64,000 nucleotides of DNA from an uncultured Cellulomonas sp. (GTDB lineage: Bacteria; Actinomycetota; Actinomycetes; Actinomycetales; Cellulomonadaceae), in contig NZ_CANLTL010000013.1 in the NCBI RefSeq assembly GCF_947494015.1, forward strand, positions 62,001 to 126,000. Reading direction: 5' to 3'. How positions within the stretch are numbered: position 1 is the first letter of the stretch; each line of letters starts with the position of its first letter. The notes under the pieces were generated by a model. That model saw only the letters and a list, made by a program, of their open reading frames with translations, had not been told where the DNA came from and searched no databases. Below are positions 1 through 64,000 of this stretch, in pieces. The translations under genes were made by a program, and so were the position numbers.

Positions 1-46
1 CGGACGGAGCCGGCGCACGGAGCACGAGACACGGGGTGGCGAGGGG

Positions 47-892
47 GTGGCACGGGTGCGTCCGTCGGTCCTGAAGTACGTGCGTGTCCGGGACTACCTG
101 CGGTCCCTGGTCACCCACGAGCTGCGGGTCGGTGACGCCATCCCGTCCGAGCGGCTGCTCTGCGAGCGGTTCGGCGTCTCCCGGATGACCGTCCGCCAGG
201 CCGTCGACGCCCTCGTGGTCGAGGGTCTGCTCGAGCGCGAGCAGGGTCGCGGCACGTTCGTCGCACCGGCCAAGGTGGACCTGCAGGTCCGGCTGTCGTC
301 GTTCGGCGAGGAGATGGCACGGCGCGGCATGGTCGCCTCGTCGCGGGTCATCGCCGCCGAGGAGGTGCCGGCCACGCCCGACGTCGCCGACGCGCTGGAG
401 CTGGTCCCCGGCGACCCCGTGCACCACCTGCACCGGGTGCGGTACGCCGACGGGGAGCCGATGGCCATCGAGCAGTCCTGGGTGCCGAGGCTGCTGGTGC
501 CGGGTCTGTTCGACCACGGGCCGCCGACGAGCGTCTACGGCGAGCTGCGCGCCGTCGGGCTCGACCCGGACTGGGGTGAGGACACGGTGGCCGCCTCCGA
601 GATCGACGCACCGGGCGCTGCCATGCTGGGACTGCGGGCGGGAGCAGCGGTGCTCCGGCTGGCACGGCGGACGTTCGCCGGGCAGACGGCGTGCGTCTAC
701 TCGCGGTCCTCCTACCGGGCGGACCGGTACGAGCTGTGGGTCCCGCTGCGGGCGCCCCGGCGCCCGCTGACCCCGCGGACGGACAGGGCGGTCGAGGACG
801 GAGCGCCCCACGACGCAGCGCTCGCCGACACAGCGCTCACCGACACAGCGCTCACCGACACAACGCGCGACATGACGGAGGGCCGGCGATGA
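47..892 (+). CDS. GntR-family transcriptional regulator (HutC/UTRA type)
   Basis: This is a sugar-responsive repressor of the GntR/HutC family. Residues about 10-75 form the N-terminal winged helix; SERLLCERFGVSRMTVRQAV is the recognition-helix region, followed by the wing REQGRGTFV. Residues about 95-235 match a UTRA effector domain, which in this family usually binds a phosphorylated sugar. The last 30 residues are a low-complexity tail rich in Asp, Ala and Thr, encoded by 18-bp tandem repeats. The stop codon overlaps the ATG of the next gene (ATGA), so regulator and PTS genes form one transcription unit. By analogy with DasR/NagR it probably controls the PTS genes beside it, but the sugar is not known. 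The start could equally be the GTG at 56, which has the better-spaced purine tract at 41-47. Confidence 0.9.
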   Translation: MARVRPSVLKYVRVRDYLRSLVTHELRVGDAIPSERLLCERFGVSRMTVRQAVDALVVEGLLEREQGRGTFVAPAKVDLQVRLSSFGEEMARRGMVASSRVIAAEEVPATPDVADALELVPGDPVHHLHRVRYADGEPMAIEQSWVPRLLVPGLFDHGPPTSVYGELRAVGLDPDWGEDTVAASEIDAPGAAMLGLRAGAAVLRLARRTFAGQTACVYSRSSYRADRYELWVPLRAPRRPLTPRTDRAVEDGAPHDAALADTALTDTALTDTTRDMTEGRR

Positions 893-1188
893 CGCGGGCG
901 ACACGCGGTGCAGGGCCACGCGGTGCAGGGACACGCGGTGCAGGGACACGCGCCGCAGGGGCACAGGCGAGCAGCATCCTCGCGGCGCTCGGTGGCGTCG
1001 GGAACATCGTCGACATCGAGCCGTGCACCACACGGCTGCGCTCGGAGGTGCGCGACCCTCGGCTGGTCGACACCGCCGCGCTCCGGGCCGCCGGCAGCCA
1101 CGGCGTGATGATCTCCGGGCGCGTGGTGCAGGTCGTCGTCGGGCCCGGGGTGGACGTCCTCGCGACCGATCTCGAGGACCTGATGTGA
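889..1188 (+). CDS. PTS EIIB component (glucose/GlcNAc family), first copy
   Basis: This is a free-standing EIIB domain of the glucose-superfamily phosphotransferase system. It receives phosphate from EIIA on a cysteine and passes it to sugar at the EIIC permease. The signature IEPCTTRLR is present, with the phosphorylated Cys at residue 46. Compared with the second copy it has an N-terminal extension of about 24 residues made of Gly-Ala-Gly-Thr/Pro-Arg repeats, encoded by 15-bp tandem repeats at about 901-960. The ATG overlaps the stop of the GntR gene. No EIIC permease lies in the window, so it must be encoded upstream or elsewhere. The extension may be non-essential or the true start may lie further in; the domain itself is clear. 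Confidence 0.88.
   Translation: MTRATRGAGPRGAGTRGAGTRAAGAQASSILAALGGVGNIVDIEPCTTRLRSEVRDPRLVDTAALRAAGSHGVMISGRVVQVVVGPGVDVLATDLEDLM
901..960 (+). repeat. 15-bp tandem repeats in the EIIB N-terminal region
   Basis: About four imperfect copies of a 15-bp unit containing ACGCGGTGCAGGG lie end to end just after the EIIB start codon and encode a Gly-Ala-Gly-Thr-Arg-like peptide repeat. Since 15 is a multiple of three, changes in copy number would keep the frame. A second in-frame repeat (18 bp, CACAGCGCTCACCGA core) lies at about 830-866 in the tail of the preceding GntR gene. Confidence 0.75.
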
Positions 1189-1189
1189 C

Positions 1190-1195
1190 TAGTCT
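1190..1195 (+). promoter_or_regulatory. Putative -10 element within a CTAG dyad before the second EIIB
   Basis: TAGTCT fits the actinobacterial -10 consensus TANNNT. It lies within the 8-bp palindrome GACTAGTC (1187-1194), overlapping the stop of the first EIIB gene and about 45 bases before the second EIIB start. The dyad could be an operator for the GntR regulator, but it is only a partial match to known DasR-type sites. This is inference from sequence only. Confidence 0.4.
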
Positions 1196-1240
1196 GGGCG
1201 GGCGGCCGAGGCGGTCGTCGCCGATCAAGGAGGAGAACCC

Positions 1241-1471
1241 ATGAGCAAGGCAGAGCAGATCCTGGCGGCACTCGGCGGCGACGCGAACGTGCTCGACCTG
1301 GAGCCCTGCATCACGCGCCTGCGCGTCGAGGTCGAGAACCCCGAGCTCGTCGACGAGGCCGGGCTCAAGGCGACCGGCGCCTTCGGCATCGTCCGCTCCG
1401 GCAAGGTCGTCCAGGTCGTCGTCGGCCCCGAGGCGGACACGCTCGCGTCGGACATCGAGGACCTGCGCTGA
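1241..1471 (+). CDS. PTS EIIB component (glucose/GlcNAc family), second copy
   Basis: A compact 76-residue EIIB domain with the motif LEPCITRLR and phospho-acceptor Cys23. It is clearly paralogous to the preceding EIIB: both have ILAALGG near the start, the Cys-Ile/Thr-Thr-Arg-Leu-Arg motif, VVQVVVGP, and an acidic end. A strong ribosome binding site, AAGGAGGAG, precedes the ATG. The stop codon shares its last base with the EIIA start, so the two are probably translationally coupled. Two EIIB copies beside one EIIA suggest that one EIIA serves two permeases, or one copy is redundant. Confidence 0.92.
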   Translation: MSKAEQILAALGGDANVLDLEPCITRLRVEVENPELVDEAGLKATGAFGIVRSGKVVQVVVGPEADTLASDIEDLR

Positions 1472-1935
1472 TGACGTCACCGCTCACCGTGCTGGCGCCC
1501 GTCGCCGGCACGGTGGTGGCGATGGCGGACGTCCCGGACCCCGTGTTCGCCGGTGACCTCGTCGGTCCCGGGCTCGCCGTGGACCCCGCGCGTGACGGGA
1601 CGATGGTCGCGGTCGCGCCGGTCGCGGGCCGGATCGTCAAGCTCCACGCGCACGCCTTCGTCATCCAGGCCGACGAGTCGCGCGCGGCCCTGGTGCACCT
1701 GGGCCTGGACACCGTCCAGCTCGGGGGCGAGGGCTTCACGTTGCACGCCAGCGAGGGCGACACCGTCGCGGCCGGCGACGACGTCGTCAGCTGGGACCCC
1801 GCCCAGGTCGAGGCCGGTGGACGGTCGCCCGTCTGCCCGGTCGTCGCGCTGCAGGGCTCACCCGACGCGCTGACGCCGCTGGCCGCGGTGGGATCGACCG
1901 TGCGGGCGGGCGAGCCCCTGCTCGAGTGGGCCTGA
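1471..1935 (+). CDS. PTS EIIA component (Crr-like, glucose family)
   Basis: Cytoplasmic EIIA of the glucose family, which takes phosphate from HPr and hands it to EIIB. Both active-site histidines are visible: His61 in AHAFVI and the phosphorylated His76 in LVHLGLDTVQL. The start PLTVLAPVAGTVV and the GEGF and GDTV segments match the all-beta fold of the family. At 154 residues it is normal length. It overlaps the upstream EIIB by one base and the downstream phosphatase by ten, so the genes are tightly coupled. The motif has Leu-Gly in place of the Phe-Gly of the E. coli protein, a common actinobacterial variant. Confidence 0.93.
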   Translation: MTSPLTVLAPVAGTVVAMADVPDPVFAGDLVGPGLAVDPARDGTMVAVAPVAGRIVKLHAHAFVIQADESRAALVHLGLDTVQLGGEGFTLHASEGDTVAAGDDVVSWDPAQVEAGGRSPVCPVVALQGSPDALTPLAAVGSTVRAGEPLLEWA

Positions 1936-2660
1936 CCCCGGCCCCGTCGCCGGCCGACCATCCCGGTCCGCCCGACGCCGGTCCGCCCGACGTCGGCCGG
2001 TTGCTGACCCGTCCCGGCGCCGGCCTCCTGCTCGACCTCGACGGCACGCTCGTCGACAGCGAGCCGGTCCACCGGGAGGCGTTCCGCGCCTACTTCGCGC
2101 AGCGGGACTGGCCCGTCGACGACGACGTCGTCGCGCAGTTCGCGGGACGGCGCGCGCACGAGGTCTTCGCCGCGCTCGACGGTCCGTGGCGCGGTGAGGA
2201 CCCGCACCGGCTCACGGCGGGGGTCGTGGCGGCGCTCGGCACCGCGACGGCAGAGCCGGTGCTCGTCCCGGGCGCGGCGCAGCTGCTCGCCGCCTGCACC
2301 CGGACGGGCCTCGCGGTCGCCGTCGTCACCTCCGCGCACCGGCGCTGGGCCGCGGACGTGGTGCGACGGCTCGGCGTCGACCCCGACGCCCTGCCGATGG
2401 TGACGGCCGACGAGTGCCGCCACGGCAAGCCCGACCCGGAGCCCTACCGGCGCGGCGCGCAGCGGCTCGGCCTGGACCCGGCGGGGCTCGTCGCCGCCGA
2501 GGACACCCCCGCCGGCATCGCCTCGGCGCGCGCCGCCGGCGTCGGCCGGGTGCTCGGGCTGACGACGACGCTCGCCGCGGACCGGCTGCGCGACGCCGGC
2601 GCGCACGTCACCGCCCCGGACCTGCGGGCACTGGCCCGCGCGGTCACCGCTCGGGGCTGA
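1926..2660 (+). CDS. HAD-superfamily sugar-phosphate phosphatase/phosphoglucomutase-like
   Basis: A HAD hydrolase of the beta-phosphoglucomutase/sugar phosphatase subgroup. Motif I DLDGTLVDSEPVH contains the nucleophile Asp37 and the acid/base Asp39. VVTSAHRR is motif II, the HGKPDPEPY segment gives the motif III lysine, and AAEDTPAGIASARAAG is motif IV. A helical cap domain lies between motifs I and II. The first 30 residues are a Pro-Ala-Asp-rich extension, and translation starts at a GTG inside the EIIA gene. Its place in a PTS operon suggests that it acts on the phosphorylated sugar brought in by the transporter; the substrate cannot be read from sequence. Its 3' end overlaps the convergent mscS gene by 17 bases. 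Confidence 0.85.
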   Translation: MGLTPAPSPADHPGPPDAGPPDVGRLLTRPGAGLLLDLDGTLVDSEPVHREAFRAYFAQRDWPVDDDVVAQFAGRRAHEVFAALDGPWRGEDPHRLTAGVVAALGTATAEPVLVPGAAQLLAACTRTGLAVAVVTSAHRRWAADVVRRLGVDPDALPMVTADECRHGKPDPEPYRRGAQRLGLDPAGLVAAEDTPAGIASARAAGVGRVLGLTTTLAADRLRDAGAHVTAPDLRALARAVTARG

Positions 2661-3690
2661 CACCCGCCGGCACGGACCCGGACGGGCGCTCGACGACGAC
2701 CTCGCGGCGGGGCAGCGCCAGGTCGATGCCCTCGGCGGCCAGCCGGGTGCGGATCCGGGCCCGCAGCTCGCGCGAGATCTGCCACTGCGTGGACGGCGCG
2801 ACCTTGACCAGCAGCCGCAGCATCACGCCCTCCGCGGTGAGGTCCTCGATCCCGGCGACCTCCGGCTCCTCGAGCACCATGTGCCCGAGCTCCTCGTCCG
2901 CCGCCACCTCCGCGGCGGCCGCCAGCATCAGCCTGCGCACCCGGGGCACGTCCTCGTCGGACAGCACCCGCAGCTCGAGCAGCGCCCGGGACCAGCCCTG
3001 CGTCATGTTGCCCACCCGCAGGATCTCGCCGTTGCGGACGTACCACAGGGTGCCGTCCAGGGACCGGACCTGGGTGACCCGCAGGCCGACCTGCTCGACG
3101 GTGCCGACCGCCTCGCCGAGGTCGATCACGTCACCCACGCCGTACTGGTCCTCGACGAGCATCGAGATCCCGGCGAGGAAGTCCTTGACCAGCGTCTGGG
3201 CGCCGAAGCCCAGCGCGACGCCGACCACGCCGGCGGAGGCGAGCAGCGGTCCCACGTCGACGTGCAGGATGCCCAGGACGATCACGACGGCGAGGGCGCC
3301 GACCACGAACCCGCTGATCGAGCGCAGCACGGAGCCCATCGTCTCGGCGCGCTGCACCCGCCGTGCGGCGCCCAGCGGGCTCGGGTCCGGCCCGGGGCCG
3401 TCCTGCCGCAGACCGCGGGAGAGCAGCGCCGCGGCGTGCCGGTGCACCGTCGGGGTGCCGTCGACGATCCGCTTGACCGTGTGCGCGATCGACGTGCGCA
3501 GCAGCGCGAGCACGATCGCGCCGATGAGGATCGTCAGGCCGATCTGCCACGCGGGCGTGACCAGCCCGTCGAACCAGCGACCCACCTGCTCGGTGTCCGG
3601 CAGCGTCGGACCGTCCGTCGACGTCGGGTCCGGGGCCGGCTCGGCGGCGAGGCGGGCGAGGGTCAGGACGACGTCGGATGCGGCGAGCAT
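2644..3690 (-). CDS. Small-conductance mechanosensitive channel (MscS family)
   Basis: An inner-membrane channel of 348 residues that opens under membrane tension and releases solutes in osmotic downshock. A hydrophobic segment at about 48-66 and a long one at about 120-160 precede the pore helix, which carries the Gly/Ala-rich run ASAGVVGVALGFGAQTLV. The beta domain follows (DVIDLGEAVGTVEQVGLRVT and NGEILRVGN), then a C-terminal alpha/beta domain. I chose the ATG at 3690, just downstream of a TACCCT -10 element on the minus strand (3699-3704). Longer reading would run into the malQ promoter region. It is transcribed away from malQ and converges on the HAD gene. Confidence 0.9.
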   Translation of the reverse strand: MLAASDVVLTLARLAAEPAPDPTSTDGPTLPDTEQVGRWFDGLVTPAWQIGLTILIGAIVLALLRTSIAHTVKRIVDGTPTVHRHAAALLSRGLRQDGPGPDPSPLGAARRVQRAETMGSVLRSISGFVVGALAVVIVLGILHVDVGPLLASAGVVGVALGFGAQTLVKDFLAGISMLVEDQYGVGDVIDLGEAVGTVEQVGLRVTQVRSLDGTLWYVRNGEILRVGNMTQGWSRALLELRVLSDEDVPRVRRLMLAAAAEVAADEELGHMVLEEPEVAGIEDLTAEGVMLRLLVKVAPSTQWQISRELRARIRTRLAAEGIDLALPRREVVVERPSGSVPAGVSPER

Positions 3691-3796
3691 GGCTGACAAG
3701 GGTAGTCGCGGCGGCACCCGGACCCCGACCAGCGGGACTGGGACCGGCACCAGCACCGGCCGCCGGACCCACCGCGCCTGTCCCCGTGCGCTCTGG

Positions 3797-3802
3797 CAGG
3801 AT
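3797..3802 (+). promoter_or_regulatory. Putative leaderless -10 element for malQ
   Basis: CAGGAT ends seven bases before the GTG at 3810, the spacing expected if transcription starts at the start codon itself. The same arrangement recurs at several other genes in this window. No Shine-Dalgarno sequence lies at a suitable distance. Confidence 0.45.
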
Positions 3803-3809
3803 CGGCGTC

Positions 3810-5942
3810 GTGCCAGCACCGACCGACGACGTCCCGGACACCCTCGTACAGCTCGCGGAGGCCTACGGCATCGCGCCGCGCTACCAGAGCTTCGCCGGCC
3901 CCGAGGAGCAGGTCTCGCCGACGACGCTCGTCGCCCTGCTCGCCGCCATGGGGGTCGACGCGTCGTCGCCCGAGCGGGTCGAGGTCGCGCTCGCGCACGT
4001 GCGCGACGAGCCGTGGCGGCGCACCCTGCCGCCGGTCCTCGTCGTGGTCGCCGGTGAGCGGTCCGAGGTGCCGGTGCACCTGCGCCACGGCGACCCGGTG
4101 GAGGTGTGGGTCGAGCTCGAGGCCGAGTCCGGCGGTGGGCGCCGGGAGGTGCAGCAGGTGGACCACCACACCGAGCCGCGCACGGTCGACGGCCGTGAGA
4201 CCGGCCGGGCCACGTTCGCCCTCCCGGCCGACCTGCCGCTGGGCTGGCACACGCTGCACGCCGACGGCCCGGGAGGTCCGGCGGAGTGCGTCCTGGTGGT
4301 GACCCCGCGCCGCCTCGAGCTGCCCGCCCACCTGGAGGAGCAGCGCGCGTGGGGGTTCATGGCGCAGCTGTACTCGGTGCGGTCCCAGGAGTCCTGGGGG
4401 GTCGGGGACCTCGCCGACCTGGCCGAGATCATGCGCCTGGCCGGGCACCGCTGCGGCGCCGACTTCGTGCTGATCAACCCGCTGCACGCGGCCGAGCCGA
4501 TCGCCCCGATGAGCCCGTCCCCGTACCTGCCGACGACGCGTCGCTTCGTCAACCCGCTGTACGTCCGTCCCGAGGACGTGCGCGAGACGGCGTACCTGTC
4601 CGCGGCCGACCGGTCGCTGGTGGAGTGGGCCGGCGAGCCGGTCCGCACCGCCTCGACCGACACCGGGCCGATCGACCGCGACGCCGCGTGGGCGGCGAAG
4701 AAGAGCGCGCTCGAGGTCGTCTTCGCCGCGCCGCGCTCGGCCGCCCGTCGCGACGCCTTCGACCGCTTCCGCGCCGAGCAGGGTCAGGGCCTGGAGGACT
4801 TCGCGCTGTGGTCCGCGCTGTGCGAGCGGTACGGCCACCCCGGCGAGTGGCCCGAGGAGGCGCACGACCCCGCGTCGTCGTTCGTGGCGCAGGCCCGCGA
4901 GGAGCTGGCGGACCGGGTCACCTTCCACTGCTGGCTGCAGTGGGTCGCGGACGAGCAGCTGGCCGCCGCCCAGCGCGCCGCGCACGAGGGGGGCATGCGG
5001 ATCGGGGTCATGCACGACCTCGCCGTCGGCGTGCACCCCGAGGGGGCCGACGCGTGGTCGCTGCGCGAGGTGCTCGCCCGGCACGTCGGCGTCGGGGCCC
5101 CGCCGGACATGTACAACCAGCAGGGCCAGAACTGGTCCCAGCCGCCGTGGCGGCCGGACGCGCTGGCCCGCGCCGGCTACGCGCCGTACCGGGACATGCT
5201 GCGCACGGTCCTGCGGCACGCCGGCGCGATCCGGATCGACCACATCCTCGGCCTGTTCCGGCTGTGGTGGATCCCGGACGGCTCGTCGCCGTCGGACGGC
5301 GCGTACGTGCGCTACGACCACGACGCGCTGGTGGGCATCCTGTGCCTGGAGGCGGCGCGTGCGGGGGCCGTCGTGATCGGTGAGGACCTCGGGCTGGTGG
5401 AGCCCTGGGTGCGCGACTACCTGAGCGACCGGGGCGTGCTGGGCACGTCGGTGCTGTGGTTCGAGCAGCGCGACGACCGCCCGCTGCCGCCGGAGAATTA
5501 TCGCCGGCTCGCCCTGGCGACGGTCACGACGCACGACCTGCCGCCCACGGCCGGGTACCTCGCCGACGAGCACGTCGCGATCCGCGAGCGACTGGGCCTG
5601 CTCACCGAGCCCGCGGCCGTGGTGCGGCGCGCGGCCGAGGTGGAGCGTGACCGCTTCCTGCGCCTGCTGGACGACCGCGGCCTGCTCAGCGAGGACCCGT
5701 CCGAGCGGGAGATCGTCGAGGCGCTGCACCGGCTGGTGATGCAGACCCCGTCGGTGCTGGTCGGCGTCGCGCTGGTGGACGCCGTCGGCGAGCGGCGTGC
5801 GCAGAACCAGCCGGGCACCAACGAGGAGTACCCGAACTGGAAGGTCCCGCTCGCCGACGGCGCGGGACGGCTGGTCACCGTCGACGAGCTGTTCGACAAC
5901 CCGCGGCTGACGTCGCTGGTGGCGGCGCTCAACCGGCGCTGA
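3810..5942 (+). CDS. malQ: 4-alpha-glucanotransferase (amylomaltase, GH77)
   Basis: Cytoplasmic GH77 enzyme that transfers alpha-1,4-glucan segments between maltodextrins, feeding maltose and glycogen metabolism. It has 710 residues, typical of the long actinobacterial form with an extra N-terminal domain of about 170 residues. The catalytic centre is intact: nucleophile Asp477 in RIDHILGLFRLWWIP, acid/base Glu525 in GEDLG, and stabilising Asp576 in THDLP. ERRAQNQPGTNEEYPNW near the end is also characteristic. The GTG at 3810 was preferred over upstream in-frame starts because those would overlap the mscS gene and its promoter. It is monocistronic and ends at a strong hairpin shared with pepN. 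Confidence 0.95.
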   Translation: MPAPTDDVPDTLVQLAEAYGIAPRYQSFAGPEEQVSPTTLVALLAAMGVDASSPERVEVALAHVRDEPWRRTLPPVLVVVAGERSEVPVHLRHGDPVEVWVELEAESGGGRREVQQVDHHTEPRTVDGRETGRATFALPADLPLGWHTLHADGPGGPAECVLVVTPRRLELPAHLEEQRAWGFMAQLYSVRSQESWGVGDLADLAEIMRLAGHRCGADFVLINPLHAAEPIAPMSPSPYLPTTRRFVNPLYVRPEDVRETAYLSAADRSLVEWAGEPVRTASTDTGPIDRDAAWAAKKSALEVVFAAPRSAARRDAFDRFRAEQGQGLEDFALWSALCERYGHPGEWPEEAHDPASSFVAQAREELADRVTFHCWLQWVADEQLAAAQRAAHEGGMRIGVMHDLAVGVHPEGADAWSLREVLARHVGVGAPPDMYNQQGQNWSQPPWRPDALARAGYAPYRDMLRTVLRHAGAIRIDHILGLFRLWWIPDGSSPSDGAYVRYDHDALVGILCLEAARAGAVVIGEDLGLVEPWVRDYLSDRGVLGTSVLWFEQRDDRPLPPENYRRLALATVTTHDLPPTAGYLADEHVAIRERLGLLTEPAAVVRRAAEVERDRFLRLLDDRGLLSEDPSEREIVEALHRLVMQTPSVLVGVALVDAVGERRAQNQPGTNEEYPNWKVPLADGAGRLVTVDELFDNPRLTSLVAALNRR

Positions 5943-5947
5943 CGTCC

Positions 5948-5983
5948 GCGAGCCGGCCGGGGAGCAGGTCCCGGCCGGCTCGC
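5948..5983. terminator. Hairpin between convergent malQ and pepN
   Basis: A perfect 14-bp inverted repeat (arms 5948-5961 and 5970-5983, 8-base loop) lies six bases after the malQ stop and 37 bases from the pepN stop. There is no T tract, as is common in high-GC actinobacteria. It could terminate transcription from both sides. Confidence 0.7.
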
Positions 5984-6019
5984 CGCGGGCTCACGGCAGG
6001 GCGGCTCACCGCGAGCGGA

Positions 6020-8608
<2,589 letters not shown>

Positions 8609-8742
8609 GCGGGACTCCTTCGTGGTGGGCTGCCGCGGAATCATCCCATGCACGCGGGGGTTGGCCCATCGGCGACGCCGGCCACCGGCATGGCCGCGAG
8701 CCACACCACGAGCACGACAGTCCGCACCACCTGGAGGCATCC

Positions 8743-9378
8743 GTGAGCGCAGCACCCACCGACCGCACGTCCCCGGCCCGTCCCGTCGTCGACTTCTGGT
8801 TCGACCCCGCATGCCCCTGGGCGTGGATGACGTCGCGCTGGATGGACGACGTGTCGCAGCTGCGCGACGTCGACGTGCGCTGGCACGTGATGAGCCTGGC
8901 CGTGCTGAACGAGGGCCGCGACCTGCCCGAGGACTACCGGCGGAGCATGACCGAGGCGTGGGGTCCGGTCCGGGTGATCATCGCCGCCGCGCAGGCGCAC
9001 GGGGACGGGGTCGTCAAGCCGCTGTACGACGCGATGGGGACGCGCCGGCACCCCGGTGGCCGCCGGGACACCGCGGCGATCATCGCCGAGTCGCTCGCGG
9101 AGGTCGGCCTGCCGGCCGAGCTCGCGGACGCCGCGAGCACCGACGCGTACGACGAGGCGCTGCGCGAGTCGCACGCCGCGGGGATCGGCATGGTGGGCGA
9201 GGACGTCGGCACGCCCGTCGTCGCGATCGACGGGGTCGGCTTCTTCGGCCCCGTGATGACCCCGGCGCCGACGGGTGAGGACGCCGCCACGCTCTTCGAC
9301 GGGCTGCACCTGGTGACGCAGGTCCCCGGCTTCTACGAGCTCAAGCGCACCCGCACGCAGGGGCCGGTCTTCGCCTGA
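8743..9378 (+). CDS. Rv2466c-like mycothiol-dependent nitroreductase / DsbA-fold protein
   Basis: A thioredoxin-fold protein of 211 residues closely resembling mycobacterial Rv2466c, which uses mycothiol as reductant and can reduce nitro compounds. Matching segments include VVDFWFDPACPWAW, WHVMSLAVLNE, AWGPVRVIIAAAQAHG, GEDVGTPVV and the C-terminal FELKRTRTQ-like end. The active site reads CPWA (Cys24, Ala27) rather than the CPWC of Rv2466c, so the resolving cysteine is missing and a monothiol mechanism is likely. GGAGG precedes the GTG start. There is no signal peptide, so it is cytoplasmic. Assignment to the family is firm; the substrate is unknown. Confidence 0.85.
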   Translation: MSAAPTDRTSPARPVVDFWFDPACPWAWMTSRWMDDVSQLRDVDVRWHVMSLAVLNEGRDLPEDYRRSMTEAWGPVRVIIAAAQAHGDGVVKPLYDAMGTRRHPGGRRDTAAIIAESLAEVGLPAELADAASTDAYDEALRESHAAGIGMVGEDVGTPVVAIDGVGFFGPVMTPAPTGEDAATLFDGLHLVTQVPGFYELKRTRTQGPVFA

Positions 9379-9390
9379 CGAGCGGTCCGG

Positions 9391-9468
9391 GCCGCCGACC
9401 GGCCGCCGACCGGCCGCCGACGGGCAGAGCACGGGCGGGGCTGGGCGCATGTGGCCCAGCCCCGCCCG
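9391..9468. terminator. Tandem 11-mers followed by a perfect 15-bp hairpin
   Basis: Just after the Rv2466c-like gene there are three copies of GCCGCCGACCG in a row (about 9391-9422). A perfect 15-bp inverted repeat follows (arms 9432-9446 and 9454-9468, 7-base loop). The hairpin probably ends transcription before the next gene at 9568. Confidence 0.65.
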
Positions 9469-9567
9469 GCGTGCCAGGCTGTCAGCCGACCTGACGACCG
9501 CCGACCTCGGGGGACGGCGTGACGTCGACCGCCACCACGACGACGCACAGCTGGAGGACGACCACCG

Positions 9568-10170
9568 ATGGACGAGTCGACGACGACCGGGACGACGCGC
9601 GGCCGGCGTGGTCTGGGCCTCGGCCTGACCGTCTTCATCGTGGTCGACGTGCTGCTCGTGCTCGCGGCCCTGGTCGCCCTGGCGGCCTACCTGTCGGGGC
9701 GGGACGACGGCGCCGCGCCGACCGCCGAGCCGACCCCGTCGGTCACCTCGTCCGCCCCCGACCGCGAGCCGACGCCGGAGCCGACCCCGAGCGAGCCGGA
9801 GCCCACGCCCAGCGAGCCGGGCGTCGAGCCGACGACCTTCGCGTCGCCCAGCGGCAACATCGCGTGCGACGTCTCCGTGGACGCCGCCACCTGCACGATC
9901 GCGGACAGCACCGCGGAGCCGGTCACGGTCGAGGGGTGCCCCGGCCCCGTCGGGCCGATCGTCACCGTGACGGCGGACGGCGCGAGCACGCCCTGCATCA
10001 CCGGTGCGCTGCCCGGGCCCGCCGCGCCGGGGACGCCCGTGCTCGAGTACGGGCAGTCCACGGCCGTCGGCGACTTCACCTGCCTGAGCGAGACCACCGG
10101 CGTGACCTGCCGGCACGAGCCGTCCGGTGCGGGCTTCAGCCTCGCCCGCGCCGGGGTGCAGCTGTTCTGA
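9568..10170 (+). CDS. Membrane-anchored Cys-rich extracytoplasmic protein (DUF6636-like)
   Basis: A 200-residue protein of unknown function. A basic N-terminus is followed by one hydrophobic segment (about 17-42) that should anchor it in the membrane. Then comes a Pro-Glu-Thr-Ser linker with [17 protein letters not shown] repeats. The exported C-terminal domain carries six cysteines in the order ASPSGNIACDVS, ATCTI, EGCPG, TPCI, FTCLS and VTCRHE, which probably form disulfides. The SPSGNIxC start and the end with Cys-Arg then GFSLARAG resemble the DUF6636 family found in actinobacteria. GGAGG precedes the ATG. It is followed by a strong hairpin and then the GH43 gene. Function cannot be stated. 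Confidence 0.7.
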   Translation: MDESTTTGTTRGRRGLGLGLTVFIVVDVLLVLAALVALAAYLSGRDDGAAPTAEPTPSVTSSAPDREPTPEPTPSEPEPTPSEPGVEPTTFASPSGNIACDVSVDAATCTIADSTAEPVTVEGCPGPVGPIVTVTADGASTPCITGALPGPAAPGTPVLEYGQSTAVGDFTCLSETTGVTCRHEPSGAGFSLARAGVQLF

Positions 10171-10260
10171 CCGCGCGCGTCCGACTGGCCTGCGCACGAC
10201 CGCGTACGACCGGCGCAGGACCGGCTGACGCACGGGTCGCCGATGCACCATCCTGGGCGG

Positions 10261-10288
10261 GTCCTGCGCGCACGCTTGCGCGCAGGAC
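10261..10288. terminator. Perfect 12-bp hairpin upstream of the GH43 gene
   Basis: GTCCTGCGCGCA and its exact reverse complement are separated by only four bases (arms 10261-10272 and 10277-10288). It lies 90 bases after the DUF6636-like gene and 67 bases before the GH43 start. It is most simply a terminator, but the position also suits a repressor site for the glycosidase. Confidence 0.6.
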
Positions 10289-10355
10289 GGCGCGCCGCGA
10301 CGTCGCGGGGCGCTCCGACCGACGACACCGCCGTCGTCCCATCGAGAGGTGCACA

Positions 10356-12179
10356 GTGACCCCACGGTCCTCACGCATTCGCGCGCTCGGAGGTGCCCTG
10401 CTCGCGCTGGGCCTCCTCGCGCCCGTCGCGCCCAGCGCGGCTGCCGCCGTCCCGGCTGCCGTCCACACCCCGCAGGACGCCGTCGAGCCGGTGCTCGACA
10501 CCAACTTCCCCGACCCGGACGTCCTCCTGGTGGACCGGACCTACCACGCCTACGCCACCAACTCCGGCGGCGACAACGTCCAGTACGCGACGTCGACGAA
10601 CCTGACCCGGTGGACGCAGGGCGCCGACGTGCTGCCCGAGCTCGGGGACTGGGTCGGGGACTGCAGCTTCGCCCCCGGCGGAGAGACGGACCAGTGCGTG
10701 TGGGCACCGGAGGTCGCGGCGGTCGACGGCGGCTACGCGCTGTACTACACCGCGCGCGACGCCGCGTCGGGACGGCAGTGCATCGGAGCCGCGTTCGCCA
10801 CGGACCCCGCCGGACCGTTCACGGCGCAGGACGAGCCGTTCGTCTGCCCGGCCGACCAGGGCGGGGCGATCGACGCCGCCACGTACGCCGAGGACGGGCA
10901 GCTGTACCTGCTGTGGAAGGCCGACGGGAACTGCTGCGCGCTGCCGGCGATCCTGTACCTCCAGCCCCTCTCCGGCGACGGGACCACGCTGACCGGTCCG
11001 CCCGTCGAGCTGCTGCGCAACGACGCCGGGGACTCCGAGCGCTTCGTGGTCGAGGCACCGACCCTGCTGACGCTGGACGGCACCTACTACCTGATCCACT
11101 CGGCGAACGACTTCTTCGGCGGGAACTACCGGACGCAGTACGCGACGTCGTCGTCGCTGACCGGGCCGTACACCGACCAGGGTGAGCTCATGACGTCGGA
11201 GATGTTCGGCGGCCAGGTGCGCGGGCCGGGCGGTCAGGACGTCGTCGTCGACCGGCGCGGTGAGCTCGCCATCGTGTTCCACGGCTGGGACGAGACGTGG
11301 AGCTACCGCGCGATGCACGTCAGCGGGCTCACGGTCGACGCCGACGGCGACCTCGACGTCACCGCGGCGGCCGACCTGTACGAGGCCGAGGACGGCGTCG
11401 TGTCGGGCGGCAGGATCCGCGGCGACAGCACGGCGTCGGGCGGTGCGGTCGTCGGCGGCCTGGACTTCGCCGACAGCTCGGTGACCCTCCAGGTCGAGGC
11501 GGACCGGTCGGGGCTGGCCGTGCTCGGCATCCGCTACGCCAACGGCTCCACCGACGCCGGGGCGGGCGTCCGCTCGACCGGGCTGCTGACCGTCAACGGC
11601 CAGGACGCCGGCACGGTGACGTTCGAGCACACCACCTGGGGCAACTGGACGGTGGAGGAGGTCCAGGTGCGCCTGCACAAGGGAGCCAACACGATCACCC
11701 TGACCAAGGGCGCGTACTTCGCCGAGATCGACGCCTTCTACGTCCAGCACGGACGGGTCGAGCGTGAGCCGGCCCGGCCGGTGACCGACCCGTCGCAGGC
11801 GGTCCGCGTGGAGGCCGAGTCCGGCGTCCTCACCAACGCCCGGGTCCGTCAGGACGCCGCCGCGTCCGGTGGTGCGGTCGTCGGCGGTCTGGACTTCCCC
11901 GACAGCTCGATCGCGCTCGAGGTCTGCGTGCCCCGGTCCGGCCGCACGACGCTGGCCATCCGGTACGCCAACGGCTCCGAGCGCGGCGGGTACAGCCTGG
12001 AGGCCGTGCACTCGCTCACCGTCAACGGCCGCGACGCCGGGGAGGTCGTGTACCCGCACACCCGGTGGGGCAACTGGCAGACCGTCGAGCACGACGTCGT
12101 CCTGCGCAAGGGCTGCAACACCGTGACCCTCACCCGCGAGGCGTGGTTCGCCGAGATCGACGCGGTGGACGCCTACTGA
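10356..12179 (+). CDS. Secreted GH43 glycoside hydrolase with two CBM35-like modules
   Basis: A secreted glycosidase of 607 residues that should act on arabinose- or xylose-containing polysaccharide. A signal peptide (basic start, hydrophobic core, AAAAVPAA) occupies about 1-35. The five-bladed GH43 domain covers about 45-330. Candidate catalytic base Asp53 lies in FPDPD, WAPEV is at 116-120, the pKa-modulating Asp172 lies in IDAATY, and the acid Glu232 lies in VEAPTLL. Two homologous carbohydrate-binding modules follow (about 345-465 and 482-607). Each begins with an EAE motif and repeats SGGAVVGGLDF, LAIRYANGS-like, LTVNGxDAG and WGNW segments, which fits CBM35/CBM6. GAGAGG precedes the GTG start. 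No transporter or regulator lies beside it. The exact substrate is unknown. Confidence 0.87.
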   Translation: MTPRSSRIRALGGALLALGLLAPVAPSAAAAVPAAVHTPQDAVEPVLDTNFPDPDVLLVDRTYHAYATNSGGDNVQYATSTNLTRWTQGADVLPELGDWVGDCSFAPGGETDQCVWAPEVAAVDGGYALYYTARDAASGRQCIGAAFATDPAGPFTAQDEPFVCPADQGGAIDAATYAEDGQLYLLWKADGNCCALPAILYLQPLSGDGTTLTGPPVELLRNDAGDSERFVVEAPTLLTLDGTYYLIHSANDFFGGNYRTQYATSSSLTGPYTDQGELMTSEMFGGQVRGPGGQDVVVDRRGELAIVFHGWDETWSYRAMHVSGLTVDADGDLDVTAAADLYEAEDGVVSGGRIRGDSTASGGAVVGGLDFADSSVTLQVEADRSGLAVLGIRYANGSTDAGAGVRSTGLLTVNGQDAGTVTFEHTTWGNWTVEEVQVRLHKGANTITLTKGAYFAEIDAFYVQHGRVEREPARPVTDPSQAVRVEAESGVLTNARVRQDAAASGGAVVGGLDFPDSSIALEVCVPRSGRTTLAIRYANGSERGGYSLEAVHSLTVNGRDAGEVVYPHTRWGNWQTVEHDVVLRKGCNTVTLTREAWFAEIDAVDAY

Positions 12180-12190
12180 CCCTCGTGCCG

Positions 12191-12234
12191 GACGGACCCG
12201 TCCCGACGGTGTGCACCGCCGGGCCGGGTCCGTC
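12191..12234. terminator. Branched inverted repeat after the GH43 gene
   Basis: GACGGACCCG pairs with CGGGTCCGTC (12191-12200 and 12225-12234). A smaller CGGTG/CACCG stem sits inside the loop. It lies 12 bases after the GH43 stop and probably acts as its terminator. Confidence 0.55.
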
Positions 12235-12420
12235 CGTGCGTGGGCCCCCGTGTCCGCTCCTCGACGGCGCGGTGTGTCAGCCTGGTACCGGTGCCCGACG
12301 GCGCCCGGCGCCACCGCCGCGCGCTGCAAGAGTCGTGGGTGACGCGACATGGACAGGGTGGAGCGCACGCTCCGACGACGACGCCGGCCCTCGGGGGCCG
12401 GCCGGAGGGACGGGACGACC

Positions 12421-13398
12421 ATGCCGGCGCAGGAGACGACCACCAGGCACCGCACCACCGGGCGCCGCGCACGCGCGACGGCGGCGGCGGTGGTGCTCGT
12501 GGGTGCGCTCGCCGCCGGGTGCACCACCGGCCCGGCGGGAGCGGCCGGGCCGGTGACCTCGCCCACGACCGGGTCGCCGACGCCGTCCGCGGAGCCGGGG
12601 CCCACGGTGACGAGGTCCCCGACCCCTGAGCCGACGCCGAGCCGGACGCCGACCCCGTCGCCTGAGCCGACGCCGACCGCGACGCCTTCACCGACGCCGA
12701 CCCCTGAGCCGACGCCGGCCCCCACGGCGCCCGCTCCCGCTCCGGCGCCCGCGCCCGCTCCGGCGCCCGCTCCGGCGCCCGAGCCGCCCCCGGAGCCGCC
12801 CGTGCTGCGCCGCGGCGACGAGGGCCCCGCCGTGCGCACGGTCCAGGAGCGGCTGGCGGAGCTCGGCTACTTCATCACGGCACCCGACGGCATCTTCGGC
12901 GCATCGACGCAGCAGGCGGTGTGGGCGGTGCAGAAGGCGGCCGGCCTGACCCGCGACGGCCTCGTCGGTCCGGCCACCCGCGCCGCCCTGGACGCGGGCA
13001 CCCGTCCGGCGGCCCGCACGACCACGGGCCGGGTCATCGAGATCGACCTCGACCGGCAGCTCGTGCTCGCCGTCGACGGCGGTGCCGTCACCCGGGCGAT
13101 GAACGCGTCGTCGGGCAACGGCGAGCGCTACACGGCCCTCGGCCGCCCCCAGCGCGCGTACACCCCGACCGGCGACTACACCGTGGTCCGGCAGATCGAC
13201 GGCATGCACGAGTCGACCCTCGAGCTGGGCTCGATGTACCGGCCCAAGTACTTCCGCGGCGGCTGGGCCGTGCACGGCTCGTCGTCCATCCCGCCGTGGC
13301 CCGCGTCGCACGGGTGCGTGCGCGTGTCGAACGCCGCGATGAACTGGATCTGGGACACCTGGGGCGCCCCGATCGGCACCCGCGTGGTCGTCTACTGA
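12421..13398 (+). CDS. L,D-transpeptidase lipoprotein with peptidoglycan-binding domain
   Basis: A cell-wall enzyme of 325 residues that forms 3-3 cross-links in peptidoglycan or attaches proteins to it. The signal sequence ends in a lipobox, ALAAGC, with lipidated Cys34. A long linker of Pro-Thr-Glu and Pro-Ala repeats (about 45-125) spans the wall. A PG_binding_1 domain follows ([23 protein letters not shown]), then the YkuD catalytic domain with [20 protein letters not shown], where Cys299 is the nucleophile with His297 and Arg301. An in-frame ATG at 12349 would add 24 Arg-rich residues. I prefer 12421 because GGAGGGA precedes it and the signal peptide is then of normal length. Confidence 0.9.
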
Positions 13399-13489
13399 CG
13401 GCCGGCGAGGCCCAGCACGTCGCCGCCGTCGGGGTCGACCGCGACGGGAGGTGCCGAGGTCGTCACGGAGCCGGCGGCCCCGGCCACGG

Positions 13490-14878
13490 TCAGGGGGAGC
13501 ACGTGCTGTCGTGCGTCCGGACGAAGGCGTACTCGATCGTCGGCGTGACGACCAGCATGGTCTCGTCGTCCAACGGGTGCAGCGTCATCTCCTGCCCGTC
13601 CGGCAGCTCCGGCCACGCCGGCTCGTGATCGGCCAGCCGCCACAGGGTGCCGTCGAGGGGCCCGATGACGACGCCGTCGCACTGCGGTCGCGGGTGCCAG
13701 ATGTAGCGGGCACCGCCTGGCGGCATGCCCGCGTGCCCGTCCTCCACGGCCGGCTCGGGCGTCGCAACGGCGTCGGTCTCAGGGTGGATCTGCTCGTCGG
13801 TGGCACGGGCGCCGGGCGCGGACAGGTCGACGTCGACCACCGTGCGCTCCCGCGGGGCCCCTGGTGGCGGGTCGCTGCGGCCGAGCTGGACGACGAACGC
13901 CCCGTGCGGCAGCCGTGAGCGCTCCACCGCGACGACGTACGAGTGCGGGTTCGCGTCGTCGGTGCAGGCCGTCGCCGGTCCCGCCCCGGGGATGACGATC
14001 GCGGCGTGCAGCGTCCGGCCGTCGACCACGACGTCGTCCAGCCGGATCGGACAGCTGCTGCCGTAGACGGCGCCGAACCAGACCGCGATCTCGCGCTGCC
14101 AGTCCACGGCCGGGGCGGTGCCCGGCAGACCGGACTGCTCCCACAACGCGGCGAGCTGCTCGTCGCTCGACGCGACGCCGGTGCCGTACGCCTCGCCGGC
14201 TCCCTCCTCGTGCCCCAGCAGGCGCCAGCCTTCGCCGGCGGGCTGCTGCTCGCCCTCGGGCACGATCTGGTCGGCCGGCACCACGTCGACGCACAGCGGC
14301 TCGCCCGCGAACGCCCGCAGCGCCGCCTCGGCCTCGGGTGACCCGACGACGCCGTGCAGCGACACGACGCCGCGCGGGACGGACAGCGCGGACCCACCGG
14401 TGATCTGGGCACCGGCGTCGCGCAGCGCGGCGTCGACCCGGTCGGACACCGCCCGCAGCTCCTCGAGCGTGTACGGGACGGCGACCACGACCACGCCCTG
14501 ACCCGGGAACCGCTCGGCCACCTGCGCCTGCAGCGACGCCACATCGACGTCCGGTCCGTGCACACCGACGTGGATCCACCCGTGGTGGTCCCGGTCGTGC
14601 CACAGCTCTTGGAAGCCCCGCTGGGCCGACGCCCAGCCCCGGACGTCGTCGACCAGGTCCATCGCGTTGCCGTACCGGGGTTCGTCCCGGTAGAGCGACG
14701 GGTCGGCGGTCAGGGTCGGCCGTCCCTCGCACGCCGGGAAGCCGCCCAGCCCGCCCGCCGGATCGCCGACGGGCTGCCCGGCGGACTGCCCGGCGCAGCC
14801 GGCCAGCACCGCCGCGAGCAGCGCCACGGCGGCTCCCGGGGTGCCCCTGGTCCGCAGGGTGCGCACGGTTCGCAGCAT
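13490..14878 (-). CDS. Hypothetical lipoprotein
   Basis: A secreted lipoprotein of 462 residues with no recognised domain. The signal peptide has an Arg-rich start and ends in LLAAVLAGC, with lipidation expected at Cys28. The next part (about 45-200) contains an alternating alpha/beta pattern (HGWIHVGVHGPDVDVASLQAQ, VVVVAVPYTLEELRAVSDRV) that resembles a BON- or OmpA-like fold, but the match is weak. Six further Cys residues are spread over the chain. The start was set at the ATG at 14878; a GTG at 14914 would add 12 residues. It converges on the transpeptidase gene, leaving 91 bases with only small inverted repeats. Function unknown. Confidence 0.7.
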   Translation of the reverse strand: MLRTVRTLRTRGTPGAAVALLAAVLAGCAGQSAGQPVGDPAGGLGGFPACEGRPTLTADPSLYRDEPRYGNAMDLVDDVRGWASAQRGFQELWHDRDHHGWIHVGVHGPDVDVASLQAQVAERFPGQGVVVVAVPYTLEELRAVSDRVDAALRDAGAQITGGSALSVPRGVVSLHGVVGSPEAEAALRAFAGEPLCVDVVPADQIVPEGEQQPAGEGWRLLGHEEGAGEAYGTGVASSDEQLAALWEQSGLPGTAPAVDWQREIAVWFGAVYGSSCPIRLDDVVVDGRTLHAAIVIPGAGPATACTDDANPHSYVVAVERSRLPHGAFVVQLGRSDPPPGAPRERTVVDVDLSAPGARATDEQIHPETDAVATPEPAVEDGHAGMPPGGARYIWHPRPQCDGVVIGPLDGTLWRLADHEPAWPELPDGQEMTLHPLDDETMLVVTPTIEYAFVRTHDSTCSP

Positions 14879-14952
14879 GCCCGGCTTGTGTCGTGGCGGA
14901 CCCGGATGTTGCACCGCCCGTCACGGCACCGCCCGTCACTGCGGCGCGGCTG

Positions 14953-16995
14953 TCACCAGATCCGCACGCGCTCCTGCGGCTCCAGGTACAGCGCGTCCCC
15001 GGGGACGACGTCGTACGCGGTGTAGAACTCGTCGACGTTGCGCAGCACCCCGTTGCAGCGGAACTCGTTGGGGGAGTGCGGGTCCGTGGCGAGCCGGCGC
15101 ACGACCTCCTCGTCGCGGCCCGTGGACTGCCACACCTGCGCCCAGCCCAGGAGCACCCGCTGCAGCCCGGTGAAGCCGTCGACCACCGGCGCCTCGTCGA
15201 GCGGGGTGCCCAGCGCGATCCGGTAGGCCTTGATCGCGATCGACAGGCCGCCGAGGTCGCCGATGTTCTCCCCGATCGTCAGGGCACCGTTGACGTGGTG
15301 GTCGGTGCCCGCGAGCTGCGCCGGGACGAACTGGTCGTACTGGGCGATCAACGCCTTGGTGCGCACCTCGAACTCGGCGCGGTCGTCCGCGGTCCACCAG
15401 TCCTCGAGCCGGCCCTCGCCGTCGTACTTCGAGCCCTGGTCGTCGAAGCCGTGGCCGATCTCGTGGCCGATGACCGCCCCGATGCCGCCGTAGTTCACGG
15501 CGTCGTCGGCGTCGGCGTCGAAGAACGGGGGCTGCAGGATCGCCGCCGGGAAGACGATCTCGTTCATGCCCGGGTTGTAGTAGGCGTTGACCGTCTGCGG
15601 CGTCATGAACCACTCGTCGCGGTCGATCGGCGTGCCGATCTTGGCCAGCTCGCGGTCCTGCTCGAACGCGGACGCCCGCCGGACGTTGCCGACCAGGTCG
15701 TCCGGCGCGATCACGAGCGCGGAGTAGTCGCGCCACCGCACCGGGTACCCGATCTTGGGGGTGAACGCGTCCAGCTTGGCCAGGGCCTTGACCTTGGTGC
15801 CCTCGCCCATCCAGTCCAGGCCGGTGATGGACTCCCGGTAGGCCTCGACGAGCGTCTCGACGAGACGCGCCATCCGCTCCTTGTGCGACGGCGGGAAGTG
15901 CCGCTCGACGTAGACCTTGCCGACGGCCTCGCCGAGCACGGCCTGCACGAGCGCGACCCCGCGCTTCCACCGGTCCCGCAGCTCCTGCGCGCCGGTCAGG
16001 GTCCGGCCGTAGAAGTCGAAGTTCGCCTCGACCAGCGCGTCGGACAGGTACGCCGCGCGGGCGCTCACGACGCGCATCGCGAGCCACGCCTGCCAGTCCT
16101 CGATCGGCTCGGACTGCCACAGCGCGGCGAACGTCTGCGCGTAGGACGGCTCGCGCACGACCAGCCGGTCCAGCGCGCCGGCCGGGGCGCCGAGCGCGAC
16201 CGCCCAGGAGTGCCAGTCGAAGCCGTGGGCGCGCTCGGCGAGCTCGCCGAGGGTCATCGGGTTGTAGGTCCGGTCGGCGTCGCGGTCGGCGACGACGTCC
16301 CAGTGACCGGCGGCGAGCTTGGTCTCCAGGGCGAGCACCCGCGCGGCGGCGTCGTCGGCGGCGTCGGCAGCGACGGCCCCGGCCAGGGTCAGCATCCGCG
16401 CGACGTGCGGGCGGTAGGCGTCGCGGACCGCCGCGTACCGGTCCTCGCGGTAGTACGACTCGTCCGGCAGGCCCAGGCCGGACTGGTACAGGTGCACCAC
16501 GTAGCGGGTGGGCTCCTTCGCGTCGTTGTCGACCCAGAAGCCCAGCGCCCCGCCGACGCCGGTGCGCTGCAGGGCGCCCAGCGCGCCGGTCAGCTCGGCC
16601 TGCGAGGTCGCCCCGGACACCAGGCCCAGGTCGGTCGCCAGCGGCGCCGTGCCGAGCCGCTCCACCGTGTCGGTGTCCATGAAGCTGCGGTACAGGGCGC
16701 CGATCTGCGCTTCCACACCCGTGCCCTCGCCGGTGCCCTCGTCCGCGCCATCGGCGCCCGGACCGGACGCGGTCCCGGAGCCGGCGAGGGCGTCCGCGTG
16801 CGCCGCGGCGTCCTCGACGATCTCGCGCACGTGCTCCTCGGCGCGGTCGTGCAGCGCCCGGAACGCGCCGTCCATCGCCCGGTCGGCCGGGATGACGTGC
16901 TGGGCGATCCACCGACCGTTGACGTGCCCGTAGAGGTCGTCCTGGGGACGCACCGCGGGGTCGAGGGTGGTGGTGTCGATTCCGCTGCGTGCCAT
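14953..16995 (-). CDS. pepO: M13-family metallopeptidase (PepO/neprilysin-like)
   Basis: A zinc endopeptidase of 680 residues cleaving short peptides. The zinc site HEIGH is at 511-515 within VIGHEIGHGFDDQGSKYD. The family motif NAYYNPGMNEIVFPAAIL lies upstream, and the third ligand is in TIGENIGDLGG. The C-terminus ends in a Trp as expected for M13. There is no signal peptide, so the protein is probably cytoplasmic, unlike eukaryotic members. A low-complexity Gly-Ala-Asp-Glu insertion occupies about 72-93. AGGAGAGACC precedes the ATG at 16995. The gene diverges from rpiB, leaving 162 bases. Confidence 0.93.
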   Translation of the reverse strand: MARSGIDTTTLDPAVRPQDDLYGHVNGRWIAQHVIPADRAMDGAFRALHDRAEEHVREIVEDAAAHADALAGSGTASGPGADGADEGTGEGTGVEAQIGALYRSFMDTDTVERLGTAPLATDLGLVSGATSQAELTGALGALQRTGVGGALGFWVDNDAKEPTRYVVHLYQSGLGLPDESYYREDRYAAVRDAYRPHVARMLTLAGAVAADAADDAAARVLALETKLAAGHWDVVADRDADRTYNPMTLGELAERAHGFDWHSWAVALGAPAGALDRLVVREPSYAQTFAALWQSEPIEDWQAWLAMRVVSARAAYLSDALVEANFDFYGRTLTGAQELRDRWKRGVALVQAVLGEAVGKVYVERHFPPSHKERMARLVETLVEAYRESITGLDWMGEGTKVKALAKLDAFTPKIGYPVRWRDYSALVIAPDDLVGNVRRASAFEQDRELAKIGTPIDRDEWFMTPQTVNAYYNPGMNEIVFPAAILQPPFFDADADDAVNYGGIGAVIGHEIGHGFDDQGSKYDGEGRLEDWWTADDRAEFEVRTKALIAQYDQFVPAQLAGTDHHVNGALTIGENIGDLGGLSIAIKAYRIALGTPLDEAPVVDGFTGLQRVLLGWAQVWQSTGRDEEVVRRLATDPHSPNEFRCNGVLRNVDEFYTAYDVVPGDALYLEPQERVRIW

Positions 16996-17145
16996 GTGCT
17001 GGTCTCTCCTCGTCGGCGGGTGCCGGTGGCGTGCCGGGTCCCATGCCCGTGGCCCGCCGACGGCGGCGGTGACCTGCGGGTGGCAGGCGGTCGCCAGGCC
17101 GTCGGCCAGCCTAGGCGACCGGGTCGCGGTGCGTGCGGTGTGCGG

Positions 17146-17151
17146 CAGGAT
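17146..17151 (+). promoter_or_regulatory. Putative leaderless -10 element for rpiB
   Basis: CAGGAT ends six bases before the rpiB ATG, matching the spacing of other presumed leaderless genes here. Confidence 0.4.
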
Positions 17152-17157
17152 GAGCGC

Positions 17158-17607
17158 ATGCGCATCCACCTCGCCGCCGACCATGCCGCGTACGAGCTCA
17201 AGGAGCACCTCGCCGAGCACCTGCGTGCCGCCGGGCACGACGTGGTGGACCACGGCGCCCACGAGCTCGACCCGCTCGACGACTACCCGCCGTTCTGCTT
17301 CTCCGCCGGCGAGGCCGTGGTCGCCGAGCCGGGGTCCCTCGGGATCGTGCTGGGCGGCTCGGGCAACGGCGAGCAGATCGCCGCGAACAAGGTGACCGGC
17401 GTGCGCGCCGCGCTGGCCTGGAACGAGGACACCGCGCGGCTGTCGCGGGCGCACAACGACGCGAACGTGCTGTCGATCGGTGCCCGGCAGCACTCCCCGG
17501 ACGCGGCGGTGGCCCTCGTCGAGGCGTTCCTCGCCGAGCCGTTCTCGGGTGACGCCCGGCACCAGCGGCGGATCGACCTGCTGGCCGCCTACGAGGCGCG
17601 TCGCTGA
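17158..17607 (+). CDS. rpiB: Ribose-5-phosphate isomerase B
   Basis: Interconverts ribose 5-phosphate and ribulose 5-phosphate in the pentose phosphate pathway. It has 149 residues, normal for RpiB. The start MRIHLAADHAAYELKEHL gives the phosphate-binding Asp-His, GGSGNGEQIAANK forms the substrate loop, and NVLSIGARQH provides further active-site residues. The loop lacks the catalytic cysteine of E. coli RpiB and has the Glu seen in actinobacterial enzymes such as that of M. tuberculosis. It stands alone between divergent pepO and the convergent acetyltransferase gene. Confidence 0.94.
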   Translation: MRIHLAADHAAYELKEHLAEHLRAAGHDVVDHGAHELDPLDDYPPFCFSAGEAVVAEPGSLGIVLGGSGNGEQIAANKVTGVRAALAWNEDTARLSRAHNDANVLSIGARQHSPDAAVALVEAFLAEPFSGDARHQRRIDLLAAYEARR

Positions 17608-17646
17608 CCCGTCACCGGCGCACCGTGCCGGCACCGCGCCGGACGG

Positions 17647-18939
17647 TCACCAGCCCCAGCTGCACACGGGGGCGAACGGCCAGCCGAAGGCCGTCGCGAC
17701 CGCGGCCAGGCTGCCGGGGCGGTGCTCGGTGACCAGACCGGCCCGCTGCATGGCCACCAGCGAGCGGCCGCCGAGCAGCGCGGCCCCCAGCTCGCGCACG
17801 TCGACCGTGACGTCTGCCGGGTCGGTGCTGCGGGTGACCTCGGCGACGTGCCCACCGGCCACGTCGGGAGCCTCGGTGCGGACCCGCCAGCGGCCGGCGT
17901 TCGACGGGCGGCGCGCGTCGGCCACCTCGAGCACGACGTCGAACCCGGCGGCGTAGCGGCGCGCGGTCAGCGCGCCGGGCAGGTCGACGATGCGCACCCA
18001 CAGGTTGTCCTGCAGGCGCGACGTCGCCGCGCGCGGGTCGACGAGGAGGTGCGGCAGGGCGTCGTCGACGGCGAGCATGCCGGTCTCGACGGTCGCGGTC
18101 AGGTCCAGGTCGAGCAGGAACGACCACAGCCGGTGCGCCGCGGCGGCGTCGACGGCGGCGACCTCGCGGATCCGCACGGCGCCGCGCGGGCGGCCGTCCT
18201 CCCACCGCTCCACCCGCCGCAACAGCGCGTAGCCGCGCACGTCCCGGCCGTCGGCGACGGTGACGACCCGCAGCGGCTCACCGCCCTGCCGCCACGCGGG
18301 CGGGTCGACCAGGTGCCGGCGGCGCAGCACGTCGGTGTCGCGCAGGATCCACCCCGGGCGCCCCGCACCCGCCGCCGCGTGCACCGCGTGCACGACGTCG
18401 TCGTGCACCGCGGGGTCGAGCGGCTCCAGGCGCAGGTCGAGCTCGGCCGACCCCGGAACCGGCCGCAGGGCGGCGCCGCGCGGGAGGGTGAGGTGCAGCG
18501 CGTCAGCCGCGCCGCCGTAGCCGAACCGGCCGTAGATCGCGGCCTCCGCGGCGAACAGCGCGGACACCGGCTCGCCGCGCCGGGCGGTGCGGTCCAGGTG
18601 CTCGGTGATCATCGCGCTGAGCAGGCCACGGCGACGGTGATCGGGCCGGACGCCGACCCAGGTGAGCCCGGCGGTGGCCACGGTCCCGCCCGGGACGGGC
18701 ATCGCGAACGGGAAGGACGCGTGCACCGCGGCGAGCCGACCGTCGGGTCCCTCGACGCCGACGGCACGCGACCAGTCGAGGGTGACCGGGACGGCGGCGT
18801 CGACCTCCGGGTCGGACGCGAACCCGAACGCGAGCCGGTCCACGTCCAGGAACTCCTCCCGCCGCTCGCCCACGTCGACGAGCCGGTACCCGTCCGGGAG
18901 TGTCGTCATGCCGCCGTGGCCCGCGCCGCCTGTGGTCAT
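17647..18939 (-). CDS. Eis-like GNAT N-acetyltransferase
   Basis: A member of the Eis family: two tandem GNAT folds followed by a sterol-carrier-like domain. In known members these transfer acetyl groups to amines, including aminoglycosides and peptides. WVGVRPDHRRRGLLSAMITEHL is the acetyl-CoA binding loop, and EAAIYGRFGYGGA follows as in Eis. The chain ends in GW with the free carboxylate that acts as base in Eis. About 430 residues is normal for the family. Three in-frame starts are possible (GTG 18969, ATG 18939, ATG 18909); a short duplication around MTTGG/MTTLP makes the choice uncertain. It diverges from the phosphatase gene. Natural substrate unknown. Confidence 0.85.
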   Translation of the reverse strand: MTTGGAGHGGMTTLPDGYRLVDVGERREEFLDVDRLAFGFASDPEVDAAVPVTLDWSRAVGVEGPDGRLAAVHASFPFAMPVPGGTVATAGLTWVGVRPDHRRRGLLSAMITEHLDRTARRGEPVSALFAAEAAIYGRFGYGGAADALHLTLPRGAALRPVPGSAELDLRLEPLDPAVHDDVVHAVHAAAGAGRPGWILRDTDVLRRRHLVDPPAWRQGGEPLRVVTVADGRDVRGYALLRRVERWEDGRPRGAVRIREVAAVDAAAAHRLWSFLLDLDLTATVETGMLAVDDALPHLLVDPRAATSRLQDNLWVRIVDLPGALTARRYAAGFDVVLEVADARRPSNAGRWRVRTEAPDVAGGHVAEVTRSTDPADVTVDVRELGAALLGGRSLVAMQRAGLVTEHRPGSLAAVATAFGWPFAPVCSWGW

Positions 18940-19016
18940 GCCGCCATTGTGGTGGTCCTGGTCGCCCACGTGATGGTGCCGCGGGCGTCCCGTCCCGACC
19001 GGGGGTGGCCTCTGGG

Positions 19017-19022
19017 TACCCT
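19017..19022 (+). promoter_or_regulatory. Putative leaderless -10 element of the SpoIIE-type phosphatase gene
   Basis: TACCCT, a good TANNNT match, ends six bases before the GTG at 19029, so transcription probably begins at the start codon. Confidence 0.5.
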
Positions 19023-19028
19023 CGCGAC

Positions 19029-20126
19029 GTGACCACCCTGGGGTTCGCCGGCCCGCGACGCTCGCAGCTGGTGCGCCGGCTCCCCGCGTGGCTGGTGCGC
19101 GCCGGGGTGTCCCGGCAGACGGTGCTGACCGTCCTGCTCGTGGTGGCCAGCGGGCTGGTGGCGGTCGGGACCGTGGTGGCCCGCTCCTGGGTGCCGCCGT
19201 CCACGATGATCCTGCTCATGCTGGTGGCGGGCTACCTGCTGCGGCTGCGCGGGACGCTGATCGTGTGCGGGCTGATCGCCGCCGAGGTGCTCGTGCTGCA
19301 CGTGAGCGGGCTGGGCCGGCTGCTCCCCGGGGTCGCGCTCGTCGAGGCCGTGGCGCTCGCCTCGGTGGTCCAGTTCGCGCGCCGCAACGAGCGGCTCGGC
19401 CTGCGCGGGGCGTCCGGCGGCGTCATGCTCGTCGACCTGCGGGACCGCCTCGAGGCGCACGGGCGGGTGCCCGCGCTGCCGGCGGGGTGGCGGGTCGACC
19501 ACGCGCTGCGGTCCGCCTACGGCGAGGCCTTCTCCGGCGACTTCTTCGTCGCCTCCCGCGCCGCCGCCGGCGGGCTGCTGGAGATCGTCCTGGTCGACGT
19601 CTCCGGCAAGGGGCAGGACGCCGGCGTCCGGTCGCTGCTGCTCTCGGGCGCGTTCGGCGGGCTCCTGGGCGCGATGCCACGCGACAGGTTCCTCGCCGCC
19701 GCCAACGACTACCTGCTCCGGCAGGACTGGGACGAGGGGTTCGCCACGGCCGTGCACCTCGCGGTCGACCCGGCGACCGGCGACTACTGGATCGCCGGTG
19801 CGGGGCACCCGCCCGCCGTGCAGCGGCATGCCGGCTCGGGCGTCTTCGAGGTCCTGGAGACGGTCGGCGGTCCGGCGCTCGGCATCGTCGCGAACCCGCG
19901 GTTCCGCACCCACACCGGCCGGCTGCTGCCCGGTGACCTGCTCATGCTGTACACCGACGGCATGGTGGAGACCCCGGGCTCGGACCTGGAGCTGGGGATC
20001 GACCGGCTGCTCGGGGTCGCCGAGCGCGTGGTGGCGACGGGTCAGGGCGGCGCCGAGGCGCTGCTCGACGGCGTCGGCACCGGGGACTCCGACGACCGGG
20101 CGCTGCTGCTGGTCCACCGCGACTGA
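19029..20126 (+). CDS. Membrane-bound PP2C-type (SpoIIE/RsbU) serine phosphatase
   Basis: A phosphatase of 365 residues of the SpoIIE/RsbU class, which typically dephosphorylates anti-anti-sigma factors in stress or development pathways. The N-terminal part (about 25-115) has three to four hydrophobic segments. The PP2C domain (about 150-360) has the metal-binding motifs SGDFF, VDVSGKGQDAG, AGAGHPP and LMLYTDGMVE, with a late Asp-Asp in SDDRALLL. No sensor domain such as PAS or GAF is present, so any signal would act through the membrane part. No anti-sigma or STAS partner gene lies nearby. Confidence 0.88.
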   Translation: MTTLGFAGPRRSQLVRRLPAWLVRAGVSRQTVLTVLLVVASGLVAVGTVVARSWVPPSTMILLMLVAGYLLRLRGTLIVCGLIAAEVLVLHVSGLGRLLPGVALVEAVALASVVQFARRNERLGLRGASGGVMLVDLRDRLEAHGRVPALPAGWRVDHALRSAYGEAFSGDFFVASRAAAGGLLEIVLVDVSGKGQDAGVRSLLLSGAFGGLLGAMPRDRFLAAANDYLLRQDWDEGFATAVHLAVDPATGDYWIAGAGHPPAVQRHAGSGVFEVLETVGGPALGIVANPRFRTHTGRLLPGDLLMLYTDGMVETPGSDLELGIDRLLGVAERVVATGQGGAEALLDGVGTGDSDDRALLLVHRD

Positions 20127-20216
20127 CCCGCGACCGACCCGGGACCGGCCGGCGACCGACCCGTGACCGGCGACACACGTCGGCGGCCGACGCCACGAGA
20201 GGGACGGGACGCCACG

Positions 20217-20585
20217 GTGGACGAGGAGTACCTGGAGGCGGTCCTGGACCTCGTGGCCGCCGTCCCGCCCGGGCGGGTGATGACCTACGGCACGGTCGCC
20301 GACGTCGTCGCGGACGGCTTCGTCGCGGCCGGCGCGACCGCCCGCGGCGGGCCGCGTCAGGTGGGTGCCGTGCTGTCGCGTGCCGGTGGCGGGGTGCCGT
20401 GGTGGCGGGTGGTCAACGCGGCCGGTCGGCCGCCGGTGACGCACACCGAGCGGGCGCTGGCCGCCCTGCGCGCCGAGCGGACCCCGCTGACGTCCGACGG
20501 CCTGCGGGTGGACCTGTGCCGGGCGCTGTGGTGGCCCGGCGCAGGTCCGGTGACCGGCGGTCCTACAGCGCCCGACGGGAGCTGA
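20217..20585 (+). CDS. Alkyltransferase-like protein (ATL, MGMT-related)
   Basis: A small DNA-binding protein of 122 residues related to O6-alkylguanine-DNA alkyltransferase. ATLs bind O6-alkylguanine, flip it out and hand the site to nucleotide excision repair. The helix-turn-helix region is VPPGRVMTYGTVADVV, and the active-site motif reads PWWRVVN. The catalytic Cys of MGMT (PCHRV) is replaced by Trp62, so it cannot transfer the alkyl group. An in-frame GTG at 20163 would add 18 Arg-rich residues; 20217 gives the usual ATL start. Its 3' end overlaps the convergent CoA-binding gene by 23 bases. Confidence 0.85.
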   Translation: MDEEYLEAVLDLVAAVPPGRVMTYGTVADVVADGFVAAGATARGGPRQVGAVLSRAGGGVPWWRVVNAAGRPPVTHTERALAALRAERTPLTSDGLRVDLCRALWWPGAGPVTGGPTAPDGS

Positions 20586-21198
20586 TCACCCCGGTGTCGA
20601 ACCCGGCCAGGTGCAGCCCGCCGTGGAAGCGGGCGTGCTCGATCTTCACGCACCGGTCCATCACGACGTCGAGCCCGTGCTCCTGCGCCCGGCGGGCGAC
20701 GTCCTCGTGCCAGGAGCCGAGCTGCAGCCACAGCGCCTTCGCGCCGACGGCGAGCGTCTCGTCGAGGACCGTCGGCAGGTCGTCGTGCTTGCGGAAGACG
20801 TCGACCAGGTCCGGCACGACCGGCAGCGCCTCGAGTGACGGGTAGACCGTGCGGCCGAGGATCTCGGTCGCGCGGGGGTTGACGAAGTACACGTCGTACG
20901 GCGACGAGGACAGCAGGTACGTCGCGACGAAGTAGCTCGCCCGGGAGGGGTTCGCCGACGCGCCGACGATCGCGATGGAGCGCGTGCGGCGCAGCAGCGC
21001 GAGGCGTTCGGGCGCGCTCGGTCCGAGCCAGGTCCGGGCCGGTGCCGCGTCCTCGCGCTGCAGCGGGCTCTGCTGGTCCGGCGGCGTCGTCGGCGGCGTC
21101 GTGGGCCCGCCGGTCGCGCCCGCGGAGCCGGTGGTGCTGGGCGCGTCGACCTCGCCGGGGACGGGACGGGCGCCGGGCAGGGCGCAGGAGTCGCTCAT
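20563..21198 (-). CDS. CoA-binding Rossmann protein (YccU-like)
   Basis: A 211-residue protein whose last 150 residues form a succinyl-CoA-synthetase-type CoA-binding Rossmann domain (IAIVGASANPSRASYFVATYL, FRKHDDLPTVLDETLAVGAKALWLQLG). The family also contains a conserved VMDRCVKIEH ending. The first 60 residues are a Pro-Thr-Ser-rich linker. Its ATG overlaps the metY stop by four bases, so it is the last gene of the sulfur operon. Association with metY is widespread in actinobacteria. A role in binding or protecting CoA thioesters in this pathway is inferred; no enzyme activity is established. Confidence 0.82.
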   Translation of the reverse strand: MSDSCALPGARPVPGEVDAPSTTGSAGATGGPTTPPTTPPDQQSPLQREDAAPARTWLGPSAPERLALLRRTRSIAIVGASANPSRASYFVATYLLSSSPYDVYFVNPRATEILGRTVYPSLEALPVVPDLVDVFRKHDDLPTVLDETLAVGAKALWLQLGSWHEDVARRAQEHGLDVVMDRCVKIEHARFHGGLHLAGFDTGVISSRRAL

Positions 21199-22616
21199 GC
21201 CGTCACCCCCTCGAGTGCGCCGGGCAGCGCCTCGTCGATCGCGGGGGCGGTGCGCCCCGTGCCCGCGATGCCGCCACCGGCGGCATCGGAGGCGTCGCCG
21301 GCACCGTCCGCGTCGGACGCCGTCGCGGCGGTCAGCGCCTGGTCGAGGTCCCACAGGATGTCCTCGACGTCCTCGAGCCCGACGCTGATCCGCACCAGGT
21401 CCTGCGGCACGCCCGCGACCGCGAGCTGCTCCGCCGAGAGCTGCTGGTGCGTGGTGGACGCCGGGTGGATGACCAGGGTCCGCGCGTCACCGACGTTCGC
21501 CAGGTGGCTGGCGAGCTGCAGCGACTCGATGAACCGGCGGCCCACCTCGCGGCCGGACCGGTCGGCGGTGTCGCGCAGCCCGAAGGCGAAGACCGCGCCG
21601 GGTCCCTGCGGCAGGTAGTGCTGGGCCCGCTCGTGGTGCGGGTGGCTGGGCAGCCCGGCCCAGTTGACGTAGGCGACCCGCTCGTCGGCCTCGAGCCACT
21701 CGGCCACGGCGCGCGCGTTCGCGATCTGCGCGTCCAGGCGCTGCGGCAGGGTCTCGACACCCTGGAGGAGGTTGAACGCGGACTGCGGGGACAGCGAGGG
21801 GCCGATGTCGCGCAGCTGCTCGCTGCGCAGCTTGGTGAGGAACCCGTACTCGCCGAAGTTCTCCCACCAGCTGACGCCGCCGTAGGACGGCACCGGCTCG
21901 GTCATCTGCGGGAACTTCCCGTTGCCCCAGTCGAACCGCCCGCTCTCGACCACCACGCCGCCGAGCGTCGTGCCGTGCCCGCCGAGGAACTTGGTGACCG
22001 AGTGGATGACGATGTCCGCACCGTGCTCGATCGGCCGCACCAGGTAGGGCGTGGCCAGGGTCGCGTCGATGACCAGGGGGACGCCCGCGGCGTGCGCCAC
22101 CTCGGCCAGGCCCGCGAGGTCGGTGATCTCCCCGGAGGGGTTGGCGATGACCTCGGCGTAGACGACCTTGGTCTCCGGGCGGATCGCCGCCGCGTAGTCG
22201 GCCGGGTCGGTGCCGCCGACGAACGTCGTCTCGACGCCGAACCGGCGCAGGGTCACGTCGAGCTGGGTGACCGTCCCGCCGTACAGCGACGCCGCGGCGA
22301 CGACGTGGTCCCCGGCGCCGACGAGGGCGGCGAAGGTGATGAACTCCGCCGCCATGCCGGACGACGTCGCCACCGCTCCGATGCCGCCCTCGAGCGAGGC
22401 GATGCGCTCCTCGAGCGCGGCCACGGTCGGGTTGCCGATGCGCGAGTAGATGTTGCCGTACTTCTGCAGGGCGAACAGGTTCGCGGCGTCGTTGGTGTCG
22501 TTGAAGACGAACGACGTCGTCTGGTAGATGGGGACGGCACGGGCGCCGGTCGTGGCGTCGGGGACGCCCCCGGCGTGCAGGGCGCGGGTGCGGAAGCCCC
22601 AGCGGCGGTCGGTCAT
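21195..22616 (-). CDS. metY: O-acetylhomoserine sulfhydrylase
   Basis: PLP enzyme joining O-acetylhomoserine with sulfide to make homocysteine, the direct-sulfhydrylation route to methionine. The Schiff-base lysine is Lys209 in HSVTKFLGGHGTTLGG. Asp184 in DATLATPYL pairs with the PLP ring, and QTTSFVF, YSRIGNPT and SGMAAE are family motifs. The GNGKFPQ insertion and about 430-residue core favour MetY over cystathionine synthase. The last 45 residues are an Ala-Asp-Gly-rich tail. It overlaps the stop of acs and the start of the CoA-binding gene by four bases each. As part of the ssu operon it should be controlled by sulfur supply through the leader peptide at 27869-27973. Confidence 0.93.
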   Translation of the reverse strand: MTDRRWGFRTRALHAGGVPDATTGARAVPIYQTTSFVFNDTNDAANLFALQKYGNIYSRIGNPTVAALEERIASLEGGIGAVATSSGMAAEFITFAALVGAGDHVVAAASLYGGTVTQLDVTLRRFGVETTFVGGTDPADYAAAIRPETKVVYAEVIANPSGEITDLAGLAEVAHAAGVPLVIDATLATPYLVRPIEHGADIVIHSVTKFLGGHGTTLGGVVVESGRFDWGNGKFPQMTEPVPSYGGVSWWENFGEYGFLTKLRSEQLRDIGPSLSPQSAFNLLQGVETLPQRLDAQIANARAVAEWLEADERVAYVNWAGLPSHPHHERAQHYLPQGPGAVFAFGLRDTADRSGREVGRRFIESLQLASHLANVGDARTLVIHPASTTHQQLSAEQLAVAGVPQDLVRISVGLEDVEDILWDLDQALTAATASDADGAGDASDAAGGGIAGTGRTAPAIDEALPGALEGVTA

Positions 22617-24733
22617 GCGGTGGGTGTCCTCTCAGACGACGGGCTCGACGCGGGCGCGTGCAGGACGGTGTCGACCTGCGCGACGGCCCAGGGGTTCTGC
22701 AAGGAGGTCGTGTCGCCCAGCGGGTTGCGGGCCACCAGGTCAGCAAGCAGGCGGCGCAGGATCTTCCCGGACCTCGTCTTGGGGACCTCCGGGACGACGA
22801 CGACGTCGCGGGGCTTGGCGATGGGGCCGATCTCGCGGGCGACGTGGTCGCGCAGCACGGCCCGCAGCCGGTCGGACTCGGCGCGCCAGGCGGCGAGGTG
22901 CTCCGGCCGCCAGCCGGCGACGTCGTCGGGGGCGGGCGCGGGCGGGACGGCCGGGACGACGAACGCGGCGACGGCCTGCCCGGTGACCGGGTCGGCCACC
23001 CCGGTGACCCCGGCCTCGCCGACGGCCGGGTGCGCGACCAGCGCCGACTCGATCTCGATGGTGGACAGCCGGTGACCGGAGACGTTGATGACCTCGTCCA
23101 CCCGGCCCAGGACCCACAGGTGCCCGTCCTCGTCGTACCGGGCGCCGTCACCGGCGAAGAACAGGCCGCGGTCGGCGAACCTCGCCCAGTAGGCGTCGCG
23201 GTAGCGCTCCGGGTCGCCCCAGATCGTGCGGGCCATCGACGGCCACGGCCGGTCGATGACCAGCAGCCCGTGCTCGCCCGGGGCGACGTCGTCGCCGGCG
23301 TCGTCCACCACGCGGACCGAGCTGCCGGGGGAGGGGTGGGTCGCGGACCCGGGCTTGAGCGTCGTGACCCCGGGCAGCGGCGCGATCACGGCGCTGCCCG
23401 TCTCGGACTGCCACCAGGTGTCCACGACCGGGGCGGCGCCGGCGCCGAGGTGCCGGTGGAACCAGGCCCACGCCTCGGGGTTGATGGACTCCCCGACGGT
23501 GCCCAGCAGCCGGATCGAGGACAGGTCGTGCTCGGGCGGCGGACCGCCGGGGAACCAGGTCATGAACGTGCGGATGAGGGTGGGCGCCGTGTAGTACGTG
23601 GTCACGCCGTACCGCTCGATGATCTCGAAGTGGCGGTCCGGCGTCGGGACGGCGGGCGTGCCCTCGTAGATCACCTGGGTCAGGCCGTTCGCGAGCGGCC
23701 CGTAGATCTCGTAGGTGTGCGCCGTCACCCAGGCGAGGTCCGCGGTGCACCAGTGGACGTCGTCGGGCTTGGCGTCGAAGTGCGCCCAGTGGGTGTAGGA
23801 CGCGCCGGTGAGGTACCCGCCGGACGTGTGCACCAGCCCCTTGGGCTTCCCGGTCGTCCCGGAGGTGTAGATGATGAACAGCGGCGTCTCGGAGTCGAAG
23901 GCCTCGGGCTCGTGGACGTCGTCCGCGGCGGCCATCGCGTCGTGCCACCACACGTCCCGCTCCTCGGTCCAGGGGACGTCGGGGGTGTCGCTCCCGGTTC
24001 TGCGGACCACGAGCACGTGCTCGACGGCGGAGCCGCGCCCGTCGGCGTCGGCGCCGGGCAGGCCCGCGACGGCGGCGTCGGCGGCGGCCTTGGTGGCCAC
24101 CGCCTGGCCGCGGCGGAACTGGCCGTCGCTGGTCACCAGGAGCTTGGCGCCGGTGTCCTCGAGCCGGTACCGGACGGCCTCGGCGGAGAAGCCGCCGAAC
24201 ACCAGGGAGTGGATCGCGCCGATCCGGGCGATGGCCAGCGTGACGACGACGGTCTCGACCAGCACCGGCAGGTAGACGACCACCCGGTCGCCCGCGGTGA
24301 CGCCCAGGGCCAGCAGCGCGTTGGCGGCCCGGGACACCTCCCGCTGGAGGTCGGCGTACGTGACCGTGCGCCGGTCCCCGGGCTCGCCCTCGAAGTGCAG
24401 CGCGACGGTGTCCCCGCGGCCTTCGGCGACGTGCCGGTCCACGCAGTTCACCGCCACGTTGAGCCGGCCGCCCAGGAACCACTGCGCGACCGGGACGCTG
24501 AGCTCGCCGTCGGGGTGCTCGGGGGTGGGCTCGCCGCGGGTGGCCGGGGACCAGGTGTGCGCGGTGTGCCAGCGCTGCGCCCACACGAGCCGGTCCGCGG
24601 CACGTTCCCAGAACGCGACCGGGTCCGCCTCGGCGTCGGCGTACGCGTCGGCCGTGACGTTCGCGGTCGCGGCCAGCGCGGGCGGCGGCGGGTAGGTGCG
24701 GTGGCGCGCCTCGGTGGGGGTGGTCGCGGTCAC
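22613..24733 (-). CDS. acs: Acetyl-CoA synthetase-like acyl-CoA ligase
   Basis: AMP-forming ligase of 706 residues that activates acetate (or a similar short acid) to the CoA thioester. YTSGTTGKPKG is the phosphate-binding loop, TWWQSETGSAVI and GDGARYDEDGHLWVLGRVDEVINVSGHR are adenylate and hinge motifs, and the catalytic lysine is in PKTRSGKILRR. The start GTG at 24733 overlaps the ssuC stop by four bases. Its place between a sulfonate transporter and metY is unusual. It could supply acetyl-CoA for O-acetylhomoserine or O-acetylserine synthesis, or activate an acid left after desulfonation. The annotation as acetate-specific is probable, not certain. Confidence 0.87.
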   Translation of the reverse strand: MTATTPTEARHRTYPPPPALAATANVTADAYADAEADPVAFWERAADRLVWAQRWHTAHTWSPATRGEPTPEHPDGELSVPVAQWFLGGRLNVAVNCVDRHVAEGRGDTVALHFEGEPGDRRTVTYADLQREVSRAANALLALGVTAGDRVVVYLPVLVETVVVTLAIARIGAIHSLVFGGFSAEAVRYRLEDTGAKLLVTSDGQFRRGQAVATKAAADAAVAGLPGADADGRGSAVEHVLVVRRTGSDTPDVPWTEERDVWWHDAMAAADDVHEPEAFDSETPLFIIYTSGTTGKPKGLVHTSGGYLTGASYTHWAHFDAKPDDVHWCTADLAWVTAHTYEIYGPLANGLTQVIYEGTPAVPTPDRHFEIIERYGVTTYYTAPTLIRTFMTWFPGGPPPEHDLSSIRLLGTVGESINPEAWAWFHRHLGAGAAPVVDTWWQSETGSAVIAPLPGVTTLKPGSATHPSPGSSVRVVDDAGDDVAPGEHGLLVIDRPWPSMARTIWGDPERYRDAYWARFADRGLFFAGDGARYDEDGHLWVLGRVDEVINVSGHRLSTIEIESALVAHPAVGEAGVTGVADPVTGQAVAAFVVPAVPPAPAPDDVAGWRPEHLAAWRAESDRLRAVLRDHVAREIGPIAKPRDVVVVPEVPKTRSGKILRRLLADLVARNPLGDTTSLQNPWAVAQVDTVLHAPASSPSSERTPTA

Positions 24734-25653
24734 GACCACCGCCGCAGCAGGCGCTTCTCGGCCAGGCCGATGAGCGAGTCGGTGATCTTGCCGAGCAGCG
24801 CGAGCAGCACGATGGCGAGCAGCATGCGGTCGATCCGGCCGTTGTTCTGGGAGTCGGTGAGGACGAACCCGAGCCCCATCGACGACGCGATGAGCTCGGC
24901 CGCGACCAGGAACAGCCACGCCTGGGCCATCGCCAGGCGCAGCCCCGAGATGACGCTGGGCAGCACCGCCGGCAGCTGGACGGTCGTGAACAGCCGCGGT
25001 CCGCGCAGCCCGTAGGCACGACCCACCTCCACCAGGTGGCGGTCGACGTGGCGCAGGGACGCGGCGACCGTCGTGTAGACGGGGAAGAAGGACCCGATCG
25101 CGATGAGCGTGACCTTCGAGTCCTCGCCGATCTGCATCCACAGGATGAGCAGGGGGACCCACGCGAGCGACGGGACGGCGCGGATGGCGCCCAGCGTGGG
25201 CGCCATCAGCATGTCCGCGACCCGTGACAGCCCGACGACGGCCCCCGCGAGCAGACCGAGGACGGCGCCGATCGCGAAGCCCAGCAGGACGCGCTGCACC
25301 GAGATGGCCACGTGCTGGTACAGCTCCCCGCGCTGGGCGAGGTCGACGGCGGCCTGCACGACCGCCGTCGGGCCGGCCAGGCGGTAGGACGGCACGATGC
25401 CGGTGGCGGTGACCCAGTGCCAGACCGCCACCAGCAGCAGCGGCACGAGCGCTCCGCCGACGATGCGGACCCCACGGCGGTCCAGCCCGGAGCCCCGGGT
25501 GGGGGCCGTCGTGTCGGGATCGGCGCCGTCGGTGCCGGGCCGGCCGGTCCCGCCCGGCCGGCCCGGCCCCGCGTCGAACTGGTTCAGACCGGTCAGCGGA
25601 CGGCCGTCTCGGTCGACGACGGGCCCGGTCCCGGTGGCTCCGGGGATGGTCAT
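24730..25653 (-). CDS. ssuC: ABC transporter permease, aliphatic sulfonate/taurine type
   Basis: Inner-membrane permease of 307 residues of the SsuC/TauC family. After a 65-residue Gly-Pro-Asp-rich cytoplasmic tail there are about six membrane helices. The EAA-type loop for ATPase contact is visible as EVGRAYGLRGPRLFTTVQLPA. The end DSLIGLAEKRLLRRW is typical of the family. AAGGGACCC precedes the ATG. It lies between the substrate-binding protein (73-base gap) and acs (4-base overlap). The cargo is inferred as a sulfonate or sulfate ester from the family and from the sulfur genes around it. Confidence 0.87.
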   Translation of the reverse strand: MTIPGATGTGPVVDRDGRPLTGLNQFDAGPGRPGGTGRPGTDGADPDTTAPTRGSGLDRRGVRIVGGALVPLLLVAVWHWVTATGIVPSYRLAGPTAVVQAAVDLAQRGELYQHVAISVQRVLLGFAIGAVLGLLAGAVVGLSRVADMLMAPTLGAIRAVPSLAWVPLLILWMQIGEDSKVTLIAIGSFFPVYTTVAASLRHVDRHLVEVGRAYGLRGPRLFTTVQLPAVLPSVISGLRLAMAQAWLFLVAAELIASSMGLGFVLTDSQNNGRIDRMLLAIVLLALLGKITDSLIGLAEKRLLRRWS

Positions 25654-25726
25654 CGTGGGTCCCTTCGGCGCCGGTCGGCGCGGGCTCGGACGTGCGGGCG
25701 GTGACGGCTCAGGGCCGTCGGCGAGG

Positions 25727-26785
25727 TCAGGAGCCGGCGATGGCGGACGGGTCCGCCTGCTCGGCCAGGCTGGGCTCGAGCAGGCTGTCGAGCGCCCGGT
25801 CGATGTCGGCCTGGCTGGCGACGTCACCGGACTCGACGAAGATCGGGCCGACGACCTCGAGCACGTCGAGCTGGGCCTGGCCGGGGACCGGGTCGACCCC
25901 GAGGTTCGTGCGCTCGATGATCACCTTCTCCGCGACCACGGGGTCGATCCCGGCGACCTCCGACAGGATCCGCACGACCTCCTCGGGGTTCTCCTGCGCC
26001 CAGGCGCGGGCCTTCTCGTAGGCGTCGACGACCACCTGGGCGAGGTCGGGGTTCTCCTCGAGGAACGACTCGGTCGCGTTGAGGAACCCGTAGGTGTTGA
26101 AGTCGATGTTGCGGTAGATCAGCTTCGAGCCGGCGGTCGCCTCGCTCGCGGCCATCAGCGGGTCCAGCCCGGCCCACGCCTGCACGCTGCCGTTCTCCAG
26201 GGCCGTCTTGCCGTCCGCGTGCTGCAGGTTCTGCACCTCCACGTCCGACAGCGCCAGGCCCGCCTCCTCCAGGGACTGCAGCAGGAAGAAGTACGGGTCG
26301 GTGCCCTTGGTCGCGGCGACGGACGTGCCCGCGAGCTGCGAGACGTCGGTGATGGAGGAGTCGGCCGGCACCACGATCGCCGACCACTCCGGCTGGGAGT
26401 AGATGTCGATCGTCTTGATCGGCGAGCCGTTGGCCCGGGCGAGCAGGGCCGCGGAGCCCGCGGTCGAGCCGACGTCGACGGCCCCGGCGCGCAGCGCCTC
26501 GTTCGCCTTGTTGGAGCCGGCGGACTGCAGCCAGGTCACCTCGACGTCGTCGCCGAGCGTCTCCTCGAGCCAGCCCTGGTCCTTGATGATGAGGCTGAGC
26601 GGGTTGTAGGTGGCGAAGTCGACCGTCAGCTCGTCGTCGCTCCACTCGCTGGTCGCGGCGGCACCCGAGGTGTCGGGGGCGGCGTCGGCGGCCTCCGCGG
26701 AGCCCTCGCCCGCGACGCAGCCGCTGAGCATCAGGGCGGCGGCGAGTGCGGTCGCGGTGAAGGTCAGGGGGCGTCGTGCGTTCAT
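25727..26785 (-). CDS. ssuA: ABC transporter substrate-binding lipoprotein, sulfonate type
   Basis: Extracytoplasmic receptor of 352 residues for the ssu transporter. The signal sequence ends in the lipobox LMLSGC with lipidated Cys23, followed by an Ala-Glu-Ser linker. The mature part is the NMT1/SsuA two-lobed fold: VDVGSTAGSAALLARANG, STAGS-type ligand loop, ATKGTDPYFFLLQSLEEAGL, and LQHADGKTALENGSVQAW. It overlaps the ssuB stop by four bases. The ligand is predicted to be an aliphatic sulfonate or a related organosulfur compound from family and context. Confidence 0.87.
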   Translation of the reverse strand: MNARRPLTFTATALAAALMLSGCVAGEGSAEAADAAPDTSGAAATSEWSDDELTVDFATYNPLSLIIKDQGWLEETLGDDVEVTWLQSAGSNKANEALRAGAVDVGSTAGSAALLARANGSPIKTIDIYSQPEWSAIVVPADSSITDVSQLAGTSVAATKGTDPYFFLLQSLEEAGLALSDVEVQNLQHADGKTALENGSVQAWAGLDPLMAASEATAGSKLIYRNIDFNTYGFLNATESFLEENPDLAQVVVDAYEKARAWAQENPEEVVRILSEVAGIDPVVAEKVIIERTNLGVDPVPGQAQLDVLEVVGPIFVESGDVASQADIDRALDSLLEPSLAEQADPSAIAGS

Positions 26786-27741
26786 CGTGAGATCTCCGAG
26801 TCGAGGGTGGAGCGGGTGGCGTGGGGCAGGCGCGGGGCGGAGCCCGCGAGGGCGGTGTCGTGCGGTCCGGCGGGGGCTGCGGTGGGCTCGTGCTGATCCG
26901 TGCGCGCGTGCGGGTCCGTCGACGTGCGCCGGGTGTGGTGGGTGTCGACCCCGAGCCCCTCGAGGAGCTCGGCGCGCAGCTCGGCGAGGGACCCGGACGC
27001 GCGGTCGCGGGGACGGTCGCCGGGGACCTCGATGACCCGCCGGACCGACCGCGGGTCGTGGGCGGTGGGCGTGCCGAGCAGGACGACGCGGTCGGCCAGG
27101 TACAGCGCCTCCTCGACGTCGTGCGTCACGAGCAGGACGGTGGTCGGCTCGGCCGCGTGCACCTCCAGCAGCAGGTCCTGCATCTTCAGCCGGGTCAGGG
27201 CGTCCAGGGCACCGAACGGCTCGTCGAGCAGCAGCACGCCGGGGTCCCGGGCGAGCGCCCGGGCGAGGGCGGCCCGCTGCGCCATGCCGCCGGACACCTG
27301 CCGGGGACGCAGGCCGGCGCTCGCCTCGAGCCCGACCAGGTGCAGCAGCGCGTCGACGCGGGCGGCGCCGGCGGCCTTGGCCGTGCCGGCCGGCAGGCCG
27401 AGCGCGACGTTCTGGCGCAGCGTGCGCCACGGCAGCAGGCGCGGCTCCTGGAAGGCGACCGCGCAGCGCGGGTCGACCCCTCCCGCGCTCGTGCCGCCGA
27501 CCAGGATCGCCCCGCGGTCGGGGTTGTCCAGCCGGCTGACCTGACGCAGCAGGGTCGACTTGCCGCAGCCGGACGGACCGATCAGCGCGACGATCTCGCC
27601 CGCCCGCAGGTCGAGCTCGACGTCGGCGAGCACGGTGCGTGCGCCGGTGGGGGTGGCGAAGGTGCGTCCGACGCCCTGCAGCGAGACGGGCAGGGCGGCG
27701 CCGGCGCCGGTGGTGGGGCGGGAGAGGCCGGTGAGCGACAT
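26782..27741 (-). CDS. ssuB: ABC transporter ATPase, sulfonate type
   Basis: Cytoplasmic ATPase of 319 residues energising the ssu transporter. Walker A GPSGCGKS is at 55-62, the Q-loop is in FQEPRLLPW, the signature is QVSGGMAQRAALARAL, Walker B is LLLDEPFGALD, and VTHDVEEAL gives the switch His. The FQEPRLLPWRT form of the Q-loop region is typical of SsuB/TauB/NrtD. About 65 residues of Asp-His-Thr-rich tail follow the domain, unlike most family members. It is the first structural gene of the operon, with AAGGA before the ATG and the leader peptide 127 bases upstream. Confidence 0.9.
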   Translation of the reverse strand: MSLTGLSRPTTGAGAALPVSLQGVGRTFATPTGARTVLADVELDLRAGEIVALIGPSGCGKSTLLRQVSRLDNPDRGAILVGGTSAGGVDPRCAVAFQEPRLLPWRTLRQNVALGLPAGTAKAAGAARVDALLHLVGLEASAGLRPRQVSGGMAQRAALARALARDPGVLLLDEPFGALDALTRLKMQDLLLEVHAAEPTTVLLVTHDVEEALYLADRVVLLGTPTAHDPRSVRRVIEVPGDRPRDRASGSLAELRAELLEGLGVDTHHTRRTSTDPHARTDQHEPTAAPAGPHDTALAGSAPRLPHATRSTLDSEISR

Positions 27742-27868
27742 GGGTGTCCTTGCCGAGGAGGGGGTGCGGGCGCTGGGGCGGCGGCGGAGCCGGGACCGGG
27801 GCGAGGCCCGGTGCCTGCGGGTAGCCGGTGCGGGCAGCTCGTGCGGGCTGCCGGTGCGGGCCGGGCGG

Positions 27869-27973
27869 TCAGGCGGCGCGACAGGGCCGCGGACAGCAGC
27901 CGGCCGGACCGCCCGGGGCGGGGGTCGCGGCCGGCATGAGCAGCGCCATGGTCGCGTGCGAGCGAGCCTTCAT
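27869..27973 (-). CDS. Cysteine-rich leader peptide of the ssu-acs-metY operon
   Basis: A 34-codon ORF with an excellent AGGAGG ribosome binding site (27981-27986) seven bases before its ATG. It starts MKARSHATMALLMP and ends GCCPRPCRAA, so three cysteine codons (TGC TGT at residues 26-27 and TGT at 31) lie close to the stop. It sits 127 bases before ssuB in the same direction. Short ORFs with clustered Cys codons before sulfur-assimilation genes act as cysteine-responsive attenuators in mycobacteria. The same role is inferred here: ribosomes slow at the Cys codons when Cys-tRNA is scarce, changing downstream expression. The following leader contains a GC-rich hairpin (27795-27812). Confidence 0.7.
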   Translation of the reverse strand: MKARSHATMALLMPAATPAPGGPAGCCPRPCRAA

Positions 27974-27991
27974 GGCGCTGCCTCCTCTCGG

Positions 27992-28008
27992 TATCAGATG
28001 CTGAGATA
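27992..28008 (-). promoter_or_regulatory. TATC-N9-GATA dyad with CTATCTCA box upstream of the ssu leader peptide
   Basis: Read on the minus strand, this AT-rich island has TATC and GATA ends separated by nine bases and contains CTATCTCA (the C is at 28009), with CAT two bases later. It lies immediately before the ribosome binding site of the leader ORF. It is strikingly AT-rich for this genome. The same CTATCTCA string precedes the leader peptide at 57669. It may be a promoter -10 region, a regulator site or both. Confidence 0.45.
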
Positions 28009-28104
28009 GAAAAGTTCAGCAGGTGGGAACTGGGCCGACAGTACTGCCGGATGGTGGCGGAGGCAAAGCGGTGATCGCCCAGTGGACGCGTCGGTGGACG
28101 CGCC

Positions 28105-28110
28105 TAGGCT
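28105..28110 (+). promoter_or_regulatory. Leaderless promoter of the first beta-propeller gene
   Basis: TAGGCT ends six bases before the GTG at 28117. A GTGGAC -35-like hexamer lies 17 bases further upstream (28082-28087), within a duplicated GTGGACGCG. Confidence 0.5.
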
Positions 28111-28116
28111 GGCCGG

Positions 28117-29562
28117 GTGATGGCCAGGCAGCCCGGCCGGCCCCGGCCGGATCTGGTCGAGGTCGTGCTCGCCGAGGAGCCGGTGGCGGCGGGAGCACCG
28201 GTCGCCGACCAGGCCGCGGCCGGCACCGTGGCCCCCACCCGCACCCGCAGCCGCCGACGGCTCGCCGGGCTGGCCGCGGTGCTCGCGGTGGTCGTCGCCG
28301 TGCTCGGGTTCGCCGACGTCGTCGCGGAGCGTCGGGAGCGGGCGGCCCTCGCGGCCGTGGCGGACGTCCCGGGGCTGGTGCGCCCGCTGCCCGAGCCGCT
28401 CGCCGAGCTGTGGCGGCTGCCCCGTCGGTCCGGCATCACCGGGGTGCCCGGCCGCGTGGTCACCGTCCGGGACGACGCGCTGGTGGGTCTGGACGCGTCG
28501 ACGGGCGAGCAGCGGTGGTCGCTGCCGACGCCGGACGGCTACGCCGGGTGCGACACCGTCCCGGCCGCCGACGGACCGGGCACGCTCCTGTGCGTGGGGG
28601 TCGGTGACGGCGGCCCCCCGGGTGCCGGTGGGCTGGTCCTGCGCCCCGTCGACGCGACCGACGGCGCGGTGGGGGACCGGATGCCGGGTCCCACGAACCT
28701 GGTGGCCGGAGCAGCGGTCGAGCAGGACGTGGTGCTGGTCGGCGTGCTGGACGGGCGGCTGACGGTCGCCCGGCACGCCCTCCCCGACGGCACCGAGCGG
28801 TGGCGTGCTCCGATGGGTGACCTCGGCCTGTCGCGTGGGCTCGGCCTGCTCGACGTGCATGGCGACTCCGCCGTCGTCGCGGTCGAGGGTGCCACGTCGG
28901 TGGTGCTGGACGCCCGGGACGGCCGCGAGGTCGGTCGCTGGGTCGGGGACACCACGGGGGCCGGAGCCGCCGTCACCCGCGTGCGGGTCGTCAGCCATCC
29001 CGGCACCGGGTTCGGCGTGTGGCCGTCGCCGGCGTCCGGGCGCTGGTACCGGCCGGACGGCACCCCGGGCGCCGCGCTGGACGGGGAGCCGGTGGACGTC
29101 GACGTCGACGACGGCAGCGCGCCCGGGGTGGTGCTCCTGCGCTCGTCGGACGGCGACCGCCTGCGTGGTGTGGACGTCGCCACCGGAAGGGTGCGCTGGG
29201 AGCGGGCGGAGCCGTCCCAGGTCCTGATGCGGATGGGCGGGCGCGTGGTGGTGGTCGGCGACGACGGAGCGATCGCGGCGTGGGACCTGCAGACCGGCGA
29301 ACCGCACTGGTCGACGCCGCTCGGCGACGCCGGCGAGCCCCTGCTCACCGACCCGTTCACCGACGGGGTGCGGATCGCCGTGCCGGTCCGGTCCGGCGAC
29401 GACGCGCTGCAGCTGGCGACCATCCGGCTGGCGGACGGTCGCCGGCTCTGGACCTCGCCCCTGCCGCCGGGCTCGCACACCGTGGCGGTGCTCGGGGACC
29501 GGATCGTCGTGGTGGGTCCGCTCGACGGGGACCGCATCGAGAGCGTCGCCGTCCTCGGCTGA
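28117..29562 (+). CDS. Membrane-anchored PQQ-like beta-propeller protein, first paralogue
   Basis: A protein of about 481 residues with a cytoplasmic N-terminus (about 1-48), one membrane helix (about 49-68) and a large extracytoplasmic domain made of PQQ/WD-like propeller repeats. Repeats show the usual pattern of a buried strand plus GLDASTGEQRW, GVDVATGRVRWE, AWDLQTGEPHW and LADGRRLW, each ending in a Trp. No PQQ-dehydrogenase catalytic residues are visible, so it is more likely a binding or scaffold protein. Start is either GTG 28117 or ATG 28120, with a -10 hexamer right upstream and no ribosome binding site. It is paralogous to the next gene. Function unknown. Confidence 0.75.
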   Translation: MMARQPGRPRPDLVEVVLAEEPVAAGAPVADQAAAGTVAPTRTRSRRRLAGLAAVLAVVVAVLGFADVVAERRERAALAAVADVPGLVRPLPEPLAELWRLPRRSGITGVPGRVVTVRDDALVGLDASTGEQRWSLPTPDGYAGCDTVPAADGPGTLLCVGVGDGGPPGAGGLVLRPVDATDGAVGDRMPGPTNLVAGAAVEQDVVLVGVLDGRLTVARHALPDGTERWRAPMGDLGLSRGLGLLDVHGDSAVVAVEGATSVVLDARDGREVGRWVGDTTGAGAAVTRVRVVSHPGTGFGVWPSPASGRWYRPDGTPGAALDGEPVDVDVDDGSAPGVVLLRSSDGDRLRGVDVATGRVRWERAEPSQVLMRMGGRVVVVGDDGAIAAWDLQTGEPHWSTPLGDAGEPLLTDPFTDGVRIAVPVRSGDDALQLATIRLADGRRLWTSPLPPGSHTVAVLGDRIVVVGPLDGDRIESVAVLG

Positions 29563-29627
29563 CCCGCTCCACGCCGGCGCGGCGCCACGCTCGCGCCGGC
29601 GGGGGACCGCCGGGCGACCGTCGTGCC

Positions 29628-29633
29628 TAGGGT
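29628..29633 (+). promoter_or_regulatory. Leaderless promoter of the second beta-propeller gene
   Basis: TAGGGT ends six bases before the ATG at 29640, the same layout as its paralogue at 28105. The two paralogues therefore probably have separate but similar promoters. Confidence 0.5.
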
Positions 29634-29639
29634 GGGCCG

Positions 29640-31157
29640 ATGGCACGGGGCGACGAGCGTCCGGTCGAGGTGGTGCTCGACGACGGACCGGCCGAGGACG
29701 GGCGCCGGACGGGACGCGGGGCCGGGCCGGGCGGCCCAGCGGGGAGTCCCGGCGGACCCGACGAGGCCGGCGCGGTCCGGCGTCGTCGACGGCGGGCGCG
29801 GTGGGTCGCGGCCGGCGTCGTGCTGGTCGTGGCGGTGCTGGCGGTGGCCGACCTGGTCGGGGAGCGCCGCGAGCGAGCCCGGCTCGAGGCGTTCTCGGAC
29901 GTCCCCGGTGTGGTGGCCTCGCTCGCCGAGCCGCTCGAGGAGCGGTGGCGCACGGCGGCCACCGAGGCGGTCACCGCGGTGGGGGGCGTGCTGGTGACCG
30001 TCGACCCGCGCGAGGCAGCCGTCGTCGGCCGGGACCTGGGCTCCGGTGCGCGGCGGTGGGCCGTGCCCGTGGCCGACGGCGTCCCGGTGGACGCCGTGCA
30101 GTGCCCGCTGGTCGTCCCCGCGGGGAGCAGCACAGGCGCACGCACCGGGACAGGCGCAGGTCGCGGCGGTGGCACGGTGCTGTGCTCGGGCCTCGGTGCG
30201 GGGGGTGGCGCGACGTTCTTCGGCGGGCTGGACGCCGTGGACGTGCGCACCGGGGACCGGCTCGCGCCCGTGGAGACGCCAGGTGTCGTGACCGGGATGG
30301 GCGCCGTCGACGGCGACGTCGTCGTGGCCCAGCGGGACCCCGACGTCGCGGACGCGCTCGCCGTGTCGCGGCGCGACGTCGTCACCGGCCAGCTGCGCTG
30401 GGCGGTGCCCGTGCGCGACGTCGGCCCGATGTCGGCTTCGCTGACCTCGGGCGACCGTGCGGTCGTCGTCCTCGAGGGGTCCCGGACCGTCGTCCTGGAC
30501 GCGTCCGACGGCCGCGAGCTCGCACGAGGTGCGGTGGACACCCGACCGGCCGCGGTCGGCACCCCGACCGAGACCGCCCGGGTGGTGAGCCGACCGGGCG
30601 CCGGCTTCGGCATCTGGGCGTCGCGGTACGCGGGCCGCTGGTACACGCCCGACGGCGCCGCGGGTCCCGACCTCGGGGGAGCCCCGGTCCAGCCGGACGT
30701 CGACGACGCGAGCGTGCCGGGGATCCTGCTGCTGCTCACCCGGGGCGAGGAGCGACTACGCGCGGTCGACGTGGCGACCGGGGCCTCGCTGTGGGAGCGA
30801 CCGGCGCCGGCCCGCGTGCTCGTGTCGCTCGCCGGTCAGGTGGTGGTCACCGCGGACGGTCGGCTGCGGGCGCTGGACCTGCTCACCGGTGAGCCGCGAT
30901 GGGACGTCGCGCTCGACCCGGGCGAGGAGCCGCAGCGCGGCGAGGCGTACACCGACGGGCTGCGGGTCGCCCTGCGCGGCACCGGTGCGGACGGGCGGCT
31001 GCGCCTGACCGCCTACGACCTGGCCGACGGCGACCGGCTGTGGCGGGCGCCGCTGCCCGCCGACGCGGACTTCCTCAGCCGTGCGGGCAACCGGGTGGCG
31101 GCCGTCGGGCGCCCCGGTGACGGGACGGGGGACAGCCTGATCGTGCTCGGCTCGTAG
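29640..31157 (+). CDS. Membrane-anchored PQQ-like beta-propeller protein, second paralogue
   Basis: A 505-residue paralogue of the preceding gene with the same architecture: Gly-Arg-rich cytoplasmic start, membrane helix at about 55-75, the juxtamembrane motif GERRERA and an extracytoplasmic propeller. Shared landmarks include VVLDASDGRE, PGAGFGIW, GRWYTPDG, the VDVATGASLWERP repeat, LDLLTGEPRW and an end of SLIVLG. Divergence is substantial, so the duplication is not recent. A Gly-Thr-Ala-rich insertion (about 162-180) containing a GTGAG repeat is missing from the first copy. Function unknown. Confidence 0.75.
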   Translation: MARGDERPVEVVLDDGPAEDGRRTGRGAGPGGPAGSPGGPDEAGAVRRRRRRARWVAAGVVLVVAVLAVADLVGERRERARLEAFSDVPGVVASLAEPLEERWRTAATEAVTAVGGVLVTVDPREAAVVGRDLGSGARRWAVPVADGVPVDAVQCPLVVPAGSSTGARTGTGAGRGGGTVLCSGLGAGGGATFFGGLDAVDVRTGDRLAPVETPGVVTGMGAVDGDVVVAQRDPDVADALAVSRRDVVTGQLRWAVPVRDVGPMSASLTSGDRAVVVLEGSRTVVLDASDGRELARGAVDTRPAAVGTPTETARVVSRPGAGFGIWASRYAGRWYTPDGAAGPDLGGAPVQPDVDDASVPGILLLLTRGEERLRAVDVATGASLWERPAPARVLVSLAGQVVVTADGRLRALDLLTGEPRWDVALDPGEEPQRGEAYTDGLRVALRGTGADGRLRLTAYDLADGDRLWRAPLPADADFLSRAGNRVAAVGRPGDGTGDSLIVLGS

Positions 31158-31178
31158 TCCCCGTCAGGGCGCCCTGCC

Positions 31179-32213
31179 TCACCCCTCGCCCAGCACGCGC
31201 GCCACCTCGGGCAGCGCTCGCGGGTCCGTCTGCACGAGCAGCGTCGTCACCGCCGTGGAGCGCCAGGCCGGCAGCTGCGCCCGGACGACGTCGGCCGGCC
31301 CGACCAGGGCGATCTCCTGCACGAGCTCGAGCGGCACCGCGGCGGCCGCCTCGGCCCGGCGACCGGCGAGGTAGTGCGCCTGCACCTCGTCGCACACGTC
31401 CCCGTAGCCGAGCCGGTCCAGCGCGTCGCGGTGGAAGTTGGCTCCCGGTGCCCCCATCCCGCCCGCGTACAGCGCGACGAACGGCCGCACGACGTCGGCG
31501 GCCCGCTCGACGTCGTCGCCGAGCACGACGGGGACGGTGGCGGTGACCTCGAAGCCCTCGGCCGGCGAGCGCGCGCCGTCCCGCCGGGCGAAGCCGTCGG
31601 CGAGGTGCTCGCGGAAGGTGGCGTCCATCCGCGGGGAGTAGAACAGCGGCAGCCAGCCGTCGGCGATCTCGGCGGCGAGGGCGATGTTGCGCGGTCCCTG
31701 CGCGGCGAGGTGGATCGGCAGGTCGGCCCGCAGCGGGTGCACGGTCGAGCGCAGCGGCTTGCCCAGCCCCGCACCACCGGGGTACGGCAGCCGGTAGAAC
31801 TCCCCGTCCGCGGTCACCGGCGCCTCGCGCCGCAGTACGTCGCGCACGACTGCGACGTACTCCCGGGTCCGGGCCAGCGGGCGCGGGTACGGCTGGCCGT
31901 ACCAGCCCTCCACCACCTGCGGGCCGGACGCGCCCAGGCCGAGCGTGAACCGCCCGCCCGAGAGGTGGTCGAGGGTGAGCGCGGCCATCGCCGCCGCCGT
32001 CGGGGTGCGCGCGGCCATCTGCGCGATCGCGGTGCCCAGCCGGACGCGCCGGGTGCGCGCCCCCCACCACGCGAGCGGGGTGAGGGCGTCCGAGCCGTAC
32101 GCCTCGGCGGTCCACACCGAGTCGAACCCGAGATCGTCCGCCGCCACGACCGCCTCGGCGGCACCCGGGGGCGGTCCGGCCGACCAGTAGCCGGTGTGGT
32201 ACCCCAGGCGCAT
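31179..32213 (-). CDS. LLM-class F420-dependent oxidoreductase
   Basis: A 344-residue member of the luciferase-like monooxygenase superfamily, F420-type. The TIM barrel begins MRLGYHTGYW. FDSVWTAEAYGSDALTPLAWWGART is the conserved strand-helix, followed by LGTAIAQMAARTP and LDHLSGGRFTLGLGASGPQVVEGWYGQPY. These features match F420-dependent enzymes similar to mycobacterial Rv3520c-like proteins. GGAGG precedes the ATG. It lies just downstream of cysE on the same strand with 44 bases between, so it may be co-transcribed with cysK-cysE. The substrate is unknown. Confidence 0.85.
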   Translation of the reverse strand: MRLGYHTGYWSAGPPPGAAEAVVAADDLGFDSVWTAEAYGSDALTPLAWWGARTRRVRLGTAIAQMAARTPTAAAMAALTLDHLSGGRFTLGLGASGPQVVEGWYGQPYPRPLARTREYVAVVRDVLRREAPVTADGEFYRLPYPGGAGLGKPLRSTVHPLRADLPIHLAAQGPRNIALAAEIADGWLPLFYSPRMDATFREHLADGFARRDGARSPAEGFEVTATVPVVLGDDVERAADVVRPFVALYAGGMGAPGANFHRDALDRLGYGDVCDEVQAHYLAGRRAEAAAAVPLELVQEIALVGPADVVRAQLPAWRSTAVTTLLVQTDPRALPEVARVLGEG

Positions 32214-32257
32214 CGCTGCCTCCGGTGTCGATGGGTCCGGCGGCCGCTGCCCGGACC

Positions 32258-32842
32258 TCAGATGTACATCGCCGGGTCGTCGACGTCCGCGGCATCGGGC
32301 AGCGTACGGGGCTGGGTGCGGACCCGGGCGGGCACGCCGACCGCGACCGACCCCGGCGGGACGTCGGCGATCACGACGGCGTTCGCGCCGATCTGCGCGC
32401 CGTCGCCGATCCACACCGGCCCCAGCACCTTCGCCCCCGCCCCCACCACGACGCCGTCGCCCAGGCTGGGGTGCCGTTTCCCGCGCCGCATCGCCTTGCC
32501 GCCCAGCGTCGCGCCGTGGAAGAGCACGACGTCGTCGCCGACCTCGGCGGTCTCGCCGATGACCACGCCCATGCCGTGGTCGATGAACAGGCGTCGGCCG
32601 ATGCGCGCGCCGGGGTGGATCTCGATCCCGGTGGCCGCCCGCACCGCCTGCGAGAGCAGTCGGGCGGGCAGCCGCAGACCCGGCTCGCGCCACATCCGGT
32701 GCGCGACTCGGTAGCCCCAGACGGCGTGCACCCCGGGGTAGCCGAGGGCCACCTCGGCGAGCGACCGGGCGGCGGGGTCGCGCCGGACCGCCGCGTCCAG
32801 GTCCTCGCGCAGCACACCGAGGAAGCGGCGCAGTCGTGTCAT
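32258..32842 (-). CDS. cysE: Serine O-acetyltransferase
   Basis: Makes O-acetylserine from serine and acetyl-CoA, the first committed step to cysteine. At 194 residues it is the short (EpsC-like) form. The N-terminal helical part ([33 protein letters not shown]) precedes the left-handed beta-helix built of hexapeptide repeats ([31 protein letters not shown]), with catalytic Asp-His in IDHGMG. It lies 34 bases downstream of cysK, so the two form the classic pair. The ATG at 32842 has no clear ribosome binding site, but a six-codon ORF ends on it (see 32839-32859). The last residues, DDPAMYI, resemble the CysK-binding C-terminal Ile. Confidence 0.92.
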
Positions 32843-32863
32843 GGGAGCAGTCGTGTCATCGGA
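32830..32863 (-). repeat. 17-bp tandem duplication at the cysE start
   Basis: Two adjacent 17-bp copies differing at one base (32830-32846 and 32847-32863) cover the cysE initiation region. The upstream copy carries its own ATG followed by ACACGACTGC, as the true start does. The 17-base period shifts the frame, so the upstream ATG opens a different reading frame. Confidence 0.7.
32839..32859 (-). CDS. Six-codon ORF coupled to cysE
   Basis: The duplicated ATG at 32859 opens a reading frame encoding MTRLLP and stops at a TGA that overlaps the cysE start in the form ATGA. Terminating ribosomes could re-initiate on cysE, which lacks a visible ribosome binding site. It lies in the 34-base gap after the cysK stop. 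Whether it is translated is unknown. Confidence 0.35.
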
Positions 32864-32876
32864 GCGGGCGGCCGCG

Positions 32877-33812
32877 TCAGTCGAGGAGGTCGGCGTAGAG
32901 GATGGAGGACAGGTACCGCTCGCCGTAGGAGGGCACGATGACCACGATGAGCTTGCCCGCGTTCTCGGGGCGGTGGGCCACCTGGACGGCCGCGTGCACC
33001 GCCGCGCCGGACGAGAGCCCGACCAGCAGTCCCTCGCGCCGGGCGGCGTCGCGCGCGACGGCGACCGAGGTGTCGGCGTCGACGTCGATGATCTCGTCGT
33101 AGACCTCGCGGTCGAGGATCTCCGGCACGAAGTTGGCGCCGATGCCCTGGATCTTGTGCGGTCCGGGAGCGCCGCCGTTGAGGATCGGGGACTCGGCCGG
33201 CTCGACCCCGATGATCTGCACACCGGGCTTGCGCTCCTTGAGCACCTGGCCCACCCCGGTGATGGTGCCGCCGGTGCCGATGCCGGCGACCACCACGTCC
33301 ACGGCGCCGTCGGTGTCGGCCCAGATCTCCTCCGCCGTCGTGCGGCGGTGGATCTCGGGGTTGGCGGCGTTGGCGAACTGGCGCGCCAGGATCGCGCCCG
33401 GGCGCTCGGCGACGATCTGCTCGGCCTGCTCGACGGCGCCCCGCATGCCGCCGGCGCCGGGGGTCAGGACCAGCTCGGCGCCGTAGGCGCGCAGCAGCGC
33501 ACGGCGCTCCTTCGACATCGTCTCCGGCATCGCGAGCACGACGTCGTAGCCACGCGCCGCGCCGACCATCGCGAGCGCGATGCCGGTGTTGCCCGAGGTC
33601 GCCTCGACGATGGTGCCGCCGGGCGGCAGCTCGCCGGAGGCCTCGGCGGCGTCGATGATCGCGACGCCGATGCGGTCCTTGACCGAGCTGGCCGGGTTGT
33701 AGAACTCGAGCTTGGCCACGACGGTGGCGCCGGCGCCCTCGGTCAGTCGGTTGAGCCGGACCAGCGGGGTGTTGCCGACCAGTGCGGTGACGTCGTCATA
33801 GATGCGGGCCAT
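32877..33812 (-). CDS. cysK: Cysteine synthase A (O-acetylserine sulfhydrylase)
   Basis: PLP enzyme making cysteine from O-acetylserine and sulfide. It has 311 residues. The Schiff-base Lys45 lies in [23 protein letters not shown] is the substrate-binding loop, [12 protein letters not shown] binds the PLP phosphate, and the ending [12 protein letters not shown] is typical of CysK. AAGAGGACCC precedes the ATG. The gene heads a cysK-cysE operon, with a 260-base leader downstream of a cysteine-rich leader peptide, suggesting attenuation by cysteine supply. Confidence 0.95.
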
Positions 33813-33949
33813 GGGTCCTCTTCTCGGATGCGGAGCCGCCGGGCGGCCGGTGAGCTGGGGGTGGAACGTCGGGGCGCGGGCCGGGTGTTCCCGGGAGCCG
33901 GGAGCCGGGAGCCGGGGCCGTCGGGCTCCTGCGACCGGCGGTGCTCGTG

Positions 33950-33989
33950 CGCACGGCCTGCACGGGGGCGCGGTCCCCGCGGCCGTGCG
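33950..33989 (-). terminator. Second inverted repeat in the cysK leader
   Basis: A perfect 9-bp repeat CGCACGGCC/GGCCGTGCG (33950-33958 and 33981-33989) encloses a 22-base GC-rich loop. It lies between the leader-peptide hairpin and cysK and could act as the terminator or anti-structure of an attenuator. Confidence 0.5.
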
Positions 33990-34024
33990 GGTCTGCGGTG
34001 GGCGGGCGCGGTGGCGGGTGGGGC

Positions 34025-34071
34025 GAGCGCTGACCGTCGTCGCGCGGGCGGCGAGGCAGGGGTCAGCGCTC
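34025..34071 (-). promoter_or_regulatory. Attenuator-type hairpin abutting the cysK leader peptide stop codon
   Basis: A perfect 11-bp stem (arms 34025-34035 and 34061-34071, 25-base loop). On the transcript the first arm begins with the last base of the leader peptide's TAG stop codon. A ribosome stopping at the last Cys codons or at the stop would cover or free this arm, which is the geometry expected of translation-coupled attenuation. Confidence 0.6.
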
Positions 34072-34142
34072 TACCGACACCGACAGCCGTGCAGCGCCCC
34101 GGTGTGCGCGGCGAGGGACCGACCCCGGTGGCAGCGGTGCAC
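34071..34142 (-). CDS. Cysteine-rich leader peptide of the cysK-cysE operon
   Basis: A 23-codon ORF with a GTG start preceded by GAGAAGGGA. It begins VHRCHRGRSL and ends LHGCRCR, with Cys at positions 4, 20 and 22, so two Cys codons lie within the last four. The stop codon merges with an 11-bp hairpin. It is 258 bases upstream of cysK, with a TACGGT promoter element about 40 bases before it. The final bases TGTCGGTAG are identical to those of the leader ORF ending at 57758. A role as cysteine-sensing leader peptide is inferred from composition, position and structure. Confidence 0.72.
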   Translation of the reverse strand: MHRCHRGRSLAAHTGALHGCRCR

Positions 34143-34306
34143 GGTGGTCCCTTCTCGCTCGTCGGTGGCGTGGCTGCGGTGACCGTATCGGCTGGGCTCG
34201 GCGGGTGCCAAGACGGCGACCGCCGCCCACCGGCGGGTCTCGGCGCACACGATCGCCGCGCCTGCGGCAGGCTGGTGCCAGCACGCCCGACGACGAAAGG
34301 CCCACC

Positions 34307-34783
34307 ATGAAGCGAACTCTCGTGACCGCCGCCGCCGCTGCGCTGCTCCTGGGCGGGTGCGCGACCGGCGAGACCGGCCACCTGGACCCCGAGATCTACC
34401 CCGAGCTCGCCGCACCGCTGGCGGCGGGGGAGACGGTGGCCGGGCAGGTCGAGCCCGACGTCGACGACGAGCCGGACCAGGACCAGCAGGAGGCGGGGGA
34501 CGACGGCGTGAACGTCGAGGTCGTGGACGCCTTCAACGAGGCGGCCGAGGAGCAGTCCTGGTACGCCGAGATCATCCGCGTCGACGTGGCGGGGGAGTCG
34601 GTGGTCGTCTCGACCCGCCTGCTGCCCGGCGACCCGGCCGTGCTGCAGGTCTGCGACACCGCCTCCGCGGTCGGCGAGAGGCTGGGGCTGACGTCGCTCA
34701 ACGTCGAGGTGGTCGACATCGAGGACACCGTGCTGTCCGGGCGTGCGGCCGGCGACGAGGAGTGCGCCGTCGCGCTGAGCTGA
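34307..34783 (+). CDS. Hypothetical acidic lipoprotein
   Basis: A 158-residue lipoprotein. MKRTLVTAAAAALLLGGC is a complete lipoprotein signal with Cys18. An acidic linker (DVDDEPDQDQQEAGDDG) follows, then a small alpha/beta domain (VEVVDAFNEAAEEQSWYAEIIRVDVAGESVVVSTRL and two later cysteines in VCDTA and EECAVAL). GAAAGG precedes the ATG. I do not recognise the family. It stands between the divergent cysK leader and the marR gene. Confidence 0.7.
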   Translation: MKRTLVTAAAAALLLGGCATGETGHLDPEIYPELAAPLAAGETVAGQVEPDVDDEPDQDQQEAGDDGVNVEVVDAFNEAAEEQSWYAEIIRVDVAGESVVVSTRLLPGDPAVLQVCDTASAVGERLGLTSLNVEVVDIEDTVLSGRAAGDEECAVALS

Positions 34784-34870
34784 CGCCGCCGTGAGCCGAC
34801 GCCGCGCGCCGGTCCGACGGTCGGCCGGGTCCCGCGGTCGGCCTCGCCCTACCGTGGACGAGCGCCCACT

Positions 34871-34897
34871 GTTGGATCCGCCCAACCGGTTTACGCT
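34871..34897 (+). promoter_or_regulatory. Dyad operator and leaderless promoter of the marR gene
   Basis: GTTGG-N6-CCAAC (34871-34886) and the overlapping palindrome AACCGGTT (34884-34891) lie directly before a TACGCT -10 hexamer (34892-34897). That hexamer ends six bases before the ATG at 34904. A MarR dimer bound here would block the promoter, so autoregulation is likely. Confidence 0.55.
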
Positions 34898-34903
34898 GCC
34901 GGC

Positions 34904-35410
34904 ATGACCAGCGCGGCCGACGGGCCTGGCGACGGGCCTGGCGACGACGACGCGGCTCGGCGGGTGGCGGCAGCACTGGCGGTCAACGACGCGCTCGGTC
35001 GGGTGCTGCGGTGGGCCGGCCGCGGTGACGTCCGGCGTGACCTGCTCGGCCCCGCCGGGGCGGAGCTGACGCTCACGGACTCCTGGCTGCTCACCGCCGT
35101 CCACGACCGGCAACCGGTGCGGGCGTCGGACCTGGCGACGTGGCAGGGCGTCGACCGGTCGACGATCACGACCCAGGTCCGCCGTCTGGAGGACCGCGGA
35201 CTGGTCGCCCGGACGCCCGAGCCCGGGGACCGCCGCGCGTTCGCGCTGACGCTCACCCCGCGCGGCGCCCAGGTGCACCGGCGGATCACCCTCGCGGGTG
35301 CGACCGTGCTCGACCGGGCACTCGCGGGGTGGGACCCCGCCGCCCGCGAGGCACTGGCCGCCGCGCTGGGCAGGCTGGCCGAAGGCCTCGAGCACCGCGA
35401 CGGCCCCTGA
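34904..35410 (+). CDS. MarR-family transcriptional regulator
   Basis: A 168-residue winged-helix regulator. The recognition helix region is ASDLATWQGVDRSTITTQVRRLEDRGLV, and the wing contains TPEPGDRRAFALTLTPRGAQV, as usual for MarR. The N-terminal 20 residues are a Gly-Asp-rich extension. It appears leaderless with a dyad over its promoter. It converges on the cardiolipin synthase gene with nine bases between, and no obvious target gene is divergent from it, so the ligand and regulon are unknown. Confidence 0.88.
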   Translation: MTSAADGPGDGPGDDDAARRVAAALAVNDALGRVLRWAGRGDVRRDLLGPAGAELTLTDSWLLTAVHDRQPVRASDLATWQGVDRSTITTQVRRLEDRGLVARTPEPGDRRAFALTLTPRGAQVHRRITLAGATVLDRALAGWDPAAREALAAALGRLAEGLEHRDGP

Positions 35411-35419
35411 GCGCGGGGC

Positions 35420-36922
35420 TCACTGCACGGCGGAGGTCAGCCGGGCCAGGCCGTCCACCACCCGGTGGGCGAACGACTGCCGCGACCACTCGGCCAGCGT
35501 GAGCTCGCGGGACACGGCGCGGTAGGAGTCCTCGAGCGCGCGCAGCTGGTCGGCGAACGCGCGGCCGCACGTCATGACCGAGACCTCGAGCGCGAGCACG
35601 AACGAGCGCATGTCCATGTTGGAGGACCCGACCACGGTGACGTCGTCGTCGACCGTCAGGTGCTTGGCGTGCAGGATCGACGGGGCCGGGTAGAGGTACA
35701 CCCGGACGCCGGCCTCCAGCAGCGCCCGGTAGTAGGAGTGCTGGGCGTGGAAGACCACCCGCTGGTCGCCGACCTCGCCGACGAACATCTCCACGGCGAC
35801 GCCGCGCCGCGCCGCGGTGGTGATCGCCATCAGCAGCGACTCGTCGGGCACGAAGTACGGGCTGGTGATGCTCAGCCGGCGCTCCGCGCGGTAGATCAGG
35901 GTGTTGAACAGCACGAGGTTGTTCTCGACCTCGAAGCCGGGGCCGCTGGGCACCACCTGGCACAGCAGGTCCCCGGCCGCCCGCACGCCCTGCGGATCGC
36001 GCGTCGTGGCGAGCACCTCGTCGGTCTCGCTGAACCAGTCGGTGACGAAGAGGGCGTCCACCTCGTGCACCGCGGGCCCCTGCAGCCGGACCAGCAGGTC
36101 CCGCCACACCAGGCCCCGACGCCGGTTGGCCGCCCGGTTGTAGCTGGGGTCGATCATGTTGAGCGACCCCAGGAAGGCCACCTCGCCGTCGACGACGACG
36201 AGCTTGCGGTGGTTGCGCAGGTCCGGGCGCTGGTAGCGGCCCCGCAGCGGCTGGACCGGGAGCATCAGGTGCCACTCGACCCCGATCCGGTCGAGCTCGG
36301 CGAGGGTCGCGCGGTGGCCGCCGTACCCCCGCGAACCGAGGTGGTCGAGCAGCACCCGGACCTGCACACCGCGCCGGATGGCGTCGGCGAGGGCCGCGAA
36401 GAACGGCGCCGTCGTGGTGTCCAGGCACAGGATGTAGAACTCGACGTGCACGTAGCGCCGCGCCCCGGCCACGGCCTCGACGAGGGCGGCGAGCTGGTCG
36501 CCCGACCCGGTCAGCAGGTGCGCGTCGTTGCCGCCGAGCATCGGCATGGCCCCGAGCGTGCGGTTCAGGCCGGCCACCGAGGCGAGCCACTGCGGCGCGC
36601 CCGGGTGCCCGCCGGGCGGGTCGAGCTCCGGGGGGACGTCGCGTGCCCGGGCGCCGATCCGGGCGTTCATGGTCCGTTGCTTGCCCTGGCGTCGGCGCGG
36701 CAGCCGGGGGCTGCCGATGACCGCGAAGAACAGCGCCCCGGCGACGGGCACGAGCACGAACAGCAGGATCCAGGCGAGCGCCGAGGAGGGGCGTCGTCCG
36801 TGCGGAACGACGACCAGGGCGAGGCCGAGCAGCAGCAGCTCGACGACGACGAACGCCCCGGTGGTCCATGCCCCGGCCGTCCACGCCCCGAAGGACCACC
36901 CCTCCAGGACCACCGACCGCAC
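35420..36922 (-). CDS. cls: Cardiolipin synthase (phospholipase D type)
   Basis: Membrane enzyme of 500 residues that makes cardiolipin from phosphatidylglycerol. Two N-terminal membrane helices (about 22-40 and 48-69) are followed by two PLD domains. The HKD motifs are intact: H238-K240-D245 in NHRKLVVVDGEVAFLGS, and H418-K420-D425 in LHAKHLTVDDDVTVVGSSN. ITSPYFVPD and the GxxNxD segments support the assignment. Translation starts at a GTG; a clear ribosome binding site is lacking. The tRNA-Gly gene lies 76 bases upstream. Confidence 0.92.
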   Translation of the reverse strand: MRSVVLEGWSFGAWTAGAWTTGAFVVVELLLLGLALVVVPHGRRPSSALAWILLFVLVPVAGALFFAVIGSPRLPRRRQGKQRTMNARIGARARDVPPELDPPGGHPGAPQWLASVAGLNRTLGAMPMLGGNDAHLLTGSGDQLAALVEAVAGARRYVHVEFYILCLDTTTAPFFAALADAIRRGVQVRVLLDHLGSRGYGGHRATLAELDRIGVEWHLMLPVQPLRGRYQRPDLRNHRKLVVVDGEVAFLGSLNMIDPSYNRAANRRRGLVWRDLLVRLQGPAVHEVDALFVTDWFSETDEVLATTRDPQGVRAAGDLLCQVVPSGPGFEVENNLVLFNTLIYRAERRLSITSPYFVPDESLLMAITTAARRGVAVEMFVGEVGDQRVVFHAQHSYYRALLEAGVRVYLYPAPSILHAKHLTVDDDVTVVGSSNMDMRSFVLALEVSVMTCGRAFADQLRALEDSYRAVSRELTLAEWSRQSFAHRVVDGLARLTSAVQ

Positions 36923-36998
36923 CCCTCGTCCTCATCGCGCTGCACCGGGCGCCGGAGGCATCGCGGGCCGACGTCGTGCCCGGCGACCCGGCGGGTGG

Positions 36999-37069
36999 AG
37001 CGGGTGACGAGAATCGAACTCGCGTAGCCAGTTTGGAAGACTGGGGCTCTACCATTGAGCTACACCCGC
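36999..37069 (-). tRNA. tRNA-Gly (anticodon UCC)
   Basis: The complementary strand folds into a full cloverleaf with acceptor stem GCGGGTG/CACCCGC, D-loop TAGCTCAATGGTAGAGC, anticodon loop CTTCCAA and T-loop GTTCGATTC. The discriminator base is T and CCA is not encoded. A TACCCT promoter element lies at 37097-37102 on the same strand, about 28 bases before the 5' end. Confidence 0.95.
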
Positions 37070-37121
37070 GCGACCGGCACGGCCGGTCAGCGGGACCAGG
37101 GTAGCGGGTCCGCCGGCGGGG

Positions 37122-37769
37122 TCAGGCCACCGGGCCGCCGCGCTCGGCGAGCATCGACTCGAGCACGGTGATCTCGGCCTGCTGCGACCGCACGATGGCG
37201 TCCGCGAGGGTCCGGACCTGCGGCGCGGTCACCTGGTCCAGGGCCATCTCGGCCATCTCCACCCCGCCCTGGTGGTGCGGGATCATCAGCTGCAGGTAGA
37301 GGCGCTCGGCCTCCTCGCCCTGCGCCGCGGTCAGGCGGGCCAGGTCCTCGTCGCTGACCCAGCCCGGCATGGCGGCGAACCCGGTCGCCCCGTCGGCTTC
37401 GTCGGACGCCGTCATCGCGTGGCCGTGGTCCCCGGTGACCCACGCCATGGGCGGGCGGCTCGCGGACTGCGGCAGTCCCCAGGTGGCCAGCCAGCCGGCC
37501 ATCTGCCCGGCCTGGTTCTGCTGGGTGAGCATGATGTCCTGAGCGAGCAGCCGGACCTCCTCGTCGTCGGTGCGGTCCCGCACCAACCGGGACAGCTCGA
37601 CGGCCTGGCTGTGGTGCGCCTGCATGTCGCGCGCGAAGCCGGCCTCGGCCGAGGTGTCGGCCGGGACGGCCAGCACGGAGGGCCGGTTCAGCACCGAGCC
37701 GACCAGCACACCGACGGCGAGCGCCGTCACGGTCAGCAGGGCGACGACGGCGACCAGGCGCCGACTCAC
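37122..37769 (-). CDS. DUF305 family exported protein
   Basis: A 215-residue protein with one N-terminal membrane helix or uncleaved signal (VVALLTVTALAVGVLVGSVL). The exported part is a four-helix, ferritin-like DUF305 domain with the His/Met-rich pairs FARDMQAHHSQAVELS and LMIPHHQGGVEMAEMAL, separated by the Met-rich segment DIMLTQQNQAGQMAGWL. Members are often near copper-handling genes, and these residues suggest metal binding. Its GTG overlaps the DUF3105 stop by four bases. DUF305 and DUF3105 pairs recur in actinobacteria. Confidence 0.87.
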   Translation of the reverse strand: MSRRLVAVVALLTVTALAVGVLVGSVLNRPSVLAVPADTSAEAGFARDMQAHHSQAVELSRLVRDRTDDEEVRLLAQDIMLTQQNQAGQMAGWLATWGLPQSASRPPMAWVTGDHGHAMTASDEADGATGFAAMPGWVSDEDLARLTAAQGEEAERLYLQLMIPHHQGGVEMAEMALDQVTAPQVRTLADAIVRSQQAEITVLESMLAERGGPVA

Positions 37770-38419
37770 TCCGGCGTCCCGACACCGCCGGAGCAGGCCG
37801 CGCCGGGCTCCGGCGTCTGCTCCCCGCGCACGTACTTGCGGACGAAGGCGTCCAGGCGCTCGTCGGACGCGTCCTCGAGCTGCAGCTGCAGGCCCCACGC
37901 GCTGGCGACGACGGGGCTGGGCAGGCCCTCGTACGGGGACACGAGCACGTAGTTGTTGGACGCCGCCCGCGCCTCGAGCGCCTCGACCTCGTCGGCCGGC
38001 AGCTCGGGGTCGTAGGTGATCCACACGGCGCCGTGCTCCAGGGAGTGCACCGCGTTGACGTTCTGGACCGGCTCGGAGTACACCCCGCAGTTCTGCCAGA
38101 CCGGGTTGTGGTCGCCGCCGACCGGCGGGACCTGCTCGTACTCGACCGGGGTCTGGACGTGGGTGCTGGCGAGGTCGGTGAACGTCTGGACGTCCTCGAT
38201 GTCCTGCCCGGCGAGCTCCTCGATCCGGTCCTCCTCGGCGGAGTTGCGGGCGTTCTGCTGCAGCACGACGACCAGCGTCACGGCCACCAGGGCGAGCACG
38301 ACGACGCCGACGATCGCGGCGATGATCGACGTCCGCCGACGCTCGGCCTTGCGCTGGGCGGCCTGCATGGCCGCGACTCGGGCCTTGCGCTCGGCGGTGT
38401 CGGCCTTGCGGTTGCTCAC
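37766..38419 (-). CDS. DUF3105 family membrane protein
   Basis: A 217-residue protein with a Lys/Arg-rich cytoplasmic start, one membrane helix (about 32-55) and an exported DUF3105 domain. Conserved segments are THVQTPVEYEQVPPVGGDHNPVWQNCG, AVHSLEHGAVWITYDP and LVSPYEGLPSPVVASAWG. AGGAGCACC precedes the GTG. It is the first gene of a two-gene operon with DUF305, and a TACCGT promoter element lies at 38544-38549 on this strand. The His and Cys residues hint at metal handling, but the function is not established. Confidence 0.87.
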   Translation of the reverse strand: MSNRKADTAERKARVAAMQAAQRKAERRRTSIIAAIVGVVVLALVAVTLVVVLQQNARNSAEEDRIEELAGQDIEDVQTFTDLASTHVQTPVEYEQVPPVGGDHNPVWQNCGVYSEPVQNVNAVHSLEHGAVWITYDPELPADEVEALEARAASNNYVLVSPYEGLPSPVVASAWGLQLQLEDASDERLDAFVRKYVRGEQTPEPGAACSGGVGTPE

Positions 38420-38581
38420 GTCGGGTGCTCCTAGGGGTGGGCCGGCTCGCGGCGCTCGAGTGGTCGCGGAGAGTGCTCCTGTGCCTGCGAACGCGCCGGG
38501 GCCCGGGACGGTTCCCGGCGCGACGGCACGTCCTGGCACCACGACGGTAGCGCCCACGCCAGGGCCGACGTGCACGGCGAC

Positions 38582-38587
38582 TAGACT
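38582..38587 (+). promoter_or_regulatory. -10 element of the tRNA-Pro gene
   Basis: TAGACT lies ten bases before the mature tRNA 5' end and matches the TANNNT consensus. Confidence 0.5.
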
Positions 38588-38597
38588 CGCCGGGCCA

Positions 38598-38671
38598 CGG
38601 GCTGTGGCGCAGGTTGGTAGCGCGCTCGGTTTGGGACCGAGAGGTCGCGGGTTCGAATCCCGCCAGCCCGA
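38598..38671 (+). tRNA. tRNA-Pro (anticodon UGG)
   Basis: A full cloverleaf of 74 bases: acceptor stem CGGGCTG/CAGCCCG, D-arm TGGCGCAGGTTGGTAGCGC, anticodon stem CTCGG/CCGAG with loop TTTGGGA, and T-loop GTTCGAATC. The discriminator is A and CCA is not encoded. It lies 24 bases upstream of hrpB. Confidence 0.95.
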
Positions 38672-38695
38672 CACTGCACCGACGAAGGGCCCGCG

Positions 38696-41227
38696 GTGAC
38701 CGACGACGCGCTGCGGCGCCTGCTCCGCGAGCCGCCCGACCTGCCCGTCGGCGCAGCGCTGCCGCGTCTGGTCGGCGCGGTGGCCGAGCGCGGCACGGCC
38801 GTGCTGCTCGCACCGCCCGGAGCCGGGAAGACCACCCTCGTGCCGCCGGCGCTGGCGGCCGAGATCGACGGACGCGTCGTCGTCACCCAGCCGCGGCGCC
38901 TGGCGGTGCGGGCCGCCGCGCGCCGGCTCGCCGCACTGCTCGGCGAGCCGGTCGGGGCGACGGTCGGCTACGCCGTGCGCGGGGACCACCGCAGCGGCCC
39001 CGGCACCCGGGTCGAGGTGGTCACCACCGGGCTTCTCCTGCGCCGGCTGCAGGCCGACCCCGAGCTGCCGGGGGTGGGCGCCGTCGTGCTCGACGAGGTC
39101 CACGAGCGGCACCTGGACGCCGACCTGTGCCTCGCGCTGATGGTCGACGTGCGCAGTCACCTGCGCGAGCTCCCCGTGGTCGCGATGTCGGCGACGCTCG
39201 ACGCGGACCAGACGGCTGCCGTCCTCGGCGGCGGGGCGCCGTCGCCCGTGGTCGAGGCGCCCGCGTCGCTGCACCCCGTCGAGCGGGTGTGGGCCCCACC
39301 GCCCCGCGGCGTCCTGGCGCAGGACGACCGGGGTGTGACCCCGGCGTTCCTCGACCACGTCGCGGCATGCACCCGCCGGGCGCTGCGCGAGCGTGCCGGT
39401 GACGTGCTGGTGTTCGTCCCGGGGGCCGGTGAGGTCGCCGGGGTGGTGCGCCGGCTGGGTGGTGCCGGCGCCGACGTGCGCCCGCTGCACGGTCGGCTGA
39501 GCCCTGACGAGCAGGACCTCGCCCTGACCGCCGGACCGCGCCGTCGGGTCGTCGTCGCGACCGCGGTGGCCGAGTCCTCGCTCACCGTCCCCGGTGTGCG
39601 GGTCGTCGTCGACGCCGGGCTGGCGCGCGAGCCGCGGACCGACCACCGCCGGGGCCTGGCCGGGCTGGTCACGGTCCGGGTCAGCCGGTCCGGTGCGACC
39701 CAGCGCGCCGGGCGGGCCGGACGCCAGGGTCCGGGCGCGGTGTACCGCTGCTGGTCGCCGGCCGACCACGCCCGCCTGGAGCCGCAGCCCCGACCCGAGA
39801 TCGCCACCGCCGACCTGACCGCCTTCGCCCTGGAGCTGGCCTGCTGGGGCAGCCCCGACGGCGCCGACCTGGCCCTGCTGGACCGCCCCCCGGCGGCCGC
39901 CCTGACGCTGGCGCGCGGCACCCTCGCCGCCCTCGGGGCGGTCGACGCCCACGGCGCCGTGACCGCCCGTGGCCGGGTGATCGCGGGCCTGGGCACCGAC
40001 CCGCGGCTCGCCCGCGCCCTGCTCGACGCGGCCCCGCTGGTCGGCGCGCGGCGCGCGGCCGAGGTGGTCGCGCTGCTGGGCGAGGACGTGCGGGCACCCG
40101 GCGGCGACCTGACCGCGTCGCTGCGGGACCTGCGCCGCGGCGGCCCTGGTGCCGCCGCGTGGGCGCAGGCGACCCGCCGGCTGCTGGCGGCCCTGCCCCG
40201 CGGCGACGGCGGCGCGTCGCCCGGACGCCAGGTGCTGGACGACGACCACGCCGTCGGGCTGGTCGTCGCCCTGGCCCACCCGGACCGTGTCGCGCGGCTG
40301 CGGGCCGGTGGCGCGACCTACCTCATGGCCTCGGGGACCGGGGCGGTGCTGCCGCCCGGGGCGTCCGCGCTGGCCGGCGCGCCGTGGCTGGCGGTGGCCG
40401 ACGCCGACCGGTCGGCGGGCCGGCGCGACGCCACGGTCCGTTCCGCCGCGCCGCTGGACGAGGACCTGGCCCGCCGGGCCGCGCCCGCGCTGCTGGCCGA
40501 GCAGGACGTGGTGGAGTGGGTCGACGGCCGCGTGGTCGCCCGGCGCACCACGACGCTCGGCGCGATCGAGCTGGCCGGCGCCACCCTCACCCGCCCGGAC
40601 CCCGCGCTCGTCGCCGAGGCGGTGCGCGCCGGCCTGGAGCGCGACGGCGTCGCCGTCCTGCCGTGGTCGCCCGCGGCCACCGCGCTGCGCCGGCGCCTCG
40701 CCTTCCTGCACACGGCCCTCGGCGAGCCGTGGCCGGACGTGTCCGACGACGCCCTGGCGTCCGACCTCGCGGCGTGGCTCGGACCCGAGCTGTCCCGGGT
40801 GCGCCGCGCCGACGACCTGCGCCGCCTCGACCTCGTCGCGGCGCTGCGCCGCCTCCTGCCCTGGCCGGCCGCCGCGCGGCTCGACGAGCTCGCCCCCGAG
40901 CGCGTCACCGTGCCCAGCGGCAGCAGCGTGCGCGTCGACTACGGGCCCGACCAGCCCGTGCTCGCCGTCCGGCTGCAGGAGACGTTCGGGTGGCGCCGCA
41001 CGCCGCGGCTCGCCGCGGGACGGGTGCCGCTGCTGCTCCACCTGCTCTCACCGGCCGGCCGGCCGGCCGCGGTGACCGCCGACCTGGAGTCGTTCTGGCG
41101 CACCGGCTACCCGCAGGTGCGTGCCGAGCTGCGCGGCCGGTACCCCAAGCACGCCTGGCCCGAGGACCCGGCCACCGAGCCGCCCACCCGGGGCGTGCGG
41201 CGACCACCGGGCGGCACGCGCCGTTGA
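38696..41227 (+). CDS. hrpB: ATP-dependent helicase HrpB
   Basis: A DEAH-box superfamily 2 helicase of 843 residues. Walker A APPGAGKT is at 39-46, and motif II reads DEVH (133-136). SATLD is motif III, VATAVAESSLTVPGV is motif V, and QRAGRAGRQGPGAVYRCW is motif VI. The long C-terminal region with LAVRLQETFGW and PKHAWPEDP is the HrpB-specific end. The role in bacteria is poorly defined, with RNA remodelling suspected. GAAGGG precedes the GTG start. It may be co-transcribed with the tRNA-Pro gene just upstream. Confidence 0.93.
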   Translation: MTDDALRRLLREPPDLPVGAALPRLVGAVAERGTAVLLAPPGAGKTTLVPPALAAEIDGRVVVTQPRRLAVRAAARRLAALLGEPVGATVGYAVRGDHRSGPGTRVEVVTTGLLLRRLQADPELPGVGAVVLDEVHERHLDADLCLALMVDVRSHLRELPVVAMSATLDADQTAAVLGGGAPSPVVEAPASLHPVERVWAPPPRGVLAQDDRGVTPAFLDHVAACTRRALRERAGDVLVFVPGAGEVAGVVRRLGGAGADVRPLHGRLSPDEQDLALTAGPRRRVVVATAVAESSLTVPGVRVVVDAGLAREPRTDHRRGLAGLVTVRVSRSGATQRAGRAGRQGPGAVYRCWSPADHARLEPQPRPEIATADLTAFALELACWGSPDGADLALLDRPPAAALTLARGTLAALGAVDAHGAVTARGRVIAGLGTDPRLARALLDAAPLVGARRAAEVVALLGEDVRAPGGDLTASLRDLRRGGPGAAAWAQATRRLLAALPRGDGGASPGRQVLDDDHAVGLVVALAHPDRVARLRAGGATYLMASGTGAVLPPGASALAGAPWLAVADADRSAGRRDATVRSAAPLDEDLARRAAPALLAEQDVVEWVDGRVVARRTTTLGAIELAGATLTRPDPALVAEAVRAGLERDGVAVLPWSPAATALRRRLAFLHTALGEPWPDVSDDALASDLAAWLGPELSRVRRADDLRRLDLVAALRRLLPWPAAARLDELAPERVTVPSGSSVRVDYGPDQPVLAVRLQETFGWRRTPRLAAGRVPLLLHLLSPAGRPAAVTADLESFWRTGYPQVRAELRGRYPKHAWPEDPATEPPTRGVRRPPGGTRR

Positions 41228-41257
41228 CGGGCGCTCGCGCCGGACCCCACCGACGCT

Positions 41258-41288
41258 TTGGCGGCCGCGTGGCACCGTGGCGTAGCAT
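41258..41288 (+). promoter_or_regulatory. Putative tig promoter
   Basis: TTGGCG (41258-41263) and TAGCAT (41283-41288) are separated by 19 bases, giving a 5' untranslated region of roughly 165 bases before tig. That leader contains a perfect 8-bp hairpin CCGCCGCG/CGCGGCGG (41330-41348, 3-base loop). Confidence 0.4.
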
Positions 41289-41459
41289 CGACGCCGTTGC
41301 GCGAGCGGCGTGAGCCTGCCCGCACGCGCCCGCCGCGGATCGCGGCGGCCGCCAGAGGGGCCGCTGCGACGCCAGAGCTGACACCAGACCTGACGCGAGA
41401 CCTCGTGACCTGCGGCCGGCACCCCGGCCCACCACCCCGAGCAGTTGGAGACCACTGAA

Positions 41460-43004
41460 GTGAAGAGCGCCGTCGAGTCCGTGGACGCCACCAAGGTCAA
41501 GCTGACCGTCGAGGTGACGTACGACGAGCTCAAGCCCAGCATCGACCATGCCTACTCCCACATCGGGAGCCAGGTCACGGTCCCCGGCTTCCGCAAGGGC
41601 AAGGTGCCGCCGCGCATCATCGACCAGCGTGTGGGCCGCGGTGCGGTGCTCGAGCACGCCATCAACGACGGCATGCAGTCCTTCTACTCGGGAGCCGTCC
41701 GGGAGAACGCGCTGCGCCCGCTGGGCCAGCCGCAGATCGAGATCACGCAGGTGCCGGACCTCTCCGACACCTCCACCTCGCTGCACTTCACCGCCGAGGT
41801 CGAGGTCCGTCCGGAGATCGAGCTGCCCGCGCTGGACGGCATCGCCCTCACCGTCGACGACGTCGAGGTGTCCGACGAGGACGTCACCGGCCGCCTGGAC
41901 GCGCTGCGCGAGCGCTTCGGCACGCTGGTCGGCGTCGACCGCCCGGCGGCCGAGGGCGACTTCGTCGTGCTGGACCTGACCGCGACCGTCGGTGGCGAGC
42001 CCGTCGACTCGGTCAGCGGCGTGAGCTACCAGATCGGCTCGGGCAACATGCTCGAGGGCCTGGACGAGGCGCTGACCGGCCTGTCGGCGGGGGAGAGCAC
42101 CACGTTCTCCGCGCCGCTGGCCGGTGGTGAGCACGAGGGCGAGCAGGCCGACATCTCGGTCACCGCGACCTCGGTCAAGCAGCGCGACCTGCCCGCCGCC
42201 GACGACGACTTCGCCCAGCTCGCCAGCGAGTTCGACACCCTCGACGAGCTGACCGCCGACCTGCGCGAGCAGGCCGCCGGCGCGAAGACCTCCGCCCAGG
42301 CGGTGCAGGCGCGCGACCTGCTGCTCGAGCAGCTGCTCGCCGCGGTCGAGATCCCGGTGCCGGCCGGTGTCGTGGAGGCCGAGGTGCACCGCCACCTGGA
42401 GTCCGAGAGCCGGCTCGAGGACGACGAGCACCGCACCGAGGTCGCCGAGCAGGCCGCCACCGCGCTGAAGAACCAGATCCTCCTGGACACCCTGGCGGAG
42501 AAGCTCGAGGTCCGGGTGGACCAGAACGAGCTGCTCGAGTACCTGGTCAGCGCGTCCCGCCAGTACGGCATGGACCCCAACACCTTCATCAAGACGGTGG
42601 ACGAGCAGGGCCAGGTCCCGGCGATGGTCGCCGAGGTCGCCCGCTCCAAGGCGCTCGCGCTCGCCCTGCGCCAGGTCACCGTGACCGACGGCAGCGGTGC
42701 GGCGGTCGACCTGAGCGAGTTCATCGGCTCCGACGAGGAGGACGCGGCGGCCGAGGCGGCGACGGTCGACGACGCGGTCGCCCAGGTGCAGGCCGCCGTC
42801 GACGAGGCTGCCGCCGCGCAGGCGACCGACGCCGGGGAGCCGGCCACCGCCCAGGAGCCGGCCGCCGAGCCCGCCACCGAGCCCGCCACCAAGCCGGCCG
42901 AGGCGCCCAAGAAGGCCACCAAGCCGCGGGCCAGCCGGGCGAAGGCCACCAAGGCCACCGACAGCGCCAAGGCCACCGACGCCGCCGAGGCCACCGAGGC
43001 CTGA
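41460..43004 (+). CDS. tig: Trigger factor
   Basis: Ribosome-bound chaperone with peptidyl-prolyl isomerase activity that meets nascent chains at the exit tunnel. It has 514 residues. The ribosome-binding signature VPGFRKGKVPPRII lies in the first 60 residues, the FKBP-type PPIase domain covers about 150-245, and the helical C-domain follows. The last 80 residues are an Ala-Glu-Thr-Lys-rich tail with EPAT and KAT repeats, an actinobacterial feature of unknown use. The GTG at 41460 has GGAG nine bases upstream. A strong terminator follows, so clpP1 has its own promoter. Confidence 0.94.
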   Translation: MKSAVESVDATKVKLTVEVTYDELKPSIDHAYSHIGSQVTVPGFRKGKVPPRIIDQRVGRGAVLEHAINDGMQSFYSGAVRENALRPLGQPQIEITQVPDLSDTSTSLHFTAEVEVRPEIELPALDGIALTVDDVEVSDEDVTGRLDALRERFGTLVGVDRPAAEGDFVVLDLTATVGGEPVDSVSGVSYQIGSGNMLEGLDEALTGLSAGESTTFSAPLAGGEHEGEQADISVTATSVKQRDLPAADDDFAQLASEFDTLDELTADLREQAAGAKTSAQAVQARDLLLEQLLAAVEIPVPAGVVEAEVHRHLESESRLEDDEHRTEVAEQAATALKNQILLDTLAEKLEVRVDQNELLEYLVSASRQYGMDPNTFIKTVDEQGQVPAMVAEVARSKALALALRQVTVTDGSGAAVDLSEFIGSDEEDAAAEAATVDDAVAQVQAAVDEAAAAQATDAGEPATAQEPAAEPATEPATKPAEAPKKATKPRASRAKATKATDSAKATDAAEATEA

Positions 43005-43037
43005 TCGGCCGCGCGCCGCGGGCGTGCCCGGGCACCA

Positions 43038-43073
43038 CGGGGCCCCGTACCGCACCTGCGGTACGGGGCCCCG
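43038..43073 (+). terminator. Perfect 17-bp hairpin after tig
   Basis: Arms 43038-43054 and 43057-43073 are exact reverse complements with a two-base gap (CGGGGCCCCGTACCGCA on the left). It starts 34 bases after the tig stop. There is no T tract. Confidence 0.8.
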
Positions 43074-43124
43074 GCCGTGCACCGGGCAGCACGCCGACGG
43101 GCCGCCTGCGCCAACAGCGAAAAG

Positions 43125-43166
43125 CGCTCACCGGCGAGCGGGCGCGTCAGCGGCCCGGGTTAGGGT
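43125..43166 (+). promoter_or_regulatory. clpP operon promoter with upstream dyad
   Basis: TAGGGT (43161-43166) is a good -10 element about 70 bases before clpP1. The dyad CGCTC-N6-GAGCG (43125-43140) lies around the -35 position. Actinobacterial clpP operons are often activated by ClgR, but the spacing here does not match the ClgR consensus exactly. Confidence 0.45.
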
Positions 43167-43238
43167 CGCTGCACAACGCAGGTACCCGGCGGCGCCCACG
43201 CGCCCGGGTACGAGAAGCAGCAAGACGAGGGAGCTGTG

Positions 43239-43862
43239 GTGAACGAGCAGATGCCGATGATCGGGCGGGCCGACGGGGCCGGTCTGGGACTCAACGACTC
43301 CATCTACAACCGGCTGCTGCGTGAGCGGATCATCTGGCTGGGCTCGGAGGTGCGCGACGAGAACGCCAACGCGATCTGCGCCCAGATGATGCTGCTGGCG
43401 GCGGAGGACCCCACCAAGGACATCTACCTGTACATCAACTCGCCCGGCGGCTCGATCACGGCCGGCATGGCGATCTACGACACGATGAAGTTCATCCAGC
43501 CCGACGTCGCCACGGTCGCGATGGGCATGGCCGCGTCGATGGGCCAGTTCCTGCTCTCCTCGGGGACCAAGGGCAAGCGGTACGCGACCCCGCACGCCCG
43601 CGTGATGATGCACCAGCCGTCCGGCGGGATCGGGGGGACCGCGACCGACGTGCGGATCAACGCCCAGCTGATCATGCACATGAAGTCCGTCCTGGCCGAG
43701 CTCATCGCCGACCAGACCGGCAAGACCGTGGAGCAGATCCACGCCGACTCCGACCGTGACCGCTGGTTCACGGCGCCCGAGGCGCTGGAGTACGGGTTCG
43801 TCGACCACGTCGTCGCCCACGCCGGCTCGGTCGCCGGCGGCGGCGGCACGACCGCGTCCTGA
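43239..43862 (+). CDS. clpP1: ATP-dependent Clp protease proteolytic subunit 1
   Basis: Serine protease subunit of the ClpP1P2 complex, which degrades proteins unfolded by ClpX or ClpC. The catalytic triad is complete: Ser100 in [10 protein letters not shown], His125 in MMHQPSG, and Asp174 in [26 protein letters not shown] is the family signature. Two consecutive GTG codons (43236 and 43239) could start it; 43239 is six bases from AGGGA. The downstream clpP2 follows after 40 bases. In actinobacteria both subunits are needed for an active mixed complex. Confidence 0.95.
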
Positions 43863-43902
43863 CCCCGCCGCCCGGCCACAGCCACCAGAACAGGGAGAAC
43901 CC

Positions 43903-44601
43903 GTGAGCATCGAGTCGCAGTTCATCTCCACCGCCGGCCGCCTTGCCGGCGGCCGCGCGCTCCCGTACGGGGCGCCCAGCAGCCGGTACGTGCTCCCGCA
44001 GTTCGAGGAGCGCACCGCCTACGGCTTCAAGCGCCAGGACCCGTACACCAAGCTCTTCGAGGACCGCATCATCTTCCTCGGCGTCCAGGTCGACGACGCG
44101 TCGGCGGACGACATCATGGCCCAGCTGCTCGTCCTGGAGAGCACGGACCCCGAGCGCGACATCATCCTGTACATCAACTCGCCCGGTGGCTCCTTCACGG
44201 CCATGACGGCGATCTACGACACGATGCAGTACATCAAGCCGCAGATCCAGACCGTGTGCCTGGGCCAGGCGGCCTCGGCCGCCGCGGTGCTGCTCGGTGC
44301 GGGCACGCCCGGCAAGCGGCTCGCGCTGCCGAACGCCCGCGTGCTCATCCACCAGCCCGCGATGGAGGGTGGCGGCTACGCGCAGGCGTCCGACATCGAG
44401 ATCCACGCCAACGAGCTCATCCGCATGCGCGAGTGGCTCGAGGCGACGCTCGCCCACCACAGCGGCCGCACCCTGGACCAGGTCCGCAACGACATCGAGC
44501 GCGACAAGATCCTCACGGCCGACCAGGCCCTGGAGTACGGGCTCGTCGACCAGGTGCTGCAGAGCCGCAAGGCGGCCACGACGGTCACCGTCCCGGCCTG
44601 A
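43903..44601 (+). CDS. clpP2: ATP-dependent Clp protease proteolytic subunit 2
   Basis: Second subunit of the heteromeric Clp protease, 232 residues. The triad is Ser125 in [11 protein letters not shown], His150 in [11 protein letters not shown], and Asp201 in IERDKIL. It carries a longer N-terminal region (about 30 residues) with the [13 protein letters not shown] segment typical of the actinobacterial ClpP2 type. AGGGAGAA precedes the GTG. It is co-transcribed with clpP1; clpX follows after 198 bases. Confidence 0.95.
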
Positions 44602-44799
44602 CGGTCGCCGACGGCACACCTCGCCGGTCGCCACCGGTCGGGTCGTCGGACTCGGCCGGTGGTGACCGGGTGTTGCTGCTGACACGACGGCGCACGTGGT
44701 GTGCAATGGACTGGACGTGTCGGGGTCGTTCGAACAGCCCGGACGCGGTGCACGACCCGTCCGCCGACAGGCGGGCGCCGGCGGAGAGAGGGGACGGCA

Positions 44800-46086
44800 G
44801 TGGCTCGGATCGGGGACGGGGCCGACCTCCTCAAGTGCTCCTTCTGCGGGAAGTCGCAGAAGCAGGTCAAGAAGCTCATCGCGGGTCCAGGGGTGTACAT
44901 CTGCGACGAGTGCATCGACCTGTGCAACGAGATCATCGAGGAGGAGCTCGCCGAGGCCACCGAGGTCTCCATGGTGGAGCTGCCCAAGCCGAAGGAGATC
45001 TTCGACTTCCTCGAGCAGTACATCGTGGGCCAGGAGCCGGCCAAGCGATCCCTCGCGGTCGCGGTGTACAACCACTACAAGCGCATCCAGGCCGGTGAGG
45101 CGGGCCGCCTGCCCGGTGCCGAGGGTGACGCCGTCGAGATCGCGAAGTCCAACATCCTGCTGATCGGCCCCACCGGGTGCGGCAAGACCTACCTCGCGCA
45201 GACGCTGGCCAAGATGCTCAACGTCCCGTTCGCCATCGCGGACGCGACGGCCCTCACCGAGGCCGGGTACGTCGGCGAGGACGTCGAGAACATCCTGCTC
45301 AAGCTCATCCAGGCCGCCGACTACGACGTCAAGAAGGCCGAGACGGGCATCATCTACATCGACGAGGTCGACAAGATCGCCCGCAAGAGCGAGAACCCGT
45401 CGATCACGCGCGACGTCTCCGGTGAGGGCGTCCAGCAGGCACTGCTGAAGATCCTGGAGGGGACGACCGCGTCGGTCCCTCCGCAGGGTGGCCGCAAGCA
45501 CCCGCACCAGGAGTTCATCCAGATCGACACCACGAACGTGCTGTTCATCGTGGCGGGTGCGTTCGCCGGGCTGGACGAGATCATCACCTCGCGTGCGGGG
45601 CGCCGTGGCATCGGCTTCGGGGCGCCTCTGCACTCGGCCGACGACGTCGACGTGTACGGCGAGGTCATGCCGGAGGACCTGCTCAAGTTCGGGCTGATCC
45701 CCGAGTTCATCGGCCGCGTGCCGGTCATCACGACCGTCTCGCCGCTCGACCAGGCCGCGCTGGTGCGCATCCTCACCGAGCCCCGCAACGCGCTCGTCAA
45801 GCAGTACCAGCGCATGTTCCAGATCGACGGGGTCGAGCTCGAGTTCACCCAGGACGCCGTGGAGGCCATCGCCGACCAGGCGCTGCTGCGCGGGACCGGT
45901 GCCCGCGGGCTGCGGGCCATCATGGAGGAGGTCCTCCAGCAGGTGATGTTCGAGGTGCCCAGCCGCGACGACGTCGCGCGGGTGGTCATCAACCGCGGCG
46001 TCGTGCTCGAGAACGTCAACCCGACGCTCGTGCCGCGTGAGGCGCCGCCGGCGGCCAAGCGCCCGCCCCGCGAGAAGAGTGCCTGA
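44800..46086 (+). CDS. clpX: ATP-dependent Clp protease ATP-binding subunit ClpX
   Basis: AAA+ unfoldase that feeds substrates into ClpP. The N-terminal zinc domain has Cys13, Cys16, Cys35 and Cys38 (CSFCGKS and CDECIDLC). Walker A GPTGCGKT is at 123-130, and Walker B is in [31 protein letters not shown], the sensor region and the arginine finger in [14 protein letters not shown] follow. The ClpP-contact loop IGFGAP is present. It has 428 residues. The GTG at 44800 follows GAGAGAGGGGA. Separate promoter elements probably lie in the preceding 198 bases. Confidence 0.96.
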
Positions 46087-46090
46087 GCCG

Positions 46091-46405
46091 GTGACCACCG
46101 TCCCCGCGCCGTCGGGGACGGTGCCCGCCGAGCTCGTCTCCATCCGGCAGAGCATCGACAACATCGACGCGGCGCTGGTGCACCTCCTCGCGGAGCGGTT
46201 CAAGTGCACCCAGCGGGTCGGCCACCTCAAGGCCGACCAGGGGCTGCCGCCGTCCGACCCGGCGCGCGAGGCTCAGCAGATCGACCGGCTGCGCCGGCTG
46301 GCGGCCGAGGCGGGGCTCGACCCGGTGTTCGCGGAGAAGTTCCTCGGCTTCATCGTCGAGGAGGTCATCCGCCACCACGAGGAGATCGCCGGCAGCCAGG
46401 GCTGA
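46091..46405 (+). CDS. Chorismate mutase (AroQ type)
   Basis: A 104-residue all-helical mutase converting chorismate to prephenate for phenylalanine and tyrosine synthesis. [45 protein letters not shown] shows the three-helix AroQ pattern with catalytic Arg, Lys and Glu/Gln positions. The end [16 protein letters not shown] is also typical. The start could be GTG 46091 or GTG 46079, which overlaps clpX. It is almost certainly in the clpX transcription unit. In other actinobacteria the secreted form has a signal peptide; this one has none. Confidence 0.85.
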
Positions 46406-46463
46406 GACCGGGCGCGCGGCCGCCGGGCCTCCCGCCGCGCTCCCCGGAGCCGGGCGCCCGGGT

Positions 46464-46469
46464 CACACT
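46464..46469 (+). promoter_or_regulatory. Putative leaderless -10 element of the AAA ATPase gene
   Basis: CACACT ends six bases before the GTG at 46476, the same spacing as the other presumed leaderless starts in this window. Confidence 0.35.
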
Positions 46470-46475
46470 GTCCCG

Positions 46476-47207
46476 GTGAGCCTCGACGACGTCCGTCCCG
46501 TCCGCCGGATCCGACGCCGCGACGACGCGAGGTACGACCCGGACCTGTGGCCCTACGCCGTCCCCGCGGTGCGCCAGCTCCTGGACGCCGGGCTGGACCT
46601 GCCCGCCGGCGTGACGTTCCTGGTCGGGGAGAACGGCGCGGGCAAGTCGACGATCGTCGAGGCCGTCGCCGCAGCGGCCGGCCTCAACCCCGAGGGCGGC
46701 AGCCGCCACGCCCGGCACTCCACCCGCGTCAGCGAGTCACCGCTGCACCTCGCGCTGCAGCTCGTCCGGTCGGCGGGCTCCGCACGGTGGGGCTACTTCC
46801 TGCGGGCCGAGACCATGCACGGTCTGTACACCTACCTGGAGGAGACCGGGAGCCCGCGCCGCCCGGAGCCGCCGCTGCACGAGATGAGCCACGGCGAGTC
46901 GTTCCTCCAGGTGCTGGGCCAGCACTTCGACCAGGCCGGCTTCTACGTGCTGGACGAGCCCGAGGCGGCGCTGTCGTTCACCTCCTGCCTGGCGCTGGTC
47001 GACCAGCTCCACCAGCTCGCCGCGGCGGGTGCCCAGGTGCTGTGCGCCACCCACTCGCCGCTGCTCACCGCACTGCCCGGGTGCACCATCCTCGAGCTCG
47101 ACGACGACGGCCTGCACCGCACCACCTGGGAGGACCTCGCGGTCGTCTCGCACTGGCGCACGTACCTGCGCGACCCGCGGGTGTACCTGCGTCACGTCCT
47201 GGGCTGA
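46476..47207 (+). CDS. AAA/ABC-type ATPase of unknown role
   Basis: A 243-residue stand-alone ATPase. Walker A GENGAGKS is at 51-58, the short signature is MSHGESFLQVL, and Walker B is FYVLDEPEAALS, followed by a switch His in ATHSPLL. This is the single-domain ATP-binding type seen in SMC- and RecF-like proteins and in transporter-like ATPases without permease. No partner gene is adjacent. It could act in DNA repair or RNA handling, but this cannot be decided. Its 3' end overlaps the convergent membrane-protein gene by 16 bases. Confidence 0.82.
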   Translation: MSLDDVRPVRRIRRRDDARYDPDLWPYAVPAVRQLLDAGLDLPAGVTFLVGENGAGKSTIVEAVAAAAGLNPEGGSRHARHSTRVSESPLHLALQLVRSAGSARWGYFLRAETMHGLYTYLEETGSPRRPEPPLHEMSHGESFLQVLGQHFDQAGFYVLDEPEAALSFTSCLALVDQLHQLAAAGAQVLCATHSPLLTALPGCTILELDDDGLHRTTWEDLAVVSHWRTYLRDPRVYLRHVLG

Positions 47208-47932
47208 GGCCTCGTCACGGCAGCCGCGAGGACGACCGCCGCACCCACCGCGGTGCCGGCCCGCGCGCTCCGCGTCCGGCGACCGTCCAGCGCCGTGGTC
47301 ACCAGGCCCCACACGGTGGCGGCCGCCAGCGTGCGGCCGCCACGAGACGCCGTCCGTACGGTGCGGGCGACGCCGGCTGCGGTCACGGCGACGGCCACCG
47401 TGGAGCCGACGACGCTCGCGCGCGACGTCGGGTCGGCGCCGCGGAGCTGGGTCGCGGCCGACAGGTTGACCACCGCCGCCAGCGCCGTCCAGCCCAGCAG
47501 CAGACCGGCCGTCGCCGAGCCGATCGTCTCGCCGGTCCCGGGCACCGCCTGCAGCCGGCGGAACGCGAGCGCGGCGAACCCGGCGGCCGGCGGCAGCAGC
47601 GCGGGGGTGAGCGCGAACCGGTCGGCCTGCGAGGCCACCGACCACCCGGCGGCGAGGGCGCAGGCACCGGCCAGCGGCCAGCCCAGAGCCCGGTCCTCGG
47701 CGGAGGCGGGCCGCCCCGCCGTCGCATGCCGGCCGACCCGCGCGGCCGTCGCCAGGCAGCCGGCGAAGATCGGCGCCCAGATGGCGAAGGCGTAGTCCGG
47801 CGGGGTCACCGCGGTGTCGTACCGCGCGGCGGACTCGCTCGTGCCGAGCAGCGGCGGCCCGAGCGTCGGGATGCCGACCAGGGCCGCCACCGCGACGCCC
47901 AGCCCGGCCGCACGGGCGGCGTCGGCCCTCAC
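47192..47932 (-). CDS. TspO/MBR-like multi-pass membrane protein
   Basis: A 246-residue protein with about six to seven hydrophobic segments rich in Ala, Gly and Leu. The motif TPPDYAFAIWAPIFAG matches the conserved start of TspO/MBR-related proteins, and LGWTALAAVVNLSAA is a further match to their fourth helix. TspO proteins bind porphyrins or other lipophilic ligands; the function of this branch is not known. The GTG overlaps the acyl-CoA synthetase stop by four bases, so the two are co-transcribed. Confidence 0.65.
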   Translation of the reverse strand: MRADAARAAGLGVAVAALVGIPTLGPPLLGTSESAARYDTAVTPPDYAFAIWAPIFAGCLATAARVGRHATAGRPASAEDRALGWPLAGACALAAGWSVASQADRFALTPALLPPAAGFAALAFRRLQAVPGTGETIGSATAGLLLGWTALAAVVNLSAATQLRGADPTSRASVVGSTVAVAVTAAGVARTVRTASRGGRTLAAATVWGLVTTALDGRRTRSARAGTAVGAAVVLAAAVTRPQPRT

Positions 47933-49785
47933 GAGTGCGCCGTCGGCCTCGACCCGGCCGCGCCGGCGTGCCCGTCCCCCGGTCGCGGCGCGGCGTAGAC
48001 CGCGTCGATCTGGTCGGCGAAGTCGGCCAGCACCCGGGCCCGCTTCACCTTCAGCGACGGCGTCAGGTAGCCGTTCGCCTCGGTGAAGTCGACGGTGAGC
48101 ACGGAGACCTTGCGGATCGACTCGGCGCGCGAGACGGCCTCGTTCGCCCGCTCGGCGGCCCGGTCGAGGGCGGCGAGGACCTCGGGGTGCGTCGCCGCCG
48201 TCGCGGTGTCCATCTCCGGCAGCCCGTGCGAGGACAGCCAGCCCGGGAGCATGTCGGCGTCCAGCGTCACTAGCGCGGCGATGAACGGTCGACCGTCGCC
48301 GACCACGACGCACTGGCTGACCAGGGGGTGGCCACGGAAGCGGTCCTCGAGCACGGCCGGTGCGACGTTCTTGCCGCCGGCGGTCACGATGATCTCCTTG
48401 GACCGGCCGGTGATGCGCAGGTACCCGTCCTCGTCCATCGCGCCGAGGTCTCCGGTGCGGAACCACCCGTCGACCAGCGCCTCGGCGGTCGCCTCGGGGT
48501 TGTCGTGGTAGGCGCGGAAGACGTGCGGCCCGCGGACGGCGATCTCGCCGTCGTCCCCGATCCGCAGGCTGGTGCCCGGGAACGGCGGGCCGACCGAGCC
48601 GATCCGCAGCGCGTCCGGCCGGCTCACGGCGGTCGGGGCGGCGGTCTCGGTCAGGCCGTAGCCCTCCAGCACGTGCAGGCCCAGGCCCCGGTAGAAGTGA
48701 CCCAGCCGCTCCCCGAGGGGGGCACCGCCGGAGATCGCCCAGGCCGCCCGGCCGCCCAGTGCCGCCCGCAGCCGGCCGTAGACCAGCCGCCCGGCGAGCG
48801 CGTGCTGGGCCCGCAGCGCGCGCGACGGCCCGCCGGGCGTCTCCAGCGCGCGCGACCAGATGATCGAGACCCTCGCCGCCCACCGGAACAGCTGCAGGCG
48901 CGGTCCCTGGCCGGCCTTCTGCTCCGCGGAGTTGTAGACCTTCTCGAACACGCGCGGCACCGCGAGGATGAACGTCGGCCGGAAGCTGGCGAGGTCGGGC
49001 AGCAGCTGCTTGGGGTCGGGGGTGTAGCCGATCACCGCGCCGGACGGGATGCACAGCACCTGGATGTACCGGGCGAACACGTGTGCCAGCGGCATGAACA
49101 GCAGCGTGCGCGACCCCGGCGTCGCGCACACGTCGGCGAAGGCCACGGCGCCGTTGAGCGCGAGGTGCAGGAAGTTGCCGTGGGTCAGCTCGACGCCCTT
49201 GGGACGGCCGGTGGTCCCCGAGGTGTAGATGATCGTGGCCAGGTCGGCGGCGCCGGGCACGTCCCGGCGCCGCACGACCTCCGCGTCGTCCACGCCCGAC
49301 CCGGACGCGCACAGCCCCTCCAGCCCGCCGTCGTCGATCGTCCACACCGGACCCAGGCCGGGCAGGCGGTCGCGCACCTCCTCGACCGTCGCGGCGTGCG
49401 CCGACGTCTCCACGACGACGGCACGGACGCCGGCGTCGGACAGGATCCAGTGCACCTGCTCGGCCGAGGACGTCTCGTAGACCGGGACCCCGACGGCGCC
49501 GGCCGCCCAGATGGCGAAGTCCACGACGGTCCACTCGTAGCGGGTGCGCGACATGATCGCGACCCGGTCCCCGGGTTCCACGCCGGCCGCGACCAGGCCC
49601 TTCGCGACCGCGGCGACCTCGTCGGCGAACGCGCGCGCCGACACCGGGACCCAGCCGCCGTCCAGCGGCGACCGCCGCTCGGCCAGGGGGCCCTCGGGGT
49701 CGCGCGCGACGCGCTGCGCGAGCAGCGTGCTGATGCTGTGCGCCGGGTCGACGTCGACCCGGCTCGGGGAGTGGAACTCGGGCAT
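47929..49785 (-). CDS. Long-chain acyl-CoA synthetase (AMP-dependent)
   Basis: FadD15-like ligase of 618 residues that activates fatty acids to CoA thioesters. IIYTSGTTGRPKGVELTHGN is the P-loop, GYGLTETAAPT the adenylate motif, WFRTGDLGAMDEDGYLRITGRSKEIIVTAGGKNV the hinge, and the catalytic lysine lies in LTPSLKVKRARVL. AGGAG precedes the ATG. A TAGGCT -10 element lies on the minus strand at 49815-49820. It is followed by the TspO-like gene with a four-base overlap. Confidence 0.9.
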   Translation of the reverse strand: MPEFHSPSRVDVDPAHSISTLLAQRVARDPEGPLAERRSPLDGGWVPVSARAFADEVAAVAKGLVAAGVEPGDRVAIMSRTRYEWTVVDFAIWAAGAVGVPVYETSSAEQVHWILSDAGVRAVVVETSAHAATVEEVRDRLPGLGPVWTIDDGGLEGLCASGSGVDDAEVVRRRDVPGAADLATIIYTSGTTGRPKGVELTHGNFLHLALNGAVAFADVCATPGSRTLLFMPLAHVFARYIQVLCIPSGAVIGYTPDPKQLLPDLASFRPTFILAVPRVFEKVYNSAEQKAGQGPRLQLFRWAARVSIIWSRALETPGGPSRALRAQHALAGRLVYGRLRAALGGRAAWAISGGAPLGERLGHFYRGLGLHVLEGYGLTETAAPTAVSRPDALRIGSVGPPFPGTSLRIGDDGEIAVRGPHVFRAYHDNPEATAEALVDGWFRTGDLGAMDEDGYLRITGRSKEIIVTAGGKNVAPAVLEDRFRGHPLVSQCVVVGDGRPFIAALVTLDADMLPGWLSSHGLPEMDTATAATHPEVLAALDRAAERANEAVSRAESIRKVSVLTVDFTEANGYLTPSLKVKRARVLADFADQIDAVYAAPRPGDGHAGAAGSRPTAHS

Positions 49786-49997
49786 GGCGGCTCCTGGAGG
49801 CGATGGCTGCGCCGAGCCTATGCCCCCTGCCCGCACCGGCTCGGGGACCCCGGCCGCGCGCGTCGACGTGGCGGCGGGGACCCGCGGCCAGGGGTGGCGC
49901 CGACCCGCCGGGTGGTCGAAGGTGGGACGGGTCAGCACCCGGCCACGCACCGCGGCGGCCGGGTCCCGATCCCCGTGTCCTCCTGGAGGCGCTGCCC

Positions 49998-51200
49998 ATG
50001 AAGCTCGACTGGCTCAAGCCGCTGCTCGGCCGTACCGGCCCGTTCACCACCGTCTACGTCGACGCGACCCGCAACGACCCCTCGGGGGAGACCGAGGTGC
50101 TCGACCGGTGGAAGGGGCTGCGGCGCGACCTCGAACGTCAGGGCGCCCCGCAGCCGGTCCTCGAGGAGATCGAGGACGTCATCACGCGCCCGACCCGGGT
50201 CGCCGGCGCGCACGGCCGGGTGCTCATCGCCGACGCCGAGGGTGTGCGGATCGACCGTGTCCTGGCCGACCCGCCGGACCGCAACTCGGCCACCCACGGG
50301 CCCGTGCCGGCCCTGCTGCCGGCGGCCCGTGCCGCGGACGAGGCCGTGAGCTACCTGCTGGTCGAGGTGAACCGGCAGGGCGCCGACCTGCACTGGAGCG
50401 ACGACGCAGGCCGGCTCGAGGCGGGCGACCACGAGGTGGTCGAGGGCGACCACGACGAGCTGCGCAAGGTCAAAACCGGTGGCGGCTGGCACCACGACCA
50501 CTCCCAGAACCGCGCCGAGGACTCCTGGGAGCGCAACGCCGAGGTCGTCGCCGCGGACATCGACAAGCAGGTGGTCCGCCGCAACCCCGAGCTCATCGTC
50601 CTGACCGGTGACGTCCGCGAGGTCCGGCTGCTGCACGAGAAGCTGGGGCACCACGCCAAGGAGCTCGTCGTGGAGGTCCCGGGTGGCTCCCGGTCCGAGG
50701 GGGTCAAGCAGGACGTGTTCGACGAGCGGGTGAACGCGACGCTCGAGGCGTTCCGGGCGCGGCGCCGTGAGGCGGTCCTGGACCTGTTCCGCCAGGAGCA
50801 GGGCCGGGGTGGCGCGGCCACGACGCAGCTGGACGACGTCATCGACGTCCTCAGCCGGGGCCAGGTGTCCGAGGTGGTGCTGCTGGAGTCGGTGACCACC
50901 AACGCGTCACCGCTCGCGGACCGCACCGTCTGGGTGGGCCCGGACCCGCTGCAGATCGCCCGCACCCGCGACGGGCTGGAGGCCATGGGCGTCACCGAGG
51001 GGGCTCGCGAGCTGCGCGCCGACATCGGGCTGGTCCGGGCCGCGCTCGGCCAGGACGCCGGGCTCACGTTCGCGGTGGACGGCAGCGTCGACCTGGTCGA
51101 CGGCGTGGGGGCGATCCTGCGCTGGACGGACTCCTCGACGCCCAGCGAGGCGGTGCTCAGCCAGTCCGGGGACACCGGTCGCGTCCGGGACGTCGTCTGA
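49998..51200 (+). CDS. Vms1/Rv2629-like protein (baeRF2 family)
   Basis: A 400-residue protein of the bacterial release-factor-1-like family 2, to which mycobacterial Rv2629 belongs. It is related to the eukaryotic Vms1/ANKZF1 peptidyl-tRNA hydrolases that free stalled chains. The start FTTVYVDATRNDPSGETE, the His-rich loop KTGGGWHHDHSQNRAEDSWERNAEVVA, LIVLTGDVREVRLL and the GQVSEVVLLES segment are family features. GGAGG precedes the ATG. It diverges from the acyl-CoA synthetase and converges on valS across a large hairpin. Activity on ribosomes is an inference from fold family only. Confidence 0.78.
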   Translation: MKLDWLKPLLGRTGPFTTVYVDATRNDPSGETEVLDRWKGLRRDLERQGAPQPVLEEIEDVITRPTRVAGAHGRVLIADAEGVRIDRVLADPPDRNSATHGPVPALLPAARAADEAVSYLLVEVNRQGADLHWSDDAGRLEAGDHEVVEGDHDELRKVKTGGGWHHDHSQNRAEDSWERNAEVVAADIDKQVVRRNPELIVLTGDVREVRLLHEKLGHHAKELVVEVPGGSRSEGVKQDVFDERVNATLEAFRARRREAVLDLFRQEQGRGGAATTQLDDVIDVLSRGQVSEVVLLESVTTNASPLADRTVWVGPDPLQIARTRDGLEAMGVTEGARELRADIGLVRAALGQDAGLTFAVDGSVDLVDGVGAILRWTDSSTPSEAVLSQSGDTGRVRDVV

Positions 51201-51286
51201 GCCGCACCGGCCCCACCGGATCGGCCCGACCAGACCGGCCTGGCCGACCGGCGTGACCGCGGCCCGGCCGGGACGCCGCACGGAGC

Positions 51287-51336
51287 GCACGCACGAGGGG
51301 CCCGACCGCAGCAGCGGTCGGGCCCCTCGTGCGTGC
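51287..51336. terminator. Perfect 23-bp hairpin between the Vms1-like gene and valS
   Basis: Arms 51287-51309 and 51314-51336 are exact reverse complements with an AGCA loop. It lies 86 bases after one stop and 38 bases from the other. It is the longest perfect hairpin seen in the window, suited to stopping transcription from both sides. Confidence 0.8.
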
Positions 51337-51374
51337 CCACCCCGAGGAGGGCTGCGCTGCGGCGGAGCGCGTCG

Positions 51375-54113
51375 TCAGGCCCGGACCCGGGCCTCCGCCT
51401 CCCCGAGCTCGACCTCGACGACGGCGGCGGGCGCCGGGGTGTCCGGGGCGCCGTCGCGGCCGTCCCGCGCCGGTGCGGCCACGAGCTGGAGGTCCCCGGT
51501 CACCCGGCCCGCCGCGCGCACGTCACCCGCGACCGACGCCACGGCGTCCACGGCGGCCGGCGGCACCGCCAGCACGGCGCGCAGGATCGGCGTGCGCATC
51601 GACACCTTCGCCTCGGACTTGACCTTGCGCAGCGCGGCCAGGGCGGCCCCCGCCGCCCCCAGCAGCGCCGGGTCGGCGTCGCCGGCGGCCGCGCGCAGGG
51701 GTGCGGCGGTCGGCCACGGAGCGCGGTGGACCGAGCCCGCACGCCACCACGACCACACCTCCTCGGTCGCGAACGGCAGCACCGGCGCGAACAGCCGCAG
51801 CAGCGTGTCCAGCGCGAGCTCCAGGGCGGCTCGCGCCGACGCCGTCCCGGCGTCGACCTGCGCCGCGCCGCCGCCGTACGCCCGGTCCTTGACCAGCTCG
51901 AGGTAGTCGTCGCAGAACGTCCAGAAGTACGTCTCGGTCAGCTCGAGCGCCCGGGTGTGGTCGTACGCCTCGAGCGCCTCGGTGGCGCGGTCCACCACGT
52001 CGGCCAGGCCGGCGAGCATCGCCCGGTCCAGCGGGTCGGTGACGCTCGACGGGTCCGCCGCGGCGGCGGCCTCGCCGGACTGCTCGTCGCCGTCCTCGGT
52101 GCCACCGACGAAGGCGAGCGCGAACTTGCTCGCGTTGAGCACCTTGATCGCCAGCCGCCGGCCGATCTTCATCTGGCCGACCTCGAACGCGGCGTCGGTC
52201 CCCAGCCGGGCCGAGGCGGCCCAGTAACGCACCGCGTCGGAGCCGTGCTCCTCGAGCAGCCCGCGCGGGGTGACGACGTTGCCCTTGGACTTGGACATCT
52301 TCTTGCGGTCCGGGTCCAGGATCCAGCCGCTGATCGCCGCGTCCGACCACGGCAGGGACCCGTGCTCCAGGTGCGAGCGGACCACCGTGGAGAACAGCCA
52401 GGTACGGATGATGTCCTGGCCCTGCGGGCGCAGGTCCATGGGGAACACCCGCTCGAACAGGTCGGGGTCCGAGCGCCAGCCGCCGGCGATCTGCGGGGTC
52501 AGGGAGCTCGTGGCCCAGGTGTCCATGACGTCCGGGTCCCCGACGAAGCCGCCCGCGCGGCCGCGCTGGTCGGCGGCGTAGCCCGGTGGCACGTCGCTGG
52601 ACGGGTCGATCGGGAGCATGTCCTCGCCCGGCAGGATGGGGTGGTCGTGGTCCACCTCGCCGTCCGCGGTGACGGGGTACCAGACCGGGAACGGCACGCC
52701 GAAGAACCGCTGCCGCGAGATCAGCCAGTCCCCGTTGAGGCCACCGACCCAGTTCTCGTACCGCACCCGCATGAAGTCGGGGTGGAAGTCCAGCTCGGTG
52801 CCACGGGCGAGGAGCTCGGCGCGCAGGTCACGCCCGGGGGCCTCGCGGCCGCCGTTGCGCAGGTACCACTGGCGCGAGGTGACGATCTCCAGCGGCTTGT
52901 CGCCCTTCTCGAAGAAGTTCGCCTTGCGCTGGGTGGGGACCGGCTCGCCGTCGAGGTCGCCGCTGTCGCGCAGGGCGTCCACCACCTTGGTCCGCGCGGT
53001 GAAGGTCGTCGTGCCGGCCAGCTCGGCCCACAGCGTCGCGGCGCCCGGCGCCGTCAGCCAGGCGGGCAGCTCGCGCACGAGCCGGCCGTCGCGGCCCACC
53101 ACCGAGCGGGTCGGCAGCTGCAGCTCGCGCCACCACTGCACGTCGGTCAGGTCGCCGAAGGTGCAGCACATCGCGATGCCGGCGCCCTTGTCGGGCTCGG
53201 CGGCCGGGTGGGCGAGGACCGGGATCTCGACCCCGAACAGCGGGGACCGCACCGTGGTGCCGAACAGGTGCTGGTACCGCTCGTCGTCGGGGTGGGCGAT
53301 CAGCGCGACGACGGCCGGGAGCAGCTCCGGGCGTGTGGTCTCGATGTGCACCGGGCCGCCGTCGCCGTGGAACGCGACCCGGTGGAACGCCCCGGGGTAG
53401 TCGCGTGCCTCGAGCTCGGCCTGCGCGACGGCGGTCTGGAACGTCACGTCCCACAGCCCCGGCGCCTCGGCCTGGTACGCCTCGCCGCGCGCGAGGTTGC
53501 GCAGGAACGCCTGCTGGGCGACGGCGCGGGCCTCGCCGGAGATGGTCTGGTAGTGGTGCGTCCAGTCCACCGACAGCCCCAGGTAGCGCCACAGCGACTC
53601 GAACTCGCGCTCGTCCTCGACCGTGAGCCGCTCGCACAGGTCGATGAAGTTGCGCCGGGACACCGGCTGCTGGTCGGCGGCCTTGGTGCTCCTGCCCTCC
53701 CCGCCCACCTGCGGAGGCGTGAAGTCGGGGTCGTACGGCAGGGACGGGTCGCAGCGGACGCCGAAGTAGTTCTGCACGCGCCGCTCGGTCGGCAGGCCGT
53801 TGTCGTCCCAGCCCATCGGGTAGAACACCTCGCGGCCGACCATCCGGCGGTACCGCGCCACCACGTCGGTGTGCGTGTAGGAGAACACGTGACCCACGTG
53901 CAGCGAGCCGGAGACGGTCGGCGGCGGGGTGTCGATCGAGAAGACCTGGTCGCGCGTGGCCGTGCGGTCGAAGGCGTACGTCCGGTCGCTCGTCCAGGCG
54001 CGGTCCCAGCGGTCCTCGAGGCCGTCCAAGGAGACCTTGTCCGGTACCCGCCGGCCGCGGACCGCCGGGGCGGGTGCGGACGTGGGGGCGGCGTGGGGCT
54101 GCGGGTCGCTCAT
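51375..54113 (-). CDS. valS: Valine--tRNA ligase, archaeal/alternative type
   Basis: Class I synthetase of 912 residues that charges tRNA-Val. The HIGH motif reads HVGH in TPPPTVSGSLHVGHVFSYTHTDVV and the KMSKS motif is intact in DRKKMSKSKGNVVTP. GWDDNGLPTERRVQNYFGV and the editing domain (about 230-360, HIETTRPELLPAVVA) follow the pattern of the archaeal-like ValS found in some actinobacteria, unlike the SLHMGH form of most bacteria. The C-terminal region ends with an anticodon-binding domain and a poorly conserved tail without the long coiled coil. GGGAGG precedes the ATG. No T-box leader is apparent in the 190 bases upstream. Confidence 0.94.
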   Translation of the reverse strand: MSDPQPHAAPTSAPAPAVRGRRVPDKVSLDGLEDRWDRAWTSDRTYAFDRTATRDQVFSIDTPPPTVSGSLHVGHVFSYTHTDVVARYRRMVGREVFYPMGWDDNGLPTERRVQNYFGVRCDPSLPYDPDFTPPQVGGEGRSTKAADQQPVSRRNFIDLCERLTVEDEREFESLWRYLGLSVDWTHHYQTISGEARAVAQQAFLRNLARGEAYQAEAPGLWDVTFQTAVAQAELEARDYPGAFHRVAFHGDGGPVHIETTRPELLPAVVALIAHPDDERYQHLFGTTVRSPLFGVEIPVLAHPAAEPDKGAGIAMCCTFGDLTDVQWWRELQLPTRSVVGRDGRLVRELPAWLTAPGAATLWAELAGTTTFTARTKVVDALRDSGDLDGEPVPTQRKANFFEKGDKPLEIVTSRQWYLRNGGREAPGRDLRAELLARGTELDFHPDFMRVRYENWVGGLNGDWLISRQRFFGVPFPVWYPVTADGEVDHDHPILPGEDMLPIDPSSDVPPGYAADQRGRAGGFVGDPDVMDTWATSSLTPQIAGGWRSDPDLFERVFPMDLRPQGQDIIRTWLFSTVVRSHLEHGSLPWSDAAISGWILDPDRKKMSKSKGNVVTPRGLLEEHGSDAVRYWAASARLGTDAAFEVGQMKIGRRLAIKVLNASKFALAFVGGTEDGDEQSGEAAAAADPSSVTDPLDRAMLAGLADVVDRATEALEAYDHTRALELTETYFWTFCDDYLELVKDRAYGGGAAQVDAGTASARAALELALDTLLRLFAPVLPFATEEVWSWWRAGSVHRAPWPTAAPLRAAAGDADPALLGAAGAALAALRKVKSEAKVSMRTPILRAVLAVPPAAVDAVASVAGDVRAAGRVTGDLQLVAAPARDGRDGAPDTPAPAAVVEVELGEAEARVRA

Positions 54114-54200
54114 GGGTCCGATCCTCCCAGATGGGCGGCGCCGGCTCGTCGGGCGTCCGCCCGGCGGGCCCGGGCCGTCCCCGGCGCCACCGAGGTCGGC

Positions 54201-54210
54201 GGACTAGGCT
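54201..54210. promoter_or_regulatory. Back-to-back -10 elements between valS and the F420 gene
   Basis: TAGGCT on the plus strand (54205-54210) overlaps TAGTCC on the minus strand (54201-54206). The two divergent genes thus probably share a compact promoter core, with untranslated regions of about 80-90 bases each. Confidence 0.4.
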
Positions 54211-54305
54211 CGCCGGGGCGCCCGGACGGGTGCCCACGGGCGCCCGCCGACGGGCGCCGGACGGACGACGGTCGTCCGACGGGCGGCGCGAGGGGACGGG
54301 ACGCA

Positions 54306-55310
54306 ATGGCTGAGGGCCTGACGATCGGGTACGCGGCGGCGCTGGAGCAGTTCCACCCCACCGAGATCATCGGTCTCGCCGAGCTCGCCGAGTCCCACGG
54401 CTTCTCCGGGGTGATGGCCGCCGACCACTTCCAGCCCTGGGTGCCCGCGCAGGGCCAGAGCGCCTTCGTGTGGAACGTGCTGGCGGCGCTGGGGGAGCGG
54501 ACCCGCGGTGACCTCGGCCCCGGGGTCACCGCGCCGACGTTCCGCTGGCACCCGGCGATGGTCGCCCAGGCGTCGGCCACGCTGGCGGCGATGTACCCCG
54601 GCCGGCACTGGCTCGGGCTGGGCTCGGGCGAGGCGCTCAACGAGCACGTCGTGGCGGGGTACTGGCCCGAGGCTCCCGAGCGGATCAACCGCATGTTCGA
54701 GGCCATCGAGGTGATCACCAAGCTGTTCAACGCCTCGCTGGCGGGCAAGGACGTCAAGCACTCCGGGCAGTTCTACAAGCTGGAGTCGACCCGGCTGTGG
54801 ACCATGCCGGAGGTGGCGCCGGAGATCCTGGTCGCCACGGCGGGGCCGGTGACCGCCAAGCGCGCGGGCCGGCACGCCGACGGCCTGATCACCGTCGGCG
54901 CGCCGCTGGAGAAGATCGCCGGGCTGTTCGGCAAGTTCGCCGAGGGCGCGCGGGACGCCGGCAAGGACCCCGACACCATGCCGAAGGTGCTCCAGGTGCA
55001 CCTGTCCTGGGCCGAGACGGACGAGGCCGCACTGGCCAACGCGATGCAGCAGTGGCCCAACGGCGGCATGAAGTTCCCCAAGGGTGACATCCGGTCCCCG
55101 TTCGACTTCGAGCAGATGTCCAAGCTCGTGCGTCCGGAGGACTTCGCCGGGCGCATGGTCATCTCCGCCGATCCCGACCAGCACCGCGCCGAGCTGCAGA
55201 AGTACGTCGACCTCGGCTTCGACCGGATCTACCTGCACAACGTGGGACGCAACCAGCGCGAGTGGATCGAGACGTTCGGCCGCGACGTCCTGCCGAAGCT
55301 GGTGCGGTGA
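54306..55310 (+). CDS. F420-dependent dehydrogenase (Fgd/LLM family)
   Basis: A 334-residue TIM-barrel enzyme of the F420-dependent glucose-6-phosphate dehydrogenase family. It resembles mycobacterial Fgd1 in [55 protein letters not shown] and [17 protein letters not shown]. Some Fgd1 phosphate-binding residues are not clearly conserved, so a different alcohol or sugar substrate is possible. GAGGGGAC precedes the ATG. The stop codon overlaps the next gene by four bases, linking the enzyme to F420 biosynthesis. Confidence 0.87.
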
Positions 55311-56101
55311 GCGCAGGCTTCTGCGTCACGGCGCCCGACGGGCTGCCGGAGGTCGCCCCCGGCGACGACCTCGTCGACCTGCTCGCGGGCGCCCTGGCCC
55401 ACCTCGACCTGGCCGGGGGCCCGACGGCGCTCGCGGACGGCGACGTCGTCGTGGTGACCAGCAAGGTGGTGTCCAAGGCCGAGGGGCGGGTCGTCGCCGC
55501 CGCGGACCGCGAGCAGGCGATCACCGACGAGACCGTGCGCGTGGTCGCCAGCCGCCCGCACCCCGGCGGCGTGACGCGCATCGTGGAGAACCGGCTCGGC
55601 CTGGTGATGGCCGCCGCCGGGGTCGACGCCAGCAACACCCCCGAGGGCACCGTCCTGCTGCTGCCCGTCGACCCCGACGCGTCCGCGCGTGCGCTGCGCG
55701 CGGGCCTGGGACGGCGACTGGGCGTGCGGGTCGGCGTGATCGTCACCGACACCGCCGGCCGGCCGTGGCGGCAGGGGCAGACCGACATCGCCATCGGCGC
55801 CGCCGGCGTCGTCGTCCAGGACGACCTGCGCGGTCAGCTCGACGGGCACGGCCGGCGGATGGACGTGACCGTCGCCGCGGTCGCCGACGAGATCGCCGCC
55901 GCCGCGGAGCTCGTCAAGGGCAAGGTGGCCGGGCGGCCGGTCGCCGTCGTCCGCGGCCTGGCGCACCTGGTGACCGACGACGACGGACCTGGTGCCCGCA
56001 GCATGGTGCGGACGGGGCCGGACGACATGTTCGCCCTCGGCACCGCCGAGGCGTACGCCCAGGGGTGGCAGGACGCCCGGGACGGCGTCCGGCGGCGCTG
56101 A
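55307..56101 (+). CDS. cofE: Coenzyme F420:L-glutamate ligase (CofE/FbiB N-terminal type)
   Basis: Adds glutamate residues to F420-0 to make the mature cofactor. The 264-residue protein corresponds to the CofE domain only: [26 protein letters not shown] near the start, [24 protein letters not shown] with metal-binding residues, and [13 protein letters not shown]. Mycobacterial FbiB has an extra C-terminal nitroreductase-like domain, absent here. Translation starts at a GTG overlapping the stop of the F420-dependent dehydrogenase gene, so producer and user of the cofactor are coupled. No cofC, cofD or fbiC homologue is in the window. Confidence 0.9.
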
Positions 56102-56114
56102 CCCGGCAGGTCGC

Positions 56115-56696
56115 TCAGCCGGCCGACTGCCGCGCCGCGGCCTTGGCAGCCCGCTTCGTCTCGCGGACCTCGCCCAGCGAGCGCTCGTCCACGACGTCGG
56201 CGATGGAGCGTCGCGCGCCGTCCTCGCCGTACGGCCCGGCGGCCTCGCGCCAGCCCGGCGGCGTCACGTCGCGCTGCTTGCCGAGCAGGGCGAGGAAGAT
56301 CCGCGCCTTCTGGTCGCCGAAGCCCGGCAGCGCCTTGAGCCGGCGCAGCACCTCCCGGCCGTCGGGATCCCCGTCCGTCCACAGCCGCGTCACGTCGCCG
56401 TCGAGGTCGTCCACCACGGCCCGGGCGACGGCCTGGACCCGGCCCGCCATGGAGCCCGGGTAGCGGTGCACGGCCGGGGGAGTCGCGCACAGGGCCGCGA
56501 AGGCCTCCGGGTCGGCGTCGGCGATCGCGGCGGGGGACAGGGTCCCCAGGCGCTGGGCGATCTTGTACGGCCCGGCGAACGCGGTCTCCATCGCGACCTG
56601 CTGGTCGAGCAGCATGCCGAGCAGGAGCGCGAAGGGGTCGTCGTCCAGGAGGCGGTCCGCCGCCTCGTCGCCCGTCATCCACAGCGTCGTCGCCAT
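56115..56696 (-). CDS. HhH-GPD base-excision-type protein
   Basis: A 193-residue protein of the helix-hairpin-helix GPD family, related to DNA glycosylases. PFALLLGMLLDQQVAMETAFAGPYKIAQRLG is the conserved N-terminal helix pair, and the hairpin motif is LKALPGFGDQKARIFLALLGK. The catalytic Lys/Asp pair of endonuclease III is not visible at the usual place, nor is a C-terminal iron-sulfur cluster. This matches an actinobacterial HhH-GPD subfamily annotated as base-excision proteins without defined activity. Start at the ATG at 56696. It converges on cofE. Confidence 0.82.
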   Translation of the reverse strand: MATTLWMTGDEAADRLLDDDPFALLLGMLLDQQVAMETAFAGPYKIAQRLGTLSPAAIADADPEAFAALCATPPAVHRYPGSMAGRVQAVARAVVDDLDGDVTRLWTDGDPDGREVLRRLKALPGFGDQKARIFLALLGKQRDVTPPGWREAAGPYGEDGARRSIADVVDERSLGEVRETKRAAKAAARQSAG

Positions 56697-56830
56697 GGCT
56701 CTCATCCCATCACGACCGCACGCGCCCGCGCGCCCGACATGGCAGGGTGCACCCGGACGCGCCGGCCCGGGCACCGGGCGGCGTACGCGCCGCCGGTGGC
56801 GGCGCTCGGACCAGGCAGAGGGAGCGGCAG

Positions 56831-57589
56831 ATGACCGAGGCAGCGCTGAGGGCGGTCGTGACCGGGGCGTCGTCGGGCATCGGCGCCGCGACCGTCCGGC
56901 GGCTGCGTGCGGAGGGCTGGGACGTGGTGGCGGTCGCGCGCCGCGCGGACCGCCTGCGGGCGCTTGCGGACGAGACGGGTGCCGACACCGTGGTCGCCGA
57001 CGTGACGTCCGACGACGACGTCGCCCGGCTCGTCGACGCCGTCACGTCCGGCGGCCCGGTGCACGCGCTGGTCAACAACGCCGGCGGTGCGCTGGGGACC
57101 GACCCGGTCGAGCGCGGCTCGCTCGACGACTGGCGCGCGATGTACGACGTCAACGTCCTCGGCACGCTGCGGGTCACCCAGGGTCTGCTGCCGGCGCTGC
57201 GGGCGACCGGACGCGGTGACGTCGTGGTCCTCACGTCGACCGCGGCGCACGACACCTACCCCGGCGGCGGCGGCTACGTCGCCGCGAAGCACGCGGAGCG
57301 ACAGATCGCGACCACGTTGCGGCTCGAGCTCGTCGGCGAGCCGGTCCGGGTCATCGAGATCGCACCGGGCATGGTCCGCACCGAGGAGTTCTCGCTGACC
57401 CGCTTCGGCGGCGACCAGGCCCGCGCGGACGCCGTCTACGCCGGCGTCGACGAGCCCCTGGTCGCGCAGGACGTGGCCGACGCGGTGGTGTGGACCCTGA
57501 CCCGTCCGCACCACGTGAACGTCGACTCGATGATCATCCGCCCCCGCGCCCAGGCCTCGAACACGCTGGTGGCGCGCTCGCACGCCTGA
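56831..57589 (+). CDS. Short-chain dehydrogenase/reductase
   Basis: A classical SDR of 252 residues. TGASSGIG (11-18) binds the cofactor, NNAGG follows, and the catalytic residues are Ser136, Tyr149 and Lys153 (YVAAK). Arg residues after the second strand (VARRADR) favour NADP. The sequence AEIAPGMVRTEEF-like and the VVWTLTRPHHVNVDSMIIRPRAQ end match the YdfG/serine-3-dehydrogenase branch, so the substrate may be a hydroxy acid. GGGAG precedes the ATG. A perfect 11-bp inverted repeat begins six bases after the stop. Confidence 0.9.
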   Translation: MTEAALRAVVTGASSGIGAATVRRLRAEGWDVVAVARRADRLRALADETGADTVVADVTSDDDVARLVDAVTSGGPVHALVNNAGGALGTDPVERGSLDDWRAMYDVNVLGTLRVTQGLLPALRATGRGDVVVLTSTAAHDTYPGGGGYVAAKHAERQIATTLRLELVGEPVRVIEIAPGMVRTEEFSLTRFGGDQARADAVYAGVDEPLVAQDVADAVVWTLTRPHHVNVDSMIIRPRAQASNTLVARSHA

Positions 57590-57594
57590 GGGTG

Positions 57595-57626
57595 ACCACC
57601 ATGTGGACGCTATCTCACATGGTGGT
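57595..57626 (+). promoter_or_regulatory. 11-bp inverted repeat enclosing a CTATCT core
   Basis: ACCACCATGTG (57595-57605) and its exact complement CACATGGTGGT (57616-57626) flank GACGCTATCT. It could terminate the SDR transcript. Equally, since CTATCTCA spans loop and right arm and also occurs before the ssu leader, it may be a regulator site for the downstream operon. Confidence 0.5.
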
Positions 57627-57656
57627 TGCCGGGTTCCCCGACCGGGTGACCTCTGC

Positions 57657-57662
57657 CACGCT
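57657..57662 (+). promoter_or_regulatory. Putative leaderless -10 element of the third leader peptide
   Basis: CACGCT ends six bases before the ATG at 57669. With no ribosome binding site present, leaderless initiation is likely. Confidence 0.4.
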
Positions 57663-57668
57663 CTGGCC

Positions 57669-57758
57669 ATGGCCACCCACGGACAGCACCGATCGCCGCG
57701 CGACCTCGTCGCCCCGCGAATGTGCATGTCCATGGCCATGGCGCGCTGCTGTCGGTAG
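57669..57758 (+). CDS. Cysteine-rich leader peptide of the FMN reductase-ABC operon
   Basis: A 29-codon ORF beginning MATHGQHRSPRDLVAPR and ending CMSMAMARCCR. It has Cys19 and the consecutive pair Cys27-Cys28 (TGC TGT), one codon before the stop. The final bases TGTCGGTAG are identical to the end of the cysK leader peptide. A -10-like hexamer sits at leaderless spacing. The next gene in the same direction, 316 bases away, is an SsuE-like FMN reductase. A role in cysteine-responsive attenuation is inferred and is the main evidence that this operon serves sulfur acquisition. Confidence 0.7.
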   Translation: MATHGQHRSPRDLVAPRMCMSMAMARCCR

Positions 57759-58074
57759 CCCCGCGCCCGCGGCACCCGCTGCCGCTGCCGCTGCCGTCGC
57801 CCCGCGCTGACGCCGAGCTCGCCTCGGTCGGCGGAGCGTGACGGCCGCCCGGCCGGCGTCCCCGGCCGGTGCACAGTTGCGGTGCACGGCCCGGTGCACG
57901 CGTCCGGCGCCCCACGGCGTCCGGCCGTGCCGCATCCCGCCGTACCCCCCCGCACCATCCCGGCGTCCGACGGCCTCGCCGAGGCCGACGCCACTCACCT
58001 GTCCCCTGGGTGCGCGACCCCGCGCGCTCTCTCTCCGGGCGTCCCTCGACGCTCACGAGACCGAAGGACCCACC

Positions 58075-58638
58075 ATGTCCCGCATCCTCGTCCTGACCGG
58101 CAGCCCCTCCTCCCGCTCGCGCACCTCCGCCCTCGCCCTGCACGTCGCCGACGACCTCGCCCTCGAGGGGCATGACGTCGAGGTCCTGCACCTGCGCGGG
58201 CTGCCGGCCCAGGCGCTGCTGCACGCCGACACCACCGACCCGGCCATCGCGGCCGCCGTGCGCGCGGTCATCGCCGCCGACGCCGTCGTCGTGGCCACCC
58301 CCATCTACAAGGCGTCCCTCTCCGGGCTGCTCAAGGTCTTCCTCGACCTCCTGCCGCAGGCGGCACTCGGCGGCAAGGTCGTCCTGCCGCTGGCGACCGG
58401 TGGCACCGTCGCCCACCTGCTCGCCATCGACTACGGGCTGCGTCCCGTGCTCAGCTCGCTCGGCGCGCGGCACGTCGTCGCGGGGCGGTTCGTCCTCGAC
58501 ACCCACATCGACCACCTCACCGGTGGCCCCGTCGTCGTCGACGAGGGCAGCCGGGAGTGCGTCGCGCGCACGGTCGCCGGGTTCCGCGACGCGCTGCGTC
58601 TCGTCGACGACGACGCCCGGGCGCTCGCGACGGCCTGA
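58075..58638 (+). CDS. NAD(P)H-dependent FMN reductase (SsuE-like)
   Basis: A flavodoxin-fold reductase of 187 residues that supplies reduced FMN to two-component monooxygenases such as the alkanesulfonate enzyme. LTGSPSSRSRTSALA is the flavin phosphate-binding loop, VVVATPIYKASLSGLLKVFLDLLPQ is the conserved substrate-face motif, and LATGGTVAHLLAIDYGLRPVL is characteristic of SsuE. GAAGGACCC precedes the ATG. It precedes an ABC transporter and lies downstream of a Cys-rich leader. The partner monooxygenase is not in the window and may follow the transporter. Confidence 0.9.
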   Translation: MSRILVLTGSPSSRSRTSALALHVADDLALEGHDVEVLHLRGLPAQALLHADTTDPAIAAAVRAVIAADAVVVATPIYKASLSGLLKVFLDLLPQAALGGKVVLPLATGGTVAHLLAIDYGLRPVLSSLGARHVVAGRFVLDTHIDHLTGGPVVVDEGSRECVARTVAGFRDALRLVDDDARALATA

Positions 58639-58923
58639 TCCCGCCGCGCCCGGCACACACCGCCGGGCCCGCGCCGACGCCCGTGGCGTCCGGCGCCGCG
58701 TCCCCCCGGACGTGACCAGCACCCCGCCCCCACCGCGGGGACCCGTATCGGCGCACGCCGGCGGGTCCCCGCGGCCCCGAGCGCGCCCCGGTGCGCCCGG
58801 GCGCGCCCGCCGGTGGCCGTCCCCGCCGCCCGGCCGGCGCCCCGCAGCACCCTCACCCTCTCCGCCCTCGGGCGACCACCCCACCCGGCGTCCCGTCGCC
58901 GACGACCACCACCTGGAGAACCG
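58639..58923. other. GC-rich interval between the FMN reductase and ABC genes
   Basis: No gene is supported in this 285-base stretch. It holds a perfect 13-bp inverted repeat (58733-58745 and 58762-58774, 16-base loop) and many GCGCCC-type runs. The repeat may reduce read-through between reductase and transporter. Confidence 0.5.
58733..58774 (+). terminator. 13-bp inverted repeat before the ABC substrate-binding gene
   Basis: CCGCGGGGACCCG pairs exactly with CGGGTCCCCGCGG across 16 bases. It lies 95 bases after the reductase stop and 150 bases before the next start. Confidence 0.5.
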
Positions 58924-60576
58924 ATGTCCGCCCACCGCACCCGCGCGGTCGCCACCGCCGTCGGCCTGCTCGCCCTGACCGCGTGCAGCACCGGCACCTC
59001 GGCCGGCACCTCGCCCCAGAGCTCCGCGTCCGCCGACGCCGGCACCCCCGTCCCCGGCGGGACCTTCCGCATCGGCACGAACGGCCAGGAGCCGACCTGC
59101 CTCGACCCGCACGGCAACGCCAGCACGCTCGGCCCGATCCTCACGGTGCCGTTCTCGGACTCGCTCGTGTGGCAGGAGGAGGACGGGACGCTCTCGCCCT
59201 GGCTCGCCCAGAGCTGGGACGTGTCCGACGACGGCCTCGTCTACACCTTCCACCTGCGCGACGGCGTGACCTTCACCGACGGCGCGGTGTTCGACGCCGA
59301 GGCGCTGAAGATCAACTTCGAGCACATGCTCGACCCCGCGACCAAGAGCCCGCTGTCGGCGTCGTACATCGCGCCGTACTCCTCCTCGCGCGTCGTCGAC
59401 CCGCTCACGCTCGAGGTCACGCTGTCCTCGCCCTACTCGGCGTTCCTCAACGTCCTGGCGCAGGGCTTCCTCGGGGTGATCTCGCCGCAGCAGATCACGC
59501 AGGCGCCCGAGACAATCTGCGAGGCGCCCATCGGCTCGGGGCCGTTCGTCGTCGAGCGGTGGAACAAGGGCCGCAGCGTCGAGTACACGAAGAACCCGGA
59601 CTACGCGTGGGGCCCGGGCGGCACGCACGAGGGCCCGGCGTACCTGGACAGCCTCGAGGTCGTATTCGTCACCGAGGACGCCACCCGGTACAGCGCGCTG
59701 GCGTCCGGGGAGCTCGACGCGATCGAGTTCGTCCCGCCGCAGAACTACGCCGCGGTCGAGGCCGACCCGCAGCTCGGCACATTCACCGAGTACCGCCCCG
59801 GCCACCCGTTCTCGCTGTGGTTCAACACCTCGCGGGCCCCGTTCGACGACGTCCGCGTCCGGCAGGCGCTCGTGGCGGCGGTCGACCGCCAGGCGATCGT
59901 GGAGAGCATCTCGTTCGGTCAGTGGGACGCCGCGGAGGGTTACCTCACGCCCTCGACGCCGGACTACATCGAGGACGTCGAGGGAGACCTCGGGTACGAC
60001 CCCGACCGCGCGAACCGGCTGCTGGACGAGGCGGGGTGGACCGAGCGGGACGCCGAGGGGTTCCGCACCAAGGACGGCGAGCGCCTGGTCGCCTACCTGC
60101 CGACGACGAACGCGGTGCCGCTGCGCATCCAGATCGCCGAGCAGACCCAGGCCGCGGCGCGCGAGGTCGGCGTCGACATCCGGATCGAGTACCCCGCACC
60201 GCAGGAGCTCGAGGAGCGCAGCGCCGCCGGCGACTACGACCTGAGCGCCGGACTGTGGTCGACCAACACGGCCGACGTGCTGTGGATCCGGTACAGCTCG
60301 GACAACATCACCACGCCCGAGCGGCGGGGCCTGAACGGCTCGTACCTGCGCGACGACCAGCTCGACGGGCTGCTGCAGAGCGCGCGCGAGACGACCGACG
60401 CGGACACCCGGCACGACCTGTACCGGCAGGCCCAGGAGCGGCTCGTCGAGCTCGCGCCGGGCATCCCGTTCTACAGCGACCCGCGTCCGGTGGCCTACCA
60501 GACGGACGTCCACGGGCTCGAGTACGCGCACGGGTACCTCGCGCCGTACGTCTTCGACGTCTGGCTCGACCGATGA
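58924..60576 (+). CDS. ABC transporter substrate-binding lipoprotein, dipeptide type (SBP_bac_5)
   Basis: A 550-residue extracytoplasmic receptor of family 5, which usually binds peptides, nickel chelates or sugars. The lipobox LLALTAC gives Cys21, followed by a Ser-Ala-Gly linker. Family features include LDPHGNASTLGPIL, LAQSWDVSDDGLVYTFHLRDGVTFTDG, GSGPFVVERWNKG and VRQALVAAVDRQAI. CTGGAGAA precedes the ATG, and the stop overlaps the permease start by four bases. The cargo is not recognisable. The leader peptide and the FMN reductase upstream suggest an organosulfur compound. Confidence 0.9.
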   Translation: MSAHRTRAVATAVGLLALTACSTGTSAGTSPQSSASADAGTPVPGGTFRIGTNGQEPTCLDPHGNASTLGPILTVPFSDSLVWQEEDGTLSPWLAQSWDVSDDGLVYTFHLRDGVTFTDGAVFDAEALKINFEHMLDPATKSPLSASYIAPYSSSRVVDPLTLEVTLSSPYSAFLNVLAQGFLGVISPQQITQAPETICEAPIGSGPFVVERWNKGRSVEYTKNPDYAWGPGGTHEGPAYLDSLEVVFVTEDATRYSALASGELDAIEFVPPQNYAAVEADPQLGTFTEYRPGHPFSLWFNTSRAPFDDVRVRQALVAAVDRQAIVESISFGQWDAAEGYLTPSTPDYIEDVEGDLGYDPDRANRLLDEAGWTERDAEGFRTKDGERLVAYLPTTNAVPLRIQIAEQTQAAAREVGVDIRIEYPAPQELEERSAAGDYDLSAGLWSTNTADVLWIRYSSDNITTPERRGLNGSYLRDDQLDGLLQSARETTDADTRHDLYRQAQERLVELAPGIPFYSDPRPVAYQTDVHGLEYAHGYLAPYVFDVWLDR

Positions 60577-61658
60577 GCGCCGCGCCCACGGTCGTCCCGG
60601 GTGCCGCCGACCGTGTTCACCCGGCCGCCGTGGCCGGCGCCGTACCCGCCGGCGTGCCGGCCGGCGTGCCGGCCGCGGCGACCCGACCCGCGTCACGCGC
60701 ACCGTCCCGGCGGACCCGGGCCGGCGGCGTCGTCCGCCGGCTCGGCGCCCGGGCGCTCGGTGCGGTCGGCGTGCTGTGGGGCGCGGCGACGCTGACGTTC
60801 CTCGCGCTCGTCCTCATCCCCGGCGACATCGCCTACGCGATCGTCGGCGGACCGGACGCCAATCCCTCGCCCGAGGTGCTCGCGCAGGTCCGCGCCGAGT
60901 ACGGGCTCGACCGACCGGTGGCGGAGCAGTACGGCGCCTACCTGCTGCGTCTGGCGACCGGGGACCTGGGCACGTCGTACCGGTTCCACGCACCGGTCAC
61001 GCAGCTCATCGGCGAGCAGGTCGGCCCCACCGTCGTCCTGGCGGCATCCGCCGCCGTCGTCGCGGTGCTCGGCGCCGTCGCCGTCGCGCTGGCCACCGCC
61101 GGCCGTCGACCGGCGGTCCGCGGGCCCGTGTCCGGGATCGAGCTCGTGCTCGCGTCGCTGCCGTCCTTCTGGCTCGGCATCGTGCTGCTCACCGTCTTCT
61201 CGTTCACGCTCGGCTGGTTCCCGGCCATCGGCGGCGAGGGCTGGCGCGGGCTCGTGCTGCCCACGCTCACCCTCGCGCTGCCGCTCGGCGCGGTGCTCGC
61301 GCAGGTCGCCCGGTCCGCGGTCGAGGAGGTGCTCGAGGAGCCCTTCGTCGTGACGGCCCGGGCGCGCGGCCTGAGCGACGCCGCGGTGCGCGTGCGGCAC
61401 GTGCTGCGCCACACCCTCGTGCCGCTGACCACCATGACCGGCTTCGTCGTCGGCGGGCTGTTCGGTGGCGCGGTGATCACCGAGACGCTGTTCAACCGCG
61501 CCGGCCTGGGACGCCTGCTGCTCTCGGCCGTCAACGCGAAGGACATGCCGGTCGTGCTCGGCCTCGTCCTGCTCTCGGCCGCCGTCTACGTCGTCATCAA
61601 CCTCGTCGTCGACGCCACCTACCCCCTCATCGACCCCCGCCTGCGGAGGACCTCATGA
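60573..61658 (+). CDS. ABC transporter permease, DppB type
   Basis: First permease of the dipeptide-type system, 361 residues. The first 50 residues are cytoplasmic with a VPAGVPAGVPA repeat. About six membrane helices follow, with RVRHVLRHTLVPLTTMTGFVVGGLFGGAVITETLFNRAGLGRLL as the conserved ATPase-contact and membrane segment. EYGLDRPVAEQYGAYLLRLATGDLGTSY is the typical DppB periplasmic loop. Overlaps of four bases on both sides show tight coupling. Confidence 0.92.
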   Translation: MSAAPTVVPGAADRVHPAAVAGAVPAGVPAGVPAAATRPASRAPSRRTRAGGVVRRLGARALGAVGVLWGAATLTFLALVLIPGDIAYAIVGGPDANPSPEVLAQVRAEYGLDRPVAEQYGAYLLRLATGDLGTSYRFHAPVTQLIGEQVGPTVVLAASAAVVAVLGAVAVALATAGRRPAVRGPVSGIELVLASLPSFWLGIVLLTVFSFTLGWFPAIGGEGWRGLVLPTLTLALPLGAVLAQVARSAVEEVLEEPFVVTARARGLSDAAVRVRHVLRHTLVPLTTMTGFVVGGLFGGAVITETLFNRAGLGRLLLSAVNAKDMPVVLGLVLLSAAVYVVINLVVDATYPLIDPRLRRTS

Positions 61659-62590
61659 GCACGTCCGTCCGGACCCCGTCGACGCCGACCGCCGGCGGCG
61701 CCAGCGCCGACAGCGCCGCCGGAGCCACCCCCGACGCGGCCGCCGGGACGCCGTCGGCCCCGGCGTTGCGGACGGTGCGCCGGTCGCAGGTGCCGCCGAG
61801 CGTCGCCCTGGCCGCGCTCGCGCTGCTCGTCGTCGTCGCGGCGGCCGCGTTCCCCGATGCGCTGGCCCCGCAGGACCCGCTGGCCGTCGACCCCACCCAG
61901 ACCCTCGCCCCGCCCAGCGGCGCGCACCTGCTCGGCACGGACGAGAACGGGCGTGACGTGCTCAGCCGCATCGTCCACGGCACCCGCAACTCGCTCCTGC
62001 TGGGGTTCGGCGCGATCGCGATCGGCCTGGTCGCCGGGACCGCGCTCGGGCTGCTGGCCGGGCTGGGCAACCGCGTCGTCGACGCGCTGCTCATGCGCAC
62101 GATGGACGTCGGCCTGGCGTTCCCCGAGCTGCTGCTCGCGCTCGTCGTCATCGCGATCGCCGGCGGCGGCACCCGCAACGCCCTGCTCGCGATCGGCATC
62201 GCCAGCACGCCGAGCTACGCCCGGCTCGTGCGGGCCCAGACGCTGGGCGTCCGCCGGGCCGGGTACGTCGAGGCCGCCCGGGCGACCGGCCTGTCGGAGA
62301 CCGCGGTCGTGCTGCGGCACGTCCTGCCGAACGCCGTCAAGCCGGTGCTCGTGCTCGCCACCATTGGGATCGGCACCGCCACGGTCGCGGGCGCCGCGCT
62401 GAGCTTCCTGGGCCTGGGCACCACCCCACCGACGCCCGAGTGGGGCTCGATGCTCTCGACGGCTCGCAACTTCGTCGAGCTGTCCTGGTGGTACGGGCTG
62501 TTCCCGGGCCTGGCCATCACCGTCCTGGTGCTCAGCACGTCCGTGCTGGGCCGCCACCTGCAGCGCCGAGCCGAGGAGGGCGTCCGATGA
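61655..62590 (+). CDS. ABC transporter permease, DppC type
   Basis: Second permease, 311 residues. After a Ser-Thr-Ala-rich start come about six membrane helices. LLGTDENGRDVLSRIVHGTRNSLLLG is the DppC signature, EAARATGLSETAVVLRHVLPNAVKPVLV is the ATPase-contact loop, and SFLGLGTTPPTPEWGSMLSTAR is the conserved ending. GGAGGA precedes the ATG. It overlaps both neighbours by four bases. Confidence 0.92.
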   Translation: MSTSVRTPSTPTAGGASADSAAGATPDAAAGTPSAPALRTVRRSQVPPSVALAALALLVVVAAAAFPDALAPQDPLAVDPTQTLAPPSGAHLLGTDENGRDVLSRIVHGTRNSLLLGFGAIAIGLVAGTALGLLAGLGNRVVDALLMRTMDVGLAFPELLLALVVIAIAGGGTRNALLAIGIASTPSYARLVRAQTLGVRRAGYVEAARATGLSETAVVLRHVLPNAVKPVLVLATIGIGTATVAGAALSFLGLGTTPPTPEWGSMLSTARNFVELSWWYGLFPGLAITVLVLSTSVLGRHLQRRAEEGVR

Positions 62591-64000
62591 GCGCACCCAC
62601 CAGCGTCGCGTCCACCACCGGCGTGCCGATCACCGCGTCCACCACGTCGTCACCCCCGGCCCGGGTCGCGGGGCGGCCCGCCGCCCCGGTCCCACCGCCG
62701 ACGCCGTCGACGGCGCCGGCGGTGCGGGTCGAGGACCTGCGCATCGCCTTCGGTCGCGGACCGGCGCGGCGCGAGGTCGTGCACGGCGTCTCGTTCGACG
62801 TCGCCCGGGGCGAGTGCCTGGCGCTCGTCGGCGAGTCCGGCTCGGGCAAGAGCGTCACCGCACGGAGCCTGGTCGGGCTCACCGGCCGCGACGCCCAGGT
62901 CCGGGCCCGCACCCTCGCGCTCGGCGGGACCGACCTGCTCCGCTTCGGCGAGCGGGACTGGCGCCGCCTGCGTGGCGGCGACGTGGGACTCGTCCTGCAG
63001 GACGCGCTGGTCTCGCTCGACCCCGTCCGCCCGGTCGGCGGTGAGATCGACGAGGCGCTGCGCCTGCACACCGACCTCACCCGCGCGCAGCGCGCCGAGC
63101 GCGTGGTCGAGCTCCTCGAGCACGTCGGCGTGCCGGACCCGGCGGTGCGTGCGCGGCAGCTGCCGCACCAGCTCTCGGGCGGCCTGCGCCAGCGCGCGCT
63201 CATCGCCGGTGCGCTCGCGGGCGAGCCGGACCTGCTGGTCGCCGACGAGCCGACCACCGCGCTCGACGTCACCGTCCAGGCGCAGGTCCTCGACCTGCTC
63301 GCCCGGCTGCGCGACGAGGGCCGCACCCTGCTGGTCATCAGCCACGACCTCGCCGTGGTGTCGCACCTCGCCGACCGGGTCGCCGTCCTGCAGGACGGCC
63401 GCATCGTCGAGACGGGTCCGACGGCTCAGGTGCTCGGCGACCCGCAGCACCCGTACACACGCCGCCTGCTCGCCGCCGTCCCCGCCGAGCACGCCCGCGG
63501 CACGCGCCTGTCGGCGCCGCCCGTCGGACCCGAGGCGTCCGCGCCCGACGCACCGATCGCCGCCGACCGCCGACCCGTGCCGCGGCACCCGGTCGGCGAG
63601 GTGGTCGCCCGGCTCGACGGCGTCGCGCGGACGTTCCCCGGGCCGGACGGGCAGCCGCGCGTCGCCGTCCGCGACGTCTCGTTCGACCTGCGCGCCGGGG
63701 AGACGCTCGGCATCGTGGGGGAGTCCGGCTCGGGCAAGACCACCACCGCCCGCATCCTGCTGGGCCTGACCGAGCCCACCGCGGGCACCGTCGAGGTGCA
63801 CGGCCGGTCGTGGGCGGGCCTGACCCCGCGTGAGCGGCGGGCGCTGCGCCGCGACGTGCAGGTCGTCCACCAGGACCCGCTCAGCTCGTTCGACCCGCGG
63901 CACACCGTGGGCCGCATCCTCGCCGACGCGCTCGGCGTGGCCGGTGTCCCCCGCTCGCGGCGGCGCGCCCGGTCGGTGCAGCTGCTCCAGCAGGTCGGCC
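62587..64000 (+). CDS. Fused dipeptide-type ABC ATPase (DppD-DppF-like), cut by the window end
   Basis: Two ATPase domains on one chain; 471 codons lie in the window and the reading frame is still open at its end. Domain 1: Walker A GESGSGKS (82-89), signature QLSGGLRQRALIAGAL, Walker B LLVADEPTTALDV and switch VISHDLAVVSH, followed by the oligopeptide-type segment HPYTRRLLAAVP. Domain 2 begins at about 345 with Walker A GESGSGKT (378-385) and the Q-loop VVHQDPLSSFDPRHTVG. The remaining signature and Walker B of domain 2 lie beyond the end. It would energise the two permeases upstream. Confidence 0.92.
   Translation, partial: MSAPTSVASTTGVPITASTTSSPPARVAGRPAAPVPPPTPSTAPAVRVEDLRIAFGRGPARREVVHGVSFDVARGECLALVGESGSGKSVTARSLVGLTGRDAQVRARTLALGGTDLLRFGERDWRRLRGGDVGLVLQDALVSLDPVRPVGGEIDEALRLHTDLTRAQRAERVVELLEHVGVPDPAVRARQLPHQLSGGLRQRALIAGALAGEPDLLVADEPTTALDVTVQAQVLDLLARLRDEGRTLLVISHDLAVVSHLADRVAVLQDGRIVETGPTAQVLGDPQHPYTRRLLAAVPAEHARGTRLSAPPVGPEASAPDAPIAADRRPVPRHPVGEVVARLDGVARTFPGPDGQPRVAVRDVSFDLRAGETLGIVGESGSGKTTTARILLGLTEPTAGTVEVHGRSWAGLTPRERRALRRDVQVVHQDPLSSFDPRHTVGRILADALGVAGVPRSRRRARSVQLLQQVG

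Follow-up and report, generated by a model that had tools for sequence, protein, structure and literature searches.

A cysteine-ended leader ORF and a stop-anchored hairpin form a probable ribosome-mediated attenuator upstream of cysK-cysE in an uncultured Cellulomonas sp. and many of its relatives

Introduction

The classical attenuators of the trp, his, and ilv operons alternate between an antiterminator and a terminator, and in E. coli tnaC an arrest peptide mediates the response to an excess of tryptophan. For the cysteine genes of actinobacteria, the parts of the 2005 survey by Seliverstov et al. drawn on here (PMC1262725) describe Cys-ended leader peptides that precede cbs in Bifidobacterium longum and the cys operon in Mycobacterium and Propionibacterium acnes, report no conserved terminator-like hairpins in the alignable Mycobacterium regions, and suggest the involvement of Rho. 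Mycobacterial polycysteine short ORFs, which are leaderless, are described as acting by translation attenuation in papers that cite Canestrari et al. (2020). The uORFC-8-2 motif before cysS in Rhodobacterales, as presented in the portion of its description used here (PMC8632094), has a first stem that contains the Cys codons, a U-run after it, and UGC as the dominant codon.

Here we describe an element upstream of cysK-cysE that combines a short, Cys-ended leader ORF with a hairpin beginning on the leader stop codon itself. No earlier report of it was found in the literature on leaders and attenuation, in a search that left most subscription journals outside its reach. The DNA analyzed, referred to as the window, is a stretch of 64,000 nt from an uncultured Cellulomonas sp.; its relevant features are collected in Table 1.

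Table 1. Coordinates of the leader, hairpin, candidate promoters, and genes in the window
Feature	Position	Strand	Basis
Candidate leader promoter, TTGGCA (34211-34206), 18-nt spacer, TACGGT (34187-34182)	34182..34211	-	Pattern match
Leader ribosome-binding region, GAGCGAGAAGGGACCACC	34143..34160	-	Sequence; RBS-type motif common in leaders
Leader ORF, GTG start, 23 codons, peptide MHRCHRGRSLAAHTGALHGCRCR, stop TAG	34071..34142	-	Sequence re-read
TGT CGG: Cys codon at -2, conserved as TGT, followed by a last sense codon with initial C	34074..34079	-	
Hairpin 5' arm, GAGCGCTGACC, first base = G of TAG	34061..34071	-	Pairing, covariation
Hairpin 3' arm, GGTCAGCGCTC	34025..34035	-	Pairing, covariation
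Untranslated region separating hairpin from cysK, rich in C and poor in T, candidate Rho-loading region	33828..34024	-	53% C, 30% G, 6% T
Candidate SigH/SigR-type promoter, GGAAC-N19-GTT, between hairpin and cysK	33865..33891	-	Consensus match
cysK, cysteine synthase A, 311 aa	32877..33812	-	NCBIfam TIGR01139, 443.7 bits (cut-off 350.95)
cysE, serine O-acetyltransferase, 194 aa	32258..32842	-	NCBIfam TIGR01172, 230.5 bits (cut-off 210.65)

Results and Discussion

The leader ORF and its terminal Cys codon

A sequence-only reading of the window had singled out a 23-codon ORF with Cys codons at positions 20 and 22 and a TAG end, together with a perfect 11-bp stem running from the last base of that TAG. 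Both were recovered when the window was re-read (Table 1), with codon 4 as an additional Cys codon and with a loop of 25 nt in the hairpin. The peptide ends in ...HGCRCR*, AGAAGGGA is a possible ribosome-binding site of the leader ORF, and the -10 match of the candidate promoter places the putative transcription start about 30 nt upstream of the ORF. The downstream products, CysK and CysE, contain no cysteine residues at all, a composition that would suit enzymes needed when cysteine is short.

Conservation was assessed in 84 cysK upstream regions, 5 of them from genomes of the window's genus and 79 from the best 80 records of a named genome collection; L012, a duplicate of L006, was dropped before the counts on 42 loci given below. 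A mechanical scan for ORFs of 8 to 60 codons with at least two Cys codons among the last eight was passed by 43 ORFs among the 84 listed loci, and all 43 have Cys at codon -2 (codon 22 in the window), which the scan does not require. On the opposite strand of the same loci 15 ORFs passed, none of them with Cys at -2, and dinucleotide shuffles gave 5.9 passing ORFs, 1.7 of them with Cys at -2. One Cys-ended ORF, 593 nt upstream in L053, was judged to be a chance occurrence and discounted, leaving 42 leader loci. In 41 of these 42 listed loci codon -2 is TGT, and in all 42 the last sense codon has an initial C. TGT is locally rare in the window, with TGT:TGC at 6:100 in 31 ORFs, and stands at 32:204 in 192 ORFs of 80 listed named loci, the background ORFs for both ratios having been picked by codon-position G+C and a few of them certainly spurious and others doubtful (for example, 31374-32714, which overlaps cysE). 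In every one of the 50 aligned rows, the first base of TGT lies 8 nt from the first base of the stem. Leader peptide sequences otherwise vary among loci; the window ends in C-R-C-R*, and contiguous Cys codons are not general, although some relatives have CC or CCC runs. Across loci only codon -2 is always Cys, and it is this codon, rather than a Cys cluster as such, that matters most.

One of GGAG, GAGG, AGGA, or AAGG lies ahead of an in-frame start codon in 40 of the 42 listed leaders, a count made without a chance control. A generic sigma-70 scan found nothing for the leader promoter, and 30 of 37 listed loci carry the pattern TTGNNN-N16-19-TANNNT ahead of the leader start (0.1 in mononucleotide shuffles), its -10 ending 28 to 81 nt before the start codon; five of the 42 loci are left out of this count, L009 and L084, which have no ribosome-binding sequence, and L033, L039, and L070.

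Among the 41 loci without a scanned leader, 28 were inspected. The Promicromonospora locus L035 has a leader ending in GCL* before TAGAGCGTCC, missed by the scan because of the two-Cys rule, and in L031 (Micropruina) an ORF ending in TRCR* with a TGA stop lies 305 nt upstream of cysK and is possibly a distant leader without a stem. Beyond these two, no comparable ORF was seen in the 28 inspected loci. A common motif upstream of cysK, overlapping a SigH-type -35, was seen in the leaderless loci L042, L052, and L055 (TTGGAATANNCATAAC) and L062 (TTGGAACATTCATAAG), and it possibly marks a different regulator that replaces the attenuator there.

A hairpin anchored on the leader stop codon

In 34 of the 42 listed leader loci a helix of at least 7 bp opens on the last base of the stop codon (2.5 in shuffles), and in 26 of the 42 that helix reaches at least 9 bp (0.3 in shuffles). 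Across the 14 offsets tested, helices of at least 9 bp were found only at +2 and +3, the latter being the same helix one base in. The other 8 of the 42 listed loci have fewer than seven contiguous pairs at the stop, and five of these 8, four from Cellulosimicrobium and one from Oerskovia, have a Cys-ended leader without a convincing stem. In L130, a minus-strand locus from a member of the order, the leader TAG reads CAG and the frame continues into the 5' arm of a still recognizable hairpin.

The stem covaries. In 34 aligned loci (alignment A1, which leaves out 8 of the 42, L013, L014, L015, L022, L023, L038, L046, and L061), changes on both sides were seen in 6 of the 11 pairs. With remote family and order members included (50 rows; alignment A2 leaves out 4 of 20 new rows, L135, L136, L148, and L160), the number rises to 7 of 11, compared with 5.2 in shuffles, 23 of 500 of which reach it, and 55 cells are changed on both sides, compared with 20.3 in shuffles, none of 500 of which reach it. 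Sliding the partner by 1 to 3 columns lowers pairing in the 50 rows from 87% to at most 42%, percentages that lean toward structure because A1 row ends were chosen by pairing and 16 A2 rows came from model matches. Pair 27-97 takes each of the four Watson-Crick forms (UA, CG, GC, and AU), and the cysK protein tree requires a minimum of seven changes in it. The first, third, and fourth pairs of the stem are invariant in the 50 rows, and its sequence might have another role as well.

Folding of the whole 359-nt leader gave a z of 0.76, with 75 of 100 shuffles at least as stable, and is uninformative at this G+C content; the typed exact repeat was found in 0 of 100 window shuffles, which means little alone. 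When 60 nt of leader are included, the stem has a mean probability of 0.88 and falls below 0.5 in 3 of 34 loci, being outcompeted in L004 (0.01) and L016 (0.00) and weakened in L029 (0.39). The covariance models of Rfam release 15 gave no credible match in the leader region. A second stem had also been claimed, between the first and cysK. It exists in the window as a 9-bp minus-strand helix, CGCACGGCC/GGCCGTGCG (33989-33981 with 33958-33950), but the predicted folds of four congeners contain no counterpart, and it was rejected as a conserved terminator.

It is the comparative evidence across loci, not the folding of a single leader, that settles the reality of the element: the leader ORF and stop-anchored stem before cysK-cysE are confirmed, far above chance. 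Relatives retain the frame, the Cys codon at its end, and the stem on the stop codon, the last with compensatory changes, which is the pattern that the sequence-only reading had proposed to look for. Its interpretation is thus partly supported: the core of frame, codon, and stem stands, and a deciding role of ribosome position is the best reading, but a counterpart of the second stem in congeners and a Cys cluster as such find no support, and a cysteine response through the hairpin would be its predicted consequence.

Distribution of the element

Genome-wide, there is a single instance of the TAG-anchored pattern and a single strong match to the element model (E = 3.5e-12; runner-up, E = 0.29). 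The covariance model matches 159 of 200 family genomes at E <= 0.01, with cysK adjacency checked for part of them, and an earlier model matched 71 of 297 order genomes, a figure that includes false positives. When 33 order-level matches were examined, 21 lay before cysK and 12 did not, the latter all with E of 2e-5 or worse. Of a further 24 rows, 19 of them new, the 20 that belong to the order each precede cysK, and the remaining four, weak matches at class level, have no visible cysK, one of them lying at a contig end. Taken together, the 57 rows examined individually, including 5 repeats and excluding loci L144, L159, L161, and L182, place the element before cysK in 41 cases, the other 16 being weak matches.

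At the level of the class, 7 of 394 genomes match at E <= 0.01, and the only two strong matches are both in the window's family. The other five, one within the order and four outside it, have E of 8e-4 to 7e-3, with no cysK seen alongside; in one of the loci, L184, the contig ends 137 nt downstream of the match, and the TGT-N3-TAG core is also lacking. Presence of the element outside the order was rejected, there being no credible match beyond it among the 394 class genomes. Two genomes (L178/L179 and L180/L181) each have two copies of the element plus cysK, reflecting either an assembly overlap or a real duplication.

A proposed ribosome-mediated switch

The element is probably a cysteine-responsive, ribosome-mediated attenuator of cysK-cysE. 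The best reading is that ribosome position would decide whether the first stem forms, because the last Cys codon lies at a fixed distance from the base of the stem and no conserved competing structure is present. RNA polymerase would start upstream of the leader ORF, and a ribosome would follow it through the ORF. When Cys-tRNA is ample, the ribosome would pass the UGU at -2, terminate at UAG, and depart, whereupon the stem starting from the G of UAG would fold and transcription would end before cysK, either at the hairpin or through the action of Rho on the untranslated, C-rich RNA that follows. Under a shortage of Cys-tRNA, a ribosome halted with UGU -2 in the A site would have its leading edge over the first bases of the 5' arm (GAGCG), and the stem would stay open, allowing polymerase to reach cysK-cysE. 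Judged from ribosome footprints in general, about five bases at the start of the stem would be hidden when the -2 codon occupies the A site, and loss of these five basal bases is predicted to cost about 12 kcal/mol (mean, -33.1 to -21.0 over 34 loci).

Pairing of the leader ORF with either arm, as an antiterminator would require, and pairing of the cysK start with either arm, as sequestration would require, were both rejected, neither showing an excess over shuffles. Because neither was found, ribosome occupancy is the simplest switch, and it would operate without a separate antiterminator. A ribosome at UAG would also cover the stem, so that the model needs either fast release or a well-timed polymerase. 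Translation is suggested by the RBS-type sequences and by conservation of the leader; we infer stalling and occlusion, and we take the direction of the cysteine response from biosynthetic logic.

Termination and alternative explanations

How transcription would be ended bears on the strongest alternative. In the 34 loci, the 8 nt after the stem contain at most three T residues, and a terminator scan of the window found no U-tract either. Six low-G+C relatives were examined (locus G+C, 0.52 to 0.59): L172 carries GTTTCCCT, and a canonical U-tract is present only in L152, a family member. In L152 the stop-anchored stem is rewritten as GAGCATTGA/TCAATGCTC and is followed by TTTTTCTT, giving a textbook intrinsic terminator.

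The general absence of U-tracts would also fit control of the tnaC type, in which the hairpin is secondary, a ribosome stalled at the end of the leader shields a C-rich Rho-loading site, and cysteine sufficiency frees that site so that Rho stops transcription before cysK. C-rich RNA such as that behind the hairpin (Table 1) would suit Rho, and the 90 nt before the cysK ribosome-binding region average 49% C and 27% G in the 42 listed leader loci and 33% and 26%, respectively, in 41 nonleader loci, a comparison confounded by the difference in overall G+C between the two sets. The five loci with a leader but no stem point the same way, as does the proposal of Rho for actinobacterial cys leaders in the parts of the 2005 survey drawn on here (PMC1262725). 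Such control would leave the exact register of codon and stem, as well as the covariation of the stem, unexplained, and we regard it as possible but rather unlikely.

Translational attenuation, in which stalling would remodel the mRNA and free the cysK ribosome-binding site in the manner of the mycobacterial polycysteine leaders, has the precedent of cysteine genes in mycobacteria, as described in papers that cite the 2020 account. Complementarity between the arms and the cysK start region is lacking: the longest helix of that start with the 3' arm and tail averages 4.3 compared with 5.0 in shuffles, reaching at least 8 bp in none of 34 loci, and stems that begin at the stop end about 43 to 212 nt before cysK, a distance that is not conserved. 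We therefore consider it improbable. The strict anchoring of the stem to the stop codon could also mean that the stop positions it to block ribosomes or to stabilize the mRNA, with the Cys codons left over from an unrelated old leader; on this view the link to cysK would have no explanation, nor would the conservation of a Cys codon or the use of its rare synonym, and we find it very hard to credit. A chance encounter of an ORF with an inverted repeat in upstream DNA of high G+C content, for which nothing speaks except that such DNA folds readily, is refuted by the conservation, covariation, and position statistics and has a negligible probability.

A candidate SigH-type promoter behind the hairpin

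Between the hairpin and cysK lies a candidate SigH/SigR-type promoter, matching consensus sequences from M. tuberculosis and C. glutamicum: GGAAYR-N17-18-GTT for M. tuberculosis SigH in the part of the source used (PMC4803200) and GGAAC-cGTT for C. glutamicum SigH/SigE, likewise from part of the source (PMC10012870). GGAAC-N19-GTT occurs downstream of the hairpin in all five genus members and in 11 of the 42 listed leader loci (0.07 in shuffles); the SigH-type motif also turns up in 12 of 41 nonleader loci and in 5 of 42 regions of equal length ahead of the leader. If the promoter is used, thiol stress could bypass the attenuator that we propose.

Relation to known systems

As in amino acid attenuators generally, a short ORF with codons for the end product, probably translated to judge from its sequence, lies upstream of the biosynthetic gene. 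The likeness to the trp, his, and ilv attenuators is that translation of a leader ORF would sense one aminoacyl-tRNA; in contrast to them, mutually exclusive antiterminator and U-tract terminator structures were not found here, L152 being the exception with respect to the U-tract. With tnaC the element may share a ribosome at the leader end that shields RNA from Rho, whereas its peptides vary and the operon downstream is biosynthetic.

Among the cysteine leaders, those of the 2005 survey, as far as the parts drawn on here describe them (PMC1262725), likewise place Cys codons close to the end of a short ORF ahead of actinobacterial cysteine genes; the present element differs in its gene, cysK, and in having a covarying hairpin that begins on the stop codon. 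The mycobacterial polycysteine ORFs, to go by papers that cite the 2020 account, are also cysteine-sensing short ORFs upstream of cysteine genes, but they are leaderless and their Cys codons are contiguous, whereas the ORF here is preceded by promoter-like and RBS-type sequences, holds one TGT at a fixed position, and supplies the first base of the hairpin from its stop codon. They are best treated as an analogy and not as members of the same family. The uORFC-8-2 motif, in the portion of its description used here (PMC8632094), resembles the cysK element in having Cys codons in a short ORF and a presumed terminator stem; here, however, UGU is dominant, the Cys codon lies outside the stem, and there is no U-run.

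A tentative extension of these comparisons is that the element could represent a distinct class of attenuator, in which one wobble-read UGU at a fixed distance from a stop-anchored stem would be the whole sensor, occupancy would replace the antiterminator, termination would be free of a U-tract, and a SigH-type promoter would provide a bypass under thiol stress.

Conclusions

The element supplies what the 2005 survey, in the parts drawn on here (PMC1262725), lacked, namely, a hairpin that is conserved, covaries, and keeps a constant register with the proposed sensing codon. With a locally rare Cys codon nearly invariant at this position, a synonymous change could directly test whether starvation sensing is tuned at the codon level, and the element offers a simple system for asking how transcription ends without U-tracts in high-G+C actinobacteria.
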